Positions 1-64,000 of a DNA stretch of 64,000 bases are shown piece by piece. The translations under genes and the position numbers were made by a program. The stretch's first letter is position 1, and each line of letters opens with the position of its first letter. The notes under the pieces were generated by a model. That model did not search any database. It saw only the letters and a program-made list of their open reading frames with translations, and was not told the origin of the DNA. The DNA is from Deltaproteobacteria bacterium (GTDB taxonomy: Bacteria; Desulfobacterota; Desulfarculia; Adiutricales; Adiutricaceae): the NCBI GenBank assembly GCA_031263485.1, contig JAISFS010000334.1, positions 1 through 64,000 of the forward strand. The letters are read 5' to 3'.

Positions 1-258
1 GACGCCGATGCGCCGGCGCAGGCGCGGCAATGTGCGCCGCTCGGCACGGACGATATCCGTGCCCTGGATGAAAAGCCGCCCCTGGCTCGGCCGGACGGCA
101 AGGTAGATCATGCGCATCAGGCTCGTCTTGCCGGCGCCGGACGGCCCCATCAGCCAGCGAAATCCGCCCTCCGGGACATGGAAGGTGATGCCATGCAGCA
201 CCTCCGCCTGCGCCGTGCCGGAGCCGTAGCGCAGAGTGACGCCTTCAAGACGGATCAT
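1..258 (-). CDS. ftsE: Cell division ATP-binding protein FtsE (partial, N-terminal 86 residues)
   Basis: Reading leftward from an ATG at 258 gives 86 residues that run off the window edge. They begin MIRLEGVTLRYGSGTAQ, carry a Walker A motif GPSGAGKTS at about residues 37-45 followed by LMRMIYLAVRPSQG, and end RLRRRIGV just before the expected Q-loop. This is the FtsE pattern; FtsE is the ATPase of FtsEX, which couples cytoplasmic ATP hydrolysis to septal wall hydrolases. The Walker B and signature motifs lie outside the window. It diverges from the ftsZ-like pseudogene with about 100 bp between them. The wording around Walker A (FRWLMGPSGAGKTSLMRM) resembles alphaproteobacterial FtsE more than that of Desulfobacterota, which is odd given the rest of the window; this is from memory, not a search. 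Confidence 0.85.
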   Translation of the reverse strand, partial: MIRLEGVTLRYGSGTAQAEVLHGITFHVPEGGFRWLMGPSGAGKTSLMRMIYLAVRPSQGRLFIQGTDIVRAERRTLPRLRRRIGV

Positions 259-359
259 TGGTCTCCGGTCGATGTTTCGGGACGCGAATCGGCGGCAGGG
301 GCGGCAATTCCTGAGGTCCAGGGCACAATGCGCCCTCCGAGTCCCAAGGGAGCGGATCG

Positions 360-1207
360 ATGAAGAAAGTTTCGGGTTCAGTGCGCCGGGCAGGTTCCCG
401 TACCCCGGGTAAGGCGGTCGCATTCTTCGGGATCGGCGGTTGCGGCGGCAGGATAATGGAGACCGTCGCGGGCGAAGGCAGGGAAAACGTCGTAAGATGC
501 GTCCACGCCAGTACCGATCGGCAGGAGATCGCCCGCTCGCCCGCCCCGCTCAAGATCCTTCTGGGCCCCATGTCCTGCGGCGGGCGAGGCTGCGGAGGAG
601 ATCCGGACCGCGGCCGGCTCGCCGCGATGGAGTCCCTGGACGGGATGATGAGGTCCCTGGACGGGACCGGGCTCGTCGTCATCGCCGCCGGCATGGGCGG
701 CGGGACAGGGACAGGATGCGCCCCCGTAGTGGCCAGGGCCTTGAGGGAAAGGGAACATCCCCCGATAGTCGTCGCGTTCGTGACGACCCCGTTCTCATGG
801 GAACTGAATCGCCACGAGATCTCTGAAAGGGCGCTGGCCCGGCTTGCCGGGCACTGCTCTGGCATCGTGGCCTTCTCCAACGCGGCGACGGCAGCCGCCG
901 TCCCCGAGGGCTCCTCCGTGGGACAGACGATGGAAGCGGTCAACCGGTTGCTCCGGAAAGCGTCCCTCGGGATAACGGCGCTCCTGACCGGGAGGCCGGG
1001 ATATCCATGGAATTCGGGCAGGTGAGCACGGAGCTTTCGGGAGGCATGTCGGCCCAGGGGTTCGGAGGGGCATCGGCGGGACGCGGGGGCGCGGAAGCGG
1101 GGGTAAGGAAAACGGGTTATAGGGCGGACGGGGATCTTGGGCCGGGAAGCGTTCGGGCTTCGCGGCGCCCGGGTCGAGCGGAAAACGGCGTCGATCCGCG
1201 AACTTGA
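360..1207 (+). pseudogene. Frameshifted, C-terminally deleted ftsZ-like paralogue
   Basis: The first frame (360-1025, 221 codons) matches the FtsZ GTPase domain: a GIGGCGGRIMETV nucleotide loop, ILLGPMSCGGRGCG, and the tubulin signature AAGMGGGTGTG, then VTTPFSWELNRHE. It stops at 1023-1025 just where the T7 loop should begin. Shifting frame near 1001 restores the family sequence (MEFGQVSTELSGGMSAQGFGGASAG, matching the intact copy's LDFGDVSSVLSC segment), and this second frame is open to 1207. No FtsZ C-terminal domain follows. It is closely related to the intact ftsZ at 1734 and looks like a tandem duplicate that decayed by one indel plus loss of the 3' part. A sequencing error could explain the frameshift but not the missing C-terminal domain. 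A truncated GTPase-domain product of 221 residues remains possible. Confidence 0.8.
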
Positions 1208-1581
1208 AGTATGCGCGAAAAGTGTGAATTGAACTTCGCCGAGACAACCATCCCATGCCTCAAACGATGTCCCTGACGTATCCGCCTCGGCCGCAGGGCG
1301 ACATCCCCGTCAATTTGGCCAGAAAGTTCGGTTTGTCTGGTTGACAGAGCGTCCTTGCCCATTCCGTCAGGCTCGGGCGGCATTTTTCACGGACCTCAAA
1401 TTTGATCCGGCGATGAAAACGGACGGCCCGGCATGTGCAGGTCGGACAAATTCGATCATGATCCGCCCTAATCGCGTCCCGGGCCGCGTTTCACGGCGGC
1501 AGCCTCAGCGAACGGCTGCGCCGGCGAAGGCCGCGCGCGAGGACCGGGGAGAAAAAAATTTGGATCCCCGCGGAATATCGC
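1208..1581. other. Non-coding gap between ftsZ-like pseudogene and ftsZ promoter
   Basis: No reading frame here resembles a protein. The stretch may contain eroded remains of the pseudogene's 3' half, but I could not align any of it to the FtsZ C-terminal domain. Confidence 0.5.
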
Positions 1582-1610
1582 TTGACAGTCGGGTGTCCTT
1601 GCGGGATAAT
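1582..1610 (+). promoter_or_regulatory. Sigma70-type promoter for ftsZ
   Basis: TTGACA at 1582-1587 and GATAAT at 1605-1610 are separated by exactly 17 bp. That is a consensus -35 and a five-of-six -10, pointing at ftsZ with a leader of about 115 nt. Confidence 0.75.
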
Positions 1611-1733
1611 GCGAGTTAAGGGAAATAGCCGGCCGGAAACGGCCAAGAGCCGAGTGAATCAGGAACAGGACAGGGAAGTTTCGAGGATCTGCCCGACGTC
1701 GAGTCGGCCCTGCGCCCCGAGGAGAATGGACCC

Positions 1734-3185
1734 ATGGAAGACGATTACGAATTCGTGCGTCCGGAAGGCGGACCGGCGGCGTTGGACCATGTGATCACGG
1801 TCCTGGGCATCGGCGGGTGCGGCAACAAGACCGTGGACCACATGATAAGCGTCTGCGGGGAGAACGGCATCAAGTACGTCTCCGCCAACTCGGATAAGAA
1901 AGACCTCCACGCCTCGCTTGCCCCGACCAAGATCCTTCTGGGCCCCAAGTCCCTCCGGGGCAGGGGCTGTGGAGCCGACCCCGAACTGGGCCGTGCCGCC
2001 ACGGAGGAGGTCCTGGACGAGATCAAGAAGGCTTTGGCCGGGACCGAGCTCCTGTTCATCGCCGCCGGCATGGGCGGCGGGACGGGGAGCGGCGGCGCTC
2101 CCGTAGTGGCCCAGGCCATGAGCGCCATGGAAGATCCCCCGCTGGTCGTTTCCGTCGTGACGACGCCGTTTTCCTGGGAGCGGCAACGTCACAAGATTTC
2201 CGACAAGGTGGTGGCCGAGCTCACCCAGTGCAGCAACAGCATCATCACCGTCTCGAACGCGAAGATGGAGACCTTCATAGCCAAGGACGCGACCTTGCAC
2301 CAGGCCATGGCCGCCGCCAACGAGATCCTCCAGAACGCGGTCCACGGGATCATCGAGCTTCTGGCCCTGGACGCCAGGATCCACCTCGACTTCGGGGACG
2401 TGAGCTCGGTGCTGTCCTGCCGCGGCCCTGCCCTCATGGGCTACGGCGAGGCTTCCGGCGACAGCCGCGCCAAGAAGGCCCTCCAGAACGCCATCACCTG
2501 CCCGCTCATGACGGACCATTCCATCCGGGGGGCGAGGAAGCTCATCGTGAACATCGTGACCGGCAACGATTTCACGATGGAAGAGTACAGCGTCATCATG
2601 AACGAGGCCACCAAGGAGGTCCATGAGGACGGGATGGTTTTCGGGGGCTGGGCCATCGACGACAAATTGGACGAGACCGGCGCCCTCCGGGTGACGGTCA
2701 TCGCCACGGGCCTCTACAACGACGACGCCTGGGCAGTAAATGAGCCCTGGACCGGGCAGGCCCAGGTGCTCACGCCTGAAACAGAGGTGGTCGAGCTCGA
2801 CACCATCGTAAACGATCAGGAACAGGAAGTTTTGCTCGAGCCCGTACAGCCCGCCCCCCCCCGCCAGACGGCTCCTCGTCCGGCCGCGCCTGCGGCGCCG
2901 CCCGTGCCGCGCGCTCAATACGCCGCGAAGCAGCAGGCCGCTTACGGAGTGCCTCAGCAGACCCCTTACGCGCCCGCGCCGCAGGCGCGGCCCCCGCGCG
3001 ACCCCTCCGCAGGGGTCCTGGGCACCTCGCCCAGGCCCCGCAGGCCTGCGGGCCCGCTCAACGCCTCCTCCGGCCAGCCGCAGGCCGCGGTCACGCGCTA
3101 CGAGTCGAACGCCGGCGTCGACCCGATGAACAAGGACATCGAGTTCTACGCCAAGCCCCCTTTCCTCCGGAACAAGGCCAGCTGA
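1734..3185 (+). CDS. ftsZ: Divergent cell-division GTPase FtsZ
   Basis: This 483-residue tubulin-like GTPase would polymerise into the cytokinetic ring. The ATG at 1734 has GAGGAG nine bases upstream. The nucleotide loop is GIGGCGNKTVDHM, one glycine shorter than the usual GVGGGGGNAV form. AAGMGGGTGSGGAPVVA is the tubulin signature, and LDFGDV keeps both aspartates of the T7 loop, although the preceding Asn is His. The usual PNDKL is replaced by SNAKM and AAND by AANE. A roughly 130-residue Pro/Gln/Ala-rich linker follows the globular domain, and the protein ends in KPPFLRNKAS, a good match to the conserved FtsZ tail that binds FtsA/ZipA-type partners. So it is probably functional but unusual; it could be a second FtsZ beside a canonical dcw-cluster copy elsewhere. 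Confidence 0.88.
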   Translation: MEDDYEFVRPEGGPAALDHVITVLGIGGCGNKTVDHMISVCGENGIKYVSANSDKKDLHASLAPTKILLGPKSLRGRGCGADPELGRAATEEVLDEIKKALAGTELLFIAAGMGGGTGSGGAPVVAQAMSAMEDPPLVVSVVTTPFSWERQRHKISDKVVAELTQCSNSIITVSNAKMETFIAKDATLHQAMAAANEILQNAVHGIIELLALDARIHLDFGDVSSVLSCRGPALMGYGEASGDSRAKKALQNAITCPLMTDHSIRGARKLIVNIVTGNDFTMEEYSVIMNEATKEVHEDGMVFGGWAIDDKLDETGALRVTVIATGLYNDDAWAVNEPWTGQAQVLTPETEVVELDTIVNDQEQEVLLEPVQPAPPRQTAPRPAAPAAPPVPRAQYAAKQQAAYGVPQQTPYAPAPQARPPRDPSAGVLGTSPRPRRPAGPLNASSGQPQAAVTRYESNAGVDPMNKDIEFYAKPPFLRNKAS

Positions 3186-3241
3186 CGGCTGAGGCCCTGT
3201 CCCCGGCACGGGTTTTGCGGCGGCATCCGCAAAAACAAAAG

Positions 3242-3305
3242 TCCATTCTGGCCCCCCGTTCTTACACCTCTTTTCTAGGCGGCGGGGCCAGATGGATTTT
3301 TTTTT
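3242..3305 (+). terminator. Rho-independent terminator after ftsZ
   Basis: TCCAT-CTGGCCCC at 3242-3255 can pair with GGGGCCAGATGGA at 3284-3296, and nine T residues follow directly. It lies 57 bp past the ftsZ stop. Confidence 0.75.
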
Positions 3306-3769
3306 CGATCGCCCCGGATCCGATATTCCGCTTCGGCCCGGCGCACGGCCTTCCGCCGATCCGGCATCGCGGGTCGGATTTTCGCATCGGCCCAGTCGTC
3401 AGGGCTCGCTTGACCCTTTCCGTCGCTTTTCGCCTTCCGCCGCTATTTACCGTCCATCTCGGCAATCGGGCGCGTCCGTCGTCATCCGATGATCTTCACG
3501 GCTTAGGCGCTTCCAGTTTAATTTTTTTAGTCCAAGGGCATGTTTCCGACCATTACGGGAAATTTGTCCTCTCGGGCCTCTCGGGTCTATCCGCACGGCG
3601 ACCCCATTGCCGTCCGCTCCATCCGTCCAGCCCCTCTCATGCCGTTCATCCCGCTCCATCCGTCCTGTCCGTTCAGTCCCTTCCATCCGCTCGCCGAGTC
3701 GTCCCGCAACACCATCGCACGTGAGGAAGCCTTGACGTCCCCGTCACCCCCGGATCCCGCGAGGGCCCC
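3306..3769. other. Pyrimidine-rich non-coding gap
   Basis: No coding sequence recognised. The stretch 3600-3700 is rich in short CCGTCC/CATCC repeats on the plus strand. Confidence 0.4.
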
Positions 3770-5602
3770 GTGAAAAGCCAGGGGAGACCGCGCGCGGGAG
3801 GGTTCCGGCCCGGAAGGCCGACCCGCGGCGCGGGGCGGGGGGCATTCATCGAGCGCGGGCGCGCCGTAAAGGATCCTGGCGGACGCGTCTCGGTGGCGCT
3901 GGTCTGGCCCGGCGGCTACCGGGAGGGGATGTCTTCCTTGGGATTCATGTGGATCTACGCGATCCTGAACTCCAGGACTGACGCGCTTGCCGAAAGGGTC
4001 TTTCTGCCGGCGGATCCCAAAGAGCCAGTCAGATCGCTTGAGACGGGCAGGGAGCTTCCCGGCTTCGATCTGGTCGCGGGCTCGCTCTCCTGGGAAAACG
4101 ACTACTGGATTTTCCTGGAGATCCTGCGCCGCGGAGGCATGGACCCCGAGCGGTCCGGGCGAGAGGCGCGCGGCGGGCCCGCGCGGCCTCTGGTGTGCGC
4201 GGGCGGGGTGGGCGTCTGGGCCAACCCCTGGGGGCTGTTTCCCTTCGCCGATCTGATCTTTTCCGGGGAAGGCGAAATCGCCTGGGAGGCGATAGCGGAC
4301 GTCTGTTCCCGAAAGGGCTTCGCGGGGCTTGCTGCCGAAGAGCGGACGCGGATCCTCTCGGCAGCCGTGCCGGGATGCCTCGCTCCGGGGCTCCTCCCCC
4401 GCGAGCTGACCGGGTCCCTCGGTTCCGGCCCTCCCGCCGGTCCCGATGATCCCGTCGCCATGCTAAAGGCGCTGCGCGAATTCGCGCCGGTAGTCCCGCC
4501 GAGGCTTTCGTGGCCCTTCCCCGCCGAGGCCGAACCGCCGCGCTCGACCGTGTGGGCGCCTGGCGCGGGGTTTTCCGGGATGCGGCTGGTCGAGTTGAGC
4601 CGCGGCTGCCCGCACGGCTGCCGCTTCTGTCTGGCAGGCCAGCTCTATCTGCCCCACCGGCCATGGCCGGCGGACAGGATCATCGAGGCCCTGACCGCCC
4701 CCAACCCCTGGACCGGGGAGGACCCTTTCCCGGCGGACGCGCCTGCGGGCCTCGTGAGTCCCGCCGCGGCAGACCACCCGGAATTCGAGGGGATTCTCGA
4801 GGCGCTGGCCGCGACCGGGAGACGGGCGTCGTTTTCCTCCCTGCGGCTGTCGGCCTTAACCGAACGGGCGGCGAGGCTTTTGGGCGAAGCTGGCCTCAAG
4901 GGCGCGGCGGTGGCCCCGGAGGGAGGCACGGAAGCCTTGAGGGCCAGGGCCAACAAGAACCTCACGGACGATCGGATCATCGAGGGCGCGAGGATCCTGG
5001 CGGCGGCGGGGCTCAGGTCGGTCAAGCTTTATTTCATGTTCGGGCTTCCCGGGGAGACGGACGGGGATCTGGCGGCGGCCGCGGAGCTGGCCTTCCGCAT
5101 CCGCCGCGAGCTGGGGGCCAAGGGCCGGGGGCCCGCGGTGGCCGCTTCCTTCTCGTGTTTCGTGCCCAAGCCCCACACCGCCTTCGAGGACGAGCCGCTC
5201 CTGGGGGAGCCAGAAATCCGCAGGCGCGGGGAGCTCCTGAAAAAGCTGCTCCCGCCTTCCAAAGGCGTGGAGCTAAGGCTTGAGCCCGCGCGCGCGGCCG
5301 TGATCGAAGGGGTAATCTCCCGCGGGGGCCCCGAGGCAGGCAGGCTGGTCCGGGCGCTTCTTGAGACTGGCGGGAGGCAGGGCCCGGCGTTGAAGCTGGC
5401 CGGCATAGATGGGCGGCTGTGGCTCTTCAGCCATCTGACCCCGGACAGCCCCAGGCCCTGGCGGGTCATCGCCCCGCCGGCGGGCATCATGCGTCTGGCA
5501 GACGAGTCGGAGAAGGCCAGGAGCGGGATCCAGACGCCGCCCTGCCCTCCGGGGGGAGGTTGCGGGATGTGCGGGGGTTGCGCGTATCTTGAAGGGAGAT
5601 GA
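3770..5602 (+). CDS. B12-binding-type radical SAM protein
   Basis: A 610-residue protein, probably from the GTG at 3770 (GAGGG lies just upstream). The N-terminal part (about 35-260) resembles the cobalamin-binding-like module of this class: VALVWPGGYREGMSSLGF, then a SGEGEIAWEA segment. The radical SAM core has SRGCPHGCRFC at about residue 279, giving CxxxCxxC for the 4Fe-4S cluster that cleaves S-adenosylmethionine. KLYFMFGLPGETDGD and SFSCFVPKPHTAFE are typical of the B12-binding radical SAM group. The C-terminus is cysteine-rich (CPPGGGCGMCGGC) and might bind another cluster. In some bacteria relatives are fused to or next to a DUF2344 protein; none is seen here. Substrate unknown. Residues 1-30 are basic and low in complexity, so the true start may lie further in. 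Confidence 0.8.
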   Translation: MKSQGRPRAGGFRPGRPTRGAGRGAFIERGRAVKDPGGRVSVALVWPGGYREGMSSLGFMWIYAILNSRTDALAERVFLPADPKEPVRSLETGRELPGFDLVAGSLSWENDYWIFLEILRRGGMDPERSGREARGGPARPLVCAGGVGVWANPWGLFPFADLIFSGEGEIAWEAIADVCSRKGFAGLAAEERTRILSAAVPGCLAPGLLPRELTGSLGSGPPAGPDDPVAMLKALREFAPVVPPRLSWPFPAEAEPPRSTVWAPGAGFSGMRLVELSRGCPHGCRFCLAGQLYLPHRPWPADRIIEALTAPNPWTGEDPFPADAPAGLVSPAAADHPEFEGILEALAATGRRASFSSLRLSALTERAARLLGEAGLKGAAVAPEGGTEALRARANKNLTDDRIIEGARILAAAGLRSVKLYFMFGLPGETDGDLAAAAELAFRIRRELGAKGRGPAVAASFSCFVPKPHTAFEDEPLLGEPEIRRRGELLKKLLPPSKGVELRLEPARAAVIEGVISRGGPEAGRLVRALLETGGRQGPALKLAGIDGRLWLFSHLTPDSPRPWRVIAPPAGIMRLADESEKARSGIQTPPCPPGGGCGMCGGCAYLEGR

Positions 5603-5761
5603 AACATCAGAAGGAAATTCCGGGTTGCGGCAGGCCGATGATGGTTGTAAGCAGACTGCATTCGATGACTTTTGGAGTTTAAGGGGATCGTTTGAGCCTC
5701 AATGAAGGGTTGGACAAGCTGCGGCGGAGCCCGTCCTTAAGGGCGGGGACAAATGGACCGG

Positions 5762-5923
5762 TACTGACGGAAGAGGCGGATCGATGCTGGCGGAAGAGGG
5801 CGGATCGATACTGGCGGAAGAGGGCGGGCCGGGACTGGCGGAGAGGGCGGGCCGGGACTGGCGGAGAGGGCGGACCGGGACTGGCGGAGAGGGCGGACCG
5901 GGACTGGCGGAGAGGGCGGATTG
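5762..5923. repeat. Tandem repeat, about seven copies of a 23/24-bp unit
   Basis: Degenerate copies of a unit built on CTGGCGGAGAGGGCGGA-CCGGGA follow one another. The left units are 24 bp (CTGGCGGAAGAGGGCGGAT...) and the right ones 23 bp, so the array is not a coding multiple of three. Short open frames through it are repeat artefacts. It sits in the 590-bp gap before nagZ. Confidence 0.85.
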
Positions 5924-6140
5924 GGCCGATAGGGATGGGCGTAGACATGCGATAACAGGAAAACTGAAGTGTCGAGGTATCAAAGCGGAGGGTTGAGGCG
6001 CGGGCAGGTTAACGTGACTTGAGGCTCGACGTCATGCGGGTCACGGCTTTCGAAAATATGGGACGGGCCCGTCAGCGGGACTCTGGAAAGCGTCAGCGAG
6101 GGGCTCAAGCCGCGCCGCCCTTTCTATCAAAGCCCCGGGG

Positions 6141-6149
6141 TGGTATAAT
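6141..6149 (+). promoter_or_regulatory. Extended -10 promoter upstream of nagZ
   Basis: TGGTATAAT provides TGn directly before a perfect TATAAT (6144-6149), 45 bp before the nagZ start. The -35 position (6121-6126, TTTCTA) is poor, as is common for extended -10 promoters. Confidence 0.6.
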
Positions 6150-6193
6150 CGCACGTTGCGCCGGCTCACGCCGGTCGAATTCTGGAGGTCGCA

Positions 6194-7216
6194 ATGCCGG
6201 GACCGGCGGCGCCTGCGCCGCGAAAAGAGCCGTTGGAGGAGGCGGGACGCCTTCTCCTCATCGGTTTCGAGGGGGACGACGCCTCCGAGGCCGCGAGCCT
6301 CGCGGAGGAGTACCGGCCTGCGGGCTTCGTGTTTTTTGCCCGCAACTATCCGGGCAGCCCGACGGCCTTGAAGGCGCTTCTGACGGAGATAGCGCAAAGG
6401 GCGTTCAAGGCCCTGAAGCGTCCGCCGCTTCTGGCGCTGGACCAGGAAGGGGGCACGGTCTCGCGCCTGCCTCTTGAGGAGACCGCGTTGCCCAGCGCCG
6501 CCGAGATGGCGGCCCTGGCACGGGACAAGGGCCTGGAGGCACTGGAGGAGCTCTCCTTCAGGGCGGGCAAGGCGCTCAGGCAGCTGGGCTTCAACTTCAA
6601 CCTGGCCCCTGTCCTGGACGTCTCTTCGGAGGGCGCCTATATCGGGACCCGGAGCTTTTCGGCCTCTCCGGACGAGGTGTCCCGTTGCGCGACTGCCTTC
6701 TTCGCCGGCCAGAAGCGGGCGGGGCTCGTCACCTGCGGCAAGCATTTCCCGGGGCTCGGCCAGGCGAGCTCCGATCCCCACTCGGAGCTTCCGGTTGTGG
6801 CGGCGGATCTCAGGGCGGTCTGGGACAGGGATCTCAAGCCCTTCAGGGACCTGACAGTGAGGGGGATTCCCGCGATGATGACGACCCACGCGCTCTTCCG
6901 GGCGGTCGACCCCCTGTTGCCGGGGACGCTTTCCCCGCGCGTGGTGGACCTCCTCAAGCGCGACGTGGGCTTCAAGGGACTGGCGCTCACGGACGATTTG
7001 GAGATGGGCGCCATCGCCGATACCTTCCCGCCTGGGCGGGCTGCCTGGGAGGCGGTGGTGGCGGGGCACGACCTGGCGCTCGTCTGCCGCAGGCGCGAGA
7101 ACGTGGAGGAGGCCCGCGAGGGGCTCCTGAAGGCCCTCAAGGACTACGACATCACCCCCTCCCGCCAGAGGGAGGCCAGGCTCAGGCTCGCGAGGACGCT
7201 CAAGCTGATAGCCTGA
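6194..7216 (+). CDS. nagZ: Beta-N-acetylhexosaminidase (GH3, NagZ-type)
   Basis: A 340-residue GH3 glycosidase. NagZ removes N-acetylglucosamine from anhydromuropeptides during cell-wall recycling in the cytoplasm. GKHFPGLGQASSDPHSELP holds the substrate-binding KHFPG and the Asp-x-His of the family's acid/base loop. The nucleophile motif is ALTDDLEMGAI near residue 270. No signal peptide is seen, consistent with a cytosolic enzyme, and length is typical of single-domain NagZ. GGAGG lies 6 bp before the ATG. The gene heads a same-strand run with the 199-aa protein, cdsA and dxr, fitting an envelope-precursor theme. Confidence 0.9.
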   Translation: MPGPAAPAPRKEPLEEAGRLLLIGFEGDDASEAASLAEEYRPAGFVFFARNYPGSPTALKALLTEIAQRAFKALKRPPLLALDQEGGTVSRLPLEETALPSAAEMAALARDKGLEALEELSFRAGKALRQLGFNFNLAPVLDVSSEGAYIGTRSFSASPDEVSRCATAFFAGQKRAGLVTCGKHFPGLGQASSDPHSELPVVAADLRAVWDRDLKPFRDLTVRGIPAMMTTHALFRAVDPLLPGTLSPRVVDLLKRDVGFKGLALTDDLEMGAIADTFPPGRAAWEAVVAGHDLALVCRRRENVEEAREGLLKALKDYDITPSRQREARLRLARTLKLIA

Positions 7217-7251
7217 CGGGGCGCCGGCCGCCGTCCCGAGACCGGAGGAAC

Positions 7252-7851
7252 ATGACGTCACAAGACGACTTGAAGGGCAGGCCCCACACCTACCTTTTCC
7301 GGCCTGGCCTCTGGCAGGCGGACGGGGTCTATTACGACGGCCAGGAGAAGCCGCACGTCCAGAGCGGCGAGCTCCTGGTGGAGCACGCCCCGCACGTCTG
7401 GACCATCGACAGCCGCATGAACGTGTCCGGTCAGGACCGCCGTGACTTCGTGTCCCAGTACATGGTGACCCCCTTCAAGGAGGGAGTCTCGTTCACGGAA
7501 TGGACCAGCCAGACCGGCGGCCCGGAGCCGGTCTTCGGGCTCTTCGTGGTCGTGCAGGAAAGCATCCTGATGCCCTGGCATTCCCAGAGCGGGCAGTTCT
7601 GGGGACAGGAGGTCCTGTCCTCGGTGAACCCGGATCTCTACCTGAGCAGGGGCTTCGCCTTCATCCAGGACCGGAAGGCCTACTCCTGGGCGGTCAGGCT
7701 GGTCCGGCTGAGCGGCGGCGAGGCGGGTCCTCCGGGCCCGGCATCGGCAGGCCCCGACGGCCCGGCCCCCGAAAGCCCCGGCGATGCCGAAAGCTCGGGC
7801 GGCCCTGAAGGCTCAGGCTGCCCGGAAAGCCCCGTCGGCGGCGACGACTGA
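7252..7851 (+). CDS. Uncharacterised 199-residue protein between nagZ and cdsA
   Basis: The ATG at 7252 has GGAGG five bases upstream and begins 35 bp after nagZ. The first 155 residues look like one compact domain rich in aromatic residues and beta-type sequence (YLFRPGLWQADGVYYDG, PHVWTIDSRM, PWHSQSGQFWG). The last 45 are a Gly/Pro/Ser tail. There are no membrane segments, signal peptide, cysteine clusters or known catalytic motif. I do not recognise the family. Position suggests co-transcription with nagZ and cdsA. Confidence 0.75.
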   Translation: MTSQDDLKGRPHTYLFRPGLWQADGVYYDGQEKPHVQSGELLVEHAPHVWTIDSRMNVSGQDRRDFVSQYMVTPFKEGVSFTEWTSQTGGPEPVFGLFVVVQESILMPWHSQSGQFWGQEVLSSVNPDLYLSRGFAFIQDRKAYSWAVRLVRLSGGEAGPPGPASAGPDGPAPESPGDAESSGGPEGSGCPESPVGGDD

Positions 7852-7875
7852 GGCGAAAGGGCGAAAGGGCGAAAG

Positions 7876-8712
7876 ATGGCGCTGCCTGAAAGCATCAGGA
7901 AGGGGGAGCTGGGGCGCTGGCTGGTCGGGATAGCGCTTGCCGTCCCCACTGTGGCGGCCGTGCTCGTCGACAACAAGCTCTGGATTCTCGTCGTGGGGCT
8001 TCTCGCCGGAGGCGCGGCATGGTGGGAGTTCGCCGCGAATCTTTTCGGCGCTCGCTACAGGGGCCTGGCCGTGCTGGGCCTGTTCGGCTGGGCCGCTACC
8101 GCCTGCGGGACCTGTTTCTTCGAGGCGGAGGGACAGGGCGCCGGTCTCGCGCTCTCGCTGGCGCTGGGAGGGATCTATCTCATGAGGATCCTCCCCGGGG
8201 GCACGGACGCCGTCTCGGTGAACCTCCTATCCCGTTACGCGCTGGGGCACCTGTACATCTCCTTCTTCCTCTCCTTCGTCTTCCTCATCAAGACCATGGA
8301 GGACGGGTCGCGGCTCCTCATCTTCGTGATCCTCGTCACCGCGCTCGCGGACACCGGCGCCATCTACGCGGGGACCAGGCTCAAGGGCCCCAAGCTCTAC
8401 CCGAAGATTAGCCCGGGCAAGACGCTTTCGGGCGTGGCGGGCGGTTGCGTCGCGGCCGTCGCGGGGGCGCTCTTCTCCCGGCTCTATCTCCCGGACTTCT
8501 TCGGGGCATTGGAACTCGCGGCGATAGGCCTCTGCCTGTCGCTGTGGGGCGTGCTGGGGGATCTCTTCGAGTCCGCGATCAAGCGGGCACTGGGCGTGAA
8601 GGACACGTCCAAGATCCTCCTGGGCCACGGCGGCTTCTGGGACCGGCTCGATTCGCTTCTCTTCAACCTCCCGCTCTTCTATTATTACCTGCACATGCGG
8701 CTCCTGCCATAG
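7876..8712 (+). CDS. cdsA: Phosphatidate cytidylyltransferase
   Basis: A 278-residue polytopic membrane enzyme that makes CDP-diacylglycerol from phosphatidate and CTP, the branch point of phospholipid synthesis. Several hydrophobic segments run from residue 15 onward. The C-terminal signature is complete: SAIKRALGVKDTSKILLGH followed by GGFWDRLDSLLF matches the S-x-x-K-R...K-D...H-G-G-x-x-D-R-x-D pattern. The usual uppS neighbour upstream is missing, but dxr follows as in many proteobacteria. The start is preceded by three direct repeats of GCGAAAGG rather than a clear ribosome site. Confidence 0.93.
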   Translation: MALPESIRKGELGRWLVGIALAVPTVAAVLVDNKLWILVVGLLAGGAAWWEFAANLFGARYRGLAVLGLFGWAATACGTCFFEAEGQGAGLALSLALGGIYLMRILPGGTDAVSVNLLSRYALGHLYISFFLSFVFLIKTMEDGSRLLIFVILVTALADTGAIYAGTRLKGPKLYPKISPGKTLSGVAGGCVAAVAGALFSRLYLPDFFGALELAAIGLCLSLWGVLGDLFESAIKRALGVKDTSKILLGHGGFWDRLDSLLFNLPLFYYYLHMRLLP

Positions 8713-9220
8713 CGCAGGGCCCGCGTCCGGGGGGCTTCCGGACCTCGCCGCGCCGTAGCGGCAGGCCCTATGATTCGGGCAACGGAACAGCTCATCGGTT
8801 TCCGGTAGCTTTTCCGCCTTTCGGCGTCCCCGGACCCGATTCCGGGGCAGGCAACGGCGTCCGGGTTCGGGGTTGCGCGAAAATCCGATCTAATCGCGGG
8901 CTTTGCGGGTTCGAAGTCCCGGAAACCGGACATCGCGTTGACAGTCTTCAGGCGTCTGACCACGATGGACGGCACGATGGCCGGGAGTTTAGTGGGGCAG
9001 GGCCCGCGAGGCGCCGGAACCGGAGCCTTCCCCGGAACGTCGTTGCGGGGCCGTAGCCCCGGACTTCGCGGAGGGTGGAGGTCGGGCTTCGGCGTCCGGA
9101 GGCCTTGACGCGAGACCCCGCCCTCCGGGAAGACTTTAGCGGCACCGGCAGGCGATTTCCCGGGATGGCCCGGGGGAACCTTTCAGGTCCGGGGCGCGCT
9201 TCGGGCACGGGGGAGCGGTT
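8713..9220. other. 508-bp gap between cdsA and dxr
   Basis: No gene recognised. These two genes usually abut, so the gap is long. I see no promoter of good quality and no repeat shared with the rest of the window. Confidence 0.45.
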
Positions 9221-10498
9221 ATGGCGGCACAGAGGGCCAGGACGGGCAGGCCGAAGCCCCGGACGAGGGCAGGCACGGACGGGGGCGCGACGGCCGGGCG
9301 CAGGTTCCCGGTCCCCCTGGCCGTGCTGGGCGCCACCGGCTCCATCGGTGATTCCGCGCTGTCGCTTGCCCGCGCCTTCCCTGAACGCGTGCGCGTGACG
9401 GCTCTCGCCGCCGGTCGCAACGTGGAGAAGCTCAGGGCCCTGGTGGAGGAGTTCAGGCCGGATCTGGTTTCCGTGCGCGGGGAAGCGGAGCGCTCGCGCC
9501 TCCTGGAGCTTTTGCGCGAGGGCGCCAAGGGCCATTGCCCCGAGATATCCATCGGCCCGGATGGGCTGGAGACGGTCGCCGTCTCCGGGCCGGAGGATAC
9601 GGTGGTCCTGTCCGCCGTTTCCGGCGCGGCGGGCCTGAGGCCCACCTGGGCAGCCCTGAAGGCCGGGCGGCGCGTGGCGCTCGCCAACAAGGAGAGCCTG
9701 GTCATGGGCGGGGACTTCATCATGCCGGCCATGACGCGACTCCTTGTGCCCGTGGATTCCGAGCACTCGGCAATCTTCCAGGCCCTGGGAGGGACGCTGG
9801 ACGCCAGGGGAGCCAGCAGGCTCATCATCACCTGCTCCGGGGGCCCGTTTCTGGGCAGGACCAGGGATGAGCTTGAGCGCGTCACCTCCGCGGAGGCCCT
9901 GGCCCATCCCAGCTGGAACATGGGCCCCAAGATAACCGTCGACTCGGCGACCCTTCTGAACAAGGGCCTGGAGGTCATCGAGGCGCGGCACCTTTTTCAG
10001 GTGCCCTGGGACAGGATCGAGGTGCTCGTGCATCCGCAGAGCGTGATCCATTCCATGGTGGAGCACGCGGACGGGCAGATCGCCGCGATCCTGGGGCCCG
10101 CTGACATGCGGGCGCCCATCTCGTACGCGCTGGGCTTCCCGGAACGGTGGCCGCTGTTGGGCGAGGGGAGGCTCCCCGGCTACTCTCCCTTCGCCTTCGG
10201 CAGGGATCTCACCTTCGCCGAACCCGACCGCAGGAGTTTCCCTTGCCTGAGGCTGGCGGAGGAGGCGGGCCGTTCCGGGGGAGGCGCCCCTGCGGTCCTG
10301 AACGCCGCGGGCGAGGTTGCGGTCCATGCGTTCCTGCGCGGGGAGATAGGGTTCATGGGCATCCCGAAGCTCATAGGCGATTGCCTCCAACGCCTGGGGG
10401 CGGCAAAGCTGTACAGGATAGAGGACGCCCTGGAGGAGGATATCAGGGCGAGGGCTCTCGCGTTAAAGCTCTTGAACGACATGCGCGGCACGGCTTAA
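9221..10498 (+). CDS. dxr: 1-deoxy-D-xylulose-5-phosphate reductoisomerase
   Basis: A 425-residue enzyme of the MEP isoprenoid pathway that rearranges and reduces DXP to MEP with NADPH. AVLGATGSIGDSAL is the dinucleotide loop; ANKESLVMGG, VDSEHSAIFQAL and CSGGPFLGRTRDEL are the metal and substrate motifs; HPSWNMGPKITVDSATLLNK and VHPQSVIHSMVE complete the active site. The first 30 residues are a basic extension not seen in typical members, but the ATG at 9221 has GGGAG at a workable distance. dxs, the preceding pathway step, is at 27326-29497. rseP, often downstream of dxr, is not here. Confidence 0.95.
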   Translation: MAAQRARTGRPKPRTRAGTDGGATAGRRFPVPLAVLGATGSIGDSALSLARAFPERVRVTALAAGRNVEKLRALVEEFRPDLVSVRGEAERSRLLELLREGAKGHCPEISIGPDGLETVAVSGPEDTVVLSAVSGAAGLRPTWAALKAGRRVALANKESLVMGGDFIMPAMTRLLVPVDSEHSAIFQALGGTLDARGASRLIITCSGGPFLGRTRDELERVTSAEALAHPSWNMGPKITVDSATLLNKGLEVIEARHLFQVPWDRIEVLVHPQSVIHSMVEHADGQIAAILGPADMRAPISYALGFPERWPLLGEGRLPGYSPFAFGRDLTFAEPDRRSFPCLRLAEEAGRSGGGAPAVLNAAGEVAVHAFLRGEIGFMGIPKLIGDCLQRLGAAKLYRIEDALEEDIRARALALKLLNDMRGTA

Positions 10499-11140
10499 GG
10501 GCGCCGGCGGCGAGGGGGGGAGCCCGTCCTTCGCGCCCGGGTGCGCCACGAGGCGTGATCATCCCCTGCCGTTCCGATGGCCATCCGCCGCGCTCCTCCG
10601 ATCGTTCCCGGCGCCTTAGGGACGCGGACCGATGCATGCGCTCCGTGAAAATTCTTCACCGACGTTCGAGTGAGGTCACACGGCTGAAATCATATCGGTC
10701 CATGAATTCCTGATATCGGGAAAAACATGAGATGCCTTGCTTTTTTGGCGCATCGGCGAAATAGACTGTTAAAGGAATATCGAAGCCGAAGTTGAAACGA
10801 ATCTTGAATGTTACCGGACGAAATCAAGGCATGGCATTGTCAAAGTCATCATGGAAACGTGTGCCGCGGGTCTCAATGAATTCAAAACCGGCATAGGCGC
10901 CAGACAACCGCAAATTTTACCCCCGAACGCGATTTGTCGATTAGCGCCAGATGGTATGACTGTCAGCGGTGTCCGACTGGGCAAGCCTTCCGTAAGATTC
11001 TGCGCCGTTCCGGACGGATGTTCCGGGCCGATGTCCTGGCTGGCAGCGACCGAAAAAGCCATGCGGTGGTATGTCATATTGATTGGCGATAATTCCCCGG
11101 ACGCGCGAACAGGCTCGTCACATTCGACATTTCTGCAAAC
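10499..11140. other. Non-coding, AT-richer gap after dxr
   Basis: G+C falls from about 10640 onward. No reading frame resembles a known protein; the open frames at 10811-11222 on both strands have unlike composition and no ribosome sites. Confidence 0.45.
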
Positions 11141-11241
11141 CGTTGTCAACGGCTTAAGAGAAGCGGCATCAGGCAAACGACAGATATCATTGATGAGAAT
11201 ATCAGATAAACCGTCGATTTAAACCTTAAGTGTTGAGTTTG
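11141..11241 (+). mobile_element. MITE family 1, copy A (101 bp)
   Basis: The ends are imperfect inverted repeats of the family terminus CAATGTCAACAACTTAAG: here CGTTGTCAACGGCTTAAG on the left and CTTAAGTGTTGAGTTTG on the right. The flanks are TTCTGCAAAC (11131-11140) and TCCTGCAAAC (11242-11251), a 10-bp target duplication with one mismatch. The core matches copy B in the same orientation (GGCAAAC, GATATCATTGATGA, AATATC-GATAAAC-GTCGATTT). No coding capacity. Confidence 0.8.
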
Positions 11242-11591
11242 TCCTGCAAACTCAACTTTCATTTCTGAAAACGGTATCGGTCATGACCGGCTTTGGAACC
11301 GCTTTGGATCCATGTAAAGCGAAATGGCGCAAGCCATTTTCCGGGCAACGGAGTCATATCGAAAATCAGGATTGCACCGCATCAGCAAACGCCGTCCCGA
11401 TGCCGTATCTCGCGGTCGCGTCGCCCGATCATGGAGAATGCCGCCTGTCACGGTGTCGCCGGGGGGGCGCGAATGATTGTCGAAGGATACCGCGGGATAC
11501 CGCGATCTTCCGACCCCGCTAAAGTAACTTGAGAACCCTTCACGGCTTTTGCAGTGACGGCTACGGTGAATCGAAATGCAGATATCATTCT

Positions 11592-11676
11592 CTGCAGGCA
11601 TGAAAATGAAGAACTGCAGGCATGAAAATGAAGAACTGCAGGTATGAAAATGAAGACTGCAGGCATGAAAATCAAG
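11592..11676. repeat. Four tandem copies of a 22-bp unit
   Basis: Units begin at 11592, 11614, 11636 and 11657 with CTGCAGG(C/T)ATGAAAATG; the third is 21 bp and the last is partial. The array runs straight into the left target duplication of the element at 11676. Confidence 0.85.
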
Positions 11677-11850
11677 ATTCCACTGCAAAAACCCCATCCC
11701 TCACCTCCTGGCAGTCATTTGAGGGCCGAGTATCTGGGTAAAGGGTGCGCAGATGTACGGTGGTTTAAGGCTTTAGCGCAAGGGTGCCAATGCGATGGCC
11801 ACATAGCGTTCCGCTTTCCGGCCGAGGGGGAGGGGTTTTGCAGTGTAATC
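11676..11850 (-). mobile_element. MITE family 2, copy 1 (175 bp)
   Basis: The left end is GATTCCACTGCAAAAACCC; the right end, GGGGTTTTGCAGTGTAATC, is its near inverse. AATCAA flanks both sides (11670-11675 and 11851-11856), a perfect 6-bp target duplication. Its reverse complement matches the two copies at 50588-50946 through most of its length, including GGCGGAACGC-like and CACCCTTGCGCT segments. No coding capacity. Confidence 0.82.
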
Positions 11851-11902
11851 AATCAAGGCCTAATGACATGATTATTATGAAATGAAAAAACTAGAAGACA
11901 TG

Positions 11903-11952
11903 AAAAAGGCCTTCCGGCGCGCCCCGGGGAATCGGGGCGGCGCCGTAAGGCC
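11903..11952 (-). terminator. Rho-independent terminator for the M16 protease gene
   Basis: On the minus strand a long GC hairpin (arms within 11908-11952, GGCCTT...AAGGCC with GGCGC and CCCCG inner pairs) is followed by five T residues (AAAAA at 11903-11907). It lies about 130 bp past the protease stop. Confidence 0.7.
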
Positions 11953-12082
11953 AAAGGAAAGTACGGGCGGGAAGGATGTCGGAGGGCTACCGAACGGCCT
12001 TGTCGCCCTCAGGTCTGGACAAGCCAGCGACGGCGTGAACCTGCGCGCCGGGCGAAGGGCGGCTCGCGGCTCGGCGTTTTCC

Positions 12083-14782
12083 CTAGTCCTTCTTCAAGTC
12101 AGCGTATACGAGATCGACCGCGTCGATGGAGGCCTGGGTGCCAACCACGGATAGGATCAGGGCGTCAAGCTTCAGGTAGGTCTCGGCCACCCTCTTGACG
12201 TCTTCGGGCGTGACGGCGGCTATCTGCTCCAGAAGCCTCTCGTTGCGGTCCTGGCCCAGCGCGTAGAGGTCGAACAGGGCCGAGTCGTTCACGCGGCTCC
12301 CCAGGGTCTGGCGCTGGAGCTTGTTGGTGCCGGCCAGATAGGCCTTGGCGCTTTCGATCGTGTCCTTGGGGTAGGCCTTGTCCCGGGCGGCGCGGATGAT
12401 TTCCAGGATGCCGGAGAGGGCCTCGCCGGCCTTGTCGGGGGCGCAACCTATGTAGAAGTTGAATGATCCCGTCCCGAGCCCCGGTCCATAGGAGGACGTG
12501 ACGGTGTAGGCCAGGCTCCTCTTGTCGCGGAGCTCCGAGAAGAGTATCCCGCCCATGCCGGAGAGGGCGGAATTGAGCACCTCCAGGGCCGCCTCGTCGC
12601 GGTCGCCCATGCCCGGCGCCAGGAACGAGACTAACAGATGGGTCTGTTCGCGGTCCAGGGCCTCGGAGACCATGACCGGCCCGGAAAGCGGCTGGGGCGC
12701 GGGGGGGACCGACGGGACCGGGCTCCCGGCGGCGGGGTTCCAGCCCTCCAGCGCGTCGTCTATGGCCTTGGCGGCATCCTGCGCGTTGACGTCCCCCGCC
12801 ACCGCGAAGACCAGGCTTTCCGGTCTCACCAGATCCCTGTAGATCGCCTCGATGTCCTCGCGGGTGAGCCTTTCCACGGACTCAAGCGTCCCGTGGTACT
12901 CGATCCCGTAGGGGTGATTCCGGTAGAGCTCCCTTCTGGCCATCCTGAAGACACGCTCGGAAAGGCTCTCGTCCAGGTCCTTGAGGTAGGTGACGTGCTC
13001 CGCCTTTCTGACGTCGAAGTCCTGCTGGGAGAAGGCGGGGGCGGTCAGGACCTGCGCGAACAGTCCCAGCGCCTCCTTCCAGGTGGAGCTCAGGAAGGAC
13101 CCGTCCAGGCCGACGGTGTTGCGGCCGGAGTAGCCGCCGACGTAGGCCCCCAGGTCCTCCACCGCCCTGGCCATCTCGGGCGCGGCAAGGCTCTCCGATG
13201 CCCGGGCCCACACGGCGGACGCGAGGGAGACGGCGCCTTCCTGGCCTGCCTTCTCGGCCAGCCTGCCGCCCATCAGGGCGGCCTTCACCTCGACCAGGGG
13301 CAAGGTGGCGTCCCTCAGGACGAAGAGCTTGGCACCGCTCTTGAGCGTCGCGGCCTCGAAGGCCAGCTCGCCGCCTTCCGCGGCGGCCGGCGGCGCGGGC
13401 GGGCCCAGCTTCAGCGCGGAGGCCTTGAGCGCGTCCAGATCCAGCTCGGGGGCGTCCTGGGGCAGGAGCACCGAGACCGAAACGTTGTCGGGCACGAAGG
13501 TCCGGGCGCCCAGGCGGGTCAGATCGGTCGCGTCCATCCGGGCCCAGAAGTCGAGGAAGGCGTCCTTGAGACGGTAGTCGCCGTAGGAGAGCTCGAAGCT
13601 GCCGATGTGCGCCCCCAGGGAGGTGGGGGCCTCCTGGCGGCTCACGAAGCTCTTGGCGGCAAGGGCCCGGGCCCTCGCTATCTCGTCCGCGGCCGGGGGT
13701 TCGGCGCCCATGCGGTTGAGTTCGCCCACTATGGCCTCGAACGCGGGCACGATCTTCTCGGGGGTAGTCTCGTAGACGACAAGAAATACGCCGGAATCCT
13801 TGAGCGTCATGGGATAGGTCAGGACGGTCGTGGCCAGGGCGAGCTTGTCGCGGACGACCTCGACCAGCCGGGAGCTGTCCCCGCCGGACACCACTGCCGA
13901 GAAGAGCTCGGCCTCCGGCGAGTCGGAATCGCGGGAGGACGGGCAGGTGAAGCCCAGGATCACCTTGGGCACCAGGGCCTTGGGGTTCCGGATCTCCCGG
14001 ATCTCCGGCCCGTCCCGGACCACGGGGGGCACCGGCGCGAGCTCCAGCGCCTCAGCGGGCCTTTTCACGTCGTCCAGGTACTTGTGCGCGAGCGCCGCGG
14101 CCTTGTCGGGATCGAAGCCGCCGGTGATGATGAGCACGCAGTTGTCCGGGCGGTAGAACTTCTCGTGGAAGGCGAAGGCGGTGTCCCTGCCCGCCGCGGC
14201 CACGGTCTCGGCCGAACCCAGGATCGGGTGCCCGTAAGGGTGGTCCTTTCCGAAACTGTCGGCGAAAAGGGCGTTGAAGAGCCCGTTTTGGGGGTTGTCG
14301 TCCGCTCGCCTTATCTCCTCGATGACGACTTCCTTCTCCTTGGCGTACTCCCCGGGGTCGTAGGTCGGGTGGAAGACCAGATCAGAGAGCACGTCCACCG
14401 CGGTCTCGAGCTTGTCCGAAGGGAGGGCGACGTAGTAGACGGTCTCGTCGAAGCTGGTGTAGGCGTTGATGACGCCGCCGTTGCTCTCCACCTCGGTGGA
14501 GATCTCCCCCACTTTCCTCTTGGCGGTACCCTTGAAGGCCATGTGCTCCATGAGGTGAGCCAGGCCCTGCTCCGCCTTGCCGCTCTCGTAAGCGGAGCCC
14601 GCCTTGACGGCGATCCTGGCCGAGACGACGGGGTTTCCGGGCTGCGGGGCCAGGATCACCTTGAGGCCGTTGTCCAGCGTGAAGGATACGTCGGCAGCGG
14701 CGTAGGCCACCGCGGCCTTAAGCGACGCGAACGCGCAGGCCGTTGCGAGGACGGTCGCGCAGGCTATGGCCAAAGAACGCAT
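12083..14782 (-). CDS. Secreted two-domain M16 zinc metallopeptidase
   Basis: An 899-residue pitrilysin/M16-family protease. Residues 1-28 form a signal peptide ending in an Ala-rich stretch. The inverted zinc motif is HLMEH at residues 76-80, with the third ligand in EKEVVIEEIRR near 155. A second M16 module begins at about 480, lacks HxxEH, and contains the usual RNHPYGIEYHGT and GPGLGTGSFNFYIG features of the inactive half. The length equals two fused M16 pairs, as in periplasmic processing peptidases of proteobacteria. It likely degrades peptides in the periplasm. The ATG at 14782 was chosen because it gives a clean signal sequence. Confidence 0.88.
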   Translation of the reverse strand: MRSLAIACATVLATACAFASLKAAVAYAAADVSFTLDNGLKVILAPQPGNPVVSARIAVKAGSAYESGKAEQGLAHLMEHMAFKGTAKRKVGEISTEVESNGGVINAYTSFDETVYYVALPSDKLETAVDVLSDLVFHPTYDPGEYAKEKEVVIEEIRRADDNPQNGLFNALFADSFGKDHPYGHPILGSAETVAAAGRDTAFAFHEKFYRPDNCVLIITGGFDPDKAAALAHKYLDDVKRPAEALELAPVPPVVRDGPEIREIRNPKALVPKVILGFTCPSSRDSDSPEAELFSAVVSGGDSSRLVEVVRDKLALATTVLTYPMTLKDSGVFLVVYETTPEKIVPAFEAIVGELNRMGAEPPAADEIARARALAAKSFVSRQEAPTSLGAHIGSFELSYGDYRLKDAFLDFWARMDATDLTRLGARTFVPDNVSVSVLLPQDAPELDLDALKASALKLGPPAPPAAAEGGELAFEAATLKSGAKLFVLRDATLPLVEVKAALMGGRLAEKAGQEGAVSLASAVWARASESLAAPEMARAVEDLGAYVGGYSGRNTVGLDGSFLSSTWKEALGLFAQVLTAPAFSQQDFDVRKAEHVTYLKDLDESLSERVFRMARRELYRNHPYGIEYHGTLESVERLTREDIEAIYRDLVRPESLVFAVAGDVNAQDAAKAIDDALEGWNPAAGSPVPSVPPAPQPLSGPVMVSEALDREQTHLLVSFLAPGMGDRDEAALEVLNSALSGMGGILFSELRDKRSLAYTVTSSYGPGLGTGSFNFYIGCAPDKAGEALSGILEIIRAARDKAYPKDTIESAKAYLAGTNKLQRQTLGSRVNDSALFDLYALGQDRNERLLEQIAAVTPEDVKRVAETYLKLDALILSVVGTQASIDAVDLVYADLKKD

Positions 14783-15208
14783 ATATGACTCTCTCTTGCG
14801 GGCCTTCGCGGGAAGGTTTCACCGGAGGCCGGCGGGTGCGGGGCGGCCATGGGCCGCCCCGGCTGACGGTATATCGAGGTGTCTGCCTGGAGCGGACGGT
14901 ATCGGCAGGAGGCACGATATCGGCGGAACGCGAACGATATCGGCTGAGGCGAAGGCCTGTCCGCCTCGGGCGGACTTGGACGCCGGGCCGGGAATGCGCG
15001 GCGGGCTCAAGGCAGACGGTCGGGCGGCATGGGAAACGTCCCGGACGGTCGGGGAAAGGTCCCGGGTGGCAAGGAAACGTTCAGGACGGCAAGGGGAAAT
15101 GTCGGGAGCGGCGGAATCAGGGTTCGGACGCCAGGGGAAGGCCGGGGCGGAGGGTTGCGGCAGCCTCCGGAGGACCGGCGCCAAGTGCGCAGGACCGCGC
15201 TTCCCCCC
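14783..15208. other. 426-bp gap upstream of the M16 gene
   Basis: It must hold the protease promoter, but none is clear. Near 14895-14955 CGATATCGGC-type words recur three times, and around 15030-15110 GGAAACGT/GGACGG words recur. No gene recognised. Confidence 0.4.
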
Positions 15209-17242
15209 TCAGTCGCCGGGCAGGGCGAGCTCCTCCAGTTCGGTCATGACCCTTTCGTAGCTCTGCTCCAAGGTAGCCTCCTCCTTCTTCAGGGCCGCCT
15301 GCTCGGCCATGAGCCCCTTCATGCGGGGCTGGTCCTTGTATATCTCGTGATCGGACAGGACGCCGTCGATGACCCTGAGGTGACCGGCGACCTCATCCAG
15401 CTGCCTTTCCAGATCCGTCATAGACTTCTTGAGGGCCGATCTGCGCTTGCCAGCGCCCTTGCGCCTCGCGGCGTCCTGGGGGTCCGGGCGACGTTGCTGG
15501 CTCTGGGGCCTGGCGTCCTGGGCGGCGGCCTTGGCGGCCTGGCCTCCTTTGGTCGGCTGGGCCGACACGTAGGTCCCGGTCGCGGTGGCCGCGAACGCCG
15601 CCTGCTCCTCCTCGATCCGCTTGAGCCAGATGTCCCGGTAGTCATCGTAGTCGCCTGGGTAGACGGTGAGCCCGCCTTTCTCGATCACGCCCACGGAGGT
15701 GGCGAGGCGGTTGATGAAGTGCCGGTCGTGGCTGATGAGGACCATGGTGCCCGCGTAGTTGGCGAGCGCGTCCTCCAGCATCTGCCTGCCCGTGATGTCC
15801 AGGTGGTTGGTGGGCTCGTCCAGCAGGAGGAGGTTCGGGGCGCCCATCATGATCTTGGCGAGCACCAGCCGCGTCTTCTCGCCGCCGGAAAGGACCTTCA
15901 CCTTCTTGAAGACGTCATCCCCATGGAAAAGGAAGCCCGCCAGGATGCTCCGCTGGGAGCCGATGGAGACTCCGGCGGCGACCGAGGCGAACTCCTCCAG
16001 AACGGTCTGCGAGCCGTCCAGGCAGTCCATCTGGAACTGGGAGAAGTAGCCCAGGTCGACGGACTGGCCGAGACGCGTGACCCCCGAGTCGGAGGCGACG
16101 GCCCCGGCTATGAGCTTTATGAGGGTCGATTTGCCGCGGCCGTTGGGCCCGACCAGGGCCAGCCGCTCCGTGCGGCGCAGCGTGAGGTTCAGATCCGAGA
16201 AGACCTCGATGTCCCCGTACCGCTTCGCCGCCGACTTCAGTTCGGCCACGATGTCCGGGCCTCGGCGGCCCACCGGGAGCGCGAGGCAGAACTTGGGGTC
16301 CAGCCCGGAGTCCGGGGGGGCCAGACGGTCCACCTTGTCCATGGCCTTCACGCGGCTCTGGGCGCGGCGGGCGGTCGACGCCCTCACGCGGTTCCTCTCG
16401 ATGAAGCGTTCCATCTGCTTGAGCCGGTCCTGCTGGTTCTGGAAGGCGGCCGACTCCGTCTGGAGCCTCATCTCCTTGGATTCCAGGAACTGCTCGTAGT
16501 TGCCGGGGTAGGCGTCCGCCTTGCCGTTGCGGAGCTCGACCACCTTGTTGACCACGTTGTTCAGGAACACCCTGTCGTGGGAGACCAGGAGGAGCGCGGA
16601 GGGAGTGGACTTCAGGTAGCCCTCGAGCCACAGGAGGCTGTCCAGGTCAAGGTGGTTGGTGGGCTCGTCCAGGACCAGGAGATCCGGTTTGGCCAGGAGG
16701 AGCCTGGCCAGGACCGCCCTCATGACCCAGCCGCCGGAGAACTCCGCAAGCTCGCGCCCGAAGTCGGATTCCTGGAAACCAAGCCCGCAGAGGATCTTCT
16801 TGGCGGCGGCCTCCTTCTCCCAGCCGCCAAGCCGTTCGAACTCGTGGAGGAGCGCCCCCTGGCGCTCGACCATCTCCAGCACCTCGGCTTCCGGTCGAGG
16901 GTGCGCCTCCAGGCCCCCCAGCTCGGCCTCCAGGGCCGTGAGAGCCTCCTCCACGCGGCGGTACTCGGGATCGGTGTCCAGGACCAGCTCGAGAAGGCGC
17001 TTGCCGGGCTGGGTCAGGATCTCCTGGGGCAGGTACCCTATCTTGAGACCCCGGGCGCGGACCACCTGGCCCCGGTCAGGATGCTCCTCCTCCAGGATGA
17101 GCCGGATGATGGTGGTCTTGCCGGCGCCGTTGCGGCCCACCAGGCCGATGCGTTCGCCCTGCTCGATAGCGAAGGTGACGCCGCTCAGAACGTCCTGGCG
17201 GCCGTAAAATCGGGTTACGTCGGAGAATGTGACAAGGGACAT
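15209..17242 (-). CDS. ABC-F family ATPase
   Basis: A 677-residue soluble protein with two ABC domains and no membrane segments. ABC-F proteins act on ribosomes in translation, some as resistance factors. Domain 1: GRNGAGKTT, then EFSGGWVMRAVLARLL and LLVLDEPTNHLDLDS. The interdomain linker is charged and helical (about 255-330). Domain 2: GPNGRGKSTLIKL, VLSGGEKTRLVLAKIM and LLLDEPTNHLDITG. A basic C-terminal coiled coil (about 585-670) is the Uup/YheS arrangement. The frame is open upstream to 17551, but that part is low-complexity Arg/Ser/Ala; MSLVTFSDVTRFYG at 17242 is the family N-terminus. Confidence 0.9.
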   Translation of the reverse strand: MSLVTFSDVTRFYGRQDVLSGVTFAIEQGERIGLVGRNGAGKTTIIRLILEEEHPDRGQVVRARGLKIGYLPQEILTQPGKRLLELVLDTDPEYRRVEEALTALEAELGGLEAHPRPEAEVLEMVERQGALLHEFERLGGWEKEAAAKKILCGLGFQESDFGRELAEFSGGWVMRAVLARLLLAKPDLLVLDEPTNHLDLDSLLWLEGYLKSTPSALLLVSHDRVFLNNVVNKVVELRNGKADAYPGNYEQFLESKEMRLQTESAAFQNQQDRLKQMERFIERNRVRASTARRAQSRVKAMDKVDRLAPPDSGLDPKFCLALPVGRRGPDIVAELKSAAKRYGDIEVFSDLNLTLRRTERLALVGPNGRGKSTLIKLIAGAVASDSGVTRLGQSVDLGYFSQFQMDCLDGSQTVLEEFASVAAGVSIGSQRSILAGFLFHGDDVFKKVKVLSGGEKTRLVLAKIMMGAPNLLLLDEPTNHLDITGRQMLEDALANYAGTMVLISHDRHFINRLATSVGVIEKGGLTVYPGDYDDYRDIWLKRIEEEQAAFAATATGTYVSAQPTKGGQAAKAAAQDARPQSQQRRPDPQDAARRKGAGKRRSALKKSMTDLERQLDEVAGHLRVIDGVLSDHEIYKDQPRMKGLMAEQAALKKEEATLEQSYERVMTELEELALPGD

Positions 17243-18028
17243 GGGTACCTGGGGACGGGGCCCGGAGGCCCGCAAGGCGGAAGCGGCACATGGCGAAGGC
17301 GGGGCCCGGAGGGCCCGTGAGGCGGAGGCGGAGGCGGAACGTCGCGGGTCGCGGGACAGGCGATCGGCAGCCCGAGCGCCGGAAAGCCGACGGCTACGGG
17401 GAGACGGCCGATGGATGCGGGAAGTCAGGTCAGGGGTCTGCAGACATGGCGCCCCGGCGAGTGCGGTTGGATGCCGGGCTCCGGGCGGCCTTTTTGGGCA
17501 GGCCGAGACGGCAGTCCCGGTAATCCGGCCGTCGCTGGCGGTCGGGTTCAAAGACAGTTACAACGGATAGGGCCGCATGTCAAGGGGGAGCGGGACAGGG
17601 GCCCGGAAGGCATTGGCGGACGGGGTTCCCGGTCAGCGTGGTCAGGAGCGGATTTTCCCCATGGCGGCCCTGCGGCCGACCAGGACGGGTCGTTGACGGG
17701 CGGCCAGGGTCTCGGGGCAGCAGACGCGGCAAGCGGGGGGAGTGTCGGCGTGGCGGCTTGCCGGGCAAGGTGCCGGGCAATGCGGCGGGAAAATCGGGCA
17801 AAGCGGCGGGAAAGCGATTAGGAAAGGCCGGGGAAAGCGATCGCGAAGCCAGGGTAAAGTCAGGGGTAAACGCGGGCAAAGTCTGGGCAATCAAGGGAAA
17901 AGTCCTGACGGAAGGCGGATGGTTCAATCGCGGCCCGTCCGGTCGGGGGGACTCCGTTGCGACCGCAAAACGCCAATGGCGATCATCCCGACGTTATCCT
18001 CGGGTTGGCCGTGAGCCGAACGGGCGGT
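17243..18028. other. 786-bp non-coding gap, GC-rich short repeats
   Basis: No gene recognised between nrdG and the ABC-F gene. The stretch 17740-17900 is full of short GGGCAA/GGGAAA words (GGCGGGAAA, GGGCAAAG) without a regular period. No terminator for nrdG was found. Confidence 0.45.
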
Positions 18029-18715
18029 TCAACGGACACGGCAGGGGAGCCAGCGGCCCGCGACGGCCCGCCAGCGGGAGAGGTCCTCGGGGCCGGGCTG
18101 GTCGGGGTGCCTCGCCATGAAGCCGGGGTTGAAGACGCGTTTGGGCTTGAGCTCCTGGAGATATAGGATGGAATCGCCTGCCGCGGCTTTCGCGATGGCC
18201 TCGATCGCCCTTTCGTCCACGAAGGGGGAGACGCAGGTGGTCCTGAACTCGTGGGGCAGTCCCAGTGTCTTCAGGAGGCCGACTGTCTCAAGGATCGCGG
18301 CGCTCTCTTCCGGGGCGGCCAGCTCCCCGGGGTAGGCGGCAGGGTGGCTTTTGAGATCCATGGCCACGTAGTCCAGCAGTCTCCGCTCGGCCAGCGATTT
18401 CACGGCCTCCGGCCGGGAACCGTTCGTGTCCAGTTTCACGCGGAAGCCCAGGCGCTTGATCCGCCCCAGGTAGTCTTCCAGGTCGGGGACCAGGGTGGGC
18501 TCCCCGCCGGAAATGACCACGGCGTCCAGGTACTTCGCGCGGGTGCCCAGAAAAGCCAAAACCCCGTCCTCGTCGATGAGCTCCCCGAAGGGAGGGACGA
18601 GTGCGGGGTTGTGGCAGTAGGGGCAACGGAAGTTACATCCCTGGGTGAACACCACCGCGCTCAGAAGCCCCGGGTAGTCCGCGCCCGACACCTTTTGAAG
18701 ACCTCCGACCCGCAC
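18029..18715 (-). CDS. nrdG: Anaerobic ribonucleoside-triphosphate reductase activating protein
   Basis: A 228-residue radical SAM activase that installs the glycyl radical on NrdD. TQGCNFRCPYCHNP gives CxxxCxxC at about residues 27-34; AVVISGGEPTL is the SAM-binding GGE motif. The start is a GTG at 18715, inside the end of nrdD, an 83-bp overlap in a different frame. Translational coupling is therefore likely. MRVGGLQKVSGADYPG is the usual N-terminus of this subgroup, supporting the start. Confidence 0.92.
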   Translation of the reverse strand: MRVGGLQKVSGADYPGLLSAVVFTQGCNFRCPYCHNPALVPPFGELIDEDGVLAFLGTRAKYLDAVVISGGEPTLVPDLEDYLGRIKRLGFRVKLDTNGSRPEAVKSLAERRLLDYVAMDLKSHPAAYPGELAAPEESAAILETVGLLKTLGLPHEFRTTCVSPFVDERAIEAIAKAAAGDSILYLQELKPKRVFNPGFMARHPDQPGPEDLSRWRAVAGRWLPCRVR

Positions 18716-21011
18716 CGTTCCCGGTCTCCTTTCCCTTGGCGGCCCCGTTTCCGTTCGGGCCGCCGTTCCCGTTCGGGTTGCCGTTTCCGTTCGGGTTGCC
18801 GTTTCCGTTCGGGCCCGGCGCGACGGCCAGGGCGGCCCCGCCGCCGGAGGCGACCTGAAGGTACTCTCCGGGGTCGGCCGCGGCAGCCTGGATTTCCTCC
18901 GGGACGGCCAGCCCGGCGTAGGTCTTCCGCATGCCGAACTCCGCCTTCTTGCCGTCGTTCCAGCGGCTCACGGGCCTGAGGTAGCCCACCACCCTGGAAT
19001 AGACGTCCGTCTTGGCACCGCAGCGGGGGCAGGCTTCCTCCTCGCCGCGGAGGTAGCCGTGCTCCGGGCAGATGGAGAAGGTGGGCGTCAAGGTGAAGTA
19101 AGGCACCCGGAAGTTCTCGGTGATCTTCCGGACCAGCGACTTTACCACGGAAACGTCCCGGATCTCCTCCCCCAGGAAGGAGTGGAGCACGGTGCCGCCC
19201 GTGTACATGGCCTGCAGGGGGTCCTGATGCTCCAGGACCCCGAAGAGGTCGTCGGAGTGGTCGACCGGCAGGTGGGTCGAGTTGGTGTAGAAGGGCTTGA
19301 AGGCGCCGTCGGCTCCTTTCCAGTCCTCGGCACGGCCGTTGGCGAAAATCATGCCCGGAAGCTTCATGTCCAGCCGCGCCAGGCGGTAGGAGCAGCCTTC
19401 GGCCGGGGTTGCCTCGAGGTTGTAGAGGTCGCCGGTCTGTTCCTGGATGTCGGAGAGCCGCGTGCGGATGTGCGTAAGGATCCTGAGCGCGAAGTCCCGG
19501 CCGCGCTGGGCGCCCACGCCCTCGCCCAGGAGGTTCAGGCAGGCCTCGTTCGCGCCCAGGACGCCCACGGTGGAGAAGTGGTTGGACCAGTAGTTCCCCG
19601 AGCAGGCCTCGACGCTCCTGAGGTAGAAGCGGGTGTAGGGGTAGAGCCCGGCGCGGGTGAAGCGCTCGAGCTCCTTGCGCTTGATGGTCAGGCTTTCGCG
19701 GGCGAGCTCCAGGAGCGAGTCGAGGCGCCCGAAGAACTCGCCCTCGTCCTTCGACAGCCGACCCAGCCGCGGGAGGTTCAGGGTCACGACGCCCACGGAG
19801 CCCGTAAGCGGGTTCGCGCCGAAAAGCCCGCCGCCGCGGCGCTTCAGGAGCCTGTTGTCGATGCGGAGCCGGCAGCACATGCTCCTCGCGTCCTCGGGGG
19901 ACATGTCGGAGTTGACGAAGTTGGAGAAGTAGGGGATGCCGTAGTGGCCGGCCATGCGCCAGACGGGGTCCAGGGTCGGGTTGTCCCAGTCGAAGCCCTT
20001 GGTGATGTTGTAGGTGGGGATGGGGAAGGTGAAGACCCGCTCCCGGCTGTCGCCGGCCATCATCACCTCGGCGAAGGCGCGGTTCACGATGTCCATCTCG
20101 CGCGCGTAGTCGCCGTAGACCGAGTCGCGCTCCTTGCCGCCTATCACGACTTTCGTGTTCTTGTAGGAGTCGGGCGGGGTGAGGTCCATCGTGATGTTGG
20201 TGAAGGGCGTCTGGAAGCCTACCCGGGTGGGGATGTTGATGTTGAACACGAACTCCTGGAAGGCCTGGACCACCTCCTTGTAGGAGAGCCCGTCCGCGCG
20301 CACGAAGGGCGCGAGCAGGGTGTCGAAGCTGGACACGGCCTGGGCCCCCGCGGCCTCGCCCTGGAGGGTGTAGAAGAAGTTCACGAGCTGGCCCAGCGCC
20401 GAGTGGAGGTGCTTGGGAGGGGCGCTCTCGACGTTCCCGGAGATGCCCTTGAAGCCCGAGCGGAGCAGGTCCATGAGGTCCCAGCCCACGCAGTACACGG
20501 AGAGGAGGTTCAGGTCGTGGAGGTGGATGTCGCCGTTGCGGTGGGCCTCGCGCACGGCCGCCGGGTAGATGTTCTCCAGCCAGTAGTTGGCCGTCACGGC
20601 GGAGGCGATGTAGTTGTTGAGGCCCTGCAGCGAGTAGCCCATGTTGCTGTTCTCGTTAACCTTCCAGTCCAGCGCCTGCAGGTACGAGTCCATGAGCTCG
20701 GAGGACCCGCTCTCGGCGAGCTTGCGGGCCGTGGACCTCTGCTCGCGGTAGAGGATGTATGACTTGCAGGTGCGGAACCGGGCGCTCTCGAAGAGCACGG
20801 ACTCCACCGTGTCCTGGATGGACTCGACGTCCAGCGCGTCCTTGCCGCTCATGGCCTCGAGCTTCGCGAGCACCCTCAAGGTCAGGAGCCCGGACTCCGC
20901 GGGCGGGAACTCGCCCGTCGCGCGGGCCGCGGCGGCTATCGCGCCGGTTATCTTGGAGGCGTCGAAAGGCACGGATCTCCCGTCCCGTTTCCTGATCTGT
21001 GTCAGCTGCAT
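18633..21011 (-). CDS. nrdD: Anaerobic (class III) ribonucleoside-triphosphate reductase
   Basis: A 792-residue enzyme making dNTPs without oxygen. The N-terminus (about 4-90) is an ATP-cone allosteric domain (IRKRDGRSVPFDASKI). The catalytic core follows; CPEHGYLRGEEEACPRCG binds zinc and RVVGYLRP near residue 675 carries the glycyl-radical Gly. About 90 residues follow the conserved end, including PNGNG repeats from 18-bp DNA repeats at about 18755-18815, and this tail overlaps nrdG by 83 bp. That tail is unusual for NrdD. Downstream nrdG is its activase. The gene points to growth under anoxic conditions. Confidence 0.95.
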   Translation of the reverse strand: MQLTQIRKRDGRSVPFDASKITGAIAAAARATGEFPPAESGLLTLRVLAKLEAMSGKDALDVESIQDTVESVLFESARFRTCKSYILYREQRSTARKLAESGSSELMDSYLQALDWKVNENSNMGYSLQGLNNYIASAVTANYWLENIYPAAVREAHRNGDIHLHDLNLLSVYCVGWDLMDLLRSGFKGISGNVESAPPKHLHSALGQLVNFFYTLQGEAAGAQAVSSFDTLLAPFVRADGLSYKEVVQAFQEFVFNINIPTRVGFQTPFTNITMDLTPPDSYKNTKVVIGGKERDSVYGDYAREMDIVNRAFAEVMMAGDSRERVFTFPIPTYNITKGFDWDNPTLDPVWRMAGHYGIPYFSNFVNSDMSPEDARSMCCRLRIDNRLLKRRGGGLFGANPLTGSVGVVTLNLPRLGRLSKDEGEFFGRLDSLLELARESLTIKRKELERFTRAGLYPYTRFYLRSVEACSGNYWSNHFSTVGVLGANEACLNLLGEGVGAQRGRDFALRILTHIRTRLSDIQEQTGDLYNLEATPAEGCSYRLARLDMKLPGMIFANGRAEDWKGADGAFKPFYTNSTHLPVDHSDDLFGVLEHQDPLQAMYTGGTVLHSFLGEEIRDVSVVKSLVRKITENFRVPYFTLTPTFSICPEHGYLRGEEEACPRCGAKTDVYSRVVGYLRPVSRWNDGKKAEFGMRKTYAGLAVPEEIQAAAADPGEYLQVASGGGAALAVAPGPNGNGNPNGNGNPNGNGGPNGNGAAKGKETGNGAGRRSSKGVGRGLPGASERGGVHPGM

Positions 21012-21027
21012 TCTGGTCCTCTCTTGA

Positions 21028-21050
21028 CTGTCCGAAAACCCCGCGGACAG
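21028..21050 (-). promoter_or_regulatory. Inverted repeat upstream of nrdD
   Basis: CTGTCCG (21028-21034) and CGGACAG (21044-21050) form a perfect 7-bp inverted repeat with a 9-nt spacer, 17 bp upstream of the nrdD start. It could be an operator or a 5'-leader hairpin. It does not match the NrdR box I know. Confidence 0.45.
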
Positions 21051-23095
21051 GGCCGGGGAGGGAGGACGCGCTTCCAGTCGAGTCTTCGAAAGCGCGTTCA
21101 GGTGGTTTTATGCCGGGTTGGGAGTGAGCCGGGCCGCTTCCTGTCTGTCGGAATGCCGGCGGCGAGTGGCGGAGAGCGGGACGTGCCCGGTGGAAGGCAC
21201 CGTTCGTTGCAGTTGCAATGGATTGGGCTCCGGAAGGCCTTCGGAGGCGGCGGCGCGCGAAAGGCCGGAAACAGCCACGCTACGTAATGCCCGACTCGCC
21301 AGGATTTTTAGGCCTAAAGGCCTTAAAAATCCTGGCATATCGAACGAAAGGCGCAGGAATATCCCCTCCGGATCCCTTTCGGGATCCGCAGAATCGGCAT
21401 TCTCTGGATTGGTTCTTGCCCTGCCGGGCGGACAGGCGCGACTGCGTCAGTCGCGATGATGAGGAAGAACGCGTCCGGTCCGCGCGGACGCCTCCGAACT
21501 CCATCGGGAGGGTCGCGGGAAGGCGAAAAAAGCCGTAATGACTATGAGACTTTCAACGAAAGCCGTAGCCGATATCAGGATCGTGCCTTCCCCGCGCCCC
21601 GTGAGGAAGGGCGCTCGGATGTCCGGTCGGCTTGAACGCCTGGACGAGGGCAGGCTATTTGTAATTTCTGGACGAGAAATGGTGGACCGGCAACGGGGCA
21701 GGTCGGCGCCGGAAACGGCGGGCAAGCGATAGGCAGGCCAATGCCGCAAGCGTTGGCGCAAAAAACCGGGTCGCAATCTCGTACTGGGAGAAGGTACACC
21801 CCGCGACCGGCCGCGTCAAGGCTAATAGGGGATCCCGACCGTGCCCCGGACGAGGGGATCCGCCATCCGGGCGGATTTTAGCCACGAAAAAAAATTCTGG
21901 ACAAGCTCTGTCTGATTTCAGGGGGAGCCGCCCCTGAACCCTCGGCGGCAAGCGAGTTTCCTGGCCGGTCGAGCGCCTTGGCCGGCTGTCTGGCAACCCT
22001 CCCACGAGTGGGGGGAACGAAAGCGCGTCGCGCAACAGGACGTGGAAAAGGGCCTCTCGGAGAGAGGCGTTGGGCCTCCAGGCCGCTACTGGGGTTAGTT
22101 TCGTTGAATTCGGAGGGCGGGGGATTCTGCCGAGGGTGCCGTCAGGATCTAGAGGATCTCGAAATCGACAGCCATAACGGAATATCGATTTCGATGCCTT
22201 ACATCATAAATGTGCTAATAATATAAGTCTAATAAGGTTAATGGGGCATGCAATAGGAATAGGTGATGTGGCTTGCTCCGAGATGCGCCCGATTTCCCTC
22301 CGGAACCGCGCCTGCGCGGGGCAATTCATGGCATCGTGGCCTGAAATGTCAAAAACTATTGTACACTAGCTGTTCCCTATAATATTTTGTCGGTGATGCA
22401 ATTGTTTGAAACGGGACCGGCTCGATGGGCCTCAAGGCGCGATCGGCGATTTTTATTAACCCGTCTGATGGCATCGCAGGCAAGCCGCTTTCGGGACTGT
22501 CCGGCACCTCTGGGCGGTCGGGATTCGGTTGCGGCGCAGCCGCGGCACCGCTCTCATGCTGTGGCTTGAGCCGCCCGTGTGAAATTTCGTTTCGCCACTT
22601 CTTGCGGTAGGGCTATCTACAATACCTGGTCCGAGAGGGAATGTGGGGAGCTTCGTCCGCCGAATATGTCAAAAGCGTGCTTTTGTTACGTAAAGCCGTA
22701 TGGGATCAGATAAAACCATGGAAACTGCGGACCGTTCCGGCTGCCCTGCAAAGTCGCGGCACGGGGCAATGGGAGAGGAAGCGGTGCCGTGTCCGGTTGT
22801 CCGGCAAGTCTTGGGATCTGGTGAGGTCGGGGGGAGCGGACTTGGGCGCGGGTGCGCATGCCCTTGCTTGCGGTACGGGCCTAGCGGTCGAAGGATACCA
22901 GGGCGACGTCCCGAAATGGCGAAGGCGGAATGCCTTGAATAAGGGAGATGTAGGGTCACGGTCGCTGTAGAGTGCTGAACGTAGGGCAGATCAAGATCTG
23001 AAGGAGGGAGGCCGCCAGAGAGACGGGGAGAGAGTCCGCCGAGCCTGGGCTTGCGGCGTACCGGGCCATTGGGCTTCCGCGAGGGCATTTCGAGG
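21051..23095. other. 2-kb non-coding region with clustered palindromes
   Basis: No protein-like frame found. Three strong palindromes sit about 70 bp apart: 21299-21335 (CCAGGATTTTTAGGCC against GGCCTTAAAAATCCTGG), 21369-21388 (CGGATCCC/GGGATCCG) and 21437-21455 (GCGACTG/CAGTCGC). A separate AT-rich patch lies at 22180-22250, and an isolated TATAAT at 22378-22383 lacks a properly spaced -35. The region may hold a structured RNA or decayed mobile DNA. Confidence 0.45.
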
Positions 23096-23199
23096 CAGTG
23101 TCAATAATTTAAGGAAACTTGCGCGTGATAAAGCAACGATGCCATTAGTTTTTTTCCGTCAAGGAAATTAGGCGGAACCGCCTTAAGCCGTTGACATCG
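23096..23199 (+). mobile_element. MITE family 1, copy D (104 bp, degenerate)
   Basis: CAGTGTCAATAATTTAAG on the left and CTTAAGCCGTTGACATCG on the right are degraded versions of the family inverted repeat. The interior is only weakly like copies A and B, and no target duplication remains. It appears to be the oldest copy. Confidence 0.6.
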
Positions 23200-23346
23200 G
23201 CTCCCAAGAGGCGGCTTGCCAATGGGCGGTCAGTGTCATATACTCGACAAACCGGCTCCAATTCGGCATTTGCCCTGATTCCGGCGGCCATTGGCCACCT
23301 GCGGGCGCGGACCGCCGGGGCGGACTCTGCGGGAACGAGGTGGGCG

Positions 23347-23931
23347 ATGAGCGAAGAAGATTATGTGTTGGCGGGTATAGGGGTGTTTTGGTTGTTGTTT
23401 TTTCTCGCCATGGTGGTCTTCAATTTCATTCCCACTATCGTGGCATTCAAGCGCAGGCACCGTAACTCCCTGGCTATCCTGATAGTAGACCTTCTATTGG
23501 GCTGGACCGTCCTGGGCTGGATAGCCTGCCTCATCTGGGCGTTTTCCGACAACACCGAGGACAGGGTCCCGCAGCCCCACTACCCCTTCGTGAACCAGCC
23601 CCAGCATCCCGGATATTACCTGCCGCCGGGCCAGTACCAGCCCGGACAGGGCCAACAGCCGGGCGTGTGGCAGCCCCAGGGCCAATACTACCCTCAACCC
23701 GGAGTGAACCCTTCCCAATATCCCCCTCAGCCGGGCCAGGCCGCGCCCCTGCCCGGGCAGTCGGGCGCCTGGCCGCCTCAAGGTCAGTTTCCCCCTCAAC
23801 CCGGCCAATTGCCTCCCCAGCAGGGGCAACCGGGCGCCTACCCTCCCCAGGGTCAGCCCGGACAGACGCCTTCCCAAGCCACCCCGCCAGGACAGTTCCC
23901 TCCCAAGTCAGACCAGCCTAAACGGTTTTGA
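23347..23931 (+). CDS. Superinfection-immunity-domain membrane protein with Pro/Gln tail
   Basis: From the ATG at 23347 the product has 194 residues. Two membrane segments (about 7-27 and 40-63) flank FIPTIVAFKRRHRN, then GWTVLGWIACLIWAFSDN. This matches the superinfection-immunity family (PF14373 type, after phage T4 Imm), small membrane proteins widespread in bacterial chromosomes. Their bacterial role is mostly unknown. The last 125 residues are imperfect PQPGQ/PPQGQ repeats, probably disordered and facing one side of the membrane. The frame is open upstream to 23191 but that part is not hydrophobic or family-like. Confidence 0.75.
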   Translation: MSEEDYVLAGIGVFWLLFFLAMVVFNFIPTIVAFKRRHRNSLAILIVDLLLGWTVLGWIACLIWAFSDNTEDRVPQPHYPFVNQPQHPGYYLPPGQYQPGQGQQPGVWQPQGQYYPQPGVNPSQYPPQPGQAAPLPGQSGAWPPQGQFPPQPGQLPPQQGQPGAYPPQGQPGQTPSQATPPGQFPPKSDQPKRF

Positions 23932-24327
23932 GGCGTTTGACGGGCCGTTTTCAGGTTCGGCTGCAGGGCGGGCCGTAAGGCCCGCGGGGCTGGATCGCGA
24001 GGCGGTGATACAGTGAGGGAAAAGCCCGGAACCTTTGCGGCGGTCGGACGCTTGCCTGACACCGTTCAAGTCGCCCCGGCGCATCGGCTGTCGGCTTAAT
24101 CCATTCATCGGCGCCACCGGACGCAGACACGCGGGAGGTCCCCGTCCTGCATCAGTGCCGTTCACCAGGATGGCGTCCCCTTCGGTCAGCCTCACGTGCT
24201 TTTGGCCTTGGGCCTTCCGGATTCGCCTGTCCCCAAGTTCCCGTCCCTTCAAGCCCCTTGTCCGCGGCGGCGCCCTTCGGCGCCACGGGCCTCTCCCCGC
24301 CGCCGGCCCAGCGAAACGGAGTGCCGC
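23932..24327. other. 396-bp gap between the two immunity-domain genes
   Basis: No gene recognised; the open frame leading into the next gene is Pro/Arg-rich and not protein-like. Confidence 0.4.
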
Positions 24328-24528
24328 ATGGGAAGTGTCTTCGTAGCCTTAGCATCGCTGGTAGTCGGGGTAATCGCGCTTATCGTCTACATCATCCCTT
24401 CGGTCGTCGCCTTCAAGCGGAGGCACCGCAACAGGGTGCCCATTCTGCTCGTGAACATCCTTGGCGGATGGTCCCTTATCGCCTGGATCGTGGCCCTCGT
24501 CTGGTCCCTGACCGACAACACGGAATAG
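24328..24528 (+). CDS. Small superinfection-immunity-domain membrane protein
   Basis: A 66-residue protein starting MGSVFVALASLVVG with two membrane helices. YIIPSVVAFKRRHRN and GGWSLIAWIVALVWSLTDN align to the first half of the protein at 23347, so the two are paralogues; this one lacks the Pro/Gln tail. The frame is open upstream to 24196, but the family N-terminus begins at 24328. Function unknown; phage exclusion is only one possibility. Confidence 0.75.
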   Translation: MGSVFVALASLVVGVIALIVYIIPSVVAFKRRHRNRVPILLVNILGGWSLIAWIVALVWSLTDNTE

Positions 24529-24803
24529 GCACCTTCCGGACCCCGTCCCCGGATTTGCCGGCGGCCTTCCCTGAACGGTCTTTCCGTCGGCCTGCCCGCG
24601 CGGCATTTTCCCTCGCCCTTGCTTTGACGTTTGACCGGCCCTAACCGGCCCGATAAGACGGAGAGCGAGGCTAGCGACGGGGGAGACCGCGCGCGACCCG
24701 CGCCTGCCCCGGGCATTACCCTCGGAGCCCGGACGCCCACGCTCGGGCGTTTATGCCCGATCCGCGAAAAGGCCGGGCTTCCCGACACGACAGGAGTGTC
24801 AAG

Positions 24804-25382
24804 ATGCAAGCCGCCATAAAGCGCCTGACGGTCGGAATCCTCTGCGGCATCTGCGGGTTCGCGGGGGCCTTCTGCTTCAGCGCCGTCTCCGGCAGCGCCG
24901 AAGCCCAGGCCCCCTCTGCCCAGGCCCCGCCCAGTTCGCGGGCCCTGGTGGCCGGAGAGCTGAGGCTCACGGACGAGACCGGGCGCACGCGGCTTCTGAT
25001 GACGCTCGTGCGCGGCAAGCCCAGGATGTTCATGCTGGACGACTCGGGCGAGTACCGCCTGGAGATGGGCCTGGGCCAGGAAGGCGAGCCGCACGTCTGG
25101 CTCCGCGACAAGGACGGGGCCTCTAAGGTCCAGCTGGCCCTTTCGGCCAGGGGGTTGCCGTCCCTGACGCTCGCTGACCAGCGGGACCGCGAGCGGGCCG
25201 TGCTCGCCCTGTCCCGCGAGGGCGAGCCCACTTTCCTCATGCGCGACGACAAGGGGGCCGACCGCGTGGCTGTCTGGCGCGACAAGGACACCGGAGGCAT
25301 GGCTTTGGCCGACACCAAAGGCCAGACCGTCCTCATGATAAGCGCCAAGGACGGCCAGCGGGCCGAGGTGCAGGTCTTTTAG
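24804..25382 (+). CDS. Secreted or membrane-anchored beta-repeat protein of unknown function
   Basis: The ATG at 24804 has AGGAG 7 bp upstream. The 192-residue product has a hydrophobic leader (about 7-30, GILCGICGFAGAFCF) ending near an Ala-rich cleavage-like site. The rest is four to five imperfect repeats of about 27 residues with the shape L-x-L-x-D-x-x-G-x-x-R...G-x-P-x-x-x-L (LRLTDETGRTRLLM, VWLRDKDGASKVQLAL, LADQRDRERAVLAL, LMRDDKGADRVAVW). This suggests a beta-solenoid or stacked-sheet fold. No catalytic motif seen and the family is not recognised. Confidence 0.7.
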   Translation: MQAAIKRLTVGILCGICGFAGAFCFSAVSGSAEAQAPSAQAPPSSRALVAGELRLTDETGRTRLLMTLVRGKPRMFMLDDSGEYRLEMGLGQEGEPHVWLRDKDGASKVQLALSARGLPSLTLADQRDRERAVLALSREGEPTFLMRDDKGADRVAVWRDKDTGGMALADTKGQTVLMISAKDGQRAEVQVF

Positions 25383-25417
25383 CCGCCCGGTAGAACGTTG
25401 GCGGTGCCGACACGTCA

Positions 25418-25451
25418 AGAAAAATGCCGACGCCCCCGAAGGGGCGTCGGC
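25418..25451 (-). terminator. Rho-independent terminator after menA
   Basis: GCCGACGCCCC and GGGGCGTCGGC form a perfect 11-bp stem around a CGAA loop (25426-25451). On the minus strand it is followed by TTTTT (complement at 25420-25424). It closes the membrane protein-xseB-ispA-dxs-menA run. Confidence 0.85.
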
Positions 25452-25484
25452 AACGAATCGTAAGCCCGCGCGATGCGCCTGGGC

Positions 25485-27275
25485 TTACTGTGCAGGCTGG
25501 GCTGCCTGAGGCTGGGTCTGTGGAGCCCCCGGAGGCAAGGTAATAGGCTGGGGAACGGGAGACGCCTGGGGCGCCGCCATGGGGGGACCGGGCCCGACGG
25601 AAGCCCGAGCCGCCGGGGGAGCGGCCAGGGTTGCCGGAGGTGTAGCCGGGGCTGGGGCCTGGGTTGCCGGGACGGGTGCCTCCTGGGCCGCCGGAGCGGG
25701 TGCCTGGACCGCCGGTGTTGAGGTCTGGGCGGTCGGGGCGGTTGGCTGGGCAACCTGGGGTGCAGTCTGGATTGCGGGAGCGGGCGTTGGGGCCGCCGGT
25801 ACGGATGACTGGAGGTGGCGGGCCGGTGCGGTTATCGCGGGGGGAGGCGCCGCGACGGACTGGAAGGGGTCGTGGCAGGCCCCGGCCAGGATTGCGAGTC
25901 CGGTCCAGACGTAGAGGAGCTTTATCAGCCAGCCCGAGGAGTCCAGGGGGATCCAGTCCTTGGCTTTCCAGATCCGGCGCATGGAGATCGCGTGGAACGG
26001 GACTGCCAGGAGGCAGAGGAGGGCCAGGACGGAGAGCTCCCCGGACAGGACGAGGGTCAGGACGAGGAGCCAGATCAAGGGCCACCACAGGAGCTGGACC
26101 AGCGCCGCCCGCTCCTTGCCGAGGAGCCCGGCGATGGTCCTTTTCCCGGAATCGGCGTCCGCGGCTATCTCTGGCAGGCTCTGGTAGTAGAGGATGTTCG
26201 CGACCATGAAGCCGCCGGGGAGGGAGAGCGCGAGCACCTCGCGCTGGAGTTCCCCCGTGAGAGCCATGAAGGTGCCTGCGGTCATGATGACGCCCATGTT
26301 CAGGAAGACCATGAGCTCGCCCAGGGCCCTGTGCCCGTATTTTACCGGCGGGGCCACGTAGAAGACGCTCGAGAGCGCCGCGAAGGCGACCAGGCACCAC
26401 AGGGGCCAGTTCCGGCCCACGATGATTATCGCCAGAAGGAATGCCGCGGCGTAGCAGAATATGATGCCGCGTTTGATGGCCTGTGGGGAGAGCTTGCCCT
26501 CCTGGATGACCCGTGACCCTCCAAGGCTTCCCGGGGTGTCGACGCCGCCGGAATGCTCGAAATAGTCGTTCGCGATGTTGGTGGCCAGATGCACGAGGAA
26601 GGACGCTATCAGGATGAGCACGAACACCGGCGCGCTGGGGGATCCCTCGCCGTAGGTCCGGGAGGCCGCGAGGCCCAGGAACAGCGGGTACAGCGTCGCT
26701 ATGTAAAAGGAAGGGCGGGAGGCCTGCCACCAGGCCTTGAGCGTGGGCCTCCAGGAGGGCTTCCCGAACTCTTGCCGTATCTGCCTGAAAGGGGGGCGTC
26801 TCCCGTCCCCGCCGGGTTCCCGGTCCTCGGCGTCTCCGTCCCGGACGTCTTCGCCGATGCCCGCAGTGAGGCCGAGGCTTTCCAGCGGCCTGCCCTCCGG
26901 GGGATCGTCCGCAACGGGTATAGCGGAGGCACCCGATGGGGCCACAGATCCGCCGAAGGGCTCGCTTTCGGCATCCGTTGGCGGGTCTGCCGCTTCGAAC
27001 TCGCTTCCTGCGTCCGCCAACGGCTTTGCCGCTTCGGACTCGCTTCCGGCGTCCGGCGGCGCGGTTGCCGCTTCGGGTTCGCGTCCTGCGCGCGCTGGCG
27101 GCCTTGCCGCCTCGGACTCGTTTCCGGCCGTCTCTTCTGGCCGTGCCGCCGCGACCATGGTTTCGTCCGAAACCTGCAAGGTTCCGGCTTCCGAGTCGGA
27201 CGGGGATCCGGTTCCGGCCGCGCCGCCGTCATTGCCGGGACCGGCGCTTCCGGCCTCTTCGTCGTGCCCTGTCAT
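25485..27275 (-). CDS. menA: 1,4-dihydroxy-2-naphthoate polyprenyltransferase with long N- and C-terminal extensions
   Basis: A 596-residue UbiA-family integral membrane prenyltransferase that joins dihydroxynaphthoate to a polyprenyl diphosphate in menaquinone synthesis. The core (about 165-470) has WWQASRPSFYIATLYPLFLG, the first Asp motif as NDYFEHSGGVDTPG near 233, and the second in EIAADADSGKRT, among eight or so membrane helices. About 155 acidic Ala/Glu/Pro residues precede it and about 120 Pro/Ala/Gln/Thr residues follow, making it twice the usual length. The ATG at 27275 has GAGG at good spacing, so the N-terminal extension is probably translated. It lies 50 bp after dxs, matching polyprenyl supply to quinone use. 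Confidence 0.85.
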   Translation of the reverse strand: MTGHDEEAGSAGPGNDGGAAGTGSPSDSEAGTLQVSDETMVAAARPEETAGNESEAARPPARAGREPEAATAPPDAGSESEAAKPLADAGSEFEAADPPTDAESEPFGGSVAPSGASAIPVADDPPEGRPLESLGLTAGIGEDVRDGDAEDREPGGDGRRPPFRQIRQEFGKPSWRPTLKAWWQASRPSFYIATLYPLFLGLAASRTYGEGSPSAPVFVLILIASFLVHLATNIANDYFEHSGGVDTPGSLGGSRVIQEGKLSPQAIKRGIIFCYAAAFLLAIIIVGRNWPLWCLVAFAALSSVFYVAPPVKYGHRALGELMVFLNMGVIMTAGTFMALTGELQREVLALSLPGGFMVANILYYQSLPEIAADADSGKRTIAGLLGKERAALVQLLWWPLIWLLVLTLVLSGELSVLALLCLLAVPFHAISMRRIWKAKDWIPLDSSGWLIKLLYVWTGLAILAGACHDPFQSVAAPPPAITAPARHLQSSVPAAPTPAPAIQTAPQVAQPTAPTAQTSTPAVQAPAPAAQEAPVPATQAPAPATPPATLAAPPAARASVGPGPPMAAPQASPVPQPITLPPGAPQTQPQAAQPAQ

Positions 27276-27325
27276 AAGCTACCTCGCGCGGGGCGGCGTC
27301 GGGCGGCGTTGCCGCCCCGCCCCGG

Positions 27326-29497
27326 TCAGGCGGGGCTCTCGGACGCCCTCAAAAGGGAGAGCGCAGCGCGCCGTATCCCTGCGGCGTCCAGGCCCGCAAG
27401 CGCCCTCTGCCGGGCCTGCGGGCCGTGGGGGACAGGGGCATCGGGAAGTCCCAGGGAGGCCGCGTCGACGCGCCTCCCGCGACTGCCCATGAGAAGCTCG
27501 GCCACGGCCCCGCGCAGGCCGCCCGTGAGCGAGTTCTCCTCAACGGTTAGCGCTCGCCCGGTCCTTTCAAGCTCGCCGAGTATGAGCTCCCCGTCCAGGG
27601 GCTTTATGAAGCGGGCGTTTATCACCCCGCAGGAGACTCCCGCCGCCGCGAGCTCCTCCGCGGCATCGAAGGCCGGCCAGGCGCTGTCGCCCAGGGCCAC
27701 GATCGTCAGGTCGTCCCCGGGGCGCATGAGCTCCGCCTTGCCCGGCTCGACTGCGGTCGCGGTCGGATCGCCGCGCCTGGGGCAGGCGCCCCGGGGGTAG
27801 CGTACCGAGCTGGGGCCGGGAAGGGAAAGCGCCAGCTCGAACATGGCGGCTAGCTCTGCCGCGTCCTTGGGGGCCATCACCGTGAATCCGGGGAGCAGGC
27901 GCATGTACGAGAGATCGAAGCCGCCGTGGTGCGTGGGCCCGTCCTCGCCCACCGGGCCGGCACGGTCGATCGCGAAGACCACGGGGAGCCCTTGGAGGGC
28001 CACGTCGTGGAAGAGCTGGTCGAAGGCGCGCTGGAGGAAGGTCGAGTAGACGGCGCACACGGGCCTCATGTTGCCGGCGGCGAGTCCGGCGGACATCGTG
28101 ACCGCGTGCTGCTCGGCTATGCCCACGTCGAAGGCCCTCTCGGGGAACTCGCGGAAGAATTCCGCCAGCCCCGTGCCCTGGCTCATGGCGGCGGTCACGG
28201 CGCACAGCCGCGGGTCCTCGCGGCCGCGGGCGACCATGAAGCGCCCGAAGGCCTCGGTATAGGTTTTCGCGTCCGCGATCGAGGGCGCGGGCACCGGCGC
28301 GGGTTCGCCGGAAGCCTTGACGGCCGCGTCCGGACGCGAGGCGGAGTCAGCCGTAGCGGCAGGGCACGCGGGAAGGCCGGGATTCCCGGAAGGGCTTTCG
28401 GGTACGCGTCGCGCGGACTCGAGACGGGCGTCGGGCCTTTCGGCCGGCGTCGCGGGCGCCTTTTCGGGGACCTTCTCGGGCGCCTTTCCGGGCGCCTTCT
28501 CGGGGGCCTTTCCGGGCGCCTTCTCGGGGGCCTTATCCAGGGCCTTCTCGGGGGCCTTGCTCACGCCCAGGCCGTGGAAGGACAGGGGGTCGTCCTCGGC
28601 GGGGGCGTATCCCTTGCCCTTGGTGGTGAGCACGTGCAGGAAGACCGGGCGCCTCAGGAGCTTCACCTGGGCCAGCGCCGGCACGAGCTTGTCCAGGCTG
28701 TGGCCGTCGATGGGGCCCAGGTACTTGAAGCCCCAGGCGGCGATGAAGCTCCGGGGGGAGACGAGGAAGCCCTTGATGGACTCCTCGGCTTCCTGGAGGC
28801 GGCGGATAACCCGCTTGCCGCGCTGGGGCATGATGCGGGTCAGGGTGTTCTTGACCTTCTCGCGCAGAAGGACGTGCTCGGGCGTGGTCAGCTTGAGGGA
28901 CAGGTACTGGCTTATGGCCCCCACGTTGGGGCTGATCGACATGCGGTTGTCGTTGAAGACCACGAGCAGGTCGGTCTGGAGCCCCCCCGCGTGGTTCAGG
29001 GCCTCCAGGGCCATGCCCCCCGTGAGCGCCCCGTCGCCGATGACCGCCACGCACCTCTCGTCCCCGCCCAGGAGGTCGCGGGCCAAGGCCAGGCCCAGCG
29101 CGGCGGAGATGGAGGTGGAGCTGTGGCCGGTCCCGAAGGCGTCCGCCGGGCTCTCGGCCATCCTGGGGAATCCGGATACGCCGCCCTCCTGGCGGAGCGT
29201 CCGGAAGCCCGGCTCGCGGGGGGCGAGGAGCTTGTGGGCGTAGGCCTGGTGGCCGACGTCGAAGACGATGCGGTCAGAGTACGGGTCGAAGACGCGGTGG
29301 AGGGCCACGATGAGCTCCACGGCGCCCAGGGACGATGCCAGGTGCCCGCCGTTTTTGTCCACCGTGCGGACTATCTCGCGGCGGATCTCGGCCGTAAGCT
29401 CCTCCAGCGCCGGGACGTCCAGTCCGCGGATGAGCCGCGGGCGGGCGGCCACTCGCTCCAGGAGGGGGGCGCCGGGTGCCGTAAGGGGCCCGTCCAC
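27326..29497 (-). CDS. dxs: 1-deoxy-D-xylulose-5-phosphate synthase with inserted linker
   Basis: A 723-residue thiamine-diphosphate enzyme that makes DXP from pyruvate and glyceraldehyde 3-phosphate. GDGALTGGMALEALNHAG is the ThDP/Mg motif; GVAEQHAVTMSAG-type sequence (VGIAEQHAVTMSAG) and the VRYPRG segment mark the later domains. Compared with the usual 620-640 residues it has an extra 95 or so at about 312-408, built on KAPEKAPG repeats then Pro/Ala/Ser, between domains 1 and 2. The start is a GTG at 29497, seven bases after ispA. The ispA-dxs pairing is standard. Confidence 0.95.
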   Translation of the reverse strand: MDGPLTAPGAPLLERVAARPRLIRGLDVPALEELTAEIRREIVRTVDKNGGHLASSLGAVELIVALHRVFDPYSDRIVFDVGHQAYAHKLLAPREPGFRTLRQEGGVSGFPRMAESPADAFGTGHSSTSISAALGLALARDLLGGDERCVAVIGDGALTGGMALEALNHAGGLQTDLLVVFNDNRMSISPNVGAISQYLSLKLTTPEHVLLREKVKNTLTRIMPQRGKRVIRRLQEAEESIKGFLVSPRSFIAAWGFKYLGPIDGHSLDKLVPALAQVKLLRRPVFLHVLTTKGKGYAPAEDDPLSFHGLGVSKAPEKALDKAPEKAPGKAPEKAPGKAPEKVPEKAPATPAERPDARLESARRVPESPSGNPGLPACPAATADSASRPDAAVKASGEPAPVPAPSIADAKTYTEAFGRFMVARGREDPRLCAVTAAMSQGTGLAEFFREFPERAFDVGIAEQHAVTMSAGLAAGNMRPVCAVYSTFLQRAFDQLFHDVALQGLPVVFAIDRAGPVGEDGPTHHGGFDLSYMRLLPGFTVMAPKDAAELAAMFELALSLPGPSSVRYPRGACPRRGDPTATAVEPGKAELMRPGDDLTIVALGDSAWPAFDAAEELAAAGVSCGVINARFIKPLDGELILGELERTGRALTVEENSLTGGLRGAVAELLMGSRGRRVDAASLGLPDAPVPHGPQARQRALAGLDAAGIRRAALSLLRASESPA

Positions 29498-29504
29498 GGC
29501 TTCG

Positions 29505-30455
29505 CTAAAACGAGCGCGCGGAAAGCGCGCGTATCATGCGGTCGAGGCGGGGGGACACGAAGGGCGAGACGAGCCTCTCGGCCTTGAGCGCAAGGAGGTC
29601 CAGGCGCTTCCTGGCGCCGTCCGCCCCCAGGCGGGCCAGGAGCGTGGACTTGCCGCGCCTCTCGTCGGACCCCGCCGCCTTGCCCATCACCTGCGGGTCG
29701 CCCTCGCGGTTCAGCAGATCGTCCCGGATCTGGAACGCCTCGCCCGCCAGGAGCCCCGCGCGCCTCAGGCGGGCGAGCCCGGCCCGCGTGGCCCCGCCCA
29801 GGGCCGCGCCCACCGTGAGGGAGGCGGCTATCATCTCGCCTGTCTTGCGGCGGGCCATCTGCGAGCGTTCCTCTTCGCCGGGGTCCCTGCCCTCGAAGGC
29901 GAGATCCTCCGCCTGCCCTCCGGCCATGCCCAAGGGGCCTGCGGCCCGGGCGAGGATGCCCGCGGCCGCCGCCGCGCCCTGCGGCGTCCCCGGCGGCGCG
30001 GCTCCTTCGGAGAGCACCTCGAATGCGAGGCTCTGGAGGGCGTCCCCCGCCAGGATGCCCAGGGCGGGGCCGAAGCGGGCATGCACGGCGGGTCTGCCGC
30101 GGCGCACGGAGTCGTTGTCCATGTCCGGGAGATCGTCATGAACGAGCGAGTACGTGTGGAGGAGCTCGACCGCGAGAGCCCCGGGCATGCCGAGCCGCTC
30201 GTCCCCGCAGACGGCGTGCGCCGCGGCAAGCGCCAAAAGCGGCCTCAGGCGCTTGCCTCCGCCTAAAAGGGTCCATTCCATGGCGTCCAGAAGGCGGACG
30301 ATCTCGGGCGCCGCGCCCGCGCGCAGCCTCGCGAACTTCCGCTCCAACGCGCGGGTGACGCGGGCCGCGGACGCGACGCGCCAGCGCTCGAAGAGGCGGT
30401 CTTCCCTTTCCGCGACCGAAGCGAGCGGCGCGGCGGGTTTCCCGGCCGCTGTCAT
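29505..30455 (-). CDS. ispA: Polyprenyl (farnesyl/geranylgeranyl) diphosphate synthase
   Basis: A 316-residue trans-prenyltransferase extending allylic diphosphates with isopentenyl diphosphate. GGGKRLRPLLAL and the first Asp-rich motif HDDLPDMDND are canonical. The second Asp-rich motif reads FQIRDDLLNREGD, with Asn where many members have Asp. Small residues before the first motif fit a C15 to C20 product, but chain length cannot be set from sequence. It starts 3 nt after xseB and ends 7 nt before dxs, so the three are almost certainly co-transcribed. Confidence 0.93.
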   Translation of the reverse strand: MTAAGKPAAPLASVAEREDRLFERWRVASAARVTRALERKFARLRAGAAPEIVRLLDAMEWTLLGGGKRLRPLLALAAAHAVCGDERLGMPGALAVELLHTYSLVHDDLPDMDNDSVRRGRPAVHARFGPALGILAGDALQSLAFEVLSEGAAPPGTPQGAAAAAGILARAAGPLGMAGGQAEDLAFEGRDPGEEERSQMARRKTGEMIAASLTVGAALGGATRAGLARLRRAGLLAGEAFQIRDDLLNREGDPQVMGKAAGSDERRGKSTLLARLGADGARKRLDLLALKAERLVSPFVSPRLDRMIRALSARSF

Positions 30456-30458
30456 GCG

Positions 30459-31178
30459 CTAGCGCCCTGACCTGCGGCCGCCCCCGCCGCCGTCATCGTC
30501 GTCGTCGTCATCGATATCGTCAACGTAGTCGTCGTCTTCTTCCAGGTCGTCCTCGTCCAGGTCATCGTCATCGTCGTCGTCGTCGTCGGCCTCGAAGTCA
30601 TCGTCCTCGTAATCGTCATCGTCGTCTTCCGCGTACTCCGAGTCGTCCTCGCCGTAGATGTCGTCGAACTCGTCCTCGTCGTCGCGGCGGACGGGGCGGA
30701 CGGGGCGGACGGGGCGGGAGGAGCCGGGTCCGCCGTTTCCGGGCCTGGACGGCCTTGCGCCCGCTCCGCCCTTGGCCGGAGCGGCGGGAGGAGGCTCCAG
30801 GAAATCGTCGAAGTCGTCGTAATCCGAATCGGGAAGCCCGCCCTTCGGGTCGGGTTGCGACTTGGAACCCTTGGGGCCGGCGGGTCCCTTGGCCGGCGTC
30901 GGGGTGCCCCAGGAGCCGGGCGGGGCGGGCATCGCGGCCAGGGCGCCGTCCGCCTCGCGGGTGATCTCCTCCAGGCGGGCCTCGGCGGCCAAAAGCCGCT
31001 CGGAGAGCCTGCGGCTCAGTTTCACGCCCTCTTCGAAGGTGGTGATCGCTCGGTCGAGGTCCAGGGAATGGTTCTCCAGGGCGGACACCAGGCTTTTCAG
31101 GCGTTCCATGTCCTGCTCGAAGGTCCCCTGCGGGGGGCCGGGGGCCGCAGGGCCCTTGCCGTTCTTGGGGTCTGTCAT
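30459..31178 (-). CDS. xseB: Exodeoxyribonuclease VII small subunit with very long acidic tail
   Basis: Residues 17-80 (FEQDMERLKSLVSALE, LDLDRAITTFEEGVKLSRRL) are the complete XseB helical hairpin. XseB partners XseA in a nuclease that trims single-stranded DNA. XseB is normally about 80 residues; here it reaches 239. Residues 85-165 are Pro/Gly/Lys-rich, with PVRPVRPVR from a 10-bp GGGGCGGACG DNA repeat, and 165-230 is nearly all Asp and Glu, followed by a GGGGGRRSGR end. No xseA is in the window. The position before ispA and dxs is the classic xseB context, which supports the call. Confidence 0.88.
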   Translation of the reverse strand: MTDPKNGKGPAAPGPPQGTFEQDMERLKSLVSALENHSLDLDRAITTFEEGVKLSRRLSERLLAAEARLEEITREADGALAAMPAPPGSWGTPTPAKGPAGPKGSKSQPDPKGGLPDSDYDDFDDFLEPPPAAPAKGGAGARPSRPGNGGPGSSRPVRPVRPVRRDDEDEFDDIYGEDDSEYAEDDDDDYEDDDFEADDDDDDDDDLDEDDLEEDDDYVDDIDDDDDDDGGGGGRRSGR

Positions 31179-31268
31179 GCGGAGCCGTTCCTTAAGGGCG
31201 CTGGACGCGCGGTCTCGCGAATCATGCGGGAGCCCGTGAGGCGGGCGCCCGCTTCATTATAGGCCGTT

Positions 31269-33032
31269 TCAGGTAAAATAATAAAGGAGCGCGGCGCACA
31301 GCCCCAGGACGCCCGTGAAAAGCCAGGAAAGGGAAGGCCCGGCGGCCAGGAAGGCGGCCGCGAGGGCAAGGTAGCTCAGGGCGTCCGCCAAAGGGGCCTC
31401 CGGACGCGCGCCGGAGAGGCCCGTGAAAAGGGCCGCGCCCCCCGCGGCGCCCGCCAGGATCCAGAGGTTTATGCCTGCCAGCGTCAGGGGGAAGAAGCCC
31501 TTGCCTCCGGCGGTCACCCGCGCGGCCATGGGCCAGAGGGCGCCGAGAAGCGTGAGGGGCGCCAAAAGCCTCAGCCAGGCCTGCGGGAGCCCGTCTTCGG
31601 TCGGCCCGAAGGCCATGAAGAGCGACAGCAGGAACAGGTTCAGGCCCAGCGCGGTCATGGGCGAGGCGACCGCCGCCAGCGCCGGGCCCAAGGCCGCGGC
31701 CCCCAGGGCCAGCGCGAGCGGGATCAGGAACGCCGCGCCCCAGGGCTCCGGAAAGCTCTCCTGGGCCGGGCTGCCGGAGAGCGCGGCCAGGGCCGCCGCG
31801 CCGCCGGCCGCAGCGGCGCCGAGGAATGCCGCGGGCTTGAGCGTCAGGAAGGCGCTGCCGTAGACCAGCAGCTCTTGGCCCCTGCCGCTCTCGAAGGTGA
31901 AGTACCCGAGGCTCCTGGCCGGCCAGAACCTCAAGGGCGGCTCGTCCGGGTCGGCGAGGTCCGGGGAGTCCCAAAACGTGTCGACGTCCGCGTCGGGGTC
32001 GACATCGGGGGAGTCGACGCGGGTTTCCGGCGGGGTCAGGGACGCGATGTCGGAATCGTCCGCGGCACGGTGCGGGACGTCCGGATCGCCTGCGGCGTGA
32101 GGTGCGGGGTACGGCTCTCCTACGGCGTCGGACGCGGAGTCCGGAACGCCTTCGGCCCGGGGAGCGGTGTCCGAATCGTCTGCGGTTCGGGGGGCGAGGT
32201 CCGAATCGTCTGCGGTCCGGGGAGCGAAGTCCGAATCGTCTGCGGCCCGGGGAGGGAAGTCCGGATCGCCCGCGGCCTGAAGCGATAAGTCAGGAACGCC
32301 TGCGGCGTGGGGAATCGCGGCGCCGTCCGGGTCCCCTGCGGTATTGAGAGTCGTAACGCCCTCCGCCTGGAGGGCGAACTCCGAGATGTCCCTGGAGTCT
32401 TTGGCGGCCTTGCCGGGCCTGCGGCGGGTGGCTTTGACCCAGACGGCCAACGCTAGGGCAAAGACTCCGGCCGCGTCAGCTATCCAGGCCTGCCTGAGCG
32501 GGCAGGCGAGGGCGAGCGCGGAAACGCACAGGAGGCCGGCCGCAGCGGCGAACAGCCCGGTGGCGTAGATGGTAAACAGCCCGCGGCCCACGCCGCGCTC
32601 GCCTGGGAAGGCCAGCGCGGGGAGGAAAGTGGGTGCCGCCCCCCACATGAAGAATCCGAAGATCGCGAGCGACTCCACTGCCCTGGGGCCCAGGGGCCCG
32701 GCGGCGAGCGAGGGCCTTTGGGCGAAGTTGGCCAAGGCCAGGAAGACCAGGGCCCCGATGACGAGGGTCGCGGAGAGGAGGCGCTCGAAGAGCGCCGACT
32801 CCGAACGGGCCACGGCCCCCCACCACAGCCCTCCCACGGCGCTCGCGGCCAGGGCCGCCAACGGGAGCCACAGGCCCTTCGCGAGGTTTTCGGCGGGCGG
32901 GGGCGAGAGCCAGATCCACTGGGCTAAGGCGCACAGCGAGAAGGCCGCTCCGAACAATGCCGCCATTCCAAGTGATTTGGCGGGGGCGTTGGGGGGGCGG
33001 AGATTTTCGGGAAGTATCAGCCTGTCAGACAT
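31269..33032 (-). CDS. Polytopic membrane protein with large repeat-bearing loop
   Basis: A 587-residue protein with about six hydrophobic segments before residue 205 and six or so after 365. Between them (about 205-362) lies a hydrophilic loop of near-repeats of about 12-15 residues such as RAADDSDFAP, RTADDSDLAP and HAAGDPDVPH. The membrane parts resemble the transporter-like half of bacterial spermidine-synthase-related membrane proteins, but no synthase domain is present and I would not assign that. It heads the minus-strand run, 90 bp before xseB. Function unknown. Confidence 0.75.
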   Translation of the reverse strand: MSDRLILPENLRPPNAPAKSLGMAALFGAAFSLCALAQWIWLSPPPAENLAKGLWLPLAALAASAVGGLWWGAVARSESALFERLLSATLVIGALVFLALANFAQRPSLAAGPLGPRAVESLAIFGFFMWGAAPTFLPALAFPGERGVGRGLFTIYATGLFAAAAGLLCVSALALACPLRQAWIADAAGVFALALAVWVKATRRRPGKAAKDSRDISEFALQAEGVTTLNTAGDPDGAAIPHAAGVPDLSLQAAGDPDFPPRAADDSDFAPRTADDSDLAPRTADDSDTAPRAEGVPDSASDAVGEPYPAPHAAGDPDVPHRAADDSDIASLTPPETRVDSPDVDPDADVDTFWDSPDLADPDEPPLRFWPARSLGYFTFESGRGQELLVYGSAFLTLKPAAFLGAAAAGGAAALAALSGSPAQESFPEPWGAAFLIPLALALGAAALGPALAAVASPMTALGLNLFLLSLFMAFGPTEDGLPQAWLRLLAPLTLLGALWPMAARVTAGGKGFFPLTLAGINLWILAGAAGGAALFTGLSGARPEAPLADALSYLALAAAFLAAGPSLSWLFTGVLGLCAALLYYFT

Positions 33033-33702
33033 GGTACCTGTGGAGGATATTGGAGGTTAGATGGAGGCGATGATTATAACACAAGGTCTGGCGTCTAGCG
33101 GCTCTGTTTTTTTTCATGACGGGTCTGAAGACAGGGCAGGGATCCGGAAGGTTCCTCCCGGGAGGATGCTGGGTTAGCCTGAGTGGCGGGGCGGGAGGCT
33201 GGGCGAGTCCGGGGCCGGGCAAGCCTAAAAGAAGGAGACGTTACGGCTGGGGCAGGGTGAAGGTCAAGCCGGAGGCCTGGTAAAGGGAAAAAGGAGGGAC
33301 CGGCTGGCCGAACGGAGGAAGTGTCTGGGAGCAGAGGCCGGAGGGCCGGAGGCAGGGTCAGCGTAGGGGCTGTTTGAGGGCGGGACGGAGGACGGGGAAA
33401 TGGCAGGGAGGGAGGGGCGGGGCGGAACTCGACAGTGTCACCACGGATGGCGGAGTCGTGTCCTGGCGATGACCCGGGACGCGAGAAAGGCAAATCGGAA
33501 TGAGGAACTTAAGCTGTGTCCGGTCATCGGCGGTCGTTGACTGGGAGGAACTCTTCACGAAGGCGTTGAGGCATTGCCCGGAGCCGTTCGGGACGGCGAG
33601 GGAGCGACGGATGGCTTTCGGGCGGCTTCTAAGAGGCGTTCCGGCGGGACAGGGAGTCCCAGGGGGCGGGCGGTTTCCCACGGAACAGCCTGAAAAAGGG
33701 TG
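33033..33702. other. Non-coding, purine-rich gap before the tRNA operon
   Basis: No gene recognised. The plus strand of 33100-33420 is dense in GGGAGG/GGCCGG words. It contains the upstream region of the minus-strand membrane-protein gene, whose promoter I could not pick out. Confidence 0.4.
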
Positions 33703-33731
33703 TTGACAGTGAGATCCCGGTTAGGTAATAT
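33703..33731 (+). promoter_or_regulatory. Sigma70-type promoter for the tRNA operon
   Basis: TTGACA at 33703-33708 and TAATAT at 33726-33731 with a 17-bp spacer, 65 bp before tRNA-Tyr. Confidence 0.75.
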
Positions 33732-33795
33732 ACGTTCCTTGCCGGACCCGGAAACTCCGGCGCCCGCCCTCCGGTCCCCCGGCGGCGGACCGCGT

Positions 33796-33881
33796 GGAGG
33801 GATTCCCGAGCGGTCAAAGGGAGCAGACTGTAAATCTGCCGACGTATGTCTTCGGAGGTTCGAATCCTCCTCCCTCCACCA
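33796..33881 (+). tRNA. tRNA-Tyr (GTA)
   Basis: Acceptor arms GGAGGGA/TCCCTCC, a long variable arm, anticodon loop CTGTAAA (anticodon GTA) and TTCGAAT T-loop. The CCA end is encoded. Class II shape fits Tyr. Confidence 0.95.
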
Positions 33882-33897
33882 TTGAATGTCCCTGTGA

Positions 33898-33974
33898 GCG
33901 GGAATAGCTCAGTTGGCTAGAGCGTCAGCCTTCCAAGCTGAGGGTCGCGGGTTCGAGCCCCGTTTCCCGCTCCA
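33898..33974 (+). tRNA. tRNA-Gly (TCC)
   Basis: Acceptor GCGGGAA/TTCCCGC, anticodon loop CTTCCAA (anticodon TCC), T-loop TTCGAGC, encoded CCA. The 10-bp target duplication of a mobile element begins at the very next base. Confidence 0.95.
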
Positions 33975-33984
33975 TTTTCAAAAC

Positions 33985-34086
33985 CAATATCAACAACTTA
34001 AGGCATAAAATGACAGTTTTCCTGGAATTTATACTAATGATATCAACAGCTTGCCAGACACCACTTCCCTTAAGTCGTTGACATTG
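33985..34086 (-). mobile_element. MITE family 1, copy C (102 bp)
   Basis: Ends CAATATCAACAACTTAAG and CTTAAGTCGTTGACATTG, an imperfect 18-bp inverted repeat. TTTTCAAAAC stands on both sides (33975-33984 and 34087-34096), a perfect 10-bp target duplication. The reverse complement of its core aligns to copies A and B (GTGTCTGGCAA, TTGATATCATT), so it is inverted relative to them. It lies between tRNA-Gly and tRNA-Thr without touching either. Confidence 0.85.
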
Positions 34087-34157
34087 TTTTCAAAACCCAT
34101 TCCGCACGGCAATTGACCTTCCCGGCGCGGCCCCGAGGCCAGCCCGAGAGGAACCGG

Positions 34158-34233
34158 GCCCACATAGCTCAGTCGGTAGAGCACATCCTTGGTAAGGATG
34201 AGGTCATCGGTTCAAATCCGATTGTGGGCTCCA
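34158..34233 (+). tRNA. tRNA-Thr (GGT)
   Basis: Acceptor GCCCACA/TGTGGGC, anticodon loop CTTGGTA (anticodon GGT), T-loop TTCAAAT, encoded CCA. Confidence 0.95.
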
Positions 34234-34278
34234 GCGGCATATTTCATAGCTTTGCTTAAGGCATCAAAATCTCGGAAA

Positions 34279-34314
34279 ATCGCCGCGATCTTAACAGGTT
34301 ACGGCGGTTTTTTT
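34279..34314 (+). terminator. Rho-independent terminator after tRNA-Thr
   Basis: CGCCG (34281-34285) pairs with CGGCG (34302-34306), extended by weaker pairs, and is followed by seven T residues. It separates the three-tRNA unit from rpmG. Confidence 0.6.
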
Positions 34315-34361
34315 ATATTCTGGATGAAATAGGCCGCAAACCGAAACATTGATTTCCGATC

Positions 34362-34463
34362 CAATGTCAACAACTTAAGAAGAGTGGCGTCTGGCAAACA
34401 GCTGATATCATTGATGAAAATATCTGATAAACAGTCGATTTCTGCCTTAAGTTGTTGACATTG
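34362..34463 (+). mobile_element. MITE family 1, copy B (102 bp, best preserved)
   Basis: The termini CAATGTCAACAACTTAAG and CTTAAGTTGTTGACATTG are a perfect 18-bp inverted repeat. ATTTCCGATC flanks both ends (34352-34361 and 34464-34473), a perfect 10-bp duplication. The terminal sequence resembles the ends of E. coli IS4 (TAATGCCGATCAGTTAAG as I recall it), and 10-bp duplications also suit the IS4 group. No transposase is encoded. Confidence 0.88.
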
Positions 34464-34473
34464 ATTTCCGATC

Positions 34474-34804
34474 CCCTTTGCCAGCCCTGTTTTGCAGTAA
34501 TTTATAAAGGAGCGACGGGCCAGCCGGTGTCCGCCGTTTCTGCCGCTTTGAGGCTTCAGATGTAGCTCACGGGCAAGGCCGTCCAGGTATTCAAGGCCGG
34601 AAGACACGCGTGCGCCCTTTCTATTAGGGGACCGGGGCTGTAGCGCGAGATATGAAAGTCCGGCACCAAGCCATGGAACGCCCGGTTCGTCCTGGCGGTA
34701 AATTTGGCCTCAAAGACTTCGGCGCTAATCCTGCCGTATCCCTTAAGAAGGCGCACGAAAGGCATGTTTTTTTACGCCGCCAGGGCCAAATCCGATATTT
34801 TCTA
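34474..34804. other. Gap where EF-Tu would be expected; no intact gene
   Basis: Minus-strand frames at 34556-34765 and reaching up to 34607 overlap out of phase, as a frameshifted gene might, but neither resembles a family I know. The tuf gene commonly placed between tRNA-Thr and tRNA-Trp is not here. Confidence 0.4.
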
Positions 34805-34833
34805 TTGGAAAAATCCCTCTGCGGTGTTATATT
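34805..34833 (+). promoter_or_regulatory. Promoter for rpmG and the downstream cluster
   Basis: TTGGAA (34805-34810), 17-bp spacer, TATATT (34828-34833) preceded by TGT, an extended -10. It lies 122 bp before rpmG. Confidence 0.6.
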
Positions 34834-34954
34834 GCCGAATTACCCCTGTAGGTTGACCGCGCCCTAGTTCCGGGCCGGACCGCCAAGGGCCGGACCCCAG
34901 CCTTTCCGGGCCGGGTACACGGGGCTTCGCCCCTTACCGTAATGAAGGTGTCAC

Positions 34955-35107
34955 ATGCCCCGCGAGATAATCCACCTCCAGTGCACCGAGTGCAAGAACA
35001 AGAACTATTCCACGACCAAGAACAAGAAGCGGACTCCGGGCCGCCTCGAGATCAAGAAATACTGCCCCTTCGACCGCAAGCACACGGTCCATCGCGAGAC
35101 GAAGTAG
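34955..35107 (+). CDS. rpmG: 50S ribosomal protein L33
   Basis: A 50-residue protein, [20 protein letters not shown] then [17 protein letters not shown]. The first zinc pair CTEC is present. The second, usually CPxC, reads CPFD, so one of the four zinc cysteines is Asp. The length and the order rpmG, tRNA-Trp, secE, nusG are canonical. Confidence 0.95.
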
Positions 35108-35142
35108 CCTCCGCGGCGGCGAAGGGGGGACAGCTCGGGTTT

Positions 35143-35218
35143 AGGTCAGTAGCTCAATTGGTAGAGCATCGGTCTCCAAAACCGAGGGCTGGGGGTTCGA
35201 GTCCCTCCTGGCCTGCCA
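35143..35218 (+). tRNA. tRNA-Trp (CCA)
   Basis: Acceptor AGGTCAG/CTGGCCT with one G-U pair, anticodon loop CTCCAAA (anticodon CCA), T-loop TTCGAGT and encoded CCA end. Lies between rpmG and secE as in many proteobacteria. Confidence 0.95.
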
Positions 35219-35227
35219 TTCCCCGGC

Positions 35228-35255
35228 CCCGCAGGGGCCCATTTTCCCCTGCGGG
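35228..35255 (+). other. Strong hairpin between tRNA-Trp and secE
   Basis: CCCGCAGGGG and CCCCTGCGGG pair perfectly over 10 bp around CCCATTTT. No T-run follows, so it more likely marks RNA processing than termination. Confidence 0.55.
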
Positions 35256-35289
35256 ACCCTGGCTCAATGCCTGAACGGATCATCAAAAT

Positions 35290-35631
35290 ATGTCGAAGCA
35301 CAACAAGAGCCGTTCCGAGAAGAAGGAGGCGAGGCTGCTCCGGGAGCAGCTGATAGCCGCCGGGCAGCCGCTTCCGCCGAAGCCCGCCGCGCCGCCCCCG
35401 CCCAAGGCCAAGGCCAAGAAGGACGTCCGTCCCAAGCCCCCGGGCAGGATCATGCGGCTCATCACCTTCTTCAGGGAGGCGCGGAGGGAGCTCAACTGGG
35501 TCACCTGGCCCACCCGGAAGGAGACCCTGAAGTCCACGGGCGTGCTTCTGGTCCTGGTGGGCATCTCCGCCGCCTACCTGGGCATCGTGGACGGCCTTCT
35601 TTCGCGGATCCTGGGCCTCATCATGCGGTAG
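35290..35631 (+). CDS. secE: Preprotein translocase subunit SecE
   Basis: A 113-residue protein. The Lys/Pro-rich N-terminal half (about 1-50) is longer than in minimal SecE. The conserved part is FFREARRELNWVTWPTRKE at about 60-78, an amphipathic helix lying on the membrane, then one membrane helix (about 85-107). SecE clamps SecY in the SecYEG channel. The ribosome site is weak. nusG follows 65 bp downstream. Confidence 0.95.
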   Translation: MSKHNKSRSEKKEARLLREQLIAAGQPLPPKPAAPPPPKAKAKKDVRPKPPGRIMRLITFFREARRELNWVTWPTRKETLKSTGVLLVLVGISAAYLGIVDGLLSRILGLIMR

Positions 35632-35696
35632 CCCCTCCCTTCGGGGAGGCGACTGCCGGACGCCGCGCGGGCGCCCGCGCGGCGCGGGAGCTTTCC

Positions 35697-36233
35697 GTGG
35701 CGTTGCAATGGTACGTCGTTCATACCTTTTCGGGATTTGAGAACAGGGTCAAGCAGGCCCTGGAGGACCGGGTCAACCGCGCCAACCTCCAGGAGCAGAT
35801 TCCCAAGGTCGTGCTCCCAATGGAGAACGTCATGGAGATGGCCAAGGGCGGCGGCAGGAAGACCACCGCCCGCAAGCTCTTTCCCGGCTACATCCTGGTC
35901 CAGATGGAGTTCAACGACCTCACCTGGCACACGGTGAAGGACACCCCCAAGGTCACGGGCTTTCTGGGCGACAAGAACAAGCCCGAGCCCATCACCGAGG
36001 AGGAGGCCTCGCGGGTCCTGGCCCAGATGGAGGAGGGTGCCAAGAAGCCCAAGAGCCGCTACCGTTTCGACGAGGGGGACGAGATCAAGGTCATCGAGGG
36101 CCCCTTCAACAGTTTCGTCGGCGTGGTGGAGGAGGTCAACTCCGACAAGGGCAAGCTCAAGGTCCTCATCACCATCTTCGGAAGGCCCACTCCCGTGGAG
36201 CTGGACTTCTCCCAGGTCGAGAAGGGTAGCTGA
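35697..36233 (+). CDS. nusG: Transcription termination/antitermination factor NusG
   Basis: A 178-residue protein from a GTG at 35697. [20 protein letters not shown] opens the NGN domain that binds RNA polymerase; [10 protein letters not shown] and [14 protein letters not shown] are conserved. The KOW domain starts at about 122 ([20 protein letters not shown]) and ends [17 protein letters not shown]. NusG links polymerase to Rho or the ribosome. It is expected to be co-expressed with secE. Confidence 0.97.
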
Positions 36234-36602
36234 GTCCCCCTCCGTTTCACTTTACGGCCCCGCGACGACAGGTTGCGGGGCCTTTCCGGCCTTAAGGCCC
36301 GGGGCCCCGGCCGGTCAATTCGCGCAGACCCGTCAAGCCTCTGTTCTCCGGCCTCCGGGCCCACCGGCCCCGAGGCCTTTGTTGCCACCGGGACTCGGAC
36401 GGGCGCCAGGGGCCGACGGGGCGGGGTTCCGGATCCGGACCGCCTCCGGCGGTTGCCCGAGGCTCCGGGTATCCGGTCGAGGTGGCCGAGAGTCGAGGGC
36501 GGAGGCCCTTGCAATCCTGCCCGAAACGTGCTTTAATAAACAGATCACCGAAATCGGCCCGGGCGATCCCCCGGACCCCCGCGTTCCAGGAGACCCTTCA
36601 AG
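36234..36602 (+). other. nusG-rplK spacer with hairpin
   Basis: GGCCCCGC (36256-36263) pairs with GCGGGGCC (36275-36282) and only three T residues follow, so it may be a weak terminator or attenuator. The remaining 300 bp hold no recognised gene. The spacer is longer than usual. Confidence 0.45.
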
Positions 36603-37031
36603 ATGGCAAAGAAAGTCGTGGCCCAGGTCAAACTCCAGCTCCCGGCGGGCGGCGCCGTTCCCGGCCCCCCGGTAGGCCCGGCGCTGGGCCAGCACGGCCT
36701 GAGCCCCATAGAGTTCACCAAGGCCTACAACGCCCGCACGCAAAAGCAGGAGGGCCTGGTGATCCCCGTAGTCATCACGGTCTACTCCGACAAGACCTTC
36801 ACCTTCATCACCAAGACCCCGCCCGCCTCCTTTCTCCTGAAGAAGGCCGTAGGCGCAGCCAAGGGCTCCGACACTCCGGGCCGCAAGGCCGTGGGCCAGG
36901 TGACCGAGGCCCAGCTCGAGGAGATTGCCAAGGTCAAGTTCGATGACCTGTCCGCCCACAGCATGGACGAGGCCAAGCTGATCATAGCCGGCACCGCCAG
37001 GAGCATGGGGCTCCAGGTGGTGAAGGAATAG
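36603..37031 (+). CDS. rplK: 50S ribosomal protein L11
   Basis: A 142-residue protein beginning [39 protein letters not shown] and [17 protein letters not shown] are diagnostic, and the C-terminal RNA-binding domain includes [20 protein letters not shown]11 binds the 23S GTPase-associated centre and recruits RelA and release factors. The length is standard. Confidence 0.97.
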
Positions 37032-37233
37032 CCGTGAAGGGCTAGCCGCCGTTTCGCGGGCCCGCCGGCTTCGGCGGGCATGTCGGCCGTGCGGTCGATC
37101 AGGACCCGGAAGCCGCCTTCCGGGCATTTTCGCGAGAGACGCGGCCGCGTTGCGGCCCGCGTCGGCACGGAGGCCTCGAGCCTCCCGGGGCGCTATCGGG
37201 GAGCCCCGCAAAGACAGAACCCGGAGGGGAAAG

Positions 37234-37944
37234 ATGGCTTTCAACAAGAAGCACAAGGAGGCCGAGGCCAAGGTTGACCGCCTGAAGCGTTACAGCTTCG
37301 AGGAGGCGGTGAAGCTCTCCAAGGAGACGGCCTTCGCCAAGTTCGACGAGACGCTGGAGATAGCGGTGCGCCTGGGAGTGGATCCGCGCCACGCGGACCA
37401 GATGGTCCGCGGGGCCGTGAGCCTGCCAAACGGCACCGGCCGTACCGTGCGCGTGGCCGTCTTCGCCAAGGGCGAGAAGGAGCGCGAGGCGCTTGACGCC
37501 GGGGCCGACTTCGCGGGCGCGGACGAGCTCATCGAGAAGGTCCAGGGCGGATTCACCGACTTCGACAAGGCCATCGCCACCCCGGACATCATGGGCCAGG
37601 TGGGCCGCCTGGGCAAGATCCTGGGGCCCCGGGGGCTCATGCCCAACGCCAAGCTGGGCACCGTCACCTTCGACGTGGCGAACGCGGTGAAGGAGCTCAA
37701 GGCGGGCAGGATCGAGTTCCGCGTCGAGAAGAACGGCATCGTGCACGCGCCCATGGGCAGGATCTCCTTCCAGGAAGAGCTGCTCCTGGGCAACATCGCG
37801 GCCTTCATGGACGCGATCCAGAAGGCCAAGCCCAGCACCTCCAAGGGCGCCTACATCAAGGGCATCACCCTCGCGAGCACCATGGGCCCGGGCATCAAGG
37901 TGGACTCGGCGCTCGTGAAGGACCTCAAGGCCTACTCGGCTTAG
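37234..37944 (+). CDS. rplA: 50S ribosomal protein L1
   Basis: A 236-residue protein. The ATG at 37234 with GGAGGGG upstream was chosen over the longer open frame because [15 protein letters not shown] is the family start. [31 protein letters not shown] and [10 protein letters not shown] are hallmark segments. L1 forms the mobile stalk at the ribosomal E site and commonly represses the rplKA mRNA. Confidence 0.97.
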
Positions 37945-38353
37945 ACTCCCCGGCCCGCGTCCCCGCGGGCCCCGCTCTTCGAGTTCGTGCAGCGGCCTGC
38001 CCTGCGGTCGCTCCGGGCGGCGTAACCGCGTCGCGTCGACTGCGTCCCCGCCGCGCCTTCTTGCGGCCATCGTCGGCTCGCGCCCGGGATTGGGAGTTCA
38101 CGGCGCCGGGCGGGGGGGGCTCACGGGAAGCGTTGCGGCGGCCTAAACGGCGAATCGCGAATCGCCGAATCGCGGGTAACCGCCCGAGGAAATTTTCGGA
38201 TTTCGGGCCAGAGACAGCCGGTCGCCTCAGGGCGTTAATGGCGCAAGCCGCCGGTCGAGGCCGTGGACAGACCACAGGCTGGCATCGGCCCTGAAAAAGG
38301 GGGCCCTTTCGGGTCGCCTTCATTCCAGGAAAGGAGGAAAACCCTAACAGGCA
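37945..38353 (+). promoter_or_regulatory. rplJ leader (presumed L10 autoregulatory region)
   Basis: 409 bp lie between rplA and rplJ. In most bacteria this leader folds to bind the L10-L12 complex and limit rplJL translation. Here I infer it from position; I did not fold it. AGGAGG at about 38332-38337 is 16 nt from the ATG, unusually far for a ribosome site. Confidence 0.5.
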
Positions 38354-38887
38354 ATGGACAAGGATACGAAAAAGGCCGTGCTCTCCGAGCTCAAGGCCAT
38401 CTTCAAGGGATCCCAGGCCGTCTTCGTCGCCGACTTCAAGGGGCTTTCCGTCACCGCGCAGAACCAGCTGAGGCTCAAGGTGCGCGCCGCCGGGGGCGGC
38501 TTCAGGGTGGCCAAGAATACCCTGACGCGGCTGGCCGTGGACGATGCCGGGGCGTCGGGCATAAGGCCCCATCTTATCGGCAACAACGCGCTGGCGTACA
38601 CCGAAGGCGATCCGGTGGCCCTGGCCAAGGCCGTCACGGACTTCGCGAAGGACGAGGAGAAGTTCCAGATCAAGTGCGGCGTCCTGGGCTCCAAGGCCCT
38701 CACGGCGGACGACATCAGGACTCTTTCCAAGCTGCCTTCCAGGGAGGCCCTGGTGGCGACGCTCCTGGGCACCCTGAACGCGGTGCCGGGCTCGCTCGTG
38801 CGCGTCCTGGCCGGCGTCCCGCAGAAGCTGGTCCGTCTCATCTCGGCAATAGGCGAGCGGAAGGGCGAGAAGCCCGAAGCCGCCTGA
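38354..38887 (+). CDS. rplJ: 50S ribosomal protein L10
   Basis: A 177-residue protein with [20 protein letters not shown] at its N-terminus, [15 protein letters not shown], and the helical C-terminal region that binds L7/L12 dimers. Its role is the base of the ribosomal stalk. The gene sits 88 bp before rplL, the usual partner. Confidence 0.96.
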
Positions 38888-38975
38888 AAATGCCGACGAC
38901 CCGAAAGATTCCCCGGGGGCCAGCGCGCCCCCCTACGGGCCCGGTCAGCGGGCCCGACGGAGCAAGACACATATC

Positions 38976-39365
38976 ATGAGCGTTTCCAAGGAAGAGGTTA
39001 TCGAGTTCCTCAAGAACATGTCCGTTATCGAGCTGTCCGGCCTGGTGAAGGAGCTCGAGGAGATCTTCGGCGTGTCCGCCGCCGCCCCGGTGGCCGTGTC
39101 CGCCGCCGGCCCCGCCGTGGCGGTCGAGGCGGGGCCCCCGCCCGAGGAGCAGACGGAGTTCACCCTGGTCCTGACCGAGGTGGGCCCGCAGAAGATCAAC
39201 ATCATCAAGGAGGTCCGCGCCATAGTGCCCGGCCTTGGCCTGAAGGAGGCCAAGGAGCTGGTCGAGGGCGCCCCGCAGAACGTGAAGGAAGGCATCACCA
39301 AGGAGGAGGCCGAGAAGTTCAAGAAGCAGCTCGAGGCCCTGGGCGCAAAGGTGGAGATCAAGTAG
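38976..39365 (+). CDS. rplL: 50S ribosomal protein L7/L12
   Basis: A 129-residue acidic stalk protein. The N-terminal dimerisation helix region ([20 protein letters not shown]) is followed by an Ala/Val hinge, then the C-terminal domain [35 protein letters not shown] and a LGAKVEIK end. It contacts translation factors. Confidence 0.97.
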
Positions 39366-39780
39366 CGCCCCATTTCCGTCGCCCGCGGCCGGCCTCATGC
39401 CCGGCCGGTCGCGGGCCAAGCTACGCCCCGGAGGACGGGTGGTCTATCCGCCGGGGATTTCGGCCATAACCGCCGCCCGCCGCCCCCGAACGGGGGGAGG
39501 TGACCCCATAGCCCTGAAGACATTCTATTGCCAGCTCCGCCGTCCGCGCGGCGGACTTGACGAGGGAAACTGAAGTTCTCGCGGGCGTCGCGCCGCCAAG
39601 GCCCCGCCCGCTCCCCTGTGCCGTAGGACCGCGCGAGCGGTCGCGCGGCCCGGGGGGCCCCAGGCCCCCGGGCCCATAGCCTAAAAGCCTCAGCCTCCTG
39701 TCGCCCTCGCAAGGCTTCGGGAAAGGGTCAGGCCGAGCACATTGGAAGAAGAAACTCTGCCCTTGAACGGTAACGCCTCA
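39366..39780 (+). other. rplL-rpoB spacer with 14-bp hairpin
   Basis: GCCCGCGGCCGGCC at 39381-39394 pairs with 39403-39416 (one G-U pair) around an 8-nt loop, 16 bp past the rplL stop. No T-run follows. In enteric bacteria this spacer holds an attenuator and an RNase III site that lower rpoBC relative to rplJL; the same role is inferred here. Confidence 0.55.
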
Positions 39781-39836
39781 CCCGCCGCGTCGGCCTTTCC
39801 AGGAAATGGCCGCTGCGGCGGGCACGGGGCTTTTTT
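39781..39836 (+). terminator. Possible attenuator upstream of rpoB
   Basis: CCCGCCGC (39781-39788) pairs with GCGGCGGG (39815-39822), and CGGCC (39791-39795) with GGCCG (39808-39812) inside it. Six T residues at 39831-39836 follow after 8 nt, too far for a textbook terminator but close enough for partial termination. Confidence 0.45.
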
Positions 39837-39900
39837 GCCCTCCGGATCCTTACGGGCCTGAGGGCACGGGGGTGGCCGCCCGCCCCCGGCCGGAGGAAAA

Positions 39901-44844
<4,944 letters not shown>

Positions 44845-44959
44845 GGGTCCCAGGCGTCCGGCGCGGCCGTCCGCTTGGCGGACGGCCGACGCGACCTGAC
44901 CCGGCAAAGGCATACGGCCCGCGCGGCCCACGCACCGCAGGCCCCTCCACGGACTTTCC

Positions 44960-44985
44960 CGGCCCCCGGCCTCAGCCGGGGGCCG
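44960..44985 (+). other. Perfect 11-bp hairpin between rpoB and rpoC
   Basis: CGGCCCCCGGC and GCCGGGGGCCG pair fully around CTCA. A pyrimidine stretch ending in TTTTT follows 10 nt later. The rpoB-rpoC gap (190 bp) is longer than usual. It may stabilise or process the mRNA. Confidence 0.6.
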
Positions 44986-45034
44986 TCTTCCCGCTTTTTC
45001 CGGCGCGGCCGCCGCTCCGGGAAGGAGGAACCAC

Positions 45035-49513
<4,479 letters not shown>

Positions 49514-49555
49514 CGTCGGCTTCGCCCCGCCAATGACAAGGCGGGCCCGCAGAAC

Positions 49556-49606
49556 GGGCCCCCTCCCCGGACGCCTCCCGCTTCCGGGGAGGGGGCCCAT
49601 TTTTTC
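49556..49606 (+). terminator. Rho-independent terminator after rpoC
   Basis: GGGCCCCCTCCCCGGA pairs with TCCGGGGAGGGGGCCC across a 13-nt loop, followed by ATTTTTT. It ends the ribosomal-protein/polymerase cluster, 43 bp past the rpoC stop. Confidence 0.88.
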
Positions 49607-49857
49607 CCGGCGGCTTCAGGCCGGTCGCCGCGGCTTCCCGGCACGCCCGAAGCTCCCGGCACGCCCGAAGCGCCGGTCCAGGAAACAGGAAACCTTCGCC
49701 GGAAGGCCCCTGCGGGGAAGAAGGGGGCCTACGGATGTCTTCCCGCGATTTCCAGTGGAAAAACATGCCTGCGGGGGGTAATATCCTGTCGAGGGCGTCT
49801 GGGGGCCAGCGACCGCCGCAGGCGAAGGCGGCGCTCGGTCCGATTAGGAGGCGAGAT

Positions 49858-50340
49858 ATGGGACGGGTCTTGAACATGCGGGCCGCCGGGCGAAGCCTGA
49901 CCGCGGCTCCCGGCAGGGCTTCGGTATTCGCGGCGGCCCTGATCATTCTCGCCGCGGCCTTCCTCCTGGCCTCGACGGACGCCGCGGCCGATACCAAGGA
50001 TACCTGCCGGAAGACCTCCCGCGGGGACGTGACCTGCACCGGCAAGGACGGGGACAAGCGTACGCGGACCGACTGCGAGAGGAACCCCCGAGGCTACAAC
50101 TGCACCAGGCGCACCGCCGACGGGGAGAGGACGCGTTCCCGCTGCCTCAAGACCTCCACGGGCCAGCTGGACTGCACGTCGGGCACGGGCCGGGACAGGA
50201 CCCGGACCGTCTGCAACGAGAACAGCGGTGGCGACGTCGAATGCCGCACCAGGGGCACCTCCGGCTCCAGGACGGACACCAGTTGCCAGACGGACAGCAG
50301 AGGCAGGACGGTCTGCAAGGGCAAGGACAGGCGGCGTTAG
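49858..50340 (+). CDS. Secreted cysteine-repeat protein
   Basis: The ATG at 49858 has AGGAG 7 bp upstream. The 160-residue product has a signal-like N-terminus (hydrophobic at about 22-40, then STDAAADT). The mature part is five tandem units of about 22 residues with ten cysteines spaced C-x(8-9)-C-x(12-13): CRKTSRGDVTC, CERNPRGYNC, CLKTSTGQLDC, CNENSGGDVEC, CQTDSRGRTVC, linked by basic G-x-RTRT-type segments. Each pair probably forms a disulfide in an exported, very basic protein. I do not recognise the family. The membrane protein at 51040 shares the C-x9-C unit. Confidence 0.72.
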   Translation: MGRVLNMRAAGRSLTAAPGRASVFAAALIILAAAFLLASTDAAADTKDTCRKTSRGDVTCTGKDGDKRTRTDCERNPRGYNCTRRTADGERTRSRCLKTSTGQLDCTSGTGRDRTRTVCNENSGGDVECRTRGTSGSRTDTSCQTDSRGRTVCKGKDRRR

Positions 50341-50587
50341 GCGGCGTATGGGCGAAGCGGCGGGACATGCGGCAAGGAGCCCGGCGCGTGCCGGACAAAG
50401 ATCCGGGATCGGTCGCGTGACCGGGTTAGCGCTCCTTGCCCCCGCGTTCCACGCGGCGCTTTCGCTACGCGCTCCGGATGCCCTGGCCGAGGGCTGGCAC
50501 TATCTCTGGCGCCTGATATCCCCCGTAGCTTGCAGCGGGGATATGAGGCGCGTTCAGCCCTGAGTTTCGATGTGTTTTCCGATAATC
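50341..50587. other. Short gap before the family 2 elements
   Basis: No gene recognised between the cysteine-repeat gene and the element at 50588. Confidence 0.4.
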
Positions 50588-50765
50588 GATTCCACTGCAA
50601 AAACCCTCCCCCTCGACCGAGAGGCGGAACGCTTTGTGGCCATCGCGTTGGCGCACCCTTGCGCTTAAGCCTTTAACCATCGCCATTCTGGCGCACCATT
50701 TACCCAGCATTCTGCCTTCAAATTGCTACCTGGAGGTGATGGTGGGGGTTTTTTGCAGTGGAATC
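50588..50765 (+). mobile_element. MITE family 2, copy 2 (178 bp)
   Basis: Termini GATTCCACTGCAAAAACCC and GTTTTTTGCAGTGGAATC are inverted repeats. Flanks are ATAATC (50582-50587) and ATAATT (50766-50771), a 6-bp duplication with one difference. The interior matches the next copy closely. No coding capacity. Confidence 0.85.
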
Positions 50766-50771
50766 ATAATT

Positions 50772-50946
50772 GATTCCACTGCAAAAACCCTCCCCCTCGA
50801 CAGAAAGGCGGAACGCTTTGTGTCCATCGTATTGGCACCCTTGCGCTTAAGCCTTTGACCACCGCCATTCTTGCGCACCATGTACCCAGCATTCTGCCCT
50901 CAAAGTGCTACCTGGAGGTGAGGGTGGGGGTTTTTGCAGTGGAATT
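50772..50946 (+). mobile_element. MITE family 2, copy 3 (175 bp)
   Basis: The same termini, with the right end mutated to GGAATT. ATAATT flanks both sides (50766-50771, shared with the previous copy, and 50947-50952). The head-to-tail arrangement with a shared flank suggests either tandem duplication or a second insertion at the same target. Confidence 0.85.
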
Positions 50947-51039
50947 ATAATTCAGGTTTCTTCGCCGAATGCGGCGGCTCCGCCGCCGAAGGCGAAGGCT
51001 TGCCCGCTAGCGGAGATGGTGCGCGGAACGTGAAAAAAG

Positions 51040-51483
51040 ATGGCCCGGACGGCGGACATGGCCGCTGAAGATGCCGTTCCGTCCGCAGGTCAGGGCGAAG
51101 GAATGCATGAAATGGATGCGCGTCCCGAAAATTCGAGGCAGGACGGCCCGCCCGTCAAGCAGGAAGCGACCCCCTATGCCGCGCCGCACTTCGGGCACTC
51201 CTGGAAGCCCGCTCTCATAGCGGTCCTGGTCGCGGGACTTGCCGTGGCGGCGTTTATCATCGGCGCCTGGTACCACAAACAGCAGTTCGTCTGTGTCATG
51301 ACCGCCTCGGGCACGGTCGTCTGCGGCCAGAGCTCCGGCCCGGCGGGCGGAGCCGCCGGCGCCTCGTTCGTCCAGCCGCAGGCCGAAAGCTACAGGGAAG
51401 GCCGCAGAAAAGTCACGGAGACCAGATGCCACAACGACGAGCAGGGCGTTCAGATCTGCCGCACCACTGAATACTCCGAATGA
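51040..51483 (+). CDS. Single-pass membrane protein with paired-cysteine external domain
   Basis: A 147-residue protein. Residues 1-63 are hydrophilic; a membrane helix follows (about 64-86, ALIAVLVAGLAVAAFIIGAWY). The C-terminal side has CVMTASGTVVC and CHNDEQGVQIC, each C-x9-C with a central Gly, like the units of the protein at 49858. The orientation with the cysteines outside is inferred from that similarity. The start could also be the ATG at 51058. Function unknown. Confidence 0.65.
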   Translation: MARTADMAAEDAVPSAGQGEGMHEMDARPENSRQDGPPVKQEATPYAAPHFGHSWKPALIAVLVAGLAVAAFIIGAWYHKQQFVCVMTASGTVVCGQSSGPAGGAAGASFVQPQAESYREGRRKVTETRCHNDEQGVQICRTTEYSE

Positions 51484-52329
51484 CGGCACCTTCTTGAGGA
51501 TGACCGGCCTGGCCGCAGGACCCTCCCGGTCGTATCGCGGCAGGAGATGACGTCGGCCGCCGAAAGCCTGACGCGTCCTTCGGGCTTCTTCGGGCAAAGG
51601 ACATGCCTTCCCGCAACAGGCTTCAGGGACGCGCGGATCGCAGGTAGGGATGCTTGCCGTAACGTGCGCCGACCTTGCGGGCCGGTTCGGGGCCCCGGTA
51701 TCCATAGGCCTGCGGACAACGGGAATCAGGGTCCCATGTCCCATGACCGGGGCGAGCGCGAACCTGATCGTTACGTTGCCGCGGACGAACCGCAGGCCTG
51801 CCGGGATCGTCCATGCGTCCGACGGCCATGTGCCGAAGCCGGATTACGGCAGGACGCCGCCGCCGATCCGGGCCTGAACGGCCTTGCCGCAGTTTCCGCC
51901 GTGGTCTGCCATCCCCGCGTGATAAGCGGCGTTGACTGGGCTCGCGACATACCCGCGAAGGGACCGGAGACCAGCGGAACGTGGCGGGAGACATTCCCGA
52001 AAGCGCAGTCCGGAAGGAGTGGGCAGATCGGATACCGGCCTGCGTCGCGAAGGCGATCGTGACCGCAGGGTTGCGGCCATAAACGACGACGCTCCGCCGA
52101 AATGTACCGCAACCCGGTTTCCGGCTCATCCTCCTCACATTTCGCCCGCCATCCTCACCCCGCCGATCCCGTGTTCAGGCTCATCACGTCGGCCTTCCGC
52201 CCGGAGTTTCCGGCCCGTCGGGCAGCCTCCGGGCATTCCGGCATCCGCTTTCCCGATGTCCACTGGTTCCGGCATTGGCGGATAAGCCATTCGGCCAGCG
52301 TTTTCCGGCATGTCGCGGGTCAAGACGTC
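51484..52329. other. 846-bp non-coding gap
   Basis: No recognised gene or repeat. The open frames here are scattered over all six frames without a ribosome site or family resemblance. Confidence 0.4.
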
Positions 52330-52358
52330 TTTACCCGCCTGACGCCATAAGGTATGAT
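52330..52358 (+). promoter_or_regulatory. Possible promoter for the OmpA-fusion gene
   Basis: TTTACC (52330-52335), 17-bp spacer, TATGAT (52353-52358), about 70 bp before the start. Confidence 0.45.
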
Positions 52359-52426
52359 CTGCGAGGTTCGCTTTCCCCGGCGGGTTACGCCGGGCCTCAC
52401 GCCGCCTGGAGGTTTACGACGTCTGT

Positions 52427-54697
52427 ATGGCGAGATTAGCCCGTATAGCCCTAATTATGCTTCTCTTTTTGCTCGCGCTCCGGCCCGGGGCCGCCCTGGC
52501 CCAGGACTACGTGGTTCAGGTGAGTTCCCTTTCCACCCTGGAGGCCGCCCAGACGGAGGCCCAGAGGCTCCTGGGCCAGGGGGTGCCCAGCTTCCAGAGG
52601 TCGGAGGAGATCCCGGAACGCGGCATCGTGCATCGGGTCTACTTGGGGCCTTTCTCCTCCCGCGCCGAGGCCCAGGCGGCCGCCGAGGCGCTCAAGACGG
52701 CTGGCGTCGTGAAGGACTATATCCTGCGCACCGATGGCGGCACCACAGGCACCCCGGCCGGTCCCGCCGCCTCCGCCCCGGCCGTTGCGCCGCCGCAGGG
52801 CGGCACGGACTCCGGGCCTGCGGAGCCTTTCGACCCGGAGGCCGCCTCCGGGCCGCCTCCGGAAGCCTTCGACCCTGAGACGCCCGTCCTGCAGGCCCCT
52901 GCAGCCGCGACGCCGCAGGTTCCCCAGGCCCAGGTGCCCGGAGGCGCCTACGGCCCGGCTCCGACGCTGGGACCTGGAGGCGAGGCCTGGGCCCCGCCTC
53001 TGCCTCCCCAGGCGCCTGTCCAGCAGCCCGCCGCAGACGATGCCTGGGGCGGACCGCCCGCAGTCCCCGGAACAGTCGGCGGATCCGCTCCGCCCAGGGC
53101 CGTGGCGCCTGGCGAGACCGTCTACTGGACCGAGGGCGGGGGAGACGCCGCGGCCGCCGCGGCCGAAGGCTGGCCGCCCCCGCCGCCCCAGGCCCCCGCC
53201 GCCGTGCCTCCCGTCGGCCAGGCTCCAGCCGCCGTGCCTCCCGTCGGCCTGGCGCCAGCCGCCGTGCCTCCCGTCGGCCAGGCGCCAGCCGCCGAAGGCT
53301 GGCCGCCACCGCCCCCCCGGGCCCCGGCTACCCAACAGCCTTCCGCCGAGGGCTGGCCGCCTCCGCCACCCCAGGCTCCGGCGCCCAAGCCGGACGATTG
53401 GGGTCAGGCGCCCGCCGTTCCGGTTCCTCCTTCCGCACCCGGCGCGGTTCCACCCGTCGCGATCGCCCCACCAGCGGCACCTCCGACAGCGGTCGCCTCT
53501 TCGGCTACGCCTCCTAACACGGTCGTCCTTCCGGCGGAGCCTCCGGTTTCGGCACCCGCCGCTGCCGTTCCGGGCGCGGTTCCCCCCGTCGCGGCCGTAC
53601 CGGCGGCCGTCATGACCGGCTCCCCGCAACCCGATGCCTGGGACGGCAAGGCCAACTCGTTTACGGCCTTGGTCGATCTTTCCTCCAGCATGCTCTGGCT
53701 GTCCCCCTGCCGGGGGGGACTGGTCAAGGCCGAGGCCGAGAGCGCGCTTCTCCGCAAGATAAGCCAGCGTCTCCCGAACCGTCCCTACATAGCGGCGCTG
53801 AGGGTGTTCGGCTACCAGCAGGCCTGGCGCGAGGCCGACTTCACGACGCTTTACTACGGCCCCACGGCCTACGAGTCGGACGGATTCGACCGGGCGGTGG
53901 CGAGGCTCGCCCCGGCCAACGCCGTGTCCCCATTCGGGGTGGCGCTCAGGGCCACGGCCGAGGAACTCGCCGCCTTGCCCTCACCCCGGGCGGTACTGAT
54001 GTTCTCCGACTTCGAGGTGACCTCAGATCCGGGCGATCCGCCCCAGGAGAGCGGACGGCTCCGCGGCCGCTTCGGGGGAGACACGCGTGTCTACGCCTTT
54101 TTCGTCACAAAGGACCGCAAGGCCAAGACGCTTGCCGCCAACGTCGCCGCCTCGGGAGGGGGGCAAAGCTTCGACGTGTGTGCTATGCTTGGTGACGAGG
54201 CCGCCTTCGAAGCCATGATGGACGAGATTTTCGGACCCAAGGAGGAGCCTCCCTGCGCGGATTCGGACGGGGACGGGGTCTGCGACGTCCAGGACCAGTG
54301 CCCCTCCACCCCGAAGGGGGCCCCGGTGGACAGCCGGGGATGCTGGATCGCGGCCTATTCGCAGTTCTTCGACTTCGACAAGGCCGTCGTGAAGAGCGCC
54401 TTTTTGCCCAGGCTCCAGTATGCCGCCGAAATCATCAGGAACAACCCCCAGATAGGCGAGATCATCATCGCTGGCCATACGGACGACAAGGGGACGGACT
54501 CCTACAACATGGATCTGGGCCGCCGCAGGGCGCAGGCCGTCATGGACGTCCTGGTCAAAAACGGCGCCCCCGCCGAGAGGATGAAGGTGGAGTCCTTCGG
54601 GAAGACCAGGCCGGTGGCGGAGAACACCACCGAGGAGGGTCGGGCCCGGAACCGGCGGGTGGAGTTCCACGTCGGGGATGTCCCTCCGGCCGCTTAG
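52427..54697 (+). CDS. Multidomain envelope protein: SPOR, VWA-like and OmpA domains
   Basis: A 756-residue exported protein. Residues 1-26 are a signal peptide (GAALA then QDY). A SPOR domain follows (about 27-105, YVVQVSSLSTLEAAQTEAQR and YLGPFSSRAEAQ), which binds denuded septal glycan. A 300-residue Pro/Ala linker repeats EGWPPPPPQAPA and VPPVGQAPAA. A VWA-like module begins NSFTALVDLSSSM (about 405). DSDGDGVCDVQDQCPSTPKG near 612 is a calcium-binding thrombospondin-3-like repeat. The C-terminal OmpA domain (FDFDKAVVKS, IAGHTDDKGTDSYNMDLGRRR) binds peptidoglycan. It probably spans from outer membrane or periplasm to the wall. The combination is unusual, though each part is common. Confidence 0.85.
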   Translation: MARLARIALIMLLFLLALRPGAALAQDYVVQVSSLSTLEAAQTEAQRLLGQGVPSFQRSEEIPERGIVHRVYLGPFSSRAEAQAAAEALKTAGVVKDYILRTDGGTTGTPAGPAASAPAVAPPQGGTDSGPAEPFDPEAASGPPPEAFDPETPVLQAPAAATPQVPQAQVPGGAYGPAPTLGPGGEAWAPPLPPQAPVQQPAADDAWGGPPAVPGTVGGSAPPRAVAPGETVYWTEGGGDAAAAAAEGWPPPPPQAPAAVPPVGQAPAAVPPVGLAPAAVPPVGQAPAAEGWPPPPPRAPATQQPSAEGWPPPPPQAPAPKPDDWGQAPAVPVPPSAPGAVPPVAIAPPAAPPTAVASSATPPNTVVLPAEPPVSAPAAAVPGAVPPVAAVPAAVMTGSPQPDAWDGKANSFTALVDLSSSMLWLSPCRGGLVKAEAESALLRKISQRLPNRPYIAALRVFGYQQAWREADFTTLYYGPTAYESDGFDRAVARLAPANAVSPFGVALRATAEELAALPSPRAVLMFSDFEVTSDPGDPPQESGRLRGRFGGDTRVYAFFVTKDRKAKTLAANVAASGGGQSFDVCAMLGDEAAFEAMMDEIFGPKEEPPCADSDGDGVCDVQDQCPSTPKGAPVDSRGCWIAAYSQFFDFDKAVVKSAFLPRLQYAAEIIRNNPQIGEIIIAGHTDDKGTDSYNMDLGRRRAQAVMDVLVKNGAPAERMKVESFGKTRPVAENTTEEGRARNRRVEFHVGDVPPAA

Positions 54698-54925
54698 TCC
54701 GGGGCGGATTTCCGGGCGCGGGCCTTTGAGGGGCCCGCAAGCGGGCGAGGGCTTTCCGCCCCCGCCCGGGGGCGTCCGGGTTTCGGGCTACCAGAGGCAG
54801 GAAGTAAGGGAGCCGGGCTTCCCGTTCCTGCGGTTCCTGGGCCCGAAGGGGCCCGAAGGGGCCCGTGCCCGCAATCCAGGATCCGGACGGAGGGCTTGCC
54901 CCCGGAGGATCCGTCAGGTCGGTTC

Positions 54926-55300
54926 ATGATAGGGCCAGTCAACAGGGGCAACCTGGCGTCCATCTTCGCGGCGGCGACGTTCAAGACGGCGCAGCACAAC
55001 GAGAGGACCAACGTCTCGCAGCTCCTGACCCGGAGCGAGGCCCAGGCCATGGCCCACAACTCCTCCGGGCCCATGCAGCGGACCACCTACCTTGCCCACC
55101 AGATACAGCCGGTCTCCGTCGGGCGGCACCAGAACGCGCATATCCCTGATCTAACCAAGCAGAACTACAGCGCCCTGGCCGACAGCCAGAGCAATTACCA
55201 CGCGGCAGACTACCTGCCCAGGAACTACAACGCCCTTGGCCAGGTGGCCCAGATAGCCGACCAGGCCTCGGCCGGGGTCGTCATCAACAGGGTCATCTGA
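54926..55300 (+). CDS. Uncharacterised 124-residue protein
   Basis: From the ATG at 54926 (or a TTG at 54896 after an 8-bp longer Shine-Dalgarno distance) the product starts MIGPVNRGNLASIFAAATFK. It is polar and rich in Asn, Gln, Ala and Ser with no cysteine, signal peptide or membrane helix. Composition is unlike its GC-rich neighbours, which argues for a real constrained protein. It ends 136 bp before the permease gene. No family recognised; it could be a flagellar or filament-type small protein, but that is a guess. Confidence 0.55.
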   Translation: MIGPVNRGNLASIFAAATFKTAQHNERTNVSQLLTRSEAQAMAHNSSGPMQRTTYLAHQIQPVSVGRHQNAHIPDLTKQNYSALADSQSNYHAADYLPRNYNALGQVAQIADQASAGVVINRVI

Positions 55301-55436
55301 GCGGGCCGCCGGCGGGGCCGGGCCACGATGCGCCTAACGCCCGGCCTGCGCCAGCGTCCCCGTTTTCCGGGTCGGACCGCGTCGGGAGGCGGCGGCTTCG
55401 GGCGAGGCTTTCCCGCAGGAGGGCACGGGAGCCCAG

Positions 55437-56633
55437 ATGTCTTTCAACATTTCGGAATTCGCCCGCGTAAACAAGGTCTTCCTCATCTGGACGGCCTTCG
55501 GGGCGCTGATCTACCTCCTGAGGGACCTCTTCGGGCTGGTGTTCATCACCTTCGTCCTGAGCTTCGTCATCTGCAGCGTGGCCCGTTTCTTCACTCACGT
55601 CCTGAAGGTCAAGCGCAGGAGGGTGGTCGTCTGCGGCATCTACGTCCTTCTCCTGACCGCCATCGCCTGCTTCCTCATCATGGGCTTCCCCAAGATCCTG
55701 GCCGAGGCCCGCGAGTTCACCCTCCAGCTTCCGCAATCCGTGGACAAGGTGGAGGAGAACATGGACACCTTCATCGAGAACAACCCCGCCTTCGGGCCCT
55801 TCCTGGAGAGGGTCCGCGAGGGCATCACCCTGGACGCGCTCATCAGCCGCGGCTGGAGCTGGGGACGCTCCTTCATCGCCAGGGGCTGGCACTACATCTC
55901 CTGGTTCTTCATCGCCATCATCTTCAGCTTCCTCATCGTCTTCGACCTGCCGGACCTCATCCAGAAGTTCCGCTCGCTCCGGTATACCCGCATCCACGTC
56001 ATCTACGACGAGACGGTCTCGGGGGTGATCCAGTTCGCCAAGGTCGTGGGCGAGAACTTCAAGGCCCAGATCTACATCTCCGCCATCAACACCGCCTTCA
56101 CTTTCATAGGCCTCACCTTCATCGGCACGGGCATGACGGCTCTCCTTTCGGTGGTGGTCTTCGCCTGCGGGCTGATCCCGGTCATGGGCGTCTTCATCTC
56201 CTCGGTGCCGGTGATGCTGGTCGCCATCAACGCGGGCGGGCTCTCCATGCTGGCCTGGGTCCTGGCCCTCATCGTGGTCATCCACGCCGTCGAGGCGTAC
56301 ATCCTGAATCCCCGCATCGTTTCCTCGGTCCTTCACATAAACCCCGTCATCACGCTGATGATCCTCTACATCGCCCACAGCATCATGGGCATGTGGGGAA
56401 TGTTCCTGGGCGTGCCCATCTCGGTCTACATCTATGCCCAGGTGGTGAACGTGAAGCATCCTGCCCACCCCAACGGCCACGGTCGGCCGGCCCCGGCCGC
56501 CGCCAGGTCCGCCGCTTCCCCGCCTGCCGAAGCCGGGGTGCCGGGGCCGCTTCTCCCCGAGGGGGCCGCAGCCGAAGGCGAGATTGCGGTCGCGGAGAGC
56601 GAGGTCGCGGTCTCGCCCGCCGACGAGGCCTGA
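55437..56633 (+). CDS. AI-2E family transporter (PerM/TqsA-type permease)
   Basis: A 398-residue membrane protein with about eight helices. The family layout is clear: paired N-terminal helices, a soluble middle segment (LPQSVDKVEENMDTFIENN), then VIQFAKVVGENFKAQIYISA, and the C-terminal core with LIPVMGVFISSVPVMLVA, AYILNPRIVSSVLHINPVI and WGMFLGVPISVYI. Members export autoinducer-2 or act as ion antiporters; the substrate here is unknown. The last 60 residues are an Ala/Pro/Glu tail. Confidence 0.88.
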   Translation: MSFNISEFARVNKVFLIWTAFGALIYLLRDLFGLVFITFVLSFVICSVARFFTHVLKVKRRRVVVCGIYVLLLTAIACFLIMGFPKILAEAREFTLQLPQSVDKVEENMDTFIENNPAFGPFLERVREGITLDALISRGWSWGRSFIARGWHYISWFFIAIIFSFLIVFDLPDLIQKFRSLRYTRIHVIYDETVSGVIQFAKVVGENFKAQIYISAINTAFTFIGLTFIGTGMTALLSVVVFACGLIPVMGVFISSVPVMLVAINAGGLSMLAWVLALIVVIHAVEAYILNPRIVSSVLHINPVITLMILYIAHSIMGMWGMFLGVPISVYIYAQVVNVKHPAHPNGHGRPAPAAARSAASPPAEAGVPGPLLPEGAAAEGEIAVAESEVAVSPADEA

Positions 56634-57229
56634 CGGGCTCCGGGCCTTCGAGGGCCCCGGCCCGCGACAGGATGTCATGATGCGCCGCCGAGCCGACGGC
56701 GACCGATCGTTTCCGGGGTGCCGATGCCCTTGCCGCCCCTCAACGTCACTCGGACTCTCCCCGACGGCCTTTTGCCAGATCGGACGTCTCGCTGGCCGCT
56801 GACTTTCGACCGACCCTTACCCGACCCTTTCCGGCCTTTTGTCCGGTTCCTTTGTCCCTTGGTCCCTGAGGCGTCCCTGCATCCCTGCACAAGGGAACGG
56901 GCGATGAGGCCCGATTGGTGTGGCTGTCGTCGGAACGGCTGGCCGCCTACGGGCTTCCGGAGGCATCCTGAAGGCACGTGACGCCATCCGGAATGCCCGT
57001 GAAACCGGGTCCCGTGCCCAAGGGAGCAGTCGTCATGAAAGGGGCCTAAACGGGCCCAGCCGGGCCGCAAAGAGCCTTGGGCCGCGATCGAGACCGCGTT
57101 CCCGCTTCTTGCCCGGCCTTCGGCGTCCGACCGGCGGCCCCTCCGATGCTATTCCCGTCGTCCCCGTTGCTATTCCCGGCGGATCCTTCCCGCCGCGCAC
57201 CCCCCCCGATGCCGGAGGCATCTCTTAAG
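56634..57229. other. 596-bp non-coding gap
   Basis: A hairpin just after the permease stop (GGGCTCCGGGCC with GGGCCCCGGCCCG, 56634-56665) lacks a T-run. No gene recognised in the rest. Confidence 0.4.
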
Positions 57230-57247
57230 GAAGGAGGGCATATCGCC

Positions 57248-57877
57248 ATGCCCCATCAAGACACGGTAGTGCTCCTGGGCGACAGCCTGACCGAATGGGG
57301 CGACTACTCCGGACTGTCCGGCCGGGAGAGGCCATGCGGCGCGGCCGGCCCGGTAAACCACGGCGTTTCCGGGGACACGACCTGGGGCATCCTGGCGAGG
57401 CTCCACGAGACCACGGTCTTGAAGCCCGACTGGGTCTTCGTTCAGGCGGGTATAAACGACCTCGCCCAGGGTTCAGGCCCGGACGAACTGGCGGCGCGTC
57501 TGGCCCGGATCTGGGCCCGCCTCGCCTCGGACTCGCCGGGATGCCGCGTGGGGGTCCTGAACCTCCTGCCATTATGCACCGCGAGGCTCGCCTGGCCCGG
57601 AAGCGCGCTGGACAACGCGCTCGTCCGCCGCGCCAACGCGGGGATCCGGGAGGCCGCCTCCCGTAACGTCGCGGAGTTCCTTGACCTGTACACGGCCTAT
57701 GCCGATCCGGCCGGCGAACTCCCCGAACGCTATACCGCGGACGGGCTCCATCTGCTCCCGGAGGCCTACGGGCCTTGGACGGGGCTTCTCCTCAAGGCGC
57801 TGGGGCAAGGCGCGGAGGGCCGCGGCGCCGGGATGCCGTCCGCCGGTCGCGGCAGGGAGGGCGCCCGGATCGGGTAG
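57248..57877 (+). CDS. SGNH/GDSL-family hydrolase
   Basis: A 209-residue single-domain esterase-like protein. The nucleophile is Ser13 in LLGDSLTEWG (block I); NHGVSGDTT provides the block II Gly, AGINDLAQG the block III Asn, and DGLHLLPEAYGPW the catalytic Asp/His (block V). No signal peptide, so it is probably cytoplasmic. AGGAAGGAGG lies 10 bp before the ATG. Substrate unknown; the family includes esterases, lipases and carbohydrate deacetylases. It is followed 8 bp later by a paralogue lacking the catalytic residues. Confidence 0.88.
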   Translation: MPHQDTVVLLGDSLTEWGDYSGLSGRERPCGAAGPVNHGVSGDTTWGILARLHETTVLKPDWVFVQAGINDLAQGSGPDELAARLARIWARLASDSPGCRVGVLNLLPLCTARLAWPGSALDNALVRRANAGIREAASRNVAEFLDLYTAYADPAGELPERYTADGLHLLPEAYGPWTGLLLKALGQGAEGRGAGMPSAGRGREGARIG

Positions 57878-57885
57878 CGGAAGAC

Positions 57886-58524
57886 ATGACAAGCCAAGAC
57901 TCCGTAGTGCTATTGGGCGACAACCTGACCGAATGGGGCGATTTTTCCGGGCTGTCAGGGCGCTTCCGGCCATGCGGGGCAGCCGGTCCCGTGAACCACG
58001 GCTGCGCCGGGGACACGACGCGGACCTTATTGGACAGGCTCCACGAGACGACCATGCTCAGGCCCGGCTGGGTCTTCGTGCAGGCCGGCATAAACGACCT
58101 CGCCCAGGGATCGGCCCCTGAGGAGCTGGTGGCGCGGCTGTCCAAGATCTGGGCCCGTATCGCCTTGGAGTCCCCCGGCACCCGCGTGGGCGTCCTGAAC
58201 CTTCTGCCGTTATGCCCGGGGAGGTTCGAGTGGACCGGCTTCTCGCTCAACAACCCGCTTATCCGCCGCGTGAACGCCGCCATCCAGGAGGCCGCCTCGC
58301 GGAGCGGGGCCCTGTACCTGGACCTTTACGCCGCCTATGCCGATCCCAAGGGGGATCTTCCCGAAAACTACACCCAGGACGGCCTGAACCTTCTGCCCGA
58401 GGCATACGGGCCTTGGACGGAGCTTCTGATAACGGTCCTCCAGAAGGAAGGGCTGTCGCGGGGCGCCGCCTCCCGCGAAGGCGGGTCGGCGGGGGGAGGG
58501 GAGGAGCCGGCGAGAGGCGCCTGA
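57886..58524 (+). CDS. Catalytically altered SGNH-hydrolase paralogue
   Basis: A 212-residue protein aligned end to end with its upstream neighbour (VLNLLPLC, AYADPKGDLPENYT). Block I reads LLGDNLTEWG and block V reads DGLNLLPEAYGPW, so both the Ser nucleophile and the catalytic His are Asn, while block III GINDL is intact. Both changes are plain AAC codons. The frame is intact and the rest is well conserved, which argues for a retained pseudoenzyme, perhaps a partner or regulator of the first copy, rather than decay. The last 30 residues are a Gly/Ala/Glu tail. Confidence 0.85.
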   Translation: MTSQDSVVLLGDNLTEWGDFSGLSGRFRPCGAAGPVNHGCAGDTTRTLLDRLHETTMLRPGWVFVQAGINDLAQGSAPEELVARLSKIWARIALESPGTRVGVLNLLPLCPGRFEWTGFSLNNPLIRRVNAAIQEAASRSGALYLDLYAAYADPKGDLPENYTQDGLNLLPEAYGPWTELLITVLQKEGLSRGAASREGGSAGGGEEPARGA

Positions 58525-59351
58525 GCTTCAGGCGGCTCCAGGGCGCGGAAGGTCACGCTCTGCGCCTCGGACGGCGGCACCGTGCCATTCCGGAGTTTGC
58601 GCGGGCCGGCCCGGGCCTAGCCGCGAGAGGCCTTTTCGGGCGTTACCCGAATCATGGCGACGTCGGCGCGGCGTTGCGGTCGAATGTCTTCGAAACGTCC
58701 CGGAATCGGGAGCGCCTGTCGCTGCATTCCGCGGGATAGACTGGACGCGAACGAAATTTTTCCGGTTTTGTCATCGCGTATGCGTTGTCCAGCATAGCCG
58801 GAAAATCGGAGATTTCCGGAAGCCGCCGACCCCGCCCCGATCCGTTATCCGGCGCGGAAACCGGCGGATCGGGAACCCCGCATGTCTTTTTTCCCTTTTC
58901 GGCGACCGGCGAAAGCGACTGCCATGAAACGGGCCGAGCGCCTGAACGGTACGTTCCCGAGGGGCGGCTGAGGCGGCATCCGCCAACGTCAGAGATGGCC
59001 GTTTGGTTACGCAAGCCAAAGAGGCTTTCGAAACGCCGACGGCGGCGTAAAGGTTACGTGCGGGAGAGTGAGCGCGTCAAAGACGCCGGTCGCGAAGCGC
59101 CAAGGCCGCGGTTTCGAAGAGGCGCAGGACGGTTTCAGAACGGTTCCGAGGGCCCGAAGGCAACTGGAGGATTATGACGCGCGGGGCGCGTTGACGTTCT
59201 GGCGTTGGCGTCGCATTGCCCAAGCGCCTGGCGGGGGGGGCCCTGGAAACAAGGGCGCCGTTCGGCTAAAATGTCAGAAAAATAGCAACGCTAGCCCTGC
59301 CAATTAATTTTCCCCTGACTGGCCCTCGCTAAAGGCCGGGATGCTTGCGCC
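58525..59351. other. 827-bp non-coding gap
   Basis: No gene recognised. The stretch 58740-59300 has a mixed composition and short open frames only. An inverted pair CCCCTGAC (about 59312) and GTCAGGGG (about 59353) leads into the repeat array. Confidence 0.4.
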
Positions 59352-59474
59352 TGTCAGGGGCCAAGCCGAATTCCGTGAGGATTCAAGCCGAATTCCGTGA
59401 GAGGTCATGCCGAATTCCGTGAGGAGTCATGCCGAATTCCATGAGGGCTTAAGCCGGATTCCGTAATTGATCAT
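59352..59474. repeat. Five phased 22-bp repeats, possible orphan IS21-type end
   Basis: Units start at 59365, 59387, 59409, 59431 and 59453, exactly 22 bp apart, each with GCCGAATTCCGTGAGG or a close variant. They follow TGTCAGGGG at 59352. Elements of the IS21 family begin with TG and carry several spaced transposase sites near each end, so this might be a stranded end. No istA or istB is present. The repeats lack spacers, so it is not CRISPR. Confidence 0.6.
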
Positions 59475-59820
59475 CCGGCAAACAGACATGGAACAATCCA
59501 CTTCCGCAGCCTTGCCGCTAATCATAAAACTCTTTCTAGAGACTCACGCATAGGATAACTCATCATATTGTAGTGTCCAAGAAAGAACTCATGAGCCGGG
59601 GTGCCGATAACCACCATATTCGAACCGGGTCCGCGCCCGAGTGTTTCGCGGTCCCCCGCGACCGCATCCGGGTCCCGCGACCGCATCCTTGACGTTCTCG
59701 CCGCAGCGGTCGTCCTGAGCGCTCCGCCGCCTGTCCGTAAGGCTTATGCCTGATCCTTTGCGGCCTGCGGGTTCGCGCCCCTTGCCGACCGGACGGCTTA
59801 AAGCCTGCCCAAGGGCCCCT
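59475..59820. other. Non-coding stretch before the DUF3798 gene
   Basis: A short AT-rich segment (59475-59580) precedes GC-rich sequence. An in-frame ATG at 59746 would add 25 residues but no family features. Confidence 0.4.
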
Positions 59821-62571
59821 ATGCAACCGGAAAAATCGACCGGACGCCTCGCGAGGCTCATCGCATCTTTGGCCGTGCTGGCTGTTGCGGCGGTCGCGTA
59901 CCTGTGGATCCGGGACGCCGCCGAGCAGCCGCCTCCGCTTCCGGAGCCGACCCCCGTCCCGGCTTCCGGCGGCTACGTGGTGGCCATGGCAGTTGGCCCC
60001 AGGGATGTCTTCCCCGAGGAGAACCGCGCGGTGGACAGGCTCGTGAGCCGCTACGCCGGCGGGGGCGACGGGGGGATCGTCAGGCGGATGGAGATTCCCG
60101 CCGACTTCGAGGAGGATCCGGAACGGGCCGCCCAGACGCTCCTGTCTTTGCGGGGGGATCTGGACGTGAGGGCCCTGGTGGCCGTGCCCGCCTTCCGGGG
60201 GACCATGGGGGCCTTCGCGCAGCTCAAAAGGCAACGCCCGGACATGCTCCTTCTGGCCTACGACAGCCGCGAGGATCCCGGGCCCATGAGCATGTATTCG
60301 GATCTGACCGTGGACCCGGACTTCGTCTTCGACGCCTATTACCTGGCCAAGGCCGCCGTCGGCCTGGGGGTCCGGAGAATCCTATACGTGAAGGCCTCGC
60401 GCGATCTGGAAAGCCCCAAGGCGGGGCGCTTCCTGGCGGTGTTGCGGGCGGCGTCCGCGGATCTGGGCCTTGATTTCGTCGAGGCGGACGCGGGCCCGGG
60501 CATGGGCGAGGGCGCCGAGGGTTCGGCGGAGCGGGCCCGGGCCTGGGTCGGGGAGAGATGCGCGGGCTGGGCGGCGGATTTCGGGCCCGGCGTTCTCTTC
60601 TACTCGCCTTCGGGGCCGCTCGCGGACGCCCTTCTGGGTTGCGCAGCGTCAGGGGAAGGCTATTTCCTAAGGTCCCCCAGGCCGAGCCCGTACTCTCGGT
60701 TCCCCGGCCTGCTGGGGCTTCCCGAAGAAGGGGCCGGGGCCGCGCTGGGCTTGAGCTCCCGTGGCTTCGCGGAACTCTTGAACGTCCGGGCGGCGGGGCG
60801 CGCGCTCGCGGGCCGCGTGGGCGTCTGGCCCGTCTCCTTCGGGGAAGAGGTGACCGAGGCGCTGGGGAATCTGGCGGTCAAGGCGGCGGACGGGGCAGCC
60901 GGGGTTTCCGAGCAGGGGTTCATGGGCGCCTTGCTTGCCGGGAACGCCGACGGCGCTTGGAGGCGCCGTGATCTGACGGACGCGGCCACGGGCCGGCGCA
61001 TCAAGAAGCACGTGCTCTTGACCTCCGACATGAGCGTCCTGGGCGCCGGGGTACCGGGACGCGAGGAGGCGTACGCGCCGCTCAAGTACCGCTCCATCGT
61101 GGCACGGCCTGACCCGGAGGACCCGGCGCCGTTCAGGGTGGGCATCCTGGCGGGAAGCTCGGGGCGGGACGGGGACGACCTGTCCGGGGCACGGGAGTTC
61201 GAGCGCATCTACGGCATGGCCGGGCAGGGCGGCATGACGCGGGTGTCCCTCTACGACATAGAGAGGATCGCGAGCGAGACCGGCCGTGTCACGGAGGCCC
61301 TGAGCGAGCTCGCGACCGACCCGCTCGTGAAGGTCATCGTGGCGAACCAGGCCGTGGCCGGCACCGCCGAAGGCTTCAGGAGGGTCAAGGAGTTCCGCCA
61401 GGACATCCTGCTGTTCGCCATGGAATCGCGGGAGGACCCGCAGCTCATAGCGGGCGCGGCCGATCTGGCCGTGTCCGTCGATTTCGCCCGCAGCGGCTAC
61501 CTTATCGTGAAAGCCGCCCGGGACATGGGGGCGGACTCCCTCGTGCACGTGTCTTTCCCGAGACACCTGGCCTCCGAGTCCCATCGCCGGCGGCTGGCCG
61601 TGATGCGCGCGGCAGGGTCGGAACTGGGAGTGAGAATCACGGAGCTGACCGCGCCCGATCCGGCCGATCCGGAGGTGGGGGCGGCGGCCGCCCGCGATGC
61701 CGTGACGGCTGCCTTCCCGGGCTGGCTCGCCGAGAACGGGCCGAACGCGGCCTTCTTCGCCACCAACGACTCCCACGCCGAGGAACTCGTGGGCCTCGTC
61801 GTCAGGGGCGGCGGGATCTTCGTCCATCAGGACATCCCCGGCCCGGTCCTGGGCTACGCCCGGGCGTTCGGCCTCGATCCGAGGGTCTACGGCTTCCGTT
61901 GGGAGGACTATTTCCGCGACCTTGAGGCCAGAGCCGTGGCGGCGGGGGCCTCGGGACGGCTGGGGGCCTGGGTGTACCCCCTGGGCTTCTGCGAGTCGGC
62001 CGGCGCCGCCGACTTCGGGCGGCGGGTCCTCATGGGAGAGGCCCAGGCCGGGGACATAGACGCGTTCCTGGAGTCCTTGTCACGCTTTTCCGGAGACATG
62101 GCCTGGAAAGGGGAGTTCCTCACGGGCCGCGCGAGCGGCAAGCCAATCTACAACTACTTCCTCGTCTACGGGGACACCTACGTCCTCGGGCGGGGGTATC
62201 TCGGACTCCTGGACGTGAATGTCCCCGAGCAATACCGTATGCTCGGGACCGAAGCCGGTCGTCCCCGGGAAGTGGTGCCCGGGGCATTCGGGGAACGGAG
62301 GGCCGCTCCGCCGGGAGCCTTGCCTCCTGCGGCGGACGGAGCCGCGCCCGGGACCGTCGAAGACGCGCGGGAGGCGGGGGGTACGGCATCCCCGGCAGGC
62401 GAAGAAGCGCCGGGGGCACCCGAGGCGATGTCCGGGGCGGTCGAGTCCGCATCGGAGGCCGAAGTGACCGGGACCGGGGCAAGCGTAGCCGAGTCCGGGC
62501 CGGAAGGGGCCGCGCCGGGGTCCGCCGAGGCCGCGCTGGAGGCGGACCGGACATCGTCCGGGGCAAGCTGA
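59821..62571 (+). CDS. Membrane-anchored tandem DUF3798 binding-protein-like protein
   Basis: A 916-residue protein with one N-terminal membrane anchor (about 10-32). Two homologous modules follow, about 52-425 and 437-806. Both have the DUF3798 form, a periplasmic-binding-protein-like fold: VAMAVGPRDVFPEE / RVGILAGSSGRDG, LLLAYDSREDP / LLFAMESREDP, VKASRDLESPKAGR / VHVSFPRHLASESHRR. The second also has FFATNDSHAEELV. DUF3798 proteins are usually single-domain lipoproteins. A 110-residue Ala/Glu/Gly tail ends the protein. The start at 59821 is preferred over 59746 because it opens the anchor. Ligand unknown. Confidence 0.78.
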   Translation: MQPEKSTGRLARLIASLAVLAVAAVAYLWIRDAAEQPPPLPEPTPVPASGGYVVAMAVGPRDVFPEENRAVDRLVSRYAGGGDGGIVRRMEIPADFEEDPERAAQTLLSLRGDLDVRALVAVPAFRGTMGAFAQLKRQRPDMLLLAYDSREDPGPMSMYSDLTVDPDFVFDAYYLAKAAVGLGVRRILYVKASRDLESPKAGRFLAVLRAASADLGLDFVEADAGPGMGEGAEGSAERARAWVGERCAGWAADFGPGVLFYSPSGPLADALLGCAASGEGYFLRSPRPSPYSRFPGLLGLPEEGAGAALGLSSRGFAELLNVRAAGRALAGRVGVWPVSFGEEVTEALGNLAVKAADGAAGVSEQGFMGALLAGNADGAWRRRDLTDAATGRRIKKHVLLTSDMSVLGAGVPGREEAYAPLKYRSIVARPDPEDPAPFRVGILAGSSGRDGDDLSGAREFERIYGMAGQGGMTRVSLYDIERIASETGRVTEALSELATDPLVKVIVANQAVAGTAEGFRRVKEFRQDILLFAMESREDPQLIAGAADLAVSVDFARSGYLIVKAARDMGADSLVHVSFPRHLASESHRRRLAVMRAAGSELGVRITELTAPDPADPEVGAAAARDAVTAAFPGWLAENGPNAAFFATNDSHAEELVGLVVRGGGIFVHQDIPGPVLGYARAFGLDPRVYGFRWEDYFRDLEARAVAAGASGRLGAWVYPLGFCESAGAADFGRRVLMGEAQAGDIDAFLESLSRFSGDMAWKGEFLTGRASGKPIYNYFLVYGDTYVLGRGYLGLLDVNVPEQYRMLGTEAGRPREVVPGAFGERRAAPPGALPPAADGAAPGTVEDAREAGGTASPAGEEAPGAPEAMSGAVESASEAEVTGTGASVAESGPEGAAPGSAEAALEADRTSSGAS

Positions 62572-62727
62572 ACCGGCAGGCGGCGGACAGGGCGTCCGAG
62601 CCCCGCGGAGCCTCCGGATGGGCCTGGGCCCGGAACGGGCACGCTTTCCGGACGTCATGTCCCGGCGCGATTTGCCGGTCCCCGCTCGTCCGCGAGGGCG
62701 GATCTTGACGCCGCAAGGCATTTTGAG
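62572..62727. other. Short gap before the sensor promoter
   Basis: No feature recognised. Confidence 0.35.
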
Positions 62728-62755
62728 TTGCGTCTGAGGGGGAGGCGGCTATAAT
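62728..62755 (+). promoter_or_regulatory. Promoter upstream of the sensor gene
   Basis: A perfect TATAAT (62750-62755) with TTGCGT (62728-62733) at a 16-bp spacing. The leader to the next start would be about 220 nt. Confidence 0.55.
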
Positions 62756-62981
62756 CACATAATTGATGTTTTCGGAGGCGCGGTTCCGCTTACCGTTTGA
62801 CGCGGGATGAATGCCGGGCTTTCATTCGGCGTCTGCCTCGGCCTGCGGCCGGTCGGCGGCGCCGGGGCGGCCTCGGCCCGGGTCCGGGGCGCAGGACAGC
62901 CGGCTATGCCTGCGCAAGCCCCCTGAGGCGGTCTCGGCGAAGCGTCGGCCGCAACCCGGCGCGGAAGGCGAACAGGGACAG

Positions 62982-64000
62982 ATGGGAGAACCAGCCGCGT
63001 CGACCAACGAAAGCAAAGGACGTCGCCGGAACGGCGTTGAGGCCCGCCGCGGCCTCTTCCGGCGGGCCATGTCTGCGGTGCGACCCAGCCTGACCCAACT
63101 TCTGGTAGTGTGCGCCGCCTTCTTCACCTTGAGCATGGTCTCGTATTTCTACGTCTCGGACATCATGAAGCACCAGGTGGACCTTTATTCCGGGGCGGAG
63201 ATGGAGGTGCACCGGAGCCGCATGCGCTCCCTCCTGTACGCCCACGAGTCGGCCTTGAGGCACGCCGCGGCCTTCGTGGCCTTCGAGACGGAGCGGGGCG
63301 CGGGCCCTGCGGAGCTGCAGCGGCTCATGCAGGAGCTGACCGAGGTGTTCTCGACCCAGCCCGAGATGGAGGGGGCCTTCGTCTCGGTCTACGGCTTCAT
63401 CGACGGCAACTACCTGGACGGCAAGAGCTACATCCCCGGAGAGCTCTTCTACCCCTCCGCGGCGCCATGGCTGAGGGGCGCGCTGGAGACGGACGGCATC
63501 TTCCACTCCCGGCCGTACATCGACCCCGTGAGCGCGGACGCCGTGGCCGCGGTCTCCATGGTGATCCGCCAAAGCGGCGGGGAGCCCATCGGGGTCATCG
63601 CCATCGACTACTTCCTTACGCCCCTGATCGACCGGGTGAGGAGCTACCGCGTGGCGGACACCGGCTGGGGATTCCTCCTGGACGACTCCTTCTCCATCCT
63701 GACCTTCCCGGAACCGGCTTACCTCAACCGCAACCTCTCCGAGTACCCTGGCTTCGAGAGCCTCGCCCTGGAGCTCATGGAAGCCGCCGGTCCCGCTCGG
63801 GCCGAGCCCGTCTACTCGACCCAGGCGGACGGCTCCGAGCTGGCCTCCGTCCTCTGGGCCGGGCGAGCCGCAGCCGACACCGAGTCCGCAGACGATGCGG
63901 ACGGCGCCGGCATGGCAGCCGAAGCGGACGGAACGACGGTTGAGGCGCTGGCGGAGGCCGAGGCGGTCATCGTGGCGGACTCCGAGGCCGAAGGCGGCGT
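62982..64000 (+). CDS. dCache-type membrane sensor, N-terminal part (partial)
   Basis: The frame runs off the right edge after 339 codons. From the ATG at 62982 (AGGGA upstream) a basic 40-residue segment precedes a membrane helix (LLVVCAAFFTLSMVSYFYV). A long extracytoplasmic region follows: a coiled helix (HRSRMRSLLYAHESALRHAA), FVSVYGFIDGNYLDG, then FHSRPYIDPVSADAVAAVSM and GVIAIDYFLTPLIDRV, the shape of a dCache sensor. An acidic Ala-rich segment begins near 290. The output domain (kinase, cyclase or chemoreceptor) lies outside the window. It follows the tandem DUF3798 protein, so the two might work together in sensing. The ATG at 63069 is an alternative start. Confidence 0.75.
   Translation, partial: MGEPAASTNESKGRRRNGVEARRGLFRRAMSAVRPSLTQLLVVCAAFFTLSMVSYFYVSDIMKHQVDLYSGAEMEVHRSRMRSLLYAHESALRHAAAFVAFETERGAGPAELQRLMQELTEVFSTQPEMEGAFVSVYGFIDGNYLDGKSYIPGELFYPSAAPWLRGALETDGIFHSRPYIDPVSADAVAAVSMVIRQSGGEPIGVIAIDYFLTPLIDRVRSYRVADTGWGFLLDDSFSILTFPEPAYLNRNLSEYPGFESLALELMEAAGPARAEPVYSTQADGSELASVLWAGRAAADTESADDADGAGMAAEADGTTVEALAEAEAVIVADSEAEGG

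Follow-up and report, generated by a model that had tools for sequence, protein, structure and literature searches.

A tandem repeat of probable cysteine-paired beta-hairpins in a predicted exported protein of a termite-gut bacterium, with relatives on plasmids and in phages

Two genes behind rpoC

The window analysed here is the whole stretch of 64,000 nucleotides taken from a Deltaproteobacteria bacterium (GenBank assembly GCA_031263485.1, contig JAISFS010000334.1, positions 1 to 64,000). Two genes of interest lie in it between rpoC and a gene coding for a SPOR/OmpA-type protein (Table 1). The first encodes a putative secreted protein made of cysteine-paired repeats, and the second a single-pass membrane protein displaying two cysteine pairs. 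The SPOR/OmpA-type protein is also conserved in genome G003 and in the neighbouring genus. The stretch separating the two genes is occupied by two inverted-repeat elements in tandem, each about 178 nt long, as the original prediction had it when it placed two mobile elements there. These MITE-like elements, with inverted ends of 26 nt, are present in at least 42 full copies in the genome. A further copy was seen in the window at 11676-11853, and tandem pairs were seen at two places, between the two genes and at G000:C159:27414-27770.

Table 1. Features of the locus (positions in the window).
Feature	Position	Strand	Basis and remarks
rpoC	45035-49513		flanks the pair; named from sequence, without a profile run
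Ribosome-binding site AGGAGG, secreted gene	49846-49851	+	read directly; 6 nt before ATG
Secreted repeat protein, predicted disulfide hairpins	49858-50340	+	160 aa; ORF reading, G004 homologue, structure model
Predicted signal peptide, residues 1 to about 44	49858-49989	+	sequence; model helix 24-39
Unit 1, C50-C60, CRKTSRGDVTC	50005-50037	+	sequence; model strands 49-52, 58-64
Unit 2, C73-C82, CERNPRGYNC	50074-50103	+	shorter by one residue; sequence; model strands 67-76, 79-86
Unit 3, C96-C106, CLKTSTGQLDC	50143-50175	+	sequence; model strands 91-98, 104-110
Unit 4, C119-C129, CNENSGGDVEC	50212-50244	+	sequence; model strands 113-121, 127-132
Unit 5, C143-C153, CQTDSRGRTVC	50284-50316	+	sequence; model strands 138-145, 151-156
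First MITE-like copy, ending in 26-nt inverted repeats	50588-50766	.	incidental to the gene pair
Second MITE-like copy, tandem to the first	50772-50947	.	incidental to the gene pair
Single-pass membrane protein, 147 aa	51040-51483	+	start codon uncertain; conservation from near residue 54
Predicted transmembrane helix, residues 56-78	51205-51273	+	structure prediction
Proximal C-x5-G-x3-C, C85-C95, CVMTASGTVVC	51292-51324	+	pLDDT about 50; unlike the secreted unit beyond the skeleton
Distal C-x5-G-x3-C hairpin, C130-C140, CHNDEQGVQIC	51427-51459	+	pLDDT about 70-82; weakly like the secreted unit
Large Pro/Ala-rich protein, SPOR-like start, OmpA-like end	52427-54697		behind the pair; named from sequence, without a profile run

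Both genes look real, since they are conserved in sister species, with an amino-acid identity of about 48-56% each, and since their GC content by codon position is gene-like. For the secreted protein, the homologue found in G004 is 48% identical (E 1.3e-35). Its N-terminus has the layout of a signal peptide, a basic start followed by a hydrophobic stretch and then by some 116 mature residues, and cleavage would take place near the AAA/DTK junction. All ten cysteines fall in the mature part, at successive spacings of 10, 13, 9, 14, 10, 13, 10, 14 and 10, and a glycine stands at +6 from the first cysteine in 5 of the 5 units. Four units read C-x5-G-x3-C, and unit 2 reads C-x5-G-x2-C (that is, C-x8-C). 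When the mature part was shuffled 200,000 times, five inner spacings all equal to 9 or 10 were never obtained, and a glycine at +6 in all five units was obtained twice. The five regular units are not a chance product. Open reading frame, spacings and shuffles agree on the predicted exported protein as it was described at the outset, with five C-x(8,9)-C units and ten regular cysteines making up the whole mature part. With 29 K/R versus 16 D/E, this mature part is strongly basic, and large hydrophobic residues account for 7 of 114 positions (a fraction of 0.06).

Predicted fold and cysteine pairing

From the window sequence alone, AlphaFold predicted a 10-strand antiparallel beta-meander with one cysteine per strand, and pLDDT values of 83-91 over mature residues 51-150. 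The five models disagree with each other (mean pLDDT from 75 down to 50; pTM 0.54), so that the hairpins are to be trusted more than the overall shape.

The relatives described below bear on the pairing of the cysteines. Among their D-S-F-G-type hairpins, the cysteine pair is complete in 26 cases and wholly absent in 53, and a single cysteine is found in none. As the hairpins counted are repeats in related genes, and those of a single protein cannot be taken as independent events, this count is a strong indication and not a statistical proof. Relative to the aspartate of the turn, the pair occupies one of two registers, -3/+7 or -5/+9, the latter in several viral members and in G228, and the two registers share one common hairpin axis. 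Five loci (L042, L043, L044, L046 and L087) combine them, the first hairpin having its cysteines at -5/+9, two residues outward on both strands, and the last hairpin at -3/+7. Both registers being symmetric about one axis, they fit the requirement of a cross-strand bond. Unit 2 of the window protein, with its C-x8-C, falls out of register by one residue. In hairpins with a three-residue loop ending in glycine, cysteines placed three pairs past the closing pair would occupy a non-hydrogen-bonded site, a type favoured for cross-strand disulfides. From the paired presence or absence of the cysteines and from the shared axis of their registers, we infer the disulfides themselves, and each unit is most likely a disulfide-clasped beta-hairpin. 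That the exported chain as a whole is a meander of such hairpins appears highly probable to us.

Ten regularly spaced cysteines within a mature part of 116 residues could also belong to a metal-binding protein, either metallothionein-like or acting as a metal sink. However, the C-x2-C and C-x-C pairs are absent, relatives drop both cysteines of a unit and yet retain the hairpin, and the protein is predicted to be exported in an organism that possesses DsbB. Metal binding is therefore a very improbable explanation of the cysteines. DsbB was found in 7 of the 8 genomes searched, that of the window included, and VKOR was absent from all genomes of the same set.

We propose the following scheme for the clasped hairpins. 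The product of the gene at 49858 would be exported by Sec, and its mature chain would form a single long antiparallel beta-meander, in which each repeat unit is a hairpin whose tight turn ends in the invariant glycine. The two cysteines at the mouth of the hairpin would be joined by a cross-strand disulfide, which the Dsb system would form in the periplasm. With large hydrophobic residues at 6% of mature positions, the protein has little material for a core, and the disulfides probably replace the core as stabiliser. Taken as a whole, a Sec-exported, Dsb-oxidised ribbon of clasped hairpins with a passive role is the explanation we favour, with moderate confidence. The role itself is a more tentative matter. 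The likeliest, though at low confidence, is a passive one, that of a rigid ribbon, extracellular or lodged in the envelope, that binds or scaffolds something; its strongly basic mature part would make a polyanionic polymer, of the envelope or of the host, its likeliest partner.

The membrane neighbour and the question of a pair

It had been proposed that the membrane protein carries the same unit as the secreted one, and that the two form a receptor/ligand or assembly pair. The C/G/C skeleton is indeed identical in the two proteins, and shuffling the outer part of the membrane protein 200,000 times yielded two C-x5-G-x3-C segments in 4 cases. Beyond this skeleton, the likeness is weak and concerns the distal unit. 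A position-specific score computed without the C/G/C positions gave 9.6-11.3 bits for the distal unit in three species, and -2 to -6 for the proximal one, which is unlike the secreted units. The distal hairpin of the window scores 10.9 bits, a value reached with a P of 0.002 when random peptides are drawn with the composition of the membrane protein itself, but with a P of 0.06 when the composition of the secreted protein is used. Moreover, an HMM of the unit, built from 27 secreted units (those of the window protein and of its family-level relatives), gave the membrane protein a score that shuffled sequences reach as well. The claim of a shared unit thus stands for the skeleton and, weakly, for the distal hairpin, and fails for the proximal segment.

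A short secreted protein of G024 (L008 1297-1617) ends in KVTETKC-x9-C, the same end motif as that of the distal hairpin of the membrane protein (KVTETKCDLDENGVYVCVTREY). Together, the score of the distal unit, the hairpin model and this motif point to a tip hairpin in the membrane protein whose geometry matches that of the secreted unit, and this hairpin and the secreted repeat may be of common descent. One weak match of G052 to the membrane-protein profile, an ORF devoid of the motif, was rejected.

We compared the arrangement of the two genes among related genomes. In G004, the secreted gene follows rpoC and the membrane gene comes right after it, with no inserts in between; the genes do occur together outside the window, and the refuting case considered at first, two genes never found together elsewhere, does not apply. 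In G001, the secreted gene also lies behind rpoC, and the contig ends inside it. This gene contains at the contig end (L013 8061-8263) a 75-bp tandem repeat with 92% matches, which suggests that the number of units varies by duplication and that the assembly breaks there. In G003, the membrane gene is found about 140 nt behind rpoC, too little space for the secreted gene, and searches of that genome with the secreted protein and its profile found no copy elsewhere. Neither gene was seen behind rpoC in the neighbouring genus (G006 and G016). Conversely, a profile search found no membrane homologue in G006, G009, G012 and G015, all of which have the secreted repeat, and no motif-bearing membrane partner was seen at the loci of the other repeat genes. 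All these genomes are incomplete MAGs, in which single absences (G001, G002, G005) prove little.

These observations can be set against the idea of a secreted ligand with an anchored receptor, or of an assembly pair, in which the hairpins of the membrane protein would hold the exported ribbon at the inner membrane by strand addition. Adjacency behind rpoC in two species, the common skeleton and the distal score under the protein's own composition are in its favour. The dependence of that score on composition, the silence of the HMM, the membrane gene standing alone in G003 and the repeat standing alone in other genera, with no such partner at other loci, go against it. The two genes are neighbours in the window's species and in G004, and their co-occurrence is not obligate; we hold the pairing proposed to be unlikely. 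Quite improbable, too, is a wider proposal in which core-less beta-ribbons with one disulfide per hairpin are a scattered exported class and, in this genus, the ribbon docks through the matching hairpin onto the anchored partner encoded next to it. In the scheme of a passive exported ribbon, the membrane neighbour, with its similar distal hairpin, would play an accessory part in the inner membrane and would not be an obligate partner.

Relatives, and comparison with known repeats

A profile of the secreted proteins retrieved members from further genera of the bacterial family to which the window's species belongs, with six units in G009 (CSTDSFGVTRC), three in G012 and four in G015. Further members were found in G006, at a contig edge, and in G228, which belongs to another family of the phylum. 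Unit copies vary from 3 to 6 across G001, G004, G006, G009, G012 and G015. Next to the repeat gene of G015 lies a tandem pair of exported proteins identified from their sequences as cyclophilin-like prolyl isomerases (L030 1403-2584). At the scale of the phylum, one profile detected the secreted repeat in 3 of 395 genomes, and profile A5 had matches in 6 of 395, which include one clear member (G228) and three RHS proteins (G194, G225 and G433); as the searches score few candidates per genome, these counts are lower bounds.

Outside the phylum, small plasmids of Acinetobacter, E. coli, Enterobacter, Serratia, Yersinia and Klebsiella, as well as Pantoea, Enterobacter and Yersinia phages, were found by tblastn with the G009 protein to carry exported relatives. 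These relatives are annotated as hypothetical proteins, or unannotated. A search of a viral collection gave 13 matches, including 10 loci of this repeat type. No relatives came out of the viral scans with P0007 and P0011, and a DNA pattern for FGETVC gave chance matches only in viral contigs. Matches in a Rheinheimera phage, Calothrix and Lentilactobacillus (23-33% identity, many of them annotated as pentapeptide repeats) were considered compositional, and were not counted. The unit HMM finds plasmid and phage members P0003-P0006 with E between 1e-10 and 2e-6 (Z=1). The window protein (P0001) used alone as query gave no plasmid match, and its link to the plasmid and phage members is made via P0007 and P0011. 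The basic charge seen in the window protein is missing from P0008 and P0009. We define here a DSFGNT hairpin-repeat exported class, to which the window protein conforms in that a signal-peptide-like start is followed by hairpin units only; cysteines occurring only in pairs symmetric about the turn are found in the window units and in the family count.

Since small plasmids and phages carry exported relatives, and the distribution in the phylum is patchy, the gene could be a cargo of mobile elements that alters the host surface, for example to exclude other phages, and that was later domesticated in this lineage. Yet the gene is syntenic behind rpoC in three species of the genus, and is therefore chromosomal there, and in Pantoea phage Nafs113 the repeat gene is situated near the endolysin gene, in a run of DNA-metabolism genes. 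Such a history appears improbable. The paper on phage Nafs113 does not mention the repeat gene by ORF number.

As modelled, a termite-gut bacterium thus appears to export a small, very hydrophilic ribbon of disulfide-pinned beta-hairpins. Tandem beta-hairpin repeats are a known kind of structure, and the present repeat is absent from the libraries searched: the window protein matched nothing in Pfam, NCBIfam, PHROG or the PDB sequences, and up to eleven members compared with Pfam, NCBIfam and PHROGs gave sub-threshold or low-complexity matches only, with one exception given below. In the literature covered, no paper mentioning the repeat core was found. The original prediction, which knew of no family with this spacing, is therefore borne out for these libraries, but has to be amended in that relatives do exist in the bacterial family, on plasmids and in phages. 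A repeat missing from the curated libraries searched is yet present in several genera of one family and in plasmids and phages of well-studied bacteria. It also offers a natural series of one hairpin with and without its disulfide, and so a way to ask how a sheet almost devoid of hydrophobic residues stays folded, a question for which the small size of the protein allows a simple test.

The exception is the GETHR pentapeptide repeat (PF05671), for which P0008 passes the cut-off (27.9 versus 22.4) over one 23-residue stretch, and P0001 and the other members have no match. As regards the fold, Foldseek found no match at E ≤ 0.001 in PDB or BFVD. FABP-type up-and-down beta-barrels, also 10-strand antiparallel meanders, are the commonest group among the best matches, at a best E of 0.047 and a TM of at most 0.41; they differ from the repeat family, which has a variable number of units and no hydrophobic interior. 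MORN and similar hairpin repeats gave weak Foldseek matches among viral models. In MORN-type repeats, every unit, of 20-odd residues, contributes a hairpin to one common sheet; the window protein has no Pfam MORN match, and differs in being predicted as exported and cysteine-clasped. RHS/YD repeats (PF05593, TIGR01643) are likewise short hairpin-type repeats, with D-x-x-G-N turns, and they build large shells in very long proteins. P0001 does not match them, the nearest relative, P0006, reaches 19.8 bits for a cut-off of 22, and YD repeats are not known to carry cysteine pairs of the window type. The RHS proteins picked up by profile A5 show where this profile borders on the YD repeats.

The closest likeness is to the plasmid and phage proteins with RTDSFGNT repeats, such as Acinetobacter WP_216986683.1, WP_008324024.1 from an E. 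coli plasmid and UJH96000.1 from a Pantoea phage. Unlike the window protein, they have most of their inner units without cysteines, are near neutral or slightly acidic, and space their units by about 20 residues or closer, versus 23-25 in the window. Like the window protein, they are predicted as exported and consist of tandem hairpins, here with a D-S-F-G turn, and their terminal unit carries a C-x9-C in the same register as the units of the window.
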